Assembly (NCBI RefSeq): GCF_015207375.1
Contig: NZ_JADEWY010000065.1
Coordinates: forward strand, 1-36,420
Reading direction: 5' to 3'
DNA from: Coleofasciculus sp. LEGE 07092
GTDB lineage: Bacteria > Cyanobacteriota > Cyanobacteriia > Cyanobacteriales > Coleofasciculaceae
DNA: 36,420 nucleotides
The notes beneath the pieces were generated by a model. That model saw only the letters and a program-made list of their open reading frames with translations, made no database searches and was not told the DNA's origin. The position numbers and the translations under genes were made by a program. Shown one piece after another: positions 1 through 36,420 of the stretch (position 1 is the first letter of the stretch; every line of letters begins with the position of its first letter).

Positions 1-8
1 CCCCCATC

Positions 9-1238
9 CTAAGATTCTCCCACAGCTACAATCGCGGCTTCTAAGGCGATCGCTATATGCGTCCAATGCGTTCCACCCTGACAAAATACAATATAAGGCT
101 CTCGCAAAGGTCCATCTGCCGAAAACTCCGATGTACTGCCATCAATGAACGTCCCCCCAGCCATCACTAACTCACTCTCATACCCTGGCATTGCCGCAGG
201 TACAGGATCGAGATAGGAACCAATGGGAGAATGCTGCTGAATCGCCCGACAAAATGCAATTAATTTTTCTGGCGAACCCAACTGAATTGCCTGAATCACA
301 TCCCGACGGGGTGCCATTGGTAGAGGATTGACGGGGTAGCCTAACTGCTCAAAAACATAAGCCGTTAAATGATTACCCTTCATCGCCTCTCCCACCATTT
401 GCGGTGCGAGAAATAACCCTTGGAACAATAACCGATTCTGATCGAACGTCGCGCCACCCGAACTACCAATTCCCGGTGCAGTCAGGCGACAGGTTGCGGC
501 TTCCACCCACTCAGCCGTTCCAGCCACATAACCGCCAGCGGTAACAATTGTGCCACCCAGGTTTTTAATTAAAGAACCGGCAATCAAGTCTGCACCAACG
601 GCTGGGGGTTCTTTGTCTTCGATAAACTCACCGTAACAGTTATCGACAAAACAAATAGTATTGGGATTTTGCTCTTTAACCAGCCGGACAATTTTTTCAA
701 TATCAGCAATTGAGAAACTCGAACGCCAAGAGTAACCGCAGGAACGCTGAATTAAGACTACACGAGTACGATCGCTAATCGCTTTCCCCAACCCTTGCCA
801 ATCGATTTCTCCCTCTGCTGTAAGCTCTAACTGACGGTAATCAATACCAAACTCCATCAGCGAGCCTTGACCTCTACCCCGCAAGCCAATTACTTCTTCT
901 AAAGTATCGTAAGGCGCACCCGCCACCGCTAGCATTTCGTCACCGGGACGCAATACCCCAAACAGACAACAAGCGATCGCATGAGTTCCCGAAACAAACT
1001 GCACTCGCACCGCCGCCGCTTCTGCACCCATGACATCAGCTAATACTTTATCAAGGGTTTGGCGTCCCAAATCATCATGACCGTAACCGCTAACCCCAGC
1101 AAAATGATGGGTACCGACACGATGATAGCGGAAGGCATTTAGCACTTTTTTGAGGTTGTGCTTAACTGTGGCGTCAATACCAGAAAAAATCGGTACTAAT
1201 GCCTTCTCTGCGGCTTGCAGGTGTGGGTAACTATTCAT
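9..1238 (-). CDS. Methionine gamma-lyase family PLP-dependent enzyme
   Basis: A 409-residue fold-type I pyridoxal-phosphate enzyme of the cystathionine/methionine gamma-lyase superfamily, in the branch often annotated as aluminium resistance protein (PF06838-like). The PLP lysine is probably K225 in GSLIKNLGG. It is preceded by CFVDNCYGEF, whose Asp would contact the pyridine nitrogen, and followed by a glycine-rich GIGSSGGATFD segment. Length matches the family and both ends look complete. The true substrate is not settled for this branch, so a C-S lyase activity is inference. The gene lies 50 bp downstream of proA on the same strand and is probably co-transcribed with it. An ATG start is used. 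Its stop is only 8 bases from the window edge, so anything downstream is not visible. Confidence 0.85.
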   Translation of the reverse strand: MNSYPHLQAAEKALVPIFSGIDATVKHNLKKVLNAFRYHRVGTHHFAGVSGYGHDDLGRQTLDKVLADVMGAEAAAVRVQFVSGTHAIACCLFGVLRPGDEMLAVAGAPYDTLEEVIGLRGRGQGSLMEFGIDYRQLELTAEGEIDWQGLGKAISDRTRVVLIQRSCGYSWRSSFSIADIEKIVRLVKEQNPNTICFVDNCYGEFIEDKEPPAVGADLIAGSLIKNLGGTIVTAGGYVAGTAEWVEAATCRLTAPGIGSSGGATFDQNRLLFQGLFLAPQMVGEAMKGNHLTAYVFEQLGYPVNPLPMAPRRDVIQAIQLGSPEKLIAFCRAIQQHSPIGSYLDPVPAAMPGYESELVMAGGTFIDGSTSEFSADGPLREPYIVFCQGGTHWTHIAIALEAAIVAVGES

Positions 1239-1273
1239 TAAATATTTACGTCGTTTTCCGTCTTTTGCAAAAA

Positions 1274-1292
1274 ACTAATGACTAATGACTAA
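1274..1292. repeat. Short tandem repeat ACTAATG x2.5
   Basis: Two full copies and one partial copy of the heptamer ACTAATG run into the stop codon of proA (1289-1291). Heptamer tandem repeats of this sort are common in filamentous cyanobacteria. Here the repeat fixes the end of the proA reading frame. Confidence 0.6.
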
Positions 1293-2557
1293 AATTGCAC
1301 ATTTCCCTGAACCACTTGTTTGAGAGTTGTGAGGGATTCAAGATTAATCATTCCCCGGCGATATCCTTTTTGATTCGACATCCCCAAAAACACCGAATCT
1401 CCCCGTTTAGGATTGCGGGAAAATCGGGGGGAGGAATTAATATAAACGGAGGCACTATCGACCCCCAAGGCAAATTGGCGACTTTCCTGATAGGACTCTG
1501 TAACCAAACAGTCGGCATGACCACTACTGTAGTGATTGATCCGAGCGATCGCATCTTCAATACTATCGACTAATTTGAATGCCACCACTCTATCGAGATA
1601 AGGCTGACTCCACTCAGATTCGGCTGCCAGGGTTAGCTGTTCGGGAAACTTCGCCACTAACTCGGCATCAGCTTTTAACACAAAACCCTTTTCTTTGAGA
1701 CTCTTGCACAAAATCAATAAGGAAGACGGTTTTAAAGAGCGGTGAATCAGAACCTTCTCAATTGCATTAACAGGGTCGGGTTCGCTGGCGTGGCTGTCTA
1801 TAATCACCCACTTGACCATATCCAAATTACCTGATGCTGACCAGTACAGGTAGCAGTTACCCATTGCCGATTTCAAAATCGGTACTGTCGAGTGCTGCAT
1901 GACTTGCTGCACCAGTGTCGGGCGTCCGTAGGGAATGACTAGATTCAGATATTGGTCTTTAGTGACTAAATCTCGAATCGAAGCGCCCTGTTCTGACGGA
2001 AAGAGTTCCAGGCATCCAGAAGGCAATCCGACTTCATCAAGGGCATCCTGCAAGGCTCGAGCAATCACTTGGTTGGATTGACTGGCTTCGCTACCACCTC
2101 TGAGAATTAGGGCATTGCCGGTTTTGATACAAAAACCCGCTGCGATCGCTGCTAACTCTGGAAATGCCTCGTAAATTAAGGCAATCACCCCTAGAGGCAT
2201 AAGTTGCGAGTAGGTTTGAGAATGTTCAAGTTGATAGGAAGCATTCATCACCCGTCGAATCGGATCAGATAATTCCCCGAGTCGCTGCAAAACCCCAATC
2301 GCCACCTGGAGTCGCTCTGGGGTAAGCTTGAGCCAATCCAAAACCAGTTCTGGTACTGCCATTTCCCGACTGGCTTCCAGATCGAGAGTATTGGCTTCCA
2401 AAATATCATTAAAGGAATCTTGCAGCGCCTGAGCCATGGCTTGAACGCCGCGAGAACGGTCTGAGCCTTTTGTAGTGGCTAATGTCAGAGAAGCCCGATA
2501 AGCACGGACAAGGACATTAGTGGAGTGAGACGCAAGGCTATGGGCTTCTATGTCCAT
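1289..2557 (-). CDS. proA: Glutamate-5-semialdehyde dehydrogenase (gamma-glutamyl phosphate reductase)
   Basis: A 422-residue member of the aldehyde dehydrogenase superfamily. It reduces gamma-glutamyl phosphate to glutamate-5-semialdehyde with NADPH, the second step of proline synthesis in the cytoplasm. Supporting motifs are the cofactor-binding ALILRGGSEASQSN, the catalytic cysteine C235 in MGNCYLYW, and HADCLVTES and SVYINSSPRFS near the C-terminus. Length is normal for ProA. No glutamate 5-kinase (proB) is present, so the pathway is split across the genome. The start ATG lies 3 bp after the stop of the upstream zinc-ribbon protein, which suggests translational coupling. The catabolic counterpart putA lies about 4.5 kb away on the same strand. 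Confidence 0.95.
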   Translation of the reverse strand: MDIEAHSLASHSTNVLVRAYRASLTLATTKGSDRSRGVQAMAQALQDSFNDILEANTLDLEASREMAVPELVLDWLKLTPERLQVAIGVLQRLGELSDPIRRVMNASYQLEHSQTYSQLMPLGVIALIYEAFPELAAIAAGFCIKTGNALILRGGSEASQSNQVIARALQDALDEVGLPSGCLELFPSEQGASIRDLVTKDQYLNLVIPYGRPTLVQQVMQHSTVPILKSAMGNCYLYWSASGNLDMVKWVIIDSHASEPDPVNAIEKVLIHRSLKPSSLLILCKSLKEKGFVLKADAELVAKFPEQLTLAAESEWSQPYLDRVVAFKLVDSIEDAIARINHYSSGHADCLVTESYQESRQFALGVDSASVYINSSPRFSRNPKRGDSVFLGMSNQKGYRRGMINLESLTTLKQVVQGNVQF

Positions 2558-2560
2558 TGT

Positions 2561-2971
2561 TTACGAACGTCGATACGCGAGCCAAACCATCAAGGCTGGC
2601 AGAACTGCTAATGTTACTGCCAGCAATGCCCAAAGAATGATACTCGGACCGGCAGAAGAGCGCAGCGCTAGCGGCAGCCAGACAATCAACAGCACCAGTA
2701 CAATCAAGAGCGCCACAGGCAAATAGCTCTCTCCAAGTCTGGTATGGGCTGGAACCCAGCGATACCCTGTCCAGCGCCAAGCTTTTTTGTAGGGATAAGT
2801 CGTGGAAAGTTGCTCAATCACGTGTCCGTTGTCTTCAACTACAAAGATTTGCTGACAGCGATTGCAGCCAAAGGCTTCCGTCAGCGTAATTGGTACTAAC
2901 TGTCCCCGCCGCCGACAAGGGCAGGGATGCTCCGCTGTTAAGTCAATCTTCTGAGCTTTCTGAGATGGCAC
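2561..2971 (-). CDS. Conserved zinc-ribbon membrane protein
   Basis: A 136-residue protein with no function I recognise. Residues 17-40 contain two cysteine pairs, CPC and CNRC, spaced like a zinc ribbon. The C-terminal half has two hydrophobic segments of about 20 residues (roughly 84-103 and 108-131) split by a short polar turn, so it is probably a two-pass membrane protein with a cytoplasmic metal-binding head. It sits 3 bp upstream of proA on the same strand and is almost certainly in the same transcript. Whether it has anything to do with proline synthesis is unknown. The ATG start follows an A-rich leader with no strong Shine-Dalgarno sequence. Confidence 0.75.
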   Translation of the reverse strand: MPSQKAQKIDLTAEHPCPCRRRGQLVPITLTEAFGCNRCQQIFVVEDNGHVIEQLSTTYPYKKAWRWTGYRWVPAHTRLGESYLPVALLIVLVLLIVWLPLALRSSAGPSIILWALLAVTLAVLPALMVWLAYRRS

Positions 2972-3494
2972 AAGCGCTATTCAAAATTTAGATATGTTGA
3001 TGAACTTGCGGTAGAATTGCCTCCCTTTTGCAGGTAGCGACGTAGCCTGCGTCGGGATGTAAGTCTATTCAGCCTTATATGCAGGTCGTAAGATTTGCCA
3101 ATCACGCTTGATGGTTTGAGGGTAAATGAGAACAGCATGCGCCGCATCCCAGCCAGTCTTTGGGCGTTAGATAAGGTACGCCCACCTTCCTAACTAATAT
3201 TAGCGCTTTCCTTTCGCTTCACCAATCTCGATCTAACATTTGTTGATAATCCTCTGATACCCAATCTGCGTTGACTTCCTTTTTTTGGTGGAAGCTGGGG
3301 CTGATATCGTGACGGTGCAGAAGTTGGCGGGTCATGCGTCTACGGAGACGGCAGCATGGTAGAGCGATTTGCAACTTAACTTAATGAAGTACATTCTGAC
3401 CTCCCTAACCTCCCTTATCAAGGGGGAAACTGTATCACACTGACTCAGAAAGGGGGGTCAATCGGTCTCTGTGCTGATTGGCTATCAGCAGGAG
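2972..3494. other. Intergenic region with repeats and decayed mobile DNA
   Basis: There is no convincing complete gene in these 523 bases. The region holds a small dyad near 3035-3055 (CGACG/CGTCG), a recombinase fragment at 3270-3362, and the palindromic repeat CCTCCCTTATCAAGGGGG at 3409-3426, a type scattered through cyanobacterial genomes. The mixture looks like a scar left by an old insertion. Confidence 0.5.
3270..3362 (+). pseudogene. Tyrosine recombinase (phage-type integrase) C-terminal remnant
   Basis: Plus-strand codons from about 3291 read EAGADIVTVQKLAGHAS, then TETAAW and TAG at 3360-3362. Tyrosine recombinases (Xer/phage integrase family) typically carry an AGADI-x-TVQ-x-LAGH-x-S/N-x-x-TT segment, with the catalytic His/Trp region near it and the nucleophilic Tyr after the TTARY motif. 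Here the Tyr-containing tail is lost to a stop just where it should appear, and nothing of the catalytic core is visible upstream. I read it as the last trace of an integrase gene. Confidence 0.6.
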
Positions 3495-3890
3495 CTAATC
3501 GTCAATGCGATAGCGAATCAGGGGTCTGACGCTTTCAGGGGTTAGTCCTAACTCCTTAGCGATCGCGGCATCCACTTCGGTAAACTCAGTTACTGGGAAT
3601 TCAAATTCCATTTCTTGCAGTGCCGAGTCAGCCGTCCTAACGGTTACTTCAGTCAATTCGCCTCGACGATCAATTTCTGCCTCAATGGATCGAATAGTCA
3701 ACGAAGCAGAAAACTCAATTTGCTGTTTATAATCAGCTTGCAGTTGAGCTGTTGTTTTATAGGTATAACTTAAAACATGATGGTTTATCCAACCTGTACC
3801 CAACAAAAAAAACAATCCAATCAAGGGTAAGGGCAACCAAAATTCTAGTCCTAATCGAGATAAATTTTGAAGCCAGTGGGGTTTCTTCAT
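3495..3890 (-). CDS. Small membrane-anchored protein divergent from a two-component system
   Basis: A 131-residue protein of unknown function. Residues about 16-35 form one transmembrane segment after a short basic N-terminus, with the remaining 95 residues probably periplasmic. The soluble part is acidic and alternates short strands and helices. It has no cysteine motif or recognised enzyme signature. The gene is divergent from the response regulator at 3998 across a 107-bp AT-rich spacer, the usual arrangement for a target or accessory factor of the neighbouring system. That link is inference from position. Start is ATG. Confidence 0.65.
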   Translation of the reverse strand: MKKPHWLQNLSRLGLEFWLPLPLIGLFFLLGTGWINHHVLSYTYKTTAQLQADYKQQIEFSASLTIRSIEAEIDRRGELTEVTVRTADSALQEMEFEFPVTEFTEVDAAIAKELGLTPESVRPLIRYRIDD

Positions 3891-3997
3891 AATAAGTTAA
3901 GATGATTTAGGGTAATTTTTATCAGCTAAAACTATCTTTTAATGATGATAAATTATTATATTTTTTATTAAAAATATAATTTAAATTCAGTTTAAGC
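3891..3997. promoter_or_regulatory. Divergent AT-rich promoter region with TTTAA direct repeat
   Basis: The spacer between the divergent genes is strongly AT-rich. It contains TTTAA at 3980-3984 and again at 3991-3995, a start-to-start spacing of 11 bp, which is the helical spacing of OmpR/PhoB-type tandem half-sites. The repeat abuts the regulator's ATG, so it may simply be AT-rich leader sequence. Autoregulation is a guess. Confidence 0.35.
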
Positions 3998-4684
3998 ATG
4001 AGAATTTTAATCGTAGAAGATGATGTCAAACAGTTAGAACCGTTATGCGCTGGACTCTCCAAATCAGGACATATCGTTGATGGCGTTGAAGAGGGGGAAA
4101 CAGCCCAGTGGTTGATAACGGAAAGAGACTACGATTTGTTAATTTTAGACTGGATGCTGCCCAAAGTAAGCGGTCTAACTCTCTGTCAATAGTATCGACA
4201 AGCCGGAAAAACAGCTCCCGTGCTGTTCCTCACCGCTAAAGATGCAATTTTAGATAGAGTAGCTGGGTTAGATGTTGGTGCAGATGACTATCTGGTTAAA
4301 CCCGTTAGTTTACTGGAATTGCTGGCAAGAGTGCGGGCATTGGGACGGCGCTCACCTATCTGGCAAGGTGATACCCTCAATCTTGCCGATCTCCAACTCC
4401 ATCTCAACACCATGACGGTAGAGCGACAGGATGTTAAAGTGCAATTGTCTAATCGAGAATTTCAGTTACTGGAATATTTTCTACGCCATCCTCGACAAGT
4501 GTTGACCCGTGACCAAATCGAACACGCACTCTGGGAATGGAACCGCGAGCCGGACAGTAAAGCCATGGCTATGCTGGTACATAGACTGCGGCAGCGTCTA
4601 CAGGTGCTTGACGCAGGAGATTGGTTGCAAACGGTGTATGGTGTGGGATACCAATTGATTGCTTCAGCTTCTAGTGAGTCTTAA
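3998..4684 (+). pseudogene. OmpR-family response regulator (RppA-like) interrupted by an amber codon
   Basis: One continuous frame of 228 codons contains TAG at codon 65 (4190-4192). Before it are the acidic pocket D8/D9 and phospho-acceptor D51 in LLILDWMLPK. After it are T79, K101 in DDYLVKP, and a winged-helix DNA-binding domain ending in VYGVGYQLI. Everything else is intact and in frame, and a single C-to-T change (CAG to TAG) explains the break. Relatives usually carry a glutamine-tyrosine-arginine stretch here. A restart at GTG 4220 would give a protein without D51, and no Shine-Dalgarno precedes it. It sits 8 bp upstream of an intact partner kinase. It could be a recent pseudogene, a sequencing error or a read-through gene. 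The family resembles RppA/NrsR regulators linked to redox or metal responses in Synechocystis. Confidence 0.85.
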
Positions 4685-4692
4685 TCTCCAGA

Positions 4693-5973
4693 ATGTTTAG
4701 TCGCTCTCGTCGTAACTTGGCTCGCTGGTTTACGCTCTCAATGGGCAGTATTCTGGTCATCTTTACCGGAATACTCTACTTTTTAGAAGCAAAAGACCAA
4801 ATGTCGGCGTTTGACCAGGAACTTTACCAAACAAGCCGAATCATGGCTGCAGCGGTAGAAGATGAAATCTACCAAAATCGACGGCATATTACTCTAGAAG
4901 ATGTCCCAGTCCTGGGTGGTGAAGCGTTGCCTGTTGAAAGTAAGCTGGTCTTTGCCCGTTGGTATACTCCTGAACGACAATTGCTTCAGTTTATTGGTCC
5001 CATTCCGCCAGAACAATTAGAGAATGCATCGGGATTTGAAACCATTCAAGCTAGGGAGTACCCTTCACTCAATCTTTCTGCCGATTTACAACTACGTCAA
5101 TTAACGCTTCCTGTTTTCCAAGAGGGGCAATTAATCGGCTACCTTCAGGTTGCTACGTCTCTCGAACCTATTGAGACAACCTTATGGTCATTGAGGCTGT
5201 TTTCCATGATAGGTGTACCTACTGCCTTGGGTGCGATTAGTCTGGCGGGTTGGTTTCTGGGGGGAATTGCCATGCAGCCAATTCGTGAATCCTACGAGCG
5301 ATTAAAGCGTTTTACAGCAGATGCTTCTCACGAACTGCGAGCACCAATAGCGGCAATTCTCAATAATGCTCAGTTTGGATTACTCGAACCCATTGATCAT
5401 CACGAACAGCACATTCGCCTAGAAAATGTGGTTGAGATTGCTGAATCGATGGGAACACTAGTGAGTCAGTTGTTATTTTTGGCTAGAGGTGAAGGGCAGA
5501 TAGCGCCGGAAGCCCTACAACTTATTGATTTGGTTAGCTTACTCCAAAAGTTGGCAGAAAAATATACCCACCAGGCGCAGACAAAAAATTTAACCTTCAC
5601 CTGTGAATTACCAGAACAGCCTGTACTCCTGAAAATGAATCCTGATTTGATAGTTCAAGCAGTGAGTAACCTCCTGAGTAATGCCTGCCGCTACACGCCA
5701 TCTGGAGGTAGCGTTCAATTGCAAGCCTTTCCTCAGTCCCATTGGATGATTATCCAAGTGAAAGATAGCGGGATTGGAATTCCAGAAACAGATTTACCCC
5801 ATATCTTTGAGCGATTTTATCGAGTTGATAACGTGCGATCGCGCGAAACTGGGGGCTTTGGGCTAGGATTAGCGATCGCCAAGCAAATTGCCCAGGCACA
5901 TGGAGGACAGATGACAGCCACCAGCAACCCAGGGCAGGGTTCAACGTTTCAAATCAAGCTGCCCTTGGCTTGA
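4693..5973 (+). CDS. Membrane sensor histidine kinase (RppB/NrsS-like)
   Basis: A 426-residue kinase with two transmembrane helices (about 13-31 and 170-193) enclosing a periplasmic sensor of roughly 135 residues. The dimerisation/phosphotransfer domain follows, with H213 in DASHELRAPI. The ATPase domain has the N box NLLSNACRYTP, the G1 box DSGIGIPE and the G2 box GFGLGLAIA. It is intact. Its start lies 8 bp after the response-regulator stop, so the pair is one operon. The cognate regulator carries an amber stop, so this kinase may at present have no full-length partner unless the stop is an error or is read through. The sensor domain has no metal-binding cysteine or histidine cluster I can point to, so the signal is unknown. 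Confidence 0.88.
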   Translation: MFSRSRRNLARWFTLSMGSILVIFTGILYFLEAKDQMSAFDQELYQTSRIMAAAVEDEIYQNRRHITLEDVPVLGGEALPVESKLVFARWYTPERQLLQFIGPIPPEQLENASGFETIQAREYPSLNLSADLQLRQLTLPVFQEGQLIGYLQVATSLEPIETTLWSLRLFSMIGVPTALGAISLAGWFLGGIAMQPIRESYERLKRFTADASHELRAPIAAILNNAQFGLLEPIDHHEQHIRLENVVEIAESMGTLVSQLLFLARGEGQIAPEALQLIDLVSLLQKLAEKYTHQAQTKNLTFTCELPEQPVLLKMNPDLIVQAVSNLLSNACRYTPSGGSVQLQAFPQSHWMIIQVKDSGIGIPETDLPHIFERFYRVDNVRSRETGGFGLGLAIAKQIAQAHGGQMTATSNPGQGSTFQIKLPLA

Positions 5974-6049
5974 TACCTTCATGTTACTTTTATCCGTCAA
6001 TCTGAAATAAAGCACAACTTGAGAAACCCAGATTAGAGGATATCAGGAA

Positions 6050-6382
6050 ATGAAATCAGGCACTAAAATCGGTTTAACGCTAACTGCCATCGCTGCGTTG
6101 GCAATCCCAATTTCCGTAGAGGCACAAACTAAAATTGGCGAGTTGTTCAATACTCGTACCGTCACTATTTCGGGTGAAGTAACCAGCATCTTTGACGATG
6201 AATTTATCCTTGACGACGGCACAGGACAAATCATTGTTGAAGCAGAATCTCGCCCTTTGCGGCAAGCGAACCTTGCTTCAGGAGAGAAAGTCACAGTGAC
6301 TGGAAACTACGACGATGATGAGTTTGAAGCTGTGAGTATCACCCGCGCTAACGGTGAAAATATCCCCATTTACGATGACTAA
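6050..6382 (+). CDS. Exported OB-fold protein (YgiW/BOF-like)
   Basis: A 110-residue protein with a clear signal peptide: KSGTK, a hydrophobic core, and probable cleavage after SVEA near residue 25. The mature part resembles the bacterial OB-fold (BOF/YgiW) family, with a TISGEV strand, a DGTGQIIVEAE strand, GEKVTVTGNY, then a short acidic tail. OB-folds of this class are periplasmic and usually lack enzymatic motifs. AGGA lies about 10 bp before the ATG. The gene is 76 bp downstream of the histidine kinase on the same strand, so it may share its transcript or its regulon. Partner and ligand are unknown. Confidence 0.7.
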   Translation: MKSGTKIGLTLTAIAALAIPISVEAQTKIGELFNTRTVTISGEVTSIFDDEFILDDGTGQIIVEAESRPLRQANLASGEKVTVTGNYDDDEFEAVSITRANGENIPIYDD

Positions 6383-6738
6383 TTTTGGCATCGTTGAATT
6401 GCAGCAGAAGCGGCACATTGGCTTAAATCGGAAGTACTGCCGCTTTCTGCGGATGCTATCCGTTGAATGAACTATACCGTTTAACGAGTCTAACGCTGAT
6501 TTATCAATTATGTAGGGCTTGCTGCACAAAGCGGAAATTCTTAGCCATCAGTACTTTAAGCAGCCTTGACAGTTGCTTTTGTACTCCTTAATTTGGTAAG
6601 ATTCGTCAAAACCCTTGTACTTCCACCAGGGCAAATGTACTGAAAATCTGTTGTAGGGGCGGGTTTATAAATATTTAGGCTTTTCCACCCAAATATTTAT
6701 AAATCCGCTCTTACTGTATTCCATCAATCCGCTTTCTA
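6383..6738. other. Intergenic region before the tRNA
   Basis: I see no gene in these 356 bases. The only clear structure is the long inverted repeat at 6659-6708, described separately. Confidence 0.5.
6659..6708. repeat. Inverted repeat with 21-bp arms
   Basis: The left arm (6659-6679) and right arm (6688-6708) are reverse complements with two mismatches around an 8-base loop. The core of each arm is AAATATTTATAAA-like. Palindromes of this kind, framed by GGGGCGGGTTTAT, are dispersed in cyanobacterial genomes. No T-tract follows on either strand, so it is not a typical terminator. Confidence 0.6.
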
Positions 6739-6810
6739 AGCGGGTAACGCGATTCGAACGCGCGACATTCACCTTGGCAAGGTGACGCTCTACCACTGAG
6801 CTATACCCGC
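6739..6810 (-). tRNA. tRNA-Gly (GCC)
   Basis: Read on the minus strand, this is a complete cloverleaf. The acceptor stem GCGGGTA pairs with TACCCGC, the D arm is GCTC-AGTGGTA-GAGC, the anticodon stem TCACC/GGTGA closes the loop TTGCCAA with anticodon GCC, and the T arm is GCGCG-TTCGAAT-CGCGT. The discriminator is U (6739). The 3' CCA is not encoded. GCC decodes GGC/GGU glycine codons. Confidence 0.96.
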
Positions 6811-6915
6811 ATTTTTTTTACCTTTCTCCAGCTTGTCAGAATAATCGCAATTTGTCAACTTTTTTTAGCTGTTCGGGGGAGTTCAAATTGTAGGGTGCCT
6901 TACTAACGCACCATT

Positions 6916-7023
6916 TATAGCAGTAGACACATCGCTTAGGACAAACAAACCCTGGTAGAGACGTTGAATGCAACGTCTCTACTAAATCATGGATGTCCTA
7001 ACCGACGAGAGCGGTTGCTATAT
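6916..7023. repeat. MITE-like hairpin element, copy 1
   Basis: About 108 bp bounded by imperfect terminal inverted repeats. The left end begins TATAGCAGTAG and includes TTAGGACA. The right end, read inward on the other strand, begins ATATAGCAACC and includes TTAGGACAT. The centre (6955-6982) is a perfect 12-bp stem with loop AATG: GTAGAGACGTTG / CAACGTCTCTAC. A second copy in inverted orientation lies at 22131-22236. There is no coding capacity. The flanks show TA-rich ends compatible with TA target duplication, but this cannot be proved without an empty site. Confidence 0.7.
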
Positions 7024-7027
7024 TTTT

Positions 7028-7056
7028 GGTGGGTTACGGCTGATGCCTAACCCACC
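7028..7056. repeat. Hairpin near the 3' end of putA
   Basis: GGTGGGTTA (7028-7036) pairs perfectly with TAACCCACC (7048-7056) around an 11-base loop, about 20 bp past the putA stop. In the putA direction the hairpin is followed by AAAAATATAG, with no T run, so it may be a dispersed repeat more than a factor-independent terminator. Confidence 0.45.
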
Positions 7057-7074
7057 CTACACTCTCAACGAAGC

Positions 7075-10000
7075 TCAATCCACTCCTTCAATGGGCGCAA
7101 ATCCCTGACGCTGAATATTCTCTGTCACCACACGGGGTTCCAAAAATTGCAGCAAATAATCCGGTCCTCCCGCCTTGGAACCCACACCAGAAAGGTTAAA
7201 CCCACCAAAAGGTTGCCGTGCCACGATCGCTCCTGTAATCGTGCGGTTAATATACAAGTTACCCACTTCAAACTCAGTAGTCGCTTCGTCAATGTGGGAA
7301 GGGGTACGGGAATACAACCCACCAGTAAGGGCGTATTTGGTACTATTGGCAACCTTCAGCGCCTCCTGAAAATCCTTCACCCGAATTACGGCAACCACTG
7401 GACCAAAGATTTCCTCTTGGGCAATCTTGGCATCGGGTGACACATTAGTAAAGATAGTAGGACTAATGAAATAGCCTGTCTCCGGTGCTGGCATCTCCAC
7501 AGCAATGTCTGCTTCTTGCCGTCCTTTTTCGATATAATCCCGAATGCGATCGCGTGCCGTAGCATCAATAACAGGACCTACCTTCGTACTGGGGTCTTCT
7601 GCTGCACCAATATTAAGTGATCGCGTAGCTGCCGCCAAACGCCCCACAAAGGTATCGTAAACCGACTCCAGCACAATCACTCGCGAACAAGCCGAACACT
7701 TCTGACCGCTGTACCCAAATGCTGACTGTACCACACCCGCCACTGCCTGATCTAAATCAGCACTCTCATCGATAATCATCCCGTTCTTCCCGCCCATCTC
7801 AGCAATCACCCGCTTCAGGTGCATTTGCCCAGGTTGTAATATCGCCGCATCAGCATAAATACGGCAACCCACTTCCTGAGAACCCGTGAAAGCGATTAAG
7901 TGAACATCAGGATGCTTCACCATGTATGCCCCCACCAGGGAACCCTTGCCAGGAACGTACTGAAACACGCCCTTCGGTATCCCAGCCTCGACTAAAATTT
8001 CTGCCAGTTTCGCGGCAATGACTGAAGAGACTTCAGCAGGTTTGAGCAACGTACAATTCCCCGCCACAAGTGCTGCAACTGCCATTCCTGTAGCAATCGC
8101 CAAGGGAAAGTTCCAGGGAGAAATAACAACAGCAACACCTCTCGGTTTGTAGATATAGCGGTTATTTTCTCCAGCAATATCGTAGTTATACCCTTGGTCG
8201 AGCCGTTCCATTTCCGAAGCATAGTAGCGGCAGAAGTCAATCGCTTCCGATACTTCTGCATCCGCTTCCCGCACCGCTTTCCCGACTTCTAAGCACATCC
8301 AAGCCGATAGTTCGGCACGGCGTTCTTCCATCAAATCTGCCGCTTTGCGCAGGATACCCGCCCGTTCCCGGACTGGAGTCCGCCGCCAACTAGGGAATGC
8401 CGCTTTTGCTGCTTGCAGCGCTTGGTCAGCTTGTTCGATAGAAATCAGACCAATTTTACCGATAATCTCACTAGGATTAGAAGGATTAACGGAATTTACT
8501 GTTTCCTGAGTATTTTGATAGTCCCCATTAATAAGAGGTAAATAGGTTTTACCGAGCTGTTGGCGAACGGTTTCAAACGCTTTCTTTGCTTCCTGCCTAG
8601 CTTCTACCTGGGCATAGTCTGTATCCGCCGCATTCGGAAATGAGGAATAGGGAATTTCCGGCTCCCGGGCTCCCGGGCTCCCCGGCTCCTCGGCTCCCGG
8701 GCTCCCGGGCTCCCCTGCCACAACTGGGGGGGCAATTAATTCCTCAATCGGTCGATCTTCTAAACTTTGCCGTAGGAAAGAACTATTTGCAGTATTTTCT
8801 AACAAACGCCGAATTAGGTAAGCCATTCCTGGCAGCAGTTCCCCATAAGGGGCATAGACGCGCACCCTATGTCCTCGCTGAACTAATGCCTTTGCCAAGG
8901 GGTCGCCCATGCCATAGAGGACTTGCATCTCGAAGTGGCGGCGGGGAATATTGAGGTGTTCGGCAACGGTAATGGCTTTGGCTTGCGATCGCACATTATG
9001 AGAGCCTATTGCTGCATACAGACACTCATGATTTTCGAGCAAAAGCTGGGTCATTTGCTCGAAATTGGCATCGGTTGCGGCTTTATCGTTGTAGACGGGT
9101 TGATGCCAATGGTTTTGGACGGCTTTAATGGTTTCTTGATCCCAATATGCCCCTTTCACCAGTCGCACGGTGAGGGGATAGCCGCGCTGTTTTGCCCAGG
9201 TAATTAAATCTCGTAAGTCTTGCTGACTGTCGCGCAGATAGGCTTGCAGCGTCATACCGACATCGGTACGGGAACGAAATTCTTCTTCCATCAGCAGTTC
9301 TTTGAGGATAGAGAGGGTCATGTCTTTGTAGACATACTGCTCCATATCAAAATGAACGGCTGCCCCTAGTTCTTTGGCACGGCGCAGGAGGGTGCGAATG
9401 CGATCGCAAACCTGTTCTTTGCTACCTTTGGGGTCGAGGGGGTCAAACTGGGAATAAAATGCGGTTAGCTTGACAGATACTTGAACCTGTGAAATTGATT
9501 CTCCATCTGCTTGATCAATTTGTCCTACCGTTGACCAATTCTTGGCTTCTTGGGTAAGCTGTCCCATCAAATCTAGATAACTGTCCAGATAAGATTGCGC
9601 CTCAGCTTCGGTAATGACGGCTTCTCCCAACAAATCGATGGTGAAAGCCATCTTATCTTTCCGCAGCCGCTCTATCGTCTTAATAACCTGCTTGATAGTT
9701 TCCCCAGCTATGTATTTATGAGCCAGGGTTTCAACGGCACTGGATACAGTCGTTGCCGCCAACTGTCCTGGCATTGAGTCGGGGTTGGCAAAGTTCAGCA
9801 GCGTTTTCAGTGCAGCCGGGAGTTCTACTGACTCATCTCCCAGGTATTCCTGTAAGTGACGAGCAACTTCAGTTTTGCTGCGTAAGGCGGGGAGGGTGTC
9901 AATGAAGCGGAATAGCTGCACCCGTAAACCGGGGTTGCTCATTGCCCAAGCCAATAACCTATCATCCCAGCGCATTTGGTCGCGCATTTGGGCAAAGAAG

Positions 10001-10125
10001 GAACGCTTTTTATCCTGGGTGGCGTCTAGAAGTTGTTTGGCAATTTCGGTCGTTTTGGCTTCGTAGATGCTTTGGGAAACTTGTACAACCACGGCTGATA
10101 GACTCCTAATTCTGGGCAGTGGCAA
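7075..10125 (-). CDS. putA: Bifunctional proline dehydrogenase / L-glutamate gamma-semialdehyde dehydrogenase
   Basis: A 1016-residue enzyme that oxidises proline to glutamate in two coupled steps. The FAD proline dehydrogenase barrel occupies about residues 80-460 (RLVKGAYWDQET, ATDANFEQM, SHNVRSQAKAI). The NAD-dependent aldehyde dehydrogenase spans about 530-1000, with general base Glu in IAEMGGKNGM and catalytic C810 in GQKCSACSR. It lacks the N-terminal ribbon-helix-helix of enterobacterial PutA, so it is not a DNA-binding autorepressor. The linker (about residues 470-490) is a low-complexity Gly/Pro/Glu/Ala stretch made by a tandem repeat at 8660-8715. The first residues (MPLPRIRSLSA) look non-homologous; a start at the GTG of VVVQVSQ about 35 bases in is also plausible. 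Confidence 0.93.
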   Translation of the reverse strand: MPLPRIRSLSAVVVQVSQSIYEAKTTEIAKQLLDATQDKKRSFFAQMRDQMRWDDRLLAWAMSNPGLRVQLFRFIDTLPALRSKTEVARHLQEYLGDESVELPAALKTLLNFANPDSMPGQLAATTVSSAVETLAHKYIAGETIKQVIKTIERLRKDKMAFTIDLLGEAVITEAEAQSYLDSYLDLMGQLTQEAKNWSTVGQIDQADGESISQVQVSVKLTAFYSQFDPLDPKGSKEQVCDRIRTLLRRAKELGAAVHFDMEQYVYKDMTLSILKELLMEEEFRSRTDVGMTLQAYLRDSQQDLRDLITWAKQRGYPLTVRLVKGAYWDQETIKAVQNHWHQPVYNDKAATDANFEQMTQLLLENHECLYAAIGSHNVRSQAKAITVAEHLNIPRRHFEMQVLYGMGDPLAKALVQRGHRVRVYAPYGELLPGMAYLIRRLLENTANSSFLRQSLEDRPIEELIAPPVVAGEPGSPGAEEPGSPGAREPEIPYSSFPNAADTDYAQVEARQEAKKAFETVRQQLGKTYLPLINGDYQNTQETVNSVNPSNPSEIIGKIGLISIEQADQALQAAKAAFPSWRRTPVRERAGILRKAADLMEERRAELSAWMCLEVGKAVREADAEVSEAIDFCRYYASEMERLDQGYNYDIAGENNRYIYKPRGVAVVISPWNFPLAIATGMAVAALVAGNCTLLKPAEVSSVIAAKLAEILVEAGIPKGVFQYVPGKGSLVGAYMVKHPDVHLIAFTGSQEVGCRIYADAAILQPGQMHLKRVIAEMGGKNGMIIDESADLDQAVAGVVQSAFGYSGQKCSACSRVIVLESVYDTFVGRLAAATRSLNIGAAEDPSTKVGPVIDATARDRIRDYIEKGRQEADIAVEMPAPETGYFISPTIFTNVSPDAKIAQEEIFGPVVAVIRVKDFQEALKVANSTKYALTGGLYSRTPSHIDEATTEFEVGNLYINRTITGAIVARQPFGGFNLSGVGSKAGGPDYLLQFLEPRVVTENIQRQGFAPIEGVD
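8660..8715. repeat. GC-rich short tandem repeat inside putA
   Basis: About seven head-to-tail copies of a GGCTCCC-type heptamer, with lengths drifting between 7 and 9. The array keeps the reading frame and encodes a Pro-Gly-Ser/Glu-Pro-Gly linker between the two catalytic domains of PutA. The related GCTCCCCA array at 34780-34817 lies in non-coding DNA. Confidence 0.75.
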
Positions 10126-10327
10126 TAGATTGCAGACTTATAATTATAAGCTCTTGTCTGCCTAACTATCCCATCCCACCTCCCCCTATCGTTTACCGTT
10201 TAGGGTTATTCCCCCCCCACGGTTGCAGATGCGCTAGGCTATATGGCTTAATGATTGTAAGACAATTGGCTGATGCCAGTCAGAGTGTCATTTTGTACAA
10301 TTAGGTTAGATCTCAACTTGCTCGACT

Positions 10328-11293
10328 ATGTCAAAAACATTGAGCGTGCATCCTAGGTATATCCAGGAGGTTGAACGGGTTTGGAAGTATAAAAGCAACG
10401 AACGAGAGCCAGACTTACCTGAAAAGTTAGGTCGTTCTCTACCTATTGTAATTGATAATCTCTTCCTGAAAGGTCAACCCGTTAACCGCCACAATTTCTT
10501 ACAAATCTGCCAAATATTGGGACTCGACTGGCAAGAAGTCGCTGGCTTGGAGGTAGGAGACGCTCAATCTACTTCCTTGTCTGCATTAATAAATTCTTGC
10601 ACAACTCAAGCAAACTCAAGTCCAGATAATAGCTTAAATACTGTTGATGACGCATTAAACGATTTGGTGCGCACGCTCTGTGAAATGTTAGGTCGCCTGA
10701 CTCGAAGAGCAGGAGATTTGCTGCGAGCCGATCGCACCAGTATTTTCTTATTGGATCGAAGCAAAAAAGAAGCGGGTTCGCTGATTGCTGAAGATGGGCA
10801 AGGTGGCTCTCTGATGATCGACATTCCGATGAATCGCGGAATTGTCGGTTTAGCTGCCATGTCCTCAAAAGTCGTCAACATTCCCTTCGATGTCTATGAT
10901 GACCCCCGCTCCGAACAAGCGAAGAAAACCGATCAAAGAACGGGGTATCGCACGTATACGATTTTGGCGTGGCCCCTGTTAAACAACCAACAAGAGGTTG
11001 TTGCGGTCGTGCAGTTTATTAACAAGTTAAATCTAAATTACGATCCTAAAGACGACTTATTTAAACGAATTAATACAAAAGGGTTTGCACCAGAGGACGA
11101 AGTTGTATTTGCTAAATTTGCCCCTTCAATTTTGGGAATTTTAGGTAAATGTCAGCTATGTTATCAACTTGCCCAGAAACTGAAAGATAACCAAGAAATT
11201 ACCCGAGGGGGTGTCGCCCTTACAGAAACAGAGCTGATTACAGAACTCAGACAGCGTGAACAGCAACTGCTACAAAACCTTAGCAAGTGGTAG
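10328..11293 (+). CDS. GAF-domain protein with N-terminal helix-turn-helix-like region
   Basis: A 321-residue soluble protein. Residues about 1-85 contain NLFLKGQPVNRHNFLQIC and LGLDWQEVAGL. That pattern is common at the N-terminus of cyanobacterial signalling proteins and resembles a degenerate helix-turn-helix. A GAF domain follows at about 115-275 (RADRTSIFLLDRSK, GIVGLAAMSSKVVNIP, ILAWPLLNNQQEVVAVVQFINK). It has no bilin-type Cys-His pair, so a small-molecule or protein ligand is more likely than a chromophore. The tail ends in a short helical stretch rich in Glu/Gln/Leu. No output enzyme domain is present, so it probably acts through partners. It is transcribed divergently from putA across about 200 bp; no other context gives its role. 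Confidence 0.75.
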   Translation: MSKTLSVHPRYIQEVERVWKYKSNEREPDLPEKLGRSLPIVIDNLFLKGQPVNRHNFLQICQILGLDWQEVAGLEVGDAQSTSLSALINSCTTQANSSPDNSLNTVDDALNDLVRTLCEMLGRLTRRAGDLLRADRTSIFLLDRSKKEAGSLIAEDGQGGSLMIDIPMNRGIVGLAAMSSKVVNIPFDVYDDPRSEQAKKTDQRTGYRTYTILAWPLLNNQQEVVAVVQFINKLNLNYDPKDDLFKRINTKGFAPEDEVVFAKFAPSILGILGKCQLCYQLAQKLKDNQEITRGGVALTETELITELRQREQQLLQNLSKW

Positions 11294-11361
11294 CTCCAAT
11301 CAAGACGAGAAACCCCAAGGGTGAGAGATCGCTAGGGTAAGCATCACTGCATAGGTTAGCT

Positions 11362-12189
11362 TTACTGACACAACTTGAGAGAAGCTGCCTGGATATAACC
11401 TGTCAGAGGTTCGGAAATCGGCACCCAACCATTTGCGCCGCGATTGACAATTGTGACCAAATCTCCATTCTCTACAGACCCCAGAACTGCGCTATCAATG
11501 GATGGGCTTTCGCGAACAGCCAAACCGCCAATAGCACTTACTCGACGGCAGTTTGCAGAGGTTGGCGGTGGAGTGGGTTGTGCGGAGCGATCGCATAATT
11601 TGAGATAATCCCCCGATACATAACCTTCTTGAGGCGAAGAAATCGGCACCCACCCATTTGTACCACGATTGACAATCGTGACGCGCTGCCCATCGGCTAA
11701 CAGTCCGATAATAGGACTAGTCAATGAAGCCCTTTGTCGAACGCGAAGCCCCCCCAAGGCTGACACTTGACGACAGTTATCCGTTGGGGTTGGGGTTTTG
11801 GTAGGAGGTACGGGTTGTTCACACAAAGCCAGAAAAGCCCCATAGACATACCCTTTTTGGGGAGATGCAATGGGAACCCAGCCACCAGTACCGCGATTTT
11901 CAATAGTGACTAGAGTATTATCAGCCAATGAGCCAACAACTCGTCCATTTGGCGTGGCGCGGACGTTCAAATTTATACCGTTCGTAGAAACACGGCGGCA
12001 ATTGTCTGAAGCTTGTGCCCGTTGCAATTCATCGGAGTTTTGGGATAGGGTTTGTTCTGAAACAGAAGGCTGCGAGTTTTGAGTTACTGCGGTATTAGTA
12101 GCAGTAGCAGTAGTGGGAAACGTTGCCACAGCGAAGGAAAAAGATGCTGTTAAGGCTACGGGCATTCTCCAACCCCTTATCGTTTTCAT
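11362..12189 (-). CDS. Secreted protein with three bacterial SH3 repeats
   Basis: A protein of 275 residues from the chosen start, with a signal peptide (MKTIRGWRMPV, then a hydrophobic stretch ending in TATA). Three SH3b (SH3_3) repeats of about 65 residues follow, each opening with CRRVS or CRQVS, carrying L-x-VR, then a GxWVPISxPxxGYV-type strand and closing with LCxQ or LCD. Pairs of cysteines frame each repeat. Linkers are Pro/Thr-rich. SH3b repeats usually bind peptidoglycan or envelope partners, so an envelope location is likely. The ATG at 12187-12189 is preceded by GAGGAG at good spacing. A GTG six codons upstream would lie within that ribosome site and is not used here. There is no catalytic domain. 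Confidence 0.8.
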   Translation of the reverse strand: MKTIRGWRMPVALTASFSFAVATFPTTATATNTAVTQNSQPSVSEQTLSQNSDELQRAQASDNCRRVSTNGINLNVRATPNGRVVGSLADNTLVTIENRGTGGWVPIASPQKGYVYGAFLALCEQPVPPTKTPTPTDNCRQVSALGGLRVRQRASLTSPIIGLLADGQRVTIVNRGTNGWVPISSPQEGYVSGDYLKLCDRSAQPTPPPTSANCRRVSAIGGLAVRESPSIDSAVLGSVENGDLVTIVNRGANGWVPISEPLTGYIQAASLKLCQ

Positions 12190-12296
12190 GGAAATAACTC
12201 CTCTCACACCAAAGTAGACGGATTTATTTTCCCAAAAAAAGGCTCCACTTACGCTTCAACATCTGAAGTGTTACTCTTCACCCCAGCACCCCAGCT

Positions 12297-13175
12297 CTAG
12301 CCTTGTGGTGGAAAGAAAAGTACTGGATGCCAACTGCGACGCATTAACTCACTAGCAAAGCTGCCTACGGGCCACTCAAGAATGCTTCCCATATGATTTG
12401 AGGAAATTGCGATCGCGCTAATGTCAAAGACTGTAGCCGCATCCAAAAGCTCTATGTAAGGATTGCCCTCCCGTACCTCTGTATGAACTTGCAAGTCAAG
12501 CTCTTCCAACTCAGCTTTGATCTCTTCTAGCTTTTCTTGTGCGGTTTGGAGCTGTTGCTTCTTCAGGACTGGTCTGCGTCCTCCTTCTTCGATGACCCAC
12601 ATGAGCATACACTGTTGAAGTGAGTCATCTGGTCGCTTTTGGGCATACTCTTTAACTTTTTGCACCAGATAATCAGCCGCTTTACTGCCGTCGTAGGGAA
12701 TCAGCAAATATCGAAATAGGTGTCGGCTGCGTAGATCGAGTTCTTCACAAGTGTAAGTCGAAACAAGTTGTGGTCGCAGGATGAGCAGAGGTCTGGCACA
12801 CCCTCTCGCTAATCCGGCTGTTGTACTTCCAAAGAGCTTTTCTTGCAAGAAGCTCCGGCTTTGCATTCCCGTTAGGATAACTTCACTCTTGTAGTTCTGC
12901 GCGACTTTTGGAATAGTGTCGAGGGGGCGTCCTGAAGGAACTTCGACGTGAACCTCAATACCCTCCGGTATGTTTTTCAAGCCGGAGCGCAAGCGATCGC
13001 TTGCTTTTAATATTCCTTCCTCGTCAATTCGGGGAATTTCTCCCTCAGTCCACAACGGTACGGTATGCAAAAAAACGATCTGCTTGATGCCGCTAGCCGC
13101 CAAACTAGGTACAAATTCTACAAATCGATACAAACCGTCAGCAAAATCGGTGCAGATTAGGCAACGCTGAAACAT
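12297..13175 (-). CDS. Tandem-domain universal stress protein
   Basis: A 292-residue cytoplasmic protein with two UspA folds in tandem (about 1-145 and 150-292). The first begins MFQRCLICTDFADGLYRFVE and carries VILTGMQSRSFLQEKLFGST, close to the G-x2-G-x9-G-S/T nucleotide pattern. The second begins LLIPYDGSKAADYLVQ and ends with IAISSNHMG...GSFASELMRR, where the glycine pattern is partly degenerate. Tandem Usps often have one nucleotide-binding and one regulatory half. A coiled region rich in Glu/Gln/Lys (about 215-240) lies inside the second domain. It is on the same strand as nblA, 305 bp downstream of it, and may be part of a stress-acclimation cluster, but co-transcription is not shown. 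Confidence 0.82.
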   Translation of the reverse strand: MFQRCLICTDFADGLYRFVEFVPSLAASGIKQIVFLHTVPLWTEGEIPRIDEEGILKASDRLRSGLKNIPEGIEVHVEVPSGRPLDTIPKVAQNYKSEVILTGMQSRSFLQEKLFGSTTAGLARGCARPLLILRPQLVSTYTCEELDLRSRHLFRYLLIPYDGSKAADYLVQKVKEYAQKRPDDSLQQCMLMWVIEEGGRRPVLKKQQLQTAQEKLEEIKAELEELDLQVHTEVREGNPYIELLDAATVFDISAIAISSNHMGSILEWPVGSFASELMRRSWHPVLFFPPQG

Positions 13176-13480
13176 AGATTAGGGAGGATGGCTTTTCTCT
13201 AACACTACCATTTCAATCCCCCTTATTACTTCCTTCGCAGGTTTTATTCAATTACAGGTAAAGCTTTCAAATGATTCAATATCAAGGCATTGACTTCGGT
13301 TGATTGGACTCTTGACCTAAAAATTCCTGAAACTCCACAAAATATTCTGAGTCCAACTTACTCAACTACTTAATATCATTTTCCCAGAGTTGACGCCCCA
13401 GCATCCCCAGCTCTTTTCCTCCTTGGAACCTAGCAAGAGACGGAGGTCGCCCACTACAAGTTAGGGCTATGACAACTGAG
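13176..13480. other. Intergenic region between nblA and the Usp gene
   Basis: No gene is seen in these 305 bases. A CCCCAGCATCCCCAGCTC stretch near 13395-13412 is a short heptamer-type repeat. The rest is AT-rich leader for the Usp gene. Confidence 0.4.
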
Positions 13481-13681
13481 TTAGACCTCAAACTGAGGAT
13501 TTGCACCCAGTCCCCATTCATGCTTCAGGAACTCTTTGTACATCGTTTCCCGCATGATCATTTGCTCGTAGAGCTTGACCAAGAAGTCCTGCGCCTGCTC
13601 CCGGCTCATTTTCTGAACCTGAGTTTCAAAGGAGCGAATGCTGAACTGTTGCTCTATAGAAAGCTCAATCGGTGTAGACAT
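13481..13681 (-). CDS. nblA: Phycobilisome degradation protein NblA
   Basis: A 66-residue protein matching the NblA family. It starts MSTPIELSIEQQFSIRSFE, followed by QVQKMSREQAQDFLVKLYEQ and a KHEWGL segment near the C-terminus. NblA forms a helical hairpin dimer that binds phycobiliproteins and, in studied strains, brings in the ClpC chaperone, so that phycobilisomes are taken apart under nitrogen or sulfur starvation. The start was chosen at the ATG at 13679-13681 because AGGAG lies 7 bp before it and the length then fits the family. An upstream in-frame extension of 21 residues has no family match. The upstream DNA carries repeated dyads and a long palindrome, which suggests tight control. 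Confidence 0.93.
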   Translation of the reverse strand: MSTPIELSIEQQFSIRSFETQVQKMSREQAQDFLVKLYEQMIMRETMYKEFLKHEWGLGANPQFEV

Positions 13682-13686
13682 GACTT

Positions 13687-13702
13687 TACTCCTAGATGAG
13701 TA
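13687..13702. promoter_or_regulatory. Dyad TACTC-N6-GAGTA, proximal copy
   Basis: A perfect 5-bp inverted repeat with a 6-base spacer. It overlaps the Shine-Dalgarno of nblA on the minus strand and ends 5 bp before the start codon, so a protein bound here, or an RNA hairpin, could block translation or transcript passage. It matches the copy at 13811 at 14 of 16 positions, spacer included. Confidence 0.5.
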
Positions 13703-13771
13703 GATTAGAGTAACAGAAGTCCTCGTTGTCGGGGGACTGGGCATCGCTGAACGAATCAGCTACCTTTTCCT

Positions 13772-13792
13772 GTTATTACGAATCGTAACAAC
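13772..13792. promoter_or_regulatory. 21-bp near-perfect palindrome upstream of nblA
   Basis: GTTATTACGA, a central A, then TCGTAACAAC: nine of ten positions pair, with a perfect 13-bp TTACGA-A-TCGTAA core. It lies 91 bp upstream of the nblA start, between the two TACTC dyads. The size and symmetry suit a dimeric regulator. It does not match the NtcA consensus GTA-N8-TAC. Confidence 0.5.
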
Positions 13793-13810
13793 TATTTGAC
13801 AAAATGACCA

Positions 13811-13826
13811 TACTCCCAAATGAGTA
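13811..13826. promoter_or_regulatory. Dyad TACTC-N6-GAGTA, distal copy
   Basis: Second copy of the dyad, 124 bp upstream of the first, start to start. Both copies share flanking A/T-rich bases and a GAGTAG end. The pair brackets the nblA promoter region, an arrangement that would allow looping or cooperative binding. Confidence 0.5.
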
Positions 13827-14500
13827 GTTCTGTTAAACCGAAAGATAGAAAACCCTCCTTGAAAGTTTCCTAACTTAGGATTGAGGCTGTTGTATCAGTT
13901 TGATACCAAAGCAAACTGTCCAATACGAACAATTACCTGAGTGTATTTACTAGACATCAGCAAAATTTATCAGTGTAAATACGGTAATGATTTCTGCAAT
14001 TAGCAAAACTTGAATATCTGTAAAGCTTAATAACACAGCCTTTCAAGCTTATTCTCCCTCCTGTGAGGTAATTTTTCTTTTAAATTATTTGGTTACAAAT
14101 GCTACCAATATCTTGCTTTCACCACTTAGAGAGAGAACCGTTAACACGTTCAAGCAATTTCTGCGACACCTGATAAGTAACTCTGTCAGCAGAGACTAGC
14201 TTAGTTGTAGATGTTCTTGGCAAAGACCCCGACTCTAAAGCTACCAAAAAATTTTCCCTCAAGCTAACTCCTAATTCTGGCTTTCATCAAGATTTCACAA
14301 AAGTCTCACCGTTTATGAAGAGTTCGATAAGACACGCCTAGCCTATAGACAAAAAACTGTTAAATCAGATACAAATGAGATAGGACAAAAAGTTGGAGAC
14401 AGATTAAATAGTTCCATAAAAACCGCCTTGCTTTTCCTGTAACTCTTAAAGCGGTTACTAAAGTTTTTTCAACAAAGACAATTTCCAGTTAGTCACTCAG

Positions 14501-14532
14501 AGCAGTTGGAATTTCCATCCAACTGCTTTTTT
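14501..14532 (+). terminator. Intrinsic terminator without an upstream gene
   Basis: AGCAGTTGGA (14501-14510) pairs perfectly with TCCAACTGCT (14518-14527) around the loop ATTTCCA, directly followed by a run of six T. It works only on the plus strand, where no gene precedes it for at least 800 bp. It could end a small RNA or attenuate polA transcription, since polA starts 57 bp downstream. Confidence 0.8.
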
Positions 14533-14588
14533 CTTAAAATTATCTCCCCCATCCTCCCCATCTCCAGTCCCTCCGTTAAAATGGGGCT

Positions 14589-17500
14589 ATGTCCAAATCC
14601 ACTCCTATCCCCAACCCCGCTCCCACTGCCGACGCTTCATGGGCAGCACCACCGCTATTGATCCTCATTGACGGTCATTCTCTAGCCTTTCGGTCATATT
14701 TTGCCTTCGCCAAAGGGCGCGATGGGGGACTGCGAACCACAACTGGCACTCCCACAAGTGTTTGCTTTGGCTTTCTCAAGTCGTTGTTGGAGATTATGAG
14801 TTCAGAACAACCCCAGTCGATAGCGGTTGCCTTTGACTTGGGCTTGCCTACGTTTCGCCACGAAGCCGACGATACTTACAAAGCCGACCGACCGGATACA
14901 CCAGAAGACTTCATTCCTGACTTAAAGAATCTTCAGGAGTTGCTGCAAGCCTTTAATCTGCCAGTTTTGACCTCTCCCGGTTATGAGGCGGATGATGTGT
15001 TGGCGACGTTAGCCAAACAAGGGAGTGAAAAGGGTTATCAGGTCAAGATTTTAACAGGCGATCGCGATTTATTTCAGCTAGTAGATCCGGAAAAACAAAT
15101 CAGCGTTCTTTACTTTAGCAAAGATTTTTTGAAAGGGGGTCGTTCTAATCCACCTACAGAAATCGGCACCGAACAAGTTAAAGAAAAACTCGGCATTACA
15201 CCCGAACAGGTTGTAGATTACAAAGCCCTCTGCGGCGATAAATCAGATAATATCCCCGGAGTTAATGGAATTGGAGACAAAACGGCTGTTAGTTTGCTGA
15301 ATGAGTACGGCTCCCTTGAGGGAATTTATGCGTCGTTAGACCAGGTAAAAGGTGCTGTAAAAAAAAGACTGGAAGCGGGAAAAGAAGCCGCAGAACATTC
15401 CCGTTATCTTGCCCAATTAAAATATGATGCTCCAGTGGAGTTCACCCTAGAAGACGCCAGACTGGAGGGATTTGATACATCTGTACTGAAACCTCTATTA
15501 GAAAAATTAGAATTTCAGTCTTTTTTGGGCAAAATTGACCAACTCCAGCAGAGTTTTGGGGGTAAAACTGTTGAAGAACCCTCAACGCCCCTATCCTCAG
15601 AATCTGTAGAAACTAAACCTATTGCACTGGAAGATAATGACCTCTGGTTTTGGTCTGCTGAGGAAACCGAAGCCTATCAGGAACAGATATCACCACCAGC
15701 CGAGATGCAACTGTGCATCATCAATACACCTGAAAAACTGACTGAATTGGTGAAGCAACTGCAAGAGTGTACTAATCCTGACATACCTGTTGCTTGGGAC
15801 ACGGAAACCAGCGATTTAGAACCACGGGATGCTCAATTAGTAGGAATAGGTTGCTCTTTTGCATCTCCTAACCCTCCCATGGTAAAAGGGGGAACGGAGG
15901 AGAAAGAGAACGGTGAAAGTCAGTCTTCAGAGGTTCAAGTTGCCTACATTCCCATCAATCACACGGACGGGGGCAATTTAGATAAAGATACGGTTCTAGA
16001 TGCATTACGTCCAATTTTAGAAAGCGATCGCTATCCCAAAGCGTTACAAAATGTAAAATTTGACCGCTTGGTGCTGCGCTGTCAGGGCATTCAGCTAAAG
16101 GGTGTGGTTTTCGACACGATGCTGGCAAGTTATGTTCTAAATCCCGATAATAGCCACAACCTCAACGACCTTGCCGAGCGCTACTTACAAGGAATTAAGC
16201 CGAAAAGTTACAAGGATTTGAATATTCCCAAGGGAAAAACCATTGCTGATTTGGGTGTTCAAACTGTAGCAGACTACTGCGGACTGGATGCCTATGCTAC
16301 GTTTCAATTGGTTCCCAAACTGAGGCAAGAATTAGAGAAAGTTCCTAAATTGCACGAGCTTTTACTCAATGTGGAACAACCCTTAGAACCCGTTCTAGCT
16401 GAGATGGAATATAGGGGTATTCGTATTGATACAGATTATCTTAAAGAACTCTCGGTATCCTTAGAAAACCAATTAGAGACAATTGAACAAGATGCTTATC
16501 AGATAGCTGGGGAACAGTTTAATTTAGGTTCTCCCAAGCAATTGAGTGAGTTGCTCTCTAAAACACTGGGTTCATTATTTCACAAGAAGTCTCGTAAAAC
16601 TAAGACAGGCTATTCGACTGACCACGCTACCTTAGAAAAGCTACAAGGCGACCATCCAGTTATCGATAAAATTCTAGACTACCGCACTTTATCAAAGTTG
16701 AAGTCCACCTATGTGGATGCCTTACCCGCGTTAGTACGCCCCGATACACAGCGAGTGCATACAGATTTCAACCAAACGATAACCAGTACAGGGCGTCTGT
16801 CGTCGTCTAATCCTAATTTACAGAATATCCCCATTCGTACTGCATTTAGTCGGCAAATTCGCAAAGCATTTTTGCCTGAATCGGGTTGGTTATTGGTGAG
16901 TGCTGACTATTCCCAAATCGAGTTACGCATCTTAGCGGATCTGAGTAAAGAACCGATACTCATTGAAACGTATCAGAATAATGAGGACGTTCACGCGGTA
17001 ACGGCAAAGTTGCTATTTGAAAAGGAAGAAGTGACGCCAGATGAACGTCGTTTAGGTAAAACGATTAACTTTGGTGTAATTTACGGAATGGGGGCGCAAC
17101 GGTTTGCGCGGGAGGCTGGGGTAAGTGCAACGGAGGGGAAGATATTTATTGAGCGGTTTAACCAGCGTTATTCTAAGGTTTTTGAATATTTAGAGACGAA
17201 GAAGCAGGAAGCGATCGCACAAGGTTACGTTGAGACTATTTTAAAACGCCGCCGCTATTTCAACTTCAACAGCAGCAGACTTCGTAGCTACAAAGGAAAA
17301 AACCCCCAGGATATTTACCTTGATAAACTTAAAGGGCTAGATCAATACGATGCGGCTTTGCTACGTGCAGCAGCGAATGCACCCATTCAAGGTTCAAGCG
17401 CAGATATTATCAAAATTGCAATGGTGAACGTGCAGAAACTATTGCAGGGCTATCAGGCACGGCTGCTATTGCAAGTTCATGATGAATTAGTGTTTGAAGT

Positions 17501-17624
17501 TCCCCCACAGGAGTGGGAAGAATTGCAGCCGCAAATTCGGGAGACGATGGAATCGGCAGTTGAGCTGAGTGTTCCCCTCGTGGTTGATGTGAATGCTGGA
17601 GATAATTGGATGGAAACGAAGTAG
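14589..17624 (+). CDS. polA: DNA polymerase I
   Basis: A 1011-residue three-domain polymerase for repair and Okazaki-fragment processing. The 5' nuclease domain (about 20-320) has LLILIDGHSLAFRSYF, GYEADDVLATLA, TGDRDLFQLV and GDKSDNIPGVNGIGDKTA. The 3'-5' exonuclease keeps all catalytic residues: D404/E406 in WDTETSDL, the Asn and Asp of QNVKFD, and the Tyr and Asp of DYCGLDA, so proofreading is likely active. The polymerase has D773 in DYSQIELRILADLS, RRLGKTINFGVIYGMG and HDE at 964-966. It is longer than the usual 900-980 residues, partly because of an insertion of about 22 residues (430-452) in the exonuclease domain. Start ATG follows a repeat-rich leader without a clear ribosome site. 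It converges with the next gene, 29 bp apart. Confidence 0.97.
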   Translation: MSKSTPIPNPAPTADASWAAPPLLILIDGHSLAFRSYFAFAKGRDGGLRTTTGTPTSVCFGFLKSLLEIMSSEQPQSIAVAFDLGLPTFRHEADDTYKADRPDTPEDFIPDLKNLQELLQAFNLPVLTSPGYEADDVLATLAKQGSEKGYQVKILTGDRDLFQLVDPEKQISVLYFSKDFLKGGRSNPPTEIGTEQVKEKLGITPEQVVDYKALCGDKSDNIPGVNGIGDKTAVSLLNEYGSLEGIYASLDQVKGAVKKRLEAGKEAAEHSRYLAQLKYDAPVEFTLEDARLEGFDTSVLKPLLEKLEFQSFLGKIDQLQQSFGGKTVEEPSTPLSSESVETKPIALEDNDLWFWSAEETEAYQEQISPPAEMQLCIINTPEKLTELVKQLQECTNPDIPVAWDTETSDLEPRDAQLVGIGCSFASPNPPMVKGGTEEKENGESQSSEVQVAYIPINHTDGGNLDKDTVLDALRPILESDRYPKALQNVKFDRLVLRCQGIQLKGVVFDTMLASYVLNPDNSHNLNDLAERYLQGIKPKSYKDLNIPKGKTIADLGVQTVADYCGLDAYATFQLVPKLRQELEKVPKLHELLLNVEQPLEPVLAEMEYRGIRIDTDYLKELSVSLENQLETIEQDAYQIAGEQFNLGSPKQLSELLSKTLGSLFHKKSRKTKTGYSTDHATLEKLQGDHPVIDKILDYRTLSKLKSTYVDALPALVRPDTQRVHTDFNQTITSTGRLSSSNPNLQNIPIRTAFSRQIRKAFLPESGWLLVSADYSQIELRILADLSKEPILIETYQNNEDVHAVTAKLLFEKEEVTPDERRLGKTINFGVIYGMGAQRFAREAGVSATEGKIFIERFNQRYSKVFEYLETKKQEAIAQGYVETILKRRRYFNFNSSRLRSYKGKNPQDIYLDKLKGLDQYDAALLRAAANAPIQGSSADIIKIAMVNVQKLLQGYQARLLLQVHDELVFEVPPQEWEELQPQIRETMESAVELSVPLVVDVNAGDNWMETK

Positions 17625-17642
17625 AGACATTGTATGTGTCTC
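17621..17642. repeat. Degenerate GTAGAGAC palindrome between convergent genes
   Basis: GAGACA (17624-17629) pairs with TGTCTC (17637-17642), and the left flank GTAGAGACATTG resembles the core of the hairpin elements at 6955 and 22172 (GTAGAGACGTT). It overlaps the polA stop codon and fills the convergent gap, where it could shape both 3' ends. No T run follows. Confidence 0.45.
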
Positions 17643-17653
17643 GTTACAATCCA

Positions 17654-18451
17654 TCAGATTCCTTTATTTACCTCCAATTCAGCCGCCAAACCACAATGGT
17701 CAGACGGATACAACCTCGGATCATGGGGTGCAGGGGAGTCGAGAATCCGTTGGCAATCCCGTACACGCAGGTGCTGATTGACGAAAATATAGTCTCGCGT
17801 GTCGCGTTTGGGTTGCAACCTACCGTAGGTTCGCAAGTCTCGTAGGGTGTAGTGTAGCATTCGCCGCCAACCGCGCCACAGGGGTGTAGGGTAAGTATAG
17901 TCTGGCTCGTACCCATGGTGGGCAGCGTAGGCTGAGGTAAATTGTTCCCGCATTCGGCAAATTGCCAGATCCTCAGGGGTGCCATTAAAATCACCCACTG
18001 CCACCACTGGCATTTCTGGAGGGAGTTCGCCCAGCCAATTCAGTAGTAATTTGATCTGCTTGTCTCGTTCGGGACTCGAACCAACCGACCAGTAGTAATG
18101 CCCATTGCAAAAAACCAGTGGCTGACCCTCTATTTCAACTTGCACGTACTGCGCGAATCGTCCCTGACTTTGCAAATCTAGTTTAGTCTGCTGCACGAAG
18201 GGATAGCGGCTGAGAATGGCTGCTCCGTATTTTGGATTCTTTTGAGGATCTGATTTTTGGTAGGGCACTAAATAGATATGAGGTATATTGAGCTGTTGGG
18301 CGAGCCAAGCGCTAGTATCTTCCGGTAACTTGACCTCCTGTAGTCCAATCAGATCTGCTTGTTGTGCCTTCAGCCCCGCTGCTATGAGTTCACGCCGCTC
18401 TTCCCATCGATCCATTTCATACAAAATATTAATCGTGACAACTTTGACCAC
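17654..18451 (-). CDS. Endonuclease/exonuclease/phosphatase (EEP) family protein
   Basis: A 265-residue metal-dependent hydrolase of the EEP/DNase I superfamily. Motifs appear in the expected order: VVTINILYE with the metal-ligand Asn, ADLIGLQEV with the metal-binding Glu, NGHYYWS, VAVGDFNGTPED with the paired Asp and Asn, DYIFVNQHL, and SDHCGLAAEL with the catalytic His pair. The family includes DNases, sphingomyelinases and inositol phosphatases, and the sequence does not decide among them. No signal peptide or membrane helix is seen, so it is cytoplasmic. Start ATG. Being convergent with polA does not imply a repair role. Confidence 0.8.
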   Translation of the reverse strand: MVKVVTINILYEMDRWEERRELIAAGLKAQQADLIGLQEVKLPEDTSAWLAQQLNIPHIYLVPYQKSDPQKNPKYGAAILSRYPFVQQTKLDLQSQGRFAQYVQVEIEGQPLVFCNGHYYWSVGSSPERDKQIKLLLNWLGELPPEMPVVAVGDFNGTPEDLAICRMREQFTSAYAAHHGYEPDYTYPTPLWRGWRRMLHYTLRDLRTYGRLQPKRDTRDYIFVNQHLRVRDCQRILDSPAPHDPRLYPSDHCGLAAELEVNKGI

Positions 18452-18752
18452 GTTTGGATGTACTCCTTCTTTGTCAACAAAAGATGATATTATTTTTCAC
18501 TTTAGATAGGGCGATCGCAAAATGTTATCAGAAAATTGAATGGAGCAACAAGTCAGATAATCTCCTTGAGTAACAGCTTAGAACAGCGTTAATGCTAGAT
18601 GTTTATGCCTTTAGATCGCCGTCAGTCACACTAACTGTTGTCCGAAATCACCATTTCTTTGTGAAGTCGGGTGAGGAAAATCTATTGGATCATTTTCTAT
18701 CATTTCGGAGTCCTTGAGAAAAAGTCGGTACTATCTATTAGGAGTGCCTACC
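18452..18752. other. Intergenic region upstream of the EEP gene
   Basis: About 300 AT-rich bases. It should contain the promoters of the EEP gene (leftward) and of the small protein at 18753 (rightward), but I see no clear operator or repeat. Confidence 0.4.
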
Positions 18753-18854
18753 ATGAAAGCAAGACACATTTGGTTTGCGACTATTACCATTTTCGATATC
18801 GCCATCTTATTTACCGCCCCCTTCCTCATTCAACTTTTTTCTCAACTGCCCTAA
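18753..18854 (+). CDS. Possible 33-residue single-span membrane protein
   Basis: A short frame, ATG to TAA, encodes MKARHIWFATITIFDIAI, then LFTAPFLIQLFSQLP. It has a positively charged start and one hydrophobic span of about 22 residues. AGGAG lies 9 bp upstream of the ATG, which supports translation. It matches no photosystem, NDH or cytochrome small subunit that I can recall. A longer overlapping frame (18671-18877) lacks such a ribosome site. It sits 115 bp before the plsC-type gene on the same strand. Treat it as a candidate; it needs conservation to be believed. Confidence 0.45.
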   Translation: MKARHIWFATITIFDIAILFTAPFLIQLFSQLP

Positions 18855-18935
18855 CCCTGGCTGCCTTCTGGAGATAAACAAAACAGTCATTATTCCCTGA
18901 GTAAAGAGGTGTTCCCAACTATCTTGGAGGTGTTT

Positions 18936-18962
18936 ATGCGGAACTTAAAAATTGAAAGTTAA
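18936..18962 (+). CDS. Eight-codon mini-ORF before the acyltransferase gene
   Basis: ATG to TAA encodes MRNLKIES. GGAGG lies 5 bp upstream, the strongest ribosome site in the neighbourhood. The stop is 8 bp before the acyltransferase ATG, which has no ribosome site of its own. A duplicated TTAAAAATTGAA unit spans the mini-ORF's end. It may couple translation of the next gene, or it may be the original start shifted out of frame by the repeat. Confidence 0.4.
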   Translation: MRNLKIES

Positions 18963-18969
18963 AAATTGA

Positions 18970-19635
18970 ATGATGCATCCTCCCAAAGAAGTAGCTTCTG
19001 TAAGTCCTTGGCTGTATTGGTCTCTTTTCCCCATCCATCGGGTCTTTCTGAATCTTTACTTCGGTCAAATTGTAATTGAAGGGCAGGAAAATTTACCCGA
19101 TACTGGACCTGTGGTTCTTGCTCCCAAGCACTTCAGTCGTTGGGACCCTGTGGTTCTTGTCTCACTTAGCAAGGAGCCCTTGCGATTTCTGACCAATGCC
19201 AATCAGTTTGAGGGGTTTCAAGGCTGGTTGATTAAAAGACTGGGAGCCTTTCCCGTCGATTTGAGCCATCCTAAAGTTTCTAGTCTGCGTGGTGCTATCG
19301 AACTGTTGCAAGCAGGAAAAAAACTCGTCCTCTTCCCCGAAGGGGGAATTGTGCGCGACCAACCCCTAAGACCTCTCAAGACGGGTTTAGCGCGTTTGGT
19401 GCTGCAAGCTGAATCTTTGGCACAAGAGCCTTTACAAATTCCCATTGTTCCCGTTGTAATGCGCTACGAACCCGGTCCTTATGCGGGAGCAACGGTATTC
19501 ATCACCATCGGTTCGCCACTTTACACTGAGGAGTACCGTCAGAAAAACGATAAAGACACGGCTCAGGCACTCACACAGGCTTTACAAGGGGCGATACTTA
19601 AGGGGTTGCAGCCCTTTAACATTAAAAAACATTAA
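18970..19635 (+). CDS. 1-acyl-sn-glycerol-3-phosphate acyltransferase (PlsC type)
   Basis: A 221-residue lysophospholipid acyltransferase that transfers an acyl chain to lysophosphatidic acid to make phosphatidic acid at the membrane. The catalytic HX4D motif is H54-FSRW-D59 in KHFSRWDPV. The glycerol-phosphate-binding FPEGG lies at about residue 119, followed by GLARLVLQAE and IPIVPVVMRYEPG (motif IV). There is no long transmembrane helix, only amphipathic segments at the N-terminus, as in the shorter cyanobacterial members. Cyanobacteria carry several paralogues, so I give no symbol. The start is ATGATG at 18970/18973 with no ribosome site. Translation probably depends on the mini-ORF just upstream. 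Confidence 0.85.
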   Translation: MMHPPKEVASVSPWLYWSLFPIHRVFLNLYFGQIVIEGQENLPDTGPVVLAPKHFSRWDPVVLVSLSKEPLRFLTNANQFEGFQGWLIKRLGAFPVDLSHPKVSSLRGAIELLQAGKKLVLFPEGGIVRDQPLRPLKTGLARLVLQAESLAQEPLQIPIVPVVMRYEPGPYAGATVFITIGSPLYTEEYRQKNDKDTAQALTQALQGAILKGLQPFNIKKH

Positions 19636-19835
19636 ATTTATTAAATCAATCATAAGTTTTGCGGCAAACCGGATAGCAATCTGAAAAATATCTAAAACTA
19701 TCGAAGTGTTGCTTCAAGATCGTTAGAGTGGTAAGTGACTCTAGATTTTTCGAGAGTCAACTGACCCACCGCCCAGTCCTCCGGACTCACGAGTCGGTAC
19801 TCAGGGTTTATTGAATTTGATTGGCAATTGGTGCT

Positions 19836-20804
19836 ATGGCTGAATCAGTCCTTCATCGGCAAGTTGTTACGCCCAACAAAGATCTGTCCCAATCCCAAGA
19901 GCGCATCCGCCGCTTAGTCTGGAAGATAGCGATCGCAACCCTGCTTTTAATGGCAGTTGGCAGTGCGACGCGGGTGATGAATGCGGGGTTGGCTTGTCCT
20001 GACTGGCCCCTGTGCTATGGGCAATGGGTGCCAAGCCAGCAGATGAACCTGCAAGTGTTTTTGGAGTGGTTTCACCGACTTGATGCTGCCTTGATTGGGA
20101 TCAGTGCGATCGCTTTGGTGGGTTTGTCTTGGTGGGAGCGGCAGGCTTTACCGAAGTGGCTGCCTTGGGCGTCATTGTTTGCCTTGGGTCTAATTGTGTT
20201 TCAAGGGGTTTTGGGTGGACTAACCGTTACCGAACTCCTGCGGTTTGACATCGTTACAGCTCACTTGGGAACTGCCTTGCTATTTTTCTGTACTCTACTT
20301 GTCATTGGTACGGCACTCGTTCCTTACAAAGGTACGGGAGCGGTTGGTAAGTTACCTTGGATAGGTTTGACTGCGGCAATTTTGGTTTACCTACAAAGTC
20401 TCCTCGGCGGCTTGGTGGCATCCCGTTGGGCATTGCATCAGTGCTTTGGAGCCTCTCAACTTTGCTCAGTCATGAACAGCCACATTGCGGGTGTGGTTCC
20501 CGCAACACTGGCAACCCTGCTAGTCGGGTGGATGGCGTGGCGAACCCCTGCCTTGCATCCAGCACTGCGACAGTTGGCGAATTTTGCCATGGGATTGGTC
20601 ATTTTACAGATAATCTTGGGTGTAGCAACCTTCTGGTTACACCTGCAAGTTGAACCCCTAACCGTTGCCCATCAAGCGATAGGAGCCGCTTTACTGGGAG
20701 CATTGGTCGTTTTTACAGTTTTATCGTTGCGCGATCGCGCTGCCTTCCCTATGGCTGAAAACTGTAGTTCAGATCACTCTACTACCCGAATTCATCATTC
20801 ATAA
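19836..20804 (+). CDS. ctaA: Haem A synthase (COX15/CtaA family)
   Basis: A 322-residue inner-membrane protein with about eight hydrophobic segments. It oxidises the C8 methyl of haem O to make haem A for aa3-type cytochrome oxidase. Diagnostic are GSATRVMNAGLACPDWPLC near the first loop, the EWFHRLDAALIG histidine, TAHLGTALLFF, a second Cys-containing loop (HQCFGASQLCSVMN) and VAHQAIGAALLGA. These supply the paired haem-ligand histidines. The ATG at 19836 (MAESVLHRQ) was preferred over a TTG five codons upstream. It is followed 142 bp later by ctaB on the same strand. The oxidase subunit genes that often accompany them are not in the window. Confidence 0.94.
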   Translation: MAESVLHRQVVTPNKDLSQSQERIRRLVWKIAIATLLLMAVGSATRVMNAGLACPDWPLCYGQWVPSQQMNLQVFLEWFHRLDAALIGISAIALVGLSWWERQALPKWLPWASLFALGLIVFQGVLGGLTVTELLRFDIVTAHLGTALLFFCTLLVIGTALVPYKGTGAVGKLPWIGLTAAILVYLQSLLGGLVASRWALHQCFGASQLCSVMNSHIAGVVPATLATLLVGWMAWRTPALHPALRQLANFAMGLVILQIILGVATFWLHLQVEPLTVAHQAIGAALLGALVVFTVLSLRDRAAFPMAENCSSDHSTTRIHHS

Positions 20805-20946
20805 TTCCCATGGATTTTGGATTGAAATTTTGGGGCATTAGTCTTTAGCATGAGTAGTGTTTAGGAGTATCCCCCCGCAACGGTAACTAGTGCTACTGAA
20901 CGATTGCATCGTGCGTGTTGTTAAAAAAAAAGGAATTGGTGAATTA

Positions 20947-21933
20947 ATGATTGGGACAACTGCATCCCGTCAACATGAAAACTTTCTGCAAGTTGTTCAA
21001 AGCTATTATCAGCTAACAAAGCCTAGAATTATTCCCCTGCTGCTAATTACCACAGCCGCAGGGATGTGGATGGCATCTGATGGGCGAGTCGATCCGGTAT
21101 TGCTATTAGTCACCTTAGTTGGTGGTACTCTAGCCGCCGCTGCCGCCCAAGTGTTGAACTGCATTTACGATCGCGACATAGACTATGAGATGCTGCGCAC
21201 GCGCCACCGTCCCATCCCGTCCGGTCGGGTGCAGCCTCGCGACGCTTTTTTGTTTGCACTTGCCTTGGCTGTTATTTCCTTCACCCTCTTGGCGGTATTT
21301 GCTAACGTATTAGCTGCTCTGTTGGCAATGTCTGGGATCGTTTTCTACATGGGTGTCTATACCCATTTACTAAAACGTCATACCTCCCAAAATATTGTGA
21401 TTGGCGGTGCTGCTGGTGCAATTCCAGCCCTCGTGGGGTGGGCAGCCGTTACGGGTGAATTAAGTTGGGCGGCTTGGTTGTTGTTTGGGATTGTCTTCCT
21501 ATGGACGCCTCCTCATTTTTGGGCATTAGCTTTAATGATTCGGGATGACTATGCCAAAGTGGGTATTCCCATGTTGCCCGTGGTAGTAGGTGAAGAGTCT
21601 ACTACCCGTCAAATCTGGTTTTATTCCCTGTTAGTCGTACCTGCGTCGTTGTTGCTCGTTTATCCCTTAGGCGCTTCTGGTATTCTTTACGGTGCGATCG
21701 CTATACTTTTGGGCAGTATTTTTCTGCAAAAAGCGTGGCAGCTATTGCACAACCCAACGGATTACCAACTTGCCCGAGGGATGTTCAAATACTCGATCCT
21801 CTACATGATGCTTTTGTGTACTGGCATTGTGGTCGATAGCCTACCTATAACCCAGCAATTTACGACTGCTGTGACAGATAACTTGCAGACCCTAGTTAGT
21901 GCCATACCGCTCCTGCAAGAAATCATGCATTGA
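20947..21933 (+). CDS. ctaB: Protohaem IX farnesyltransferase (haem O synthase)
   Basis: A 328-residue polytopic UbiA-family prenyltransferase. It attaches a farnesyl group to haem B to give haem O, the substrate of the CtaA enzyme encoded just upstream. Typical motifs are [15 protein letters not shown], the Mg-diphosphate-binding [12 protein letters not shown] followed by R-x-RPIPSGR, [20 protein letters not shown], and the second Asp-rich loop in [18 protein letters not shown]. About eight or nine membrane helices are visible. The ATG at 20947 (MIGTTASRQ) was chosen over a GTG 19 codons upstream, because the extension is basic and atypical and an AGGA sits about a dozen bases before the ATG. 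It probably forms a two-gene operon with ctaA. Confidence 0.95.
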
Positions 21934-21967
21934 TACGTTATCAAAGAGCGATCGCACAACTCTGTAC

Positions 21968-22000
21968 AAAAAAACCCGCTAGTTTACGTCCTAGCAGGGG
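21968..22000 (-). terminator. Intrinsic terminator on the minus strand
   Basis: On the minus strand CCCTGCTAG pairs with CTAGCGGG (one bulged T) around an 8-base loop and runs straight into seven T (21974 down to 21968). The plus strand has no T run after the hairpin, so this is not the ctaB terminator. The nearest minus-strand gene upstream, DUF2103, ends about 780 bp away, beyond several other structures. Confidence 0.65.
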
Positions 22001-22090
22001 AACAGAGGAAAGATGCATCAGGGATTATTTTCCCCCTAGAGACTAGTTTGAACGCCTCATGTTTATGATCGCGTTGGCGCAAATGTATAA
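21968..22090 (-). ncRNA. Candidate small RNA ending at the 21968 terminator
   Basis: An RNA of about 100-120 nt, read leftward, would end at the terminator just described. A possible -10 box (TATACA on the minus strand, near 22090) with a weak -35 stands at its 5' end. The interval has no open frame with a ribosome site. Boundaries are approximate, and the call rests on the terminator alone. Confidence 0.35.
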
Positions 22091-22130
22091 CTTTGCGGTA
22101 TTCAACAAAAAGAATAAGGCGATATCCCTG

Positions 22131-22236
22131 ATATAGCAACTGCCAAGACGGTTAGGACATATATGAATTTAGTAGAGACGTTCCGCCGGAACGTCTCTAC
22201 CAGAGTTTGTCCTAAGATATGTGTCTACTGCTATAT
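22131..22236. repeat. MITE-like hairpin element, copy 2 (inverted)
   Basis: The reverse complement of this segment aligns from end to end with 6916-7023: same termini (ATATAGCA..., GCTATAT), same TTAGGACA subterminal boxes and same central palindrome. The centre (22172-22200) is GTAGAGACGTTCC-GCC-GGAACGTCTCTAC. The inner stem bases differ from copy 1 on both arms, so pairing is preserved. Confidence 0.75.
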
Positions 22237-22318
22237 CTGACAACTCAAAATCGCCTATCTTTCCCGATACCACTCCTACCCTACCGTATACAGAAATGGT
22301 AGATGCACCCTGGTTAAT

Positions 22319-22350
22319 AACCCTCGGCTCCTGGAGTTGAGGGTTTTTTG
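22319..22350 (+). terminator. Intrinsic terminator on the plus strand
   Basis: AACCCTC (22319-22325) pairs with GAGGGTT (22339-22345), with an inner CTCC/GGAG stem, followed by TTTTTT. It lies about 390 bp past the ctaB stop. It could be the ctaB terminator pushed away by the hairpin element, or it could end a separate transcript. Confidence 0.65.
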
Positions 22351-22547
22351 TTTAGGACTGATGCAACTGGCTAGTACTCTAAGGCAGCAGTTTTTGACTA
22401 CTTCAAGAGAGACAAGGGGGATTTTACCGGGTCACTTATTTCTGCTCGCCTGGTCTAGGCTATTTGCTAGATATAGATATGGTATTCTCTAATTCAGAGA
22501 AACCTCGACAAGAGGAGACGCTCATTCTATGATATGAGTGAAAAAGT

Positions 22548-22665
22548 TTTTGACGGACGTTCGGCGAAGCTCAGTCGAGCCGCTGAAAGCGGGGGCGAAA
22601 ACCCCAGGGAGCCGTCAAAACCCTTAAACTTTCCTACCCATGAATCCCGGCAACGGGATTGAAAC
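22548..22665 (+). CRISPR. Solitary CRISPR-type repeat with leader-like upstream segment
   Basis: 22629-22665 has the form of a 37-nt cyanobacterial direct repeat. It begins CTTTCCTACCC, carries a perfect AATCCCG-GCAA-CGGGATT hairpin at 22643-22660, and ends in the hallmark GATTGAAAC. Just upstream, TTTTGACGG (22548-22556) and CCGTCAAAA (22612-22620) frame a G-rich segment with GCGGGGGCGAAAACCCC, which resembles CRISPR leaders of related strains as I remember them. No second repeat follows within 100 bp and no cas gene is in the window. It is probably a reduced or relic array. Confidence 0.55.
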
Positions 22666-22778
22666 TTTCGCTACTGCTAGGCAATAAGCGATCGCTTTAG
22701 TATGGGTAGCGACCAAGATGGTCGCACTACAAGGATTTCGCAATTATTGACAATAACCTTTAAATGACAAACAGCTTA

Positions 22779-23072
22779 TTACCGTTTTAAAACTTGAGCG
22801 ATCGCATTCTCTAATTCCCCCTTACTCAAATCGGTAATAATAAAGACTTCTTGAAAAGTTTTTCCTGCCCGAGCGATGAGCTTAAATCCGCCGCGAATCG
22901 GCACGGATACTTTGAGTTCCATCTTGGGGCGATGGCTTTTGGCACGTCCAATGACCGCAGGTGTAATGGTTTGAATGCCACTGTAGCGAGTGAGGCGTTC
23001 CAGAACTGGAATCAAACCCGGAAGGTGGGTAGAGTGATTCCAAACCAATCTGCCGCCATTGGAATTTTTCAT
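22779..23072 (-). CDS. DUF2103-like conserved protein
   Basis: A 97-residue basic protein, probably of the DUF2103 family (annotated as predicted metal-binding), which occurs mainly in cyanobacteria. Visible features are the GGRLVWNHSTHLPGLIPVLE start, a GRAKSHRPKMELKVSVP strand pair and a C-terminal helix DLSKGELENAIAQVLKR. Its histidines might bind metal, but no cysteine pair is present. It begins 4 bp after the clpS stop on the same strand, so the two are translated from one message. A role in proteolysis is suggested only by that coupling. Start ATG. Confidence 0.7.
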   Translation of the reverse strand: MKNSNGGRLVWNHSTHLPGLIPVLERLTRYSGIQTITPAVIGRAKSHRPKMELKVSVPIRGGFKLIARAGKTFQEVFIITDLSKGELENAIAQVLKR

Positions 23073-23076
23073 TTAT

Positions 23077-23403
23077 TTATGCTGCCTCCAGGGGAGCCAT
23101 GGTTAAGCCAGCACGACTTAACTGCTGATGGTAAAGTTCTGCCTGTTCTTGAGGACCTACCCAGACAATGGCTTGACCTTCATTGTGAACTTGATTGGTG
23201 AGTTCCCAGGCAGAATCGGTTGTCATTCCCGGAATGTACTTTACCAAGCAATCGTGAACGTGCTGGAACGTGTTTACATCGTCGTTTAGAACAATCACCT
23301 TATACTTAGGATAAGGGCTGCGTGTAACTTGACTCGATTTTTCAGGAGCTTGAATTGGTGCGGCAGATGTTGCTGACAGAGCTGCTGAAACTACCACAGT
23401 CAT
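23077..23403 (-). CDS. clpS: ATP-dependent Clp protease adaptor ClpS
   Basis: A ClpS-family adaptor that delivers N-degron substrates to ClpC-ClpP in the cytoplasm. The core (about residues 30-108) shows YPKYKVIVLNDDVNTFQHV, where the Asn-Asp-Asp pair forms the N-degron pocket, followed by YIPGMTTDSAWELTNQVHNE, GQAIVWVGPQEQAELYH and a C-terminal RAGLTMAPLE strand. The ATG at 23401-23403 gives 108 residues, normal for cyanobacterial ClpS1. The open frame extends 33 codons further upstream, but that part has no homology I can see and no good ribosome site. It is co-transcribed with the DUF2103 gene. NblA, another Clp adaptor, is encoded 9.4 kb away. Confidence 0.93.
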   Translation of the reverse strand: MTVVVSAALSATSAAPIQAPEKSSQVTRSPYPKYKVIVLNDDVNTFQHVHDCLVKYIPGMTTDSAWELTNQVHNEGQAIVWVGPQEQAELYHQQLSRAGLTMAPLEAA

Positions 23404-23678
23404 GGTGCTGTTCCCAAAATTCTTCAAAAAAAATTCAACAACCGGCATTCCTTTTAGTTTACAGTATCCCTGGTTAGTACCTCGGTACCCTGTATTGATC
23501 AAATGCGATCGCCAACTCGTCCTCCGTTAAGAGTCAAAGGGTATCCCTATCCCAATGCGGAGGTGCGATCGCCCTTATCCGCTTAAAGTTAAGCTTGTGA
23601 GTAGTCTCGCTATCGAAACAAGCGAACGGGAGATCTTTCTACCCATTCATCCCGATAAATCCCCCATTCTCCTCAGAG

Positions 23679-25340
23679 GTGTATGTGTTTTCAGGTCGTC
23701 CCAAAACCAGTTCTCGCCAAAGAAAAATTGTTAACGTTGTTCTCCGACACGGTTGGAGTTATATGCGAGGACTTCTCCTCGGCGGGAAAGCGGAAGAACC
23801 TTCACTGCCCCCCCCTAGAGTACTGTGCAATATTTTAGTAGACCTAGGTCCTGTATACGTGAAGCTCGGACAACTGCTCAGTACGCGACCCGATTTATTA
23901 CCCCCAACTTATATTGAAGCCTTAACCTCCCTACAAGCTGAAGTCCCCCCTGTCGCTTGGGAAGCAGTAGAAACCGTTATTCGCAAGCAGTTACCACAAC
24001 CCCTAGCAGAAATCTTTGCCATCATTCATCACCAACCTGTTGCCGCCGGCTCGATTGCCCAAACCCATCGTGCCACGCTAGTTGATGGGCGTGAAGTCGC
24101 TGTCAAAATTCAACGACCTGGTATTGATAAAGTGGTTGAGCAAGATATCAGGTTACTTCGCGGCTTGGCACGATTGGTCAATCGCACTCAAATGGGACAA
24201 TACTACAATCTCATCGCTATCGTTGAGGAATTCGCAAGTGCGCTGCGGGCGGAACTCAATTTTACCCAAGAAGCTAGTTACACAGATCTCCTCCGGCGAA
24301 ATCTCTCCAAAAGTTTCTGGTTCGATCCTCAACAACTGGTGTTACCTGAAATTTACTGGGATTTAACCAGTGACAAGTTACTCGTTATGGAGTGGCTGAG
24401 TGGAGTTCCCCTTTTATTAGCTGATTTTAAAGGAATAAATTCAGGTGGCGATGGCACTGCCGAACGGCGAGCGATTGCTGATTTACTACTCAGAGCTTAT
24501 TTTCAACAATTTTATATTGATGGTGTATTTCATGCCGACCCTCACCCCGGAAATTTGTTTTATCTCGAGTCAGGGCGTATTGCTCTGATTGATTTCGGAT
24601 TGATGGGTCGTTTAGATCCCCGCACGCAACAGATTTTAATCGAGTTAATTTTAGCGATCGCCAACTTAGATAGCAAGCGCTGTAGCCAACTAACCTTAGA
24701 TCTCGCCGATTCTACTGAATTGGTGAATCTCGCTTATTTGCAAAATGATTTTGACCGATTGCTGCGACGTTATTACAACTTCAACCTATCCGAAATTAAC
24801 TTTAGTCAATTAATCTACCAAATCTTACAAATTGCTCGGAAACACCAAATTCGCCTACCCAGCAATATGGGCTTGTATGCCAAAACCCTCGCTAATCTAG
24901 AAGGAGTAACTCGCCAACTCAATCCTGATTTCAACTTAATCGAGCAAATTAAACCCCTAATGGCAGATTTGTTTCGGCAACGATTAGTCGGACACGCACC
25001 CCTGCAAGACCTTTTAAGGACAGCCCTAGATATCAAAACTCTATCTTTAGATGCGCCTCGCCAAGTAGAAATGTTATTAGATCGAGTAACATCTGAAACA
25101 TTGCAATGGAACGTAGCACTGCGAGGGCTTGAACCCTTTCGCCGCAGTCTTCATAGTGTCGGAAATCGACTCACCTTTGGAATTGTGACAGCCGCTATTC
25201 TCATCGGTGCTGCCATGATTTTTTCCCAAGCACCCAGTAATCCAGTTTTCTTTTGGGTGAGTGGTATTCTTTTTGTGGTTGCTAGTTTAATCGGCTTATG
25301 GTTAATTGTTAGTATGATTAGAAGCGGGCGAGTTAAGTAA
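23679..25340 (+). CDS. ABC1 / AarF-UbiB family atypical kinase
   Basis: A 553-residue member of the ABC1 (ADCK/UbiB) protein-kinase-like family. The family signature KxGQ is seen in YVKLGQLLSTRPDLLPPTYI, the Ala-rich loop in VAAGSIAQTHRATL, the ATP lysine in VAVKIQRPGI, the catalytic segment in HADPHPGNLF and the Mg-binding DFG in ALIDFGLMGRLD. Two C-terminal hydrophobic helices (about 500-520 and 526-546) anchor it in a membrane. Members support quinone synthesis or lipid homeostasis in plastids and cyanobacteria, mostly as ATPases. Several paralogues are usual, so no symbol is given. The start is uncertain: GTG at 23679, or GTG 6 bp later, which has an AGAGG at better spacing. Confidence 0.88.
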   Translation: MYVFSGRPKTSSRQRKIVNVVLRHGWSYMRGLLLGGKAEEPSLPPPRVLCNILVDLGPVYVKLGQLLSTRPDLLPPTYIEALTSLQAEVPPVAWEAVETVIRKQLPQPLAEIFAIIHHQPVAAGSIAQTHRATLVDGREVAVKIQRPGIDKVVEQDIRLLRGLARLVNRTQMGQYYNLIAIVEEFASALRAELNFTQEASYTDLLRRNLSKSFWFDPQQLVLPEIYWDLTSDKLLVMEWLSGVPLLLADFKGINSGGDGTAERRAIADLLLRAYFQQFYIDGVFHADPHPGNLFYLESGRIALIDFGLMGRLDPRTQQILIELILAIANLDSKRCSQLTLDLADSTELVNLAYLQNDFDRLLRRYYNFNLSEINFSQLIYQILQIARKHQIRLPSNMGLYAKTLANLEGVTRQLNPDFNLIEQIKPLMADLFRQRLVGHAPLQDLLRTALDIKTLSLDAPRQVEMLLDRVTSETLQWNVALRGLEPFRRSLHSVGNRLTFGIVTAAILIGAAMIFSQAPSNPVFFWVSGILFVVASLIGLWLIVSMIRSGRVK

Positions 25341-25391
25341 TTAGCTGATTTATCCCTCATCCCCCAGGTGAAGAGGTGCGAGTTTCCGGTT

Positions 25392-25493
25392 CCCTCTCCT
25401 GTGGGAGAGGGCTAGGGTGAGGGCGAATTAAAGTATTATCTTCGGCAAGATAGCCCTCACCCCCCCAACCCCCCTCTCCCGCAGGAGAGGGGG
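25392..25493. repeat. Pair of inverted GC-rich hairpin repeats upstream of the DUF559 gene
   Basis: Unit A (25392-25424) starts with CCCTCTCC-TGTG-GGAGAGGG and goes on GCTAGGGTGAGGGC. Unit B (25453-25493) is the same unit in reverse, with the perfect stem CCCCTCTCC-CGCA-GGAGAGGGG and GCCCTCACC at its left. They face each other tail to tail, 28 bp apart. Loops differ while stems pair perfectly. Confidence 0.75.
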
Positions 25494-25504
25494 GTGATGA
25501 GGAG

Positions 25505-25528
25505 ATAGAGGTAGAGGTAGAGGTAGAG
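25505..25528. repeat. Hexamer tandem repeat (ATAGAG)(GTAGAG)3
   Basis: Four consecutive six-base units immediately upstream of the DUF559 start codon, in place of a normal Shine-Dalgarno. The GTAGAG units might act as weak GAG-type ribosome sites. Copy-number slippage here would change the leader, not the frame. Confidence 0.6.
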
Positions 25529-25530
25529 AT

Positions 25531-25923
25531 GTGGATGAGTTGGTTTATCTAGTCGGGGCTAGGAGGGATATTCCAGAGGAGTTGTTGCAACGGGCAAGGG
25601 AATTACGACAGCAACAAACTCCTGCGGAAAATATTTTGTGGGAGTGTCTGCGGGCAAATCGTCTGTACGGTTTTAAATTCCGACGACAGCATAATATTGG
25701 GCAGTACATTGCTGATTTCTACTGTCATACTGCCAAGCTAGTCATTGAGTTAGATGGTGAAATTCACCAAGCACAGACAGATCGAGATATCGATCGCGAT
25801 TCGTGGCTAGAAGCAAACGGACTAACAGTTTTACGCTTCAAAAACAACCAGATAATCCAAAACCTCGAACCAGTACTCCAAACAATCCTCTCCTATTTCC
25901 CCTCTCCTGCGGGAGAGGGGTAG
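25531..25923 (+). CDS. DUF559 endonuclease-like protein
   Basis: A 130-residue member of the DUF559 family, which adopts a very-short-patch-repair/PD-(D/E)XK nuclease fold. Family features are ARELRQQQTPAENILWECL, FKFRRQHNIGQYIADFYC, LVIELDGEIHQ (acidic metal ligands) and GLTVLRFKNNQI with the closing helix. Biochemical function is unproven for the family, though a single-strand nicking or repair role is often supposed. The start is GTG, following a hexamer tandem array. The last residues, SPAGEG and the stop, are encoded by the flanking hairpin repeat (unit C), so the repeat is part of the gene. Two more units stand just upstream. This packing suggests the gene and repeat move together. Confidence 0.85.
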   Translation: MDELVYLVGARRDIPEELLQRARELRQQQTPAENILWECLRANRLYGFKFRRQHNIGQYIADFYCHTAKLVIELDGEIHQAQTDRDIDRDSWLEANGLTVLRFKNNQIIQNLEPVLQTILSYFPSPAGEG

Positions 25924-25934
25924 GGGGTGAGGGC
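25899..25934. repeat. Hairpin repeat unit C overlapping the DUF559 stop
   Basis: CCCCTCTCC-TGCG-GGAGAGGGG (25899-25920), then TAGGGGGTGAGGGC. It is direct with unit A and inverted with unit B. It supplies the last six codons and the TAG stop of the DUF559 gene. Confidence 0.75.
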
Positions 25935-26043
25935 AGCAATTCCTGCGGAACAAATGCCAGATAAATAGCGCGATCGCTCTTCAGTCCAGCCATCAAGATT
26001 ATGAGTGTAAGTAGGGATTATAGATTTTGAGTGGTTCAGCCCC

Positions 26044-26667
26044 ATGAAATACAACGGGATAAAAATTCTGCGATGGGTTCTGATTGGACTTCTCATTGCT
26101 TTAGCCATCTGGCTAGTCAACAAAATCGACATTGAGCAAGTTCGAGAACAGGTTGATCGCTTTGGCATCTGGGCACCTGCGATCGTGTTTGGACTGCGCT
26201 TTACCAGCATCATTATCCCAGTCCTTCCCGGAACCGCTTACGCAATTTTAGCAGGGGGTCTGTTTGGATTTGTTCAGGGATTGCTGATAGTCGTGCTGGC
26301 AGATTTAGCCTCCTGTACGTTCAACTTCTATATAGCCCGTCGCTATGGACGTGGTTTAGTGGAACGGTTTGTAGGTCAGCAATTTATGGAGAAAGTTGAT
26401 CACCTCGCTCAACGCCATTTAGAACGCAACTTTTTCCTAATGACAGGCATATTTGATTTCGCCGCTTATGCTGTAGGACTAACCAAAACCCGTTGGCAAA
26501 GCTATTTGTTAGCGCTAGTCGTCAGCATTCTCATTGCCAAACCGCTTTGGGTAGCAACTGGAGCTGGAATCTTTGAAGGTAGTCAGTTACTCTTAGGCTT
26601 TGCGCTACTCGGAGCATTCGGTATCGGTATTGTGACAGCCGTTGTTCAACGTCAGTCAAATCAATGA
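26044..26667 (+). CDS. TVP38/TMEM64 (VTT/DedA-like) membrane protein
   Basis: A 207-residue integral membrane protein with about five hydrophobic segments. The VTT signature region covers residues about 55-115: FGLRFTSIIIPVLPGTAYAI, AGGLFGFVQG, and ASCTFNFYIARRYGR with the conserved Phe/Tyr-Arg-Gly end. Re-entrant loops of this fold are linked to lipid scrambling or undecaprenyl-phosphate transport in relatives, but the role of this branch in cyanobacteria is not established. The start ATG at 26044 gives the usual MKYNGIKILRW basic lead before the first helix. It stands alone, converging with the large sensor kinase to its right. Confidence 0.85.
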   Translation: MKYNGIKILRWVLIGLLIALAIWLVNKIDIEQVREQVDRFGIWAPAIVFGLRFTSIIIPVLPGTAYAILAGGLFGFVQGLLIVVLADLASCTFNFYIARRYGRGLVERFVGQQFMEKVDHLAQRHLERNFFLMTGIFDFAAYAVGLTKTRWQSYLLALVVSILIAKPLWVATGAGIFEGSQLLLGFALLGAFGIGIVTAVVQRQSNQ

Positions 26668-26744
26668 TCAGCTAGGGAATAGGGAGTGGGTAAGAAAACT
26701 AACTGTACCTCACCCGTCAAGTTTAATTGTGCAAACCTACTTAC

Positions 26745-29700
26745 CTACTTATCAGATGTTTTACAATTATCCTGCCGCAAGGGAATCTGAATCACAAACT
26801 CAGTCCCCTGCCCAGCCTTGCTCTGGAAATAAAGCTGACCGCCATGCTTTTCAACCACAATTTGATAACTAATTGACAGTCCTAAACCCGTACCCGTTCC
26901 CACAGGCTTAGTGGTAAAGAAAGGGTCAAACAATTGCTGCTGAACTTGCTCACTCATCCCTGGTCCATTATCAACAATTTGGATAGTAATTTCTCGGTCA
27001 TTGACAACCTTGGTTTGCACTCGAATCTGACCAGGATTGGTTTGAACTGTGGCAAGCGATCGCATCCTGTTTTGCTCATCAATTGCATCAATCGCATTAA
27101 TGAACAAATTCATAAAAACTTGATTGAGCTGTCCTGCATAACATTCCACCTGGGGTAGGTCGCCGTAGTCTTTAATTATCTGAATTCCTGGATGTTCCCC
27201 TCGCGCTTTCAAGCGGTTTTGCAGAATCATCAGGGTACTATCAAGACCTTCGTGAATATTCACGGCTTTCATCTCCGCTTCCGCCACGCGAGAAAAGTTG
27301 CGCAGGGAATAAACAATTTCAGCAATCCGTTCTGCGCCTACCTTCATTGACTCCAGCAGTTTTGGCAAATCTTCAATTAAAAACTCCAAGTCTATTGCTT
27401 CGATTTCCGACTGAATTTCTGGAGTAGGTTTGGGATATTGCTGCTGATACAGTTGCAGTAAACCCAATAAATCTTGGGCATACTCCCTGGCGTGCATCAA
27501 ATTACCATAGATGAAATTGACAGGATTATTAATTTCGTGGGCGACTCCAGCCACTAACTGCCCAAGACTGGACATTTTTTCACTCTGCACTAGTTGCGCT
27601 TGGGTTCGCCGGAGTTGTTCTAAGGCTTGCTCCAATTCTTGAGCTTGCTTTAACGCTTTGGCTTCTGCTGTACGGCTTTGCTTGTAAAGTTCAGCTTGTT
27701 GCAGAGCAATAGCTAACTGATCCGCTACTCCACAAATGAGCTCTACCTCTATATCCTGCCAGTGGTAAGGCTGGGCATCCACCACTAGTCCCAGCGCTCC
27801 CCAGACGGACGAGCCGCAGTGCAGGGGAACCAGCAACCAAGCACCCGGTAGTTTTTGGGCAATAGCTTGGTTGGCTTCGTCCTCAAAGATATTCGTATCG
27901 TCAATCCGCACAACTTCTAATCGCTTGAGTTTCTCAGTAATCGGATTGTGCTCATCGGGGATTTCTAGACCCACACCCATCGACAACCCTTGACCTTTGC
28001 AAGACTCAGCCACATTCACCCACAGCTTCCGTTCCGGTAGATATTGTACGATTTGAGCGCGGTCTACTTGCAGGAGATTTTCAATTTCTTGGGTGGCTGT
28101 AGAAAAAATCGTTTGTAAGTCGAGAGAGCGGCGGATTGCCTGCGTGAGGTGATTAATTGCCTGCTCCCGCAAGAAATGATACTGAGCTTGTCGATACAGT
28201 TGACTTTGCTGAATAGCGATCGCTACTTGGTCAGCCACCCCACGAATTAACTCGACTTCAGAGTCCTGCCAATGGTACGACTCTACATTTCTACCCAGCA
28301 TTAAGCTCCCCAAAATACAAGACCCAAAGTGCAGGGGAACGAGCAGCCAAGCACCGGGAAAGTGTTGAGCCAAGCTCTTATGAATAGGGTCTTCAAACCT
28401 ATTCGTATCATTAATCCGCACAACTTCCAATCGCTTCAGTTGTTCAGCAATTGGATTGTTTTCATCGGGGATTTTTCGTCCTAAAAACCCCGGTGAGTCG
28501 TCTGATTTGCGATACTCTGATACGTGTAACCAACCGTTCCGTTCCGGCAAATACTGGACGATTTGAGCCCGGTCTACTTGCAACAGTTCGCCAATCTCGC
28601 GAACGGCTGTAGCAAAAATAGTCTCTAAATCGAGAGAACTGCGAATGGCTTGCGTCACCTGATTGAGCGCTTGCTCTCCCAAGAAAAGGGATTTCGCCTG
28701 TTCGTAGAGTTGACTCTGCTGAATCGCGATCGCAACTTGAGACGCCAGGGAACCCAGCAAGTCTATCTCACATTGCTGCCAATGCTTAGGTTCATGGCAA
28801 TGATGGGCAATCAGCAACCCCCACAATCGAGTTGCACTCTTTGTTTCTTTTTTGAGTAAGGACGGCAGATTAGTTGAGACGGGTGTGCCTGAGGGAGTAC
28901 CATTTGCAATCGTTTGTTCACTTTGCAAAATCGGCACAACTAAGTTCGCCCGCACGTTAAACTGAGACAGTAAATTAACGTGGCACTCGCTGAGATTGGC
29001 GGTGTAGATATCGTCTATCGTTCTCACCCGACCTTCTTTGTATTGAGAGATATAGGTTGCTCTGAAACAAGGGTCATAGATATTCTCTCCTAGAATAGGA
29101 GAACACCTTTCATCAACCGATTCGACGACCACGTTGCCACTCCAGTCTGGCTCGAATCGGAAAATAATAACTCGATCTGTCTGCAAAACCTGTCGCACTT
29201 CGGCAACGGTGCGCTCTAGAATTTCCTCTAACTTCAACGATTGGCGGATACGTTGCGTGATCGCCCCAACGAGTTGCTCTCTCTGAAACTGCTGCCGTAG
29301 GGCGGCTTCAGCCTGCTGACGCTGGGCAATTTCCGTTTGTGCCTGTTGATAGAGTTCTGATTGATGAATCGCAATTGCGGTATGAGTGGCGAGGCTTTTG
29401 AGTAAATCGATTTCCCATCCTTGCCACTGCCTGGGTTCGCAGCATTGCTGCGCCACCAGTAGTCCCCAGAGTTTTTCTTCCTGTACAATTGGCACCACTA
29501 AGTTGGCTCTTACCTGAAACTGAACCAGTAGCTCGATATGACATGGAGTTAAACCGGCGGTGTAGATATCTTCAACGGCTTGAACTCGTCCCTGTTGGTA
29601 AAGATGGATGTAATCTTCGGCAAAATAGCGATCATTAATAGTGACGCCAGAAATAGGCATCCAATCTGAGTCTACCGATTCCACCACAACCATGCCACTG

Positions 29701-31547
29701 CCATCGTCATGGAGGTGGAAAATAATCACGCGATCGCAATTTAAAACGTGCCTAACTTCGGCGACTGTCGTATTGAGAATTTCATCCAAATTCAAGGACT
29801 GGTGAATGCGTTGGGCGATTGCCCCCAGGAGTTGCTCTTTTAGGAACTGCGTTTGCAAGACGGCTTCTGCCTGCTTTTGTTCGGTTAAATCCAACACAAA
29901 AGCAAATCCCCGACCCGTGTCTCGCTCGTCTTCAAAACAAGCTCCTGCTAGAATAATGGGGACGCGACTGCCGTCTTTGCGAATGAATTCTTTTTCGTAG
30001 GGAGTACAGGCTCCAGAGAGTTTTATCTCATCCATTGCCCGTTCATCAAGAAGCTGATATTCGGGTGGGGTTAAGGTATCCCGACGCAGGTGTCCGCCTA
30101 GCATTTCCGAGCGGGTGTAACCGACGAGGGTTAAAAATGCGGGATTAGCTTCGGTAATTAATCCGCTGTAATCGGAGAAAAAGAAACCGATAAGATTAGA
30201 GTTAATAATCTGCCGAAACCGAGCTTCACTGGCTTGCAGAGCCTGTTCGTATTGTTTCCGTTCGGTAATATTTTGAGTCAGGGCAACACCGCCGTACACT
30301 TCACCACCTTCGTTGAACAGAGGTGCTATCTGTAAAATATAGTAGCGATCGCCATAGGAGAATTCACGGGTTGCTGCCTTACCCGTCAATGCCTGGAGAT
30401 AATAGGGTTCAAGTAAGCCACAGACTTCTGGATTTAAGGCTTCTGGTAGGGTTTTTCCTTCAAAATGGCTTTTTGTTAAACCTTCGCCTTGCATTTCTGC
30501 CCCTTCAGCCACCAGCAATCGCAAATCTCGATCAAATAAATAAGCCGTGCTATTGGGAATATTTTTAGCTAATGTGCGATAGTTGTCTTCACTCTGGCGT
30601 AACTTTTCTGCTGATAGTTTGCGTTCAGCAATTTCTTGTTGAAGCTTTTGGTTGAGTCTAATGAGTTCAGAGGTGCGTTCTGTCACTCGACGTTCTAAGT
30701 TGAGGCGGTAGTGACTCAATTCATCTTCCGCTTGCTTGCGTTGGGTGATATCACGGCAGCTATAGAGTATCGTCCCCTCTTTAATCGACACGCGCTTCAC
30801 ATTGATTAACAAGGTGTGTTCCTTGCCCGTCTTATCTGCAATTTCCCACTGAATATTGTGAAGTTCGCCGCTTTTTTCTAACTCATGCCGATCAACGATA
30901 AATTCACCCAAGAGGTTGGTAATTTTACCCAATTGTCGGACTTCTTGCTCGGAGTAGCCAAAGATAACCTGCACGTTAGGGCAAATGTAGGTAAACGTGC
31001 CGTTATCGGTGGTAATTAAAACTGTATCGGAAATACTGGTGAGGGTATTCCGATGGAGTTCTTCTGACGCTCTCAGCCTTTCTTCTACCTGCTTTGATGC
31101 GGTAATATCTTCACAAACCAGGCTAATTTGGGGATTAGAACCTGTTCCTGGGACTAAACGAGCGATCGCTCTTACCCACAGAAGAGTCCCATTTTTGTGG
31201 AGCAGGCAAGTTTCCCAGTGATTAATTTCGGTTAGCTTTTTTTGAATATTAGTTAACTGGATTTGGCTATTACGTTGCTCTTCCCCATCAAGAAGTTGAT
31301 CGAGTGACGTTTGAACTAACTCGATCGCTTCATAACCCAGATAGGCAGCACCAAACTGACTGACAGATAGAATAACACCCCTTGAATTGAGCGTGAAGTA
31401 AATGCAGGGAAGAGTCTCGTATAACGTCCACAGCGCTTCTATTTCGGCTTGACTTTTCTGTGGATATGCCTTGCACTGACACTGCTCTCTCGGAGAGTTA
31501 ACTAACTGACGCTGTTTGAAGTCAGCTTTTTTCCTGAGGTGACTCAT
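26745..31547 (-). CDS. PAS/GAF multi-sensor histidine kinase with cyanobacteriochrome-like GAF domains
   Basis: A 1600-residue soluble kinase. In order it has four PAS domains (about 35-150, 160-280, 325-440 and 440-560), the last three split by coiled coil. Four GAF domains follow (about 575-735, 765-950, 965-1110 and 1135-1290), then a phosphotransfer domain with H1337 in GVAHEINNPVNFI and an ATPase domain (NLFINAIDAID, DNGPGMSE, GTGLGLSI). There is no receiver domain. GAF1 has TPCHIELL (C669) and GAF2 has SECHVNLL (C855), both before VRANLVVPI, the bilin-attachment pattern of cyanobacteriochromes. GAF2 also has YDPCF (C827), a DXCF second cysteine exactly 28 residues earlier. GAF3 and GAF4 lack these. 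GAF2 carries a 27-residue loop insertion (about 878-905). It is probably a light sensor with a separate response regulator. Confidence 0.85.
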   Translation of the reverse strand: MSHLRKKADFKQRQLVNSPREQCQCKAYPQKSQAEIEALWTLYETLPCIYFTLNSRGVILSVSQFGAAYLGYEAIELVQTSLDQLLDGEEQRNSQIQLTNIQKKLTEINHWETCLLHKNGTLLWVRAIARLVPGTGSNPQISLVCEDITASKQVEERLRASEELHRNTLTSISDTVLITTDNGTFTYICPNVQVIFGYSEQEVRQLGKITNLLGEFIVDRHELEKSGELHNIQWEIADKTGKEHTLLINVKRVSIKEGTILYSCRDITQRKQAEDELSHYRLNLERRVTERTSELIRLNQKLQQEIAERKLSAEKLRQSEDNYRTLAKNIPNSTAYLFDRDLRLLVAEGAEMQGEGLTKSHFEGKTLPEALNPEVCGLLEPYYLQALTGKAATREFSYGDRYYILQIAPLFNEGGEVYGGVALTQNITERKQYEQALQASEARFRQIINSNLIGFFFSDYSGLITEANPAFLTLVGYTRSEMLGGHLRRDTLTPPEYQLLDERAMDEIKLSGACTPYEKEFIRKDGSRVPIILAGACFEDERDTGRGFAFVLDLTEQKQAEAVLQTQFLKEQLLGAIAQRIHQSLNLDEILNTTVAEVRHVLNCDRVIIFHLHDDGSGMVVVESVDSDWMPISGVTINDRYFAEDYIHLYQQGRVQAVEDIYTAGLTPCHIELLVQFQVRANLVVPIVQEEKLWGLLVAQQCCEPRQWQGWEIDLLKSLATHTAIAIHQSELYQQAQTEIAQRQQAEAALRQQFQREQLVGAITQRIRQSLKLEEILERTVAEVRQVLQTDRVIIFRFEPDWSGNVVVESVDERCSPILGENIYDPCFRATYISQYKEGRVRTIDDIYTANLSECHVNLLSQFNVRANLVVPILQSEQTIANGTPSGTPVSTNLPSLLKKETKSATRLWGLLIAHHCHEPKHWQQCEIDLLGSLASQVAIAIQQSQLYEQAKSLFLGEQALNQVTQAIRSSLDLETIFATAVREIGELLQVDRAQIVQYLPERNGWLHVSEYRKSDDSPGFLGRKIPDENNPIAEQLKRLEVVRINDTNRFEDPIHKSLAQHFPGAWLLVPLHFGSCILGSLMLGRNVESYHWQDSEVELIRGVADQVAIAIQQSQLYRQAQYHFLREQAINHLTQAIRRSLDLQTIFSTATQEIENLLQVDRAQIVQYLPERKLWVNVAESCKGQGLSMGVGLEIPDEHNPITEKLKRLEVVRIDDTNIFEDEANQAIAQKLPGAWLLVPLHCGSSVWGALGLVVDAQPYHWQDIEVELICGVADQLAIALQQAELYKQSRTAEAKALKQAQELEQALEQLRRTQAQLVQSEKMSSLGQLVAGVAHEINNPVNFIYGNLMHAREYAQDLLGLLQLYQQQYPKPTPEIQSEIEAIDLEFLIEDLPKLLESMKVGAERIAEIVYSLRNFSRVAEAEMKAVNIHEGLDSTLMILQNRLKARGEHPGIQIIKDYGDLPQVECYAGQLNQVFMNLFINAIDAIDEQNRMRSLATVQTNPGQIRVQTKVVNDREITIQIVDNGPGMSEQVQQQLFDPFFTTKPVGTGTGLGLSISYQIVVEKHGGQLYFQSKAGQGTEFVIQIPLRQDNCKTSDK

Positions 31548-32027
31548 GTCAATACGATGGAGTATTCTGCTTATTGTTTGATCATAACCTTCAGCTTATT
31601 GTTTTTTCAGGGATTACAATAATTCGCTGTTAAAGTTATTTAAACTTGATTGATTGAGAAAATGAAGCTGTAGTAAAACCTTACACTTTAATTAATAAAG
31701 TGCGATTTTTTGCTGCCACACTTAAGTTTTGCACTGGAGTTTTGACTGGTTTGGGTGACTGGTTTAAATACGGACTCCTTTTTAGAGCTAATCGTGTCTG
31801 TATTTATTCCCTCAGCCATTTTCTAGTTAAGCTGAAGTTTAGGGAATGGAGCCACCCATTCAAGGTAATACAAAATTGTAACAACAATAAATCATCGCAA
31901 GATAAGTTAATGATTCGTTTTAAATTTTAAATACAAATGGCTCTAGGAACCTAAAAATAGTAGAGGGGTACCTTATGACTGTACCCCCACCCTGTCTTTG
32001 TCGATAATTTTTTTCTTAGGAGTCCAG
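31548..32027. other. Gene-free AT-rich region between the kinase and the DnaJ gene
   Basis: 480 bases upstream of the kinase start and downstream of the co-chaperone stop. A CACTTT/AAAGTG hairpin (31684-31702) followed by six T at 31706-31711 is a weak plus-strand terminator candidate. An open frame at 31700-31930 has no ribosome site and atypical composition. Otherwise nothing is seen. Confidence 0.4.
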
Positions 32028-33065
32028 CTATAGCTGAACTTGCGATAGGTAGCTGCGCGGATCGAAGCTACGGGCAGCGCGGATTTTTTCATAGTACTCC
32101 CGCTCAACGTGGCTAGGGTCTTTGGGGGTAGCGATCACAATTCGCACGAGTTGGTCGCTGCGTGCGCCTTTGGGTCGAGACCAGCCTTTACCCCGTAACC
32201 GCAGGGATTGACCGGAACGGATACCTGCTGGAATATTTACGCTAACCCTACCATCAGGCGTCGGTACGTCGATTGATGCCCCCAATACCGCTTCATCCGG
32301 CATGATTGGCACTTCGCACAGCAGGTTATCGCCATCAAACTGATAAAACCCGTGGGGTTTGAGTTCCACATTTAAGTACAAGTCTCCCCGTTGCTGATTG
32401 TACGGGTTCACCTGACCTTTTCCTCGGACGCGAATTCGACTTTTAGGCTTGGCACCTGGGGGAATTCGCACCTCTATGGTTTCATTGCCCAAATTGAGCC
32501 GTTTTTGCGTACCGTGGAAGGCTTCAGACCAGCTTAACGTAATTGTGGCTTCGCGATCGGCACTGGTAGCCGTTGCCCCACCGTCAAAGTTGGAAAAATC
32601 ATTAAAGCCACCAAACCCGTTACTAAAGTCATTGAATCCGGTAGAGCCACCGGTTTTAGTGCGGTAGGTATAAGTCCGACCGGCACCTCCAGGGGAACCA
32701 GCCGCCCCGGTGTTAAAGCGTCCCAGCAACTCGTTAATGAACTCATCAAAGCTACTATACTGACCAAAATCAAAGTTGCCAAAATCAACATTACTACTAC
32801 CACCACCGCCTCCGGGCCACCCCTGTCCAGCTTGCTTCCAGTACTGACCAAATTGATCGTATTTCTGGCGTTTGTCGGAGTCTGACAAGACTTCGTAGGC
32901 TTCGTTGACTTCCTTAAAGCGAGCCTCTGCTTGTTTGTCCCCCGGATTCATGTCTGGGTGATACTTCCGTGCCAGACGCCGAAAGCTCTTTTTAATTTCA
33001 TCCGCACTAGCCGTTTTGTTGACTCCCAAAACGGCGTAATAGTCTTTGAAGTCGGTTGCAGCCAT
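32028..33065 (-). CDS. DnaJ-class co-chaperone without zinc finger (type II J-protein)
   Basis: A 345-residue Hsp40. The J domain (1-70) has [20 protein letters not shown] and the HPD tripeptide in [11 protein letters not shown], which stimulates DnaK ATPase. A Gly/Phe/Ser-rich stretch (about 80-160), with asparagine-rich repeats of NDFSN type, follows. Then come two beta-sandwich substrate-binding domains (about 165-330) with [20 protein letters not shown] and [19 protein letters not shown]. No CxxCxGxG repeats are present, so it is a CbpA/DnaJ2-type protein. The start ATG is preceded by GGAG about 9 bp upstream (AGGAGAAACC). It stands alone; DnaK is not nearby. The tail (SYLSQVQL) is short and unremarkable. 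Confidence 0.9.
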
Positions 33066-33381
33066 GAAGGGTTTCTCCTCTATATCTAAGGATTTAGTCT
33101 AAAAATTGGGTTATTGTCGAGCTACCTTAAAGCTAGAGTAACAAACCTATCGAGCTGATTAAGTTCGGTTCTTTCTCACGGAAGCGATCGCAATTTCCAC
33201 ACCTACAACCTTGTTGTGAAACCTCTCATCTGCAAAGAACAGGGTGCGGATAGCGCCTTTTAGACAATAGTTGACATAAAGAATATCTCAGGGACTGAGA
33301 CTATGCCAGTGTGGATTTCCCGCTATCGGCACCCCAAACGAAAAATTGCGTCAAAAGAGCCAATCCGACGTGGATTCAGGA
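33066..33381. other. Intergenic region between the DnaJ gene and glgC
   Basis: About 316 bases upstream of the J-protein gene and downstream of glgC. Apart from one HIP1 octamer (33184) I see no repeat, terminator or reading frame worth naming. It should carry the J-protein promoter. I could not find a CIRCE-type dyad. Confidence 0.4.
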
Positions 33382-34671
33382 CTAAATCACCGTTCCATCT
33401 GGAATTACAGCATTTTTGAGAACGACAACAATGCCATTACGGATTAAAAAGCCTTGTTTCTCGCGGTCAGCTTCCTCAACTTTATCCTTATTGATAATTT
33501 GCACTTGACGACCAATGCAAGCGTTTTTATCAATAATGGCGCGACGAATGGTAGTGTCTGCACTGATTCCTAAAGGAACACGTCCCGTATCAAGGTTAGA
33601 CTGCCGTTCCGCAAAGGGTTCGTAGAAGTCAGATCCCATAATCAGCGTGTCCTCAATAGTGCAGCCCGCCTCAATACGCGCTCGAACTCCTAATACCGAG
33701 TGGTGAATCCGGCAATTTTTCAGAATGCAACCCTCGCCAATAATGGATTTGGTTACTTGACAATCCAACAGCTTCGTGGGAGGCAAATAACGGGCACGAG
33801 TGTAAATCGGAGCCTCTTTGTCGTAGAAGCTAAAGGGGGGATGCGGTTGCCGAGTTAAGGCTAGGTTAGCATCGTAGAACGACTCAATGGTTCCAATATC
33901 TTCCCAGTAGTCGTTAAACAAATACGCTTGCAGATTGTGTTCATCTTTGACCGATGGGATAATTTCTTTGCCAAAATCCGTCTGTTGAGAATTTTCTTGC
34001 AACAATTTGTATAGGACATCTTTGTTAAAGACATAAATGCCCATTGAAGCAATATAGGGACTCTCTTTTGCCTGTTCTGATGTCAGCCCCAGAACCGTCG
34101 TATCCACCTGCATCTGTTTGAGAGCATCTCCTTTGGGTTTTTCACTAAAGTCAATCACCCTGCCCGTATGATCGATCTTCATGAGACCAAAGCTAGATGC
34201 CCGTTTATCGTCGATGGGAACGACAGAAAGGGTAATATCTGCCTTAGTATCACGGTGGTGTTGTACAAAATGACGGTAATCCATCCGATAGAGATGGTCT
34301 CCCGATAAAATCAGGTATTCATCAACATCCCACTCTTCCAATAGCCAGAGATACTGGCGGACAGCATCCGCCGTTCCTTGAAACCAGCTTGGGTTTTCAG
34401 GAGTTTGTTGGGCAGCGAGTACCTCCACAAACCCGTCCGTAAACCCAGCAAAGTTATAGGCGCGAGCAATATGGCGATTGAGAGACGCTGAGTTGAATTG
34501 GGTAAGGACGTAAATCTTGTAGATTTCCGAGTTAATGCAGTTGCTGACGGGAATATCAATCAGGCGATACTTCCCTGCCAAAGGTACAGCAGGCTTTGCT
34601 CTTAGCTTGGTTAGGGGATAAAGACGGGTGCCAGCACCCCCTCCTAGAATGATGGCTAAAACTCTTTTCAC
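33382..34671 (-). CDS. glgC: Glucose-1-phosphate adenylyltransferase (ADP-glucose pyrophosphorylase)
   Basis: A 429-residue enzyme that makes ADP-glucose and pyrophosphate from glucose-1-phosphate and ATP, the committed step of glycogen synthesis. The nucleotidyltransferase domain starts [20 protein letters not shown], with [20 protein letters not shown], the catalytic Asp in [10 protein letters not shown], and FSEKPKG. The C-terminal left-handed beta helix ends in [19 protein letters not shown], which holds the lysines that bind 3-phosphoglycerate in cyanobacterial and plant enzymes. Length equals that of the Anabaena enzyme. Start ATG. It is divergent from a LuxR-type response regulator across about 207 bp, which contains a heptamer repeat array. 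Control by that regulator is possible but only positional. Confidence 0.96.
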
Positions 34672-34779
34672 GAAACACCTCTCAACAGCCGATAGAATTC
34701 ACACGTCTTAAGTGTCCGCTTGTGTGGAACTCTTTTCAAGAGGGTAAGGCAGAAAGTTAACTCTTTCCTACGACAGAAC

Positions 34780-34817
34780 AGCTCCCCAGCTCCCTAGCTC
34801 CCCAGCTCCCCCGCTCC
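34780..34817. repeat. GCTCCCCA-type tandem repeat in the glgC/regulator spacer
   Basis: Four to five units of AGCTCCCC/AGCTCCCT lie between the divergent genes, about 60-100 bp before the response-regulator ATG. It is related in sequence to the array inside putA. Copy-number change here could alter promoter spacing. Confidence 0.65.
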
Positions 34818-34878
34818 GTTTTCCAGAATTTCCATTAAATTTAAGTTAATAGAGGAAGCAAAGGGATGAGGAAGACAG

Positions 34879-35568
34879 ATGTCAGCACAACTGTTATTAG
34901 TAGACGACGAACCTGGAATTCGCGAATCAGTTCCTCTCTATTTGGAAGAAGTTGGTGGTTTTAGTGTAAAGGTTGCCAGTAATGCTAATGATGCTTGGCA
35001 GATATTGCAGCAACACACCCCTGATTTAGTGATTACGGATGTAATGATGCCCCAAGTGGATGGGTATCAGTTCCTCAAGAAGCTGCGAGATGATCCTCGG
35101 TTTAGAACCTTGCCAGTGATATTTCTCACCGCTAGAGGCATGACGTCCGACCGAATTCAGGGCTATCAGGCAGGTTGTGATATGTATATTCCCAAGCCGT
35201 TCGATACCGATGAACTCATTGCCGTTGTTGAAAACTTGCTGGAGCGTCGCTCGGCAACCACTCCAGAAAATTCCAGCAATACAGAGCTTCTCAACATTGA
35301 GAAGGAGCTGACAGCCATTCGAGAAATGTTAGCTCAGAGGGGTAACATCACTCAAACTCCCCCTCCCATTCGTATTGACTTTACACCGCGAGAGCAGAGT
35401 GTCTTAGATTTAGTGGCCCAAGGGTTGATGAATAAGGAAATCGCCCGTCGTTTGGATACCAGCGTCCGCAATGTTGAAAAGTATGTCAGCCGCTTGTTTA
35501 GCAAAACGGGAACTAATAGTCGCACCGAGTTGGTTCGCTATGCTCTCGAACATGGCTTGACTCATTGA
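34879..35568 (+). CDS. NarL/LuxR-type response regulator
   Basis: A 229-residue transcription factor. The receiver domain (about 3-120) has acidic residues D9/D10/E11, phospho-acceptor D54 in LVITDVMMPQVDG, the Thr of PVIFLTARG and the Lys of YIPKPFDTDE. A linker with an amphipathic Glu-rich helix (about 130-155) leads to a LuxR helix-turn-helix (about 164-228): FTPREQSVLDLVAQGLMNKE, then IARRLDTSVRNVEKYVSRLF. Overall it resembles the Ycf29/NblR-like LuxR regulators of cyanobacteria and red-algal plastids, but I cannot assign an orthologue. A GAGGAAG-type ribosome site precedes the ATG. No kinase gene adjoins it. The large photoreceptor-like kinase is 3.3 kb away and lacks its own receiver. 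Confidence 0.88.
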   Translation: MSAQLLLVDDEPGIRESVPLYLEEVGGFSVKVASNANDAWQILQQHTPDLVITDVMMPQVDGYQFLKKLRDDPRFRTLPVIFLTARGMTSDRIQGYQAGCDMYIPKPFDTDELIAVVENLLERRSATTPENSSNTELLNIEKELTAIREMLAQRGNITQTPPPIRIDFTPREQSVLDLVAQGLMNKEIARRLDTSVRNVEKYVSRLFSKTGTNSRTELVRYALEHGLTH

Positions 35569-35838
35569 CACTCCTCAGCCCTTTAGTCATGAGGATTCTT
35601 CACTCTTGAAAACCAGAAAAAATGTGTTTTCTGCTACTTGCTGCTTAGACTTTTTACCTGTACAAGCATTCCTATACAGAACCCGATAAGCCTAGTTTTC
35701 AAGGTGCGATGCCTCTCGGCTCTGGGTTTTTATAGAGGTTAAACACCCTTTACCTAACTTAGAACCATTGACCACAGTGGTGCGCTGTTAAAATTCACCC
35801 TCAAAAAAGTTTTTCGATATACTCAATGTCAGTCTTTA

Positions 35839-36219
35839 CTAACCTCCTGGTTTGTCAACATTGTAGTCTTCGTGAGATAAAACGGCGTAAGGAACTAAAA
35901 GACTGCCTTGGTCGTGACAAATCATGCGATAGTTGCGAGTAACGGGAATACTGACTATCCAGCGATTGTGGCGCAGTCGCTTGCCCCCAAACTCTCGATA
36001 ATTTTGATGAATTTCCAATGCAGCAATAATTCTCCGGGCTTTGACTACCACATGAGCGGGCAGATCTTTGAGATCGATAGGATCATCTTCAAAGGTAGAC
36101 TCCCACTCCTGTTTTTGTTGTTTTTTAGCTTCCCGTGCTTGATTGGCTTGCTCACACCGATGGCAGGTTTGACCATATCCTTTATGTCCGCACGGAAATG
36201 TCTTCTTTCTTCTCGACAT
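35839..36219 (-). CDS. Zinc-ribbon protein with RelE/ParE-like C-terminal half
   Basis: 126 residues from the chosen start. The N-terminus, MSRRKKTFPCGHKGYGQTCHRC, has Cys-x-His and Cys-His-x-x-Cys groups that look like a four-ligand zinc site. A highly charged Lys/Gln linker follows, then about 75 residues ending RWIVSIPVTRNYRMICHD and LLVPYAVLSHEDY. That strand order, R-W-x-x-x-x-x-x-x-R-x-x-x followed by a His near the end, resembles the core of RelE/ParE mRNA interferase or gyrase toxins. No antitoxin gene is visible next to it. A TTG seven codons upstream is open, but ATG at 36219 fits the zinc motif better. The function is unknown and the toxin-fold similarity is inference. Confidence 0.7.
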   Translation of the reverse strand: MSRRKKTFPCGHKGYGQTCHRCEQANQAREAKKQQKQEWESTFEDDPIDLKDLPAHVVVKARRIIAALEIHQNYREFGGKRLRHNRWIVSIPVTRNYRMICHDQGSLLVPYAVLSHEDYNVDKPGG

Positions 36220-36420
36220 AAAAACAATGGTGTGGGTCAAACCCCCAACTTACAAACTTGCTACCCTATCTAAAATTCCCCCAATTGGGGCAGTTACATG
36301 AGGGGCGATGATGCCCACTTTTAATTTATCTTAATTCAAGAAGGAGAATTATTCTAATACAATCAGACGCTTGCTTCGTAATAAGTAATCTGTCATTGAT
36401 GCCCTCTACTCCCCCACCCC

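Follow-up and report, generated by a model that had tools for sequence, protein, structure and literature searches.

DUF559 (YcjD-type) nuclease as a candidate partner of BoxC/PIT/TMECO repeats in a proposed REPIN/RAYT-like mobile unit

Introduction

REPIN-RAYT systems, which join a short repeat to a partner gene, were reportedly described by Bertels and Rainey in 2011. In the accessible text on these systems, palindromes are arranged as inverted doublets, many copies are free of any gene and the partner gene is flanked by the repeat (PMC3116915); the partner is a HUH Y1 transposase (PF01797), and a GTAG/CGTC tag is found at the foot of the palindrome (PMC3733652, available portion). The BoxC/PIT/TMECO repeat is built of an arm, loop, arm, linker and mirror tail and often occurs as inverted pairs; according to the accessible part of Holder et al. 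(2015; PMC4666352), E. coli MG1655 carries 23 copies, 5 times as inverted pairs of type A and type B. A single strand of such a motif can be folded into a triplex, and the same text reports in vitro triplex formation for the E. coli motif and does not support stable formation in vivo. It describes the MG1655 copies as always intergenic and without association to transposons, phages or plasmids, and in the gene contexts that it examined mobility functions were never found. Palindromic repeats lying in frame in coding genes are known from Rickettsia, where the elements are approximately 150 bp in length (PMC10969869, accessible text). YcjD has been treated as a putative PD-(D/E)XK nuclease with a profile that detects Vsr, and the part of that source available makes no mention of a link to a repeat (PMC1189080).

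Here, a DUF559 (YcjD-type) gene and three neighbouring copies of a hairpin repeat in the cyanobacterium Coleofasciculus sp. LEGE 07092 were analysed. An original prediction, made from the sequence alone, had suggested that repeat and gene form a mobile unit comparable to REP/RAYT with a different enzyme; the mobile unit is supported by the results below, and DUF559 itself may be what moves it. We estimate at about two in three the probability that DUF559 is the dedicated partner nuclease of BoxC/PIT/TMECO repeats, the two together constituting a REPIN/RAYT-like mobile unit.

Results

The window locus

The window, meaning the whole stretch of DNA that was analysed, consists of 36,420 bases of the 6.7 Mb Coleofasciculus sp. 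LEGE 07092 genome. The features of the locus are as follows:

25392..25424, plus strand: repeat copy 1 (BoxC/PIT-type); hairpin 25392-25411, tail CTAGGGTGAGGGC up to 25424
25453..25494, minus strand: repeat copy 2, inverted; tail GCCCTCACCCCC... followed by hairpin 25469-25494; left end of the proposed unit
25502..25528, plus strand: GAGGTA hexamer array, 4.5 copies, directly 5' of the start codon; possible role as ribosome site
25531..25923, plus strand: DUF559 gene (YcjD family, PD-(D/E)XK-type), 130 amino acids, GTG start; last codons and stop within copy 3
25899..25934, plus strand: repeat copy 3; hairpin 25899-25920, tail TAGGGGGTGAGGGC; encodes PSPAGEG and the stop; right end of the proposed unit
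25453..25934, no strand assigned: proposed unit, 482 bp, with inverted copies 2 and 3 around the nuclease gene; probable extent

The hairpins of the three copies have perfect stems and loops of TGTG, CGCA and TGCG, copies 1 and 2 are mutually inverted, and copy 3 encodes the C-terminal PSPAGEG of DUF559 along with its TAG stop, all of which had been read correctly in the original prediction. The tail 3' of copy 1 has its reverse complement (GCCCTCACCCCC) 5' of copy 2, and TAGGGGGTGAGGGC lies 3' of copy 3. Perfect CCTCTCCNNNNGGAGAGG hairpins at 25393, 25473 and 25901 were the sole exact matches within the 36,420-base window, and when up to 3 mismatches were allowed 6 matches were obtained, compared to a mean of 1.15 in dinucleotide shuffles.

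The assignment of the open reading frame (ORF) to DUF559 was confirmed (PF04480, E 5e-41, 139.4 bits against a curated cut-off of 20.6). Between them, the hairpins of copies 2 and 3 make up an inverted repeat matching at 22/22 positions, and the outermost bases of the unit, GCCCTCACCCCC (25453-25464) and GGGGGTGAGGGC (25923-25934), are complementary at 12/12 positions. Such terminal inverted repeats, together with an internally deleted derivative (L260, see below), are shared with insertion sequences and MITEs; in contrast to these, no known transposase was found between copies 2 and 3, where DUF559 is the only gene. The presence of the hexamer array was confirmed (GAGGTA x 4.5), but the proposal that it replaces the ribosome site can be read either way, since the array itself contains GAGG, a possible ribosome site.

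In the complete genome the CCTCTCCNNNNGGAGAGG-type hairpin with a 4-base loop occurs at 4 places, 3 of them in the window, while a relaxed pattern (loops of 3-9 bases, stem slightly relaxed) identified 38 copies and reversed-pattern controls 0. Gene-free copies, which had been proposed as a check, are therefore present in the same genome (as they are in Pseudomonadota, see below), and a gene-free repeat pair was also found there in frame within a NACHT gene. A search of 36 relatives for the window site matched both neighbour genes (ABC1-kinase and VTT) and gave no match joining them, just one of the 36 strongly matching both genes, on different contigs. The unit was thus not seen at this site in the 36 relatives, as opposed to being fixed in synteny, and no clean empty site for the window copy was found among them; the empty sites that had been anticipated were obtained at two other places (Bradyrhizobium and leucyl-tRNA synthetase, see below). 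The window copy may have moved recently.

The repeat has BoxC/PIT/TMECO architecture and its tail follows its stem

Judged on sequence architecture, the window repeat is a BoxC/PIT/TMECO intrastrand-triplex motif, its parts running in the order pyrimidine arm, loop, purine arm, linker and a tail mirroring the purine arm. Copy 1 of E. coli, as given in the table of PMC4666352 in its accessible form (CCCTCTCCCTGTGGGAGAGGGCCGGGGTGAGGGC), closely resembles window copy 1.

An 8/8 mirror of the hairpin's own purine arm was present in the tail of 120 of the 150 hairpins located within 300 bp of DUF559 (loci including the best 80 of 584), compared to 19% when tails were swapped between loci (maximum 27% in 50 shuffles) and 0.9% when tails were shuffled. 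For this test a stem A was allowed to pair with a tail A or T, the better strand was counted (controls were treated likewise) and only hairpins with a pyrimidine-rich 5' arm were considered. The tail thus tracks the stem through many sequence variants, a covariation to be expected if what matters is either the triplex or a recognition sequence present in duplicate. The nearest copies on either side of DUF559 were mutually inverted at 34 of 41 loci, with tails inward at 18 and outward at 16, and an identical 8-base arm was found on both sides at 28 of the 41, as against 12% of random pairs. Orientation of the tail was variable, being toward the gene in 56 and away from it in 75 of the 131 hairpins scored.

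The repeat is linked to DUF559 genes across phyla

The best 80 of 584 confirmed DUF559 stretches, drawn from one genome per species over 84,980 species, were ranked by match to an alignment (A1) whose first sequence bears the PSPAGEG tail; they include cyanobacteria, Bacteroidetes, Chloroflexi, Proteobacteria, Spirochaetes, Desulfuromonadales and one Methanophagales archaeon. A second set comprised 20 DUF559 loci from the window's phylum (Cyanobacteriota). It was observed that a hairpin lay within approximately 150 bp of the gene at 58 of these best 80 of 584 loci (8 of the 80 being without a full 150-bp flank), compared to 43 of 574 other ORFs in the same loci, and at both ends of the gene at 30/80 compared to 2/574; the enrichment in flanks that the original prediction had proposed as a check was therefore observed. 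In the window's phylum the corresponding values were 10/20 and 14/229 for either end and 8/20 and 1/229 for both ends. At this strict setting no hairpin was detected at 22 of the best 80 of 584, 8 in-frame cases included. Hairpin density (stem of at least 8) was 4.25/kb in the 150 bp before and 3.67/kb in the 150 bp after the DUF559 match, and approximately 0.1-0.2/kb at more than 500 bp from it.

A hairpin together with its mirror tail was found within 250 bp at 60/80 (best 80 of 584), 13/20, 21/28, 22/28 and 20/28 loci, in five sets that partly overlap (one of the three further sets overlaps the 80); three of these sets were limited to loci with a complete flank, which removed 2/30, 2/30 and 1/29, and the profile-chosen sets are free of the bias towards the PSPAGEG tail which ranking by A1 brings. 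The density of this combined motif was 1.7-2.05/kb near DUF559 and 0.00-0.20/kb beyond 500 bp, with zero motifs in 56,028 bases of outer flanks in one low-GC set (31-41%). In line with the original prediction, which had pointed to similar tails in DUF559 proteins of distant bacteria, a DUF559 C-terminus encoded by the repeat was identified at 18 of the 66 loci with a readable stop, a count which omits 35 of 101 loci without a nearby stop, among them the long-ORF cases.

Hairpins crowding within 150 bp of both gene ends are also what would be seen if they were transcription terminators or RNA-stabilising hairpins bracketing a small gene. This is highly improbable, given that the mirror tail, the in-frame copies inside ORFs and the high genomic copy number are not terminator features and that earlier work, as cited in the accessible text of PMC4666352, found no promoter or terminator activity for these motifs. 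A search for known RNA elements returned no gathering-level Rfam family on 8 loci other than a tmRNA, and sub-threshold matches alone on the window stretch.

Repeat copy number follows DUF559 at the level of genomes

The pattern CCCTCYCCN{3,9}GGRGAGGG was counted in genomes that were also searched for PF04480 (DUF559 taken as present at E < 1e-10); counts are raw and ignore kinship, strata being given for the window's phylum. Among 299 Pseudomonadota genomes, at least 3 copies were present in 65 of 80 with DUF559 compared to 19 of 219 others (odds ratio 46), 28 of these 219 having weak PF04480 matches. Copy number had a median of 21, and reached 490, in genomes with DUF559, as against a median of 0 in the others, and a reversed control pattern was no commoner in DUF559-bearing Pseudomonadota genomes. 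In the window's phylum, the corresponding counts were 107/160 genomes with and 33/226 without DUF559, a difference also seen within one family (f31; 52/67 and 14/102) and outside families f31 and f25 (55/93 and 19/67). Exceptions occurred in both directions: 15 of the 80 DUF559-positive Pseudomonadota genomes carried the pattern in at most 2 copies, and at least 10 copies were present in 12/219 Pseudomonadota genomes without a DUF559 match below 1e-10 and in 18/226 genomes of the window's phylum without DUF559. No DUF559 remnants were found in 24 repeat loci, 16 of which came from repeat-rich genomes lacking DUF559 (G560, G539, G598 and G453).

The resemblance of short palindromes in inverted pairs to REPINs (PMC3116915, available text) raises the possibility that they are ordinary REPs which a RAYT/Y1 transposase mobilises and to which DUF559 is a bystander. 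Presence of Y1_Tnp, the family of RAYT and IS200 transposases, was however no positive predictor of the repeats (41/175 and 43/124; odds ratio 0.58), while DUF559 predicted them both with and without Y1_Tnp (odds ratios of 64 and 30, respectively), and in place of the fixed GTAG/CGTC tag (PMC3733652, accessible portion) there is a mirror tail that varies with the stem. We regard this explanation as scarcely credible.

DUF559 is a predicted nuclease with old paralogues

The window protein is a member of the DUF559/YcjD family (E. coli ycjD, PDB 3hrl) and matches PDB 3hrl (DUF559) with an E value of 2e-21. The VSR/PD-(D/E)XK-like fold that had been proposed agrees with an AlphaFold2 model of the protein (mean pLDDT 84.9), for which Foldseek returned 3hrl (E 3e-8) followed, as the closest modelled match to a solved fold outside DUF559, by the catalytic domain of I-Bth0305I (3r3p; E 4e-4, TM 0.60/0.78), which we take to be an EDxHD, or Vsr-like, homing endonuclease; the next matches to the model were Toxoplasma mitoribosomal proteins (E 8e-4). 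On this model DUF559 is fold-related to I-Bth0305I and is a predicted nuclease. Residues corresponding to E33, D62, E73, D75 and H79 were invariant in two alignments (18 and 21 sequences).

In tblastn searches (E 1e-5) relatives of the window protein were rare on both phages and plasmids (3 of 50,697 and 41 of 72,556 records, respectively), ruling out that the gene is mainly phage or plasmid cargo. A screen for known anti-phage defence with PADLOC gave weak hits alone (best E 2e-4, 17 bits), and this reading was set aside as well.

DUF559 paralogues within a genome were 66-76% identical in DNA over stretches of the gene, and stretches of 37-59 nucleotides outside the genes, probably the repeats, were 83-91% identical. 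No recent DUF559 duplicates within one genome were found among 25 loci of 9 genomes, so that there has been no recent gene duplication in the genomes compared. RAYTs are rarely duplicated while their repeats spread, and the old DUF559 paralogues resemble that.

Filled, gene-less and empty alleles at the Bradyrhizobium pheS-pheT slot

In Bradyrhizobium CNPSo 4026 a DUF559 unit (L117) is located exactly between pheS and pheT. A match was obtained in 117 Bradyrhizobium genomes, from which 90 slots were fetched, and both genes were readable in 86. DUF559 was present in the slot in 46/86 and not in 40/86. Of these 40 slots, 13 were fully empty, with pheS and pheT overlapping by 4 bases; 11 were 55-124 bp in length, one of them (L267) with a single perfect hairpin and six of the eleven, when read by eye, apparently with a degraded one; and 15 contained 395-567 bp of other DNA. 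The remaining slot (L260) has both hairpins and no gene; at either end, its hairpin and the sequence just inside it can be closely aligned to the form with the gene.

The gene-bearing slots are of two kinds, found in 16 and 30 genomes, the second showing 41-47% protein identity to L243, a member of the first. Each kind has its own hairpin variant where perfect hairpins were found, none being found at that setting in 12 of the 30, and in some first-kind units a further inverted repeat, CTCTCCGTT...AACGGAGAG, lies outside. Inspection of one set of flanks, too diverged for a short duplication to be visible, revealed no target-site duplication. The first-kind DUF559 gene is under purifying selection, with a median dN/dS of 0.083 over 45 pairs with a high mean dS of 1.3 (from the 14 sequences, out of 16, that could be extracted).

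DUF559 is inserted in frame into host proteins

DUF559 was found in frame within ORFs of 636-1485 amino acids at 31 of 100 loci (the 20 and the best 80 of 584), and a Pfam host family was identified in 31/31 of these. The hosts were leucyl-tRNA synthetase (LeuRS, 5) and another class I tRNA synthetase (1), cobalamin-dependent methionine synthase (6), HsdR (5), HsdM (3), HsdS (1), other restriction-modification enzymes (7) and UvrA, RecJ and a family 31 glycoside hydrolase (1 each). Host domains were reported on both sides of DUF559 in 21/31, the rest being one-sided or without a second reported position. A hairpin was still present at the strict setting in 23/31, and in translation the repeats give linkers such as LPSPPAPLPRGEG or TPPSPQGEGGRG. 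Pfam scans of the 31 host ORFs found no intein/Hint family at E 1e-5.

When Leeuwenhoekiella LeuRS was aligned to PDB 1h3n, query residues 303-450 were skipped against chain residues 237-241. Among 149 genomes of its family (148 matched), the LeuRS insert was found in 12 in one alignment and in 2 more in pieces. The stretch from WIG to RPDTIF measured 32-41 amino acids in 16 empty alleles and 160-194 in 11 filled alleles (16/17 empty and 11/13 filled loci being readable). One pair of hosts was 94% identical with inserts 50% alike, and in another pair the values were 85% and 30%; such unlike inserts suggest that they were gained separately or replaced. In a further two pairs (host 88%, insert 76%; host 85%, insert 78%) the insert looks inherited. 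In 3/16 empty alleles the same LeuRS loop holds an unrelated repeat in frame (translated as VIASEAKQS), so that part of the site preference is simply what the protein tolerates.

DUF559 could alternatively be a caretaker of the repeats, a structure-specific nuclease that clears or resolves such hairpins or triplexes where forks stall, is retained on account of the many repeats in the genome and adjoins copies for its own regulation. The co-occurrence of DUF559 with repeat load, the purifying selection on the gene and its kinship to Vsr and other PD-(D/E)XK repair nucleases (PMC1189080, accessible part) are in keeping with such a role. It would not, however, predict DUF559, mostly with repeats, inside leuS, metH, hsdR and others, nor the existence of both filled and empty alleles, nor a gene-less derivative that keeps both ends (L260), and we consider it quite unlikely.

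E. coli ycjD

MG1655 ycjD is a DUF559 gene (E 1.4e-49) situated between fabI and sapF. TMECO copy 9 (1,351,204-1,351,239 in the accessible table of PMC4666352) is 168 bp from the ycjD end at 1,351,407, and a second copy, a 22/23 match to the TMECO 10 hairpin of that table, extends over the end of the gene and supplies the codons for the final residues of YcjD. The chance that one of 18 genomic sites falls within 250 bp of a given gene of the size of ycjD is approximately 0.3%. A 1.6-kb ycjD stretch was found at 80% or more in 3,334 of 5,426 genomes; the gene is not universal, one E. coli control genome giving no PF04480 match. In three other E. coli strains the slot between fabI and sapF is occupied by efflux genes or an efflux cluster, and is therefore not a simple empty site.

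Different cargo in the same slots (other DNA in pheS-pheT, the efflux cluster in fabI-sapF) would suit a passive cassette, in which host homologous or illegitimate recombination carries the gene between recombination-prone repeats and nuclease activity is irrelevant, as would the age of the paralogues within genomes and the report that TMECO-bearing E. coli loci are more variable than controls (PMC4666352, accessible text). Left unexplained by it are the choice of one gene family as cargo across phyla (58/80, best 80 of 584, as against 43/574), the tracking of DUF559 by repeat copy number and the purifying selection on the gene, and on balance we judge it unlikely, though the likeliest of the alternatives considered.

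Discussion

The reading of DUF559 as dedicated partner nuclease of the repeat is supported by results computed here: linkage, co-occurrence, stem-tail covariation, inversion, the filled, gene-less and empty alleles and the in-frame insertions; the position of ycjD beside TMECO 9 and the invariant residues, fold and purifying selection of the enzyme also speak for it. Speaking against it are the age of the paralogues within genomes, the variable orientation of the tail, the negative outcome of the inspection for a target-site duplication, the genomes and loci in which gene and repeat do not go together, the search of relatives that gave no clean empty site for the window copy, and the LeuRS pairs whose inserts look inherited. 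We infer that the unit is moved by DUF559 itself. A nuclease gene between inverted repeat copies would constitute the self-sufficient unit, and gene-less repeat pairs and single repeats would be its dependants or remains. DUF559 may recognise the folded hairpin, perhaps with the tail as a triplex, in single-stranded or extruded DNA and cut at or near it; repair of the break would then copy the repeat, with or without the gene, to a new site in the fashion of a homing endonuclease. Some frames of the repeat are open to read-through, so that an insertion in a coding gene would survive where a protein loop tolerates it. Homing-like copying, cut-and-paste and passive recombination between repeats would all accommodate the present results.

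REPIN-RAYT systems share with these loci the inverted palindrome doublets, the many gene-free copies and a partner gene flanked by the repeat (PMC3116915, accessible text). They differ in the partner, which here is of the PD-(D/E)XK type (PF04480), and in that the gene-bearing unit here inserts in frame into host proteins; the unit is not placed among them because two of their defining features, the Y1 partner and the GTAG/CGTC tag, were looked for and not found. Homing endonucleases likewise occupy a site in some alleles and leave it empty in others, at times with inserts that differ, but the present units have their own terminal repeats, occupy many sites and show no intein family, and no group I or II intron was found when the window stretch and 8 loci were compared with Rfam. 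The repeats have the arm, linker and tail order and the frequent inverted pairing of BoxC/PIT/TMECO, and differ from the intergenic MG1655 copies (PMC4666352, accessible text) in flanking DUF559 and in occurring in frame within genes. In-frame palindromic repeats are shared with the Rickettsia elements, whereas the in-frame insert here often holds the whole nuclease domain (PMC10969869, available text).

In the open-access literature, with subscription papers and preprints mostly outside the search, no link of DUF559/YcjD to BoxC/PIT and no partner gene for the repeat were found. Each of the pieces was known on its own; their partnership, the insertion in frame and the series of alleles have, so far as checked, apparently not been described. 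A wider proposal, which we hold tentatively and rate at a little below even odds, is that these units constitute a new class of one-gene mobile element of approximately 0.5 kb, spread over many bacterial phyla and at least one archaeon, in which a Vsr/homing-type nuclease recognises triplex-forming hairpin ends, spreads gene-free pairs and inserts in frame, also into essential genes, adding domains without splicing; YcjD and BoxC would be its best-known members.

BoxC/PIT is a known but unexplained repeat family for which DUF559 can now be named as a concrete partner candidate, and E. coli K-12 has both ycjD and BoxC. If the partnership is true, it would give a function to a widespread uncharacterised protein and add a second, unrelated enzyme type to the repeat-partner systems. 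It would also account for the repeat-encoded tails of DUF559 proteins and for DUF559 within tRNA synthetases, methionine synthase and restriction enzymes, and would offer a route by which DNA parasites may add domains to proteins.

Repeats in the genome of Coleofasciculus sp. LEGE 07092

The second DUF559 gene (PF04480, putative nuclease) of this genome was found on contig 18 (locus L002), preceded by a hairpin-plus-tail which is unlike the repeat at the DUF559 gene in the window:

L002:1380-1420, hairpin-plus-tail before the second DUF559 gene, with hairpin CCCCCCTTACCAAGGGGGG and then TTGGGGGGG
L002:1501-1779, second DUF559 gene

The difference suggests that one genome may hold several repeat lineages. 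The repeat of the window was also observed as an in-frame pair without a DUF559 gene in a NACHT-domain gene on contig 57 (L009:1068-2153), where the pair separates a putative Walker A segment from the region that the NACHT profile matches.

At the window repeat itself, Rfam returned a sub-threshold match to whalefall-1 RNA (RF01762) at positions 25390-25424 (26.7 bits vs 37, E 1e-4), a family which may itself have been founded on BoxC-like DNA repeats. Apart from a tmRNA, there was no gathering-level match in 8 other loci screened with Rfam.

Repeats and insertion sites in other genomes

Variant repeats with stem CCTCCCCC were observed on both sides of DUF559 in locus L045 (around 9811 and 10204). 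The linker between stem and mirror tail is longer than usual in this variant, showing that the rule whereby the tail mirrors the purine arm is kept at another stem-tail spacing.

Four genomes (G560, G539, G598 and G453; loci L333-L348) were found to contain 71 to 170 hairpin copies, and a PF04480 search of the same four gave nothing for DUF559 at E below 1e-10. Either they have lost the nuclease or another partner is present.

The editing loop of leucyl-tRNA synthetase takes DUF559 in some relatives of Leeuwenhoekiella and a different in-frame repeat, translated VIASEAKQS, in others (L367, L369 and L371). In E. coli, the fabI-sapF interval (L041:6164-6839, L239-L241) carries ycjD with BoxC in some strains and an efflux gene cluster in others, and ycjD is interrupted by an IS1-type transposase gene in one strain. 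The pheS-pheT slot of some Bradyrhizobium species (L265, L266 and L322) is occupied by an unrelated small ORF of about 130-135 amino acids, which in L265 and L266 is flanked on one side by a BoxC-type hairpin. This slot appears to be a hot spot for the insertion of small pieces of DNA.
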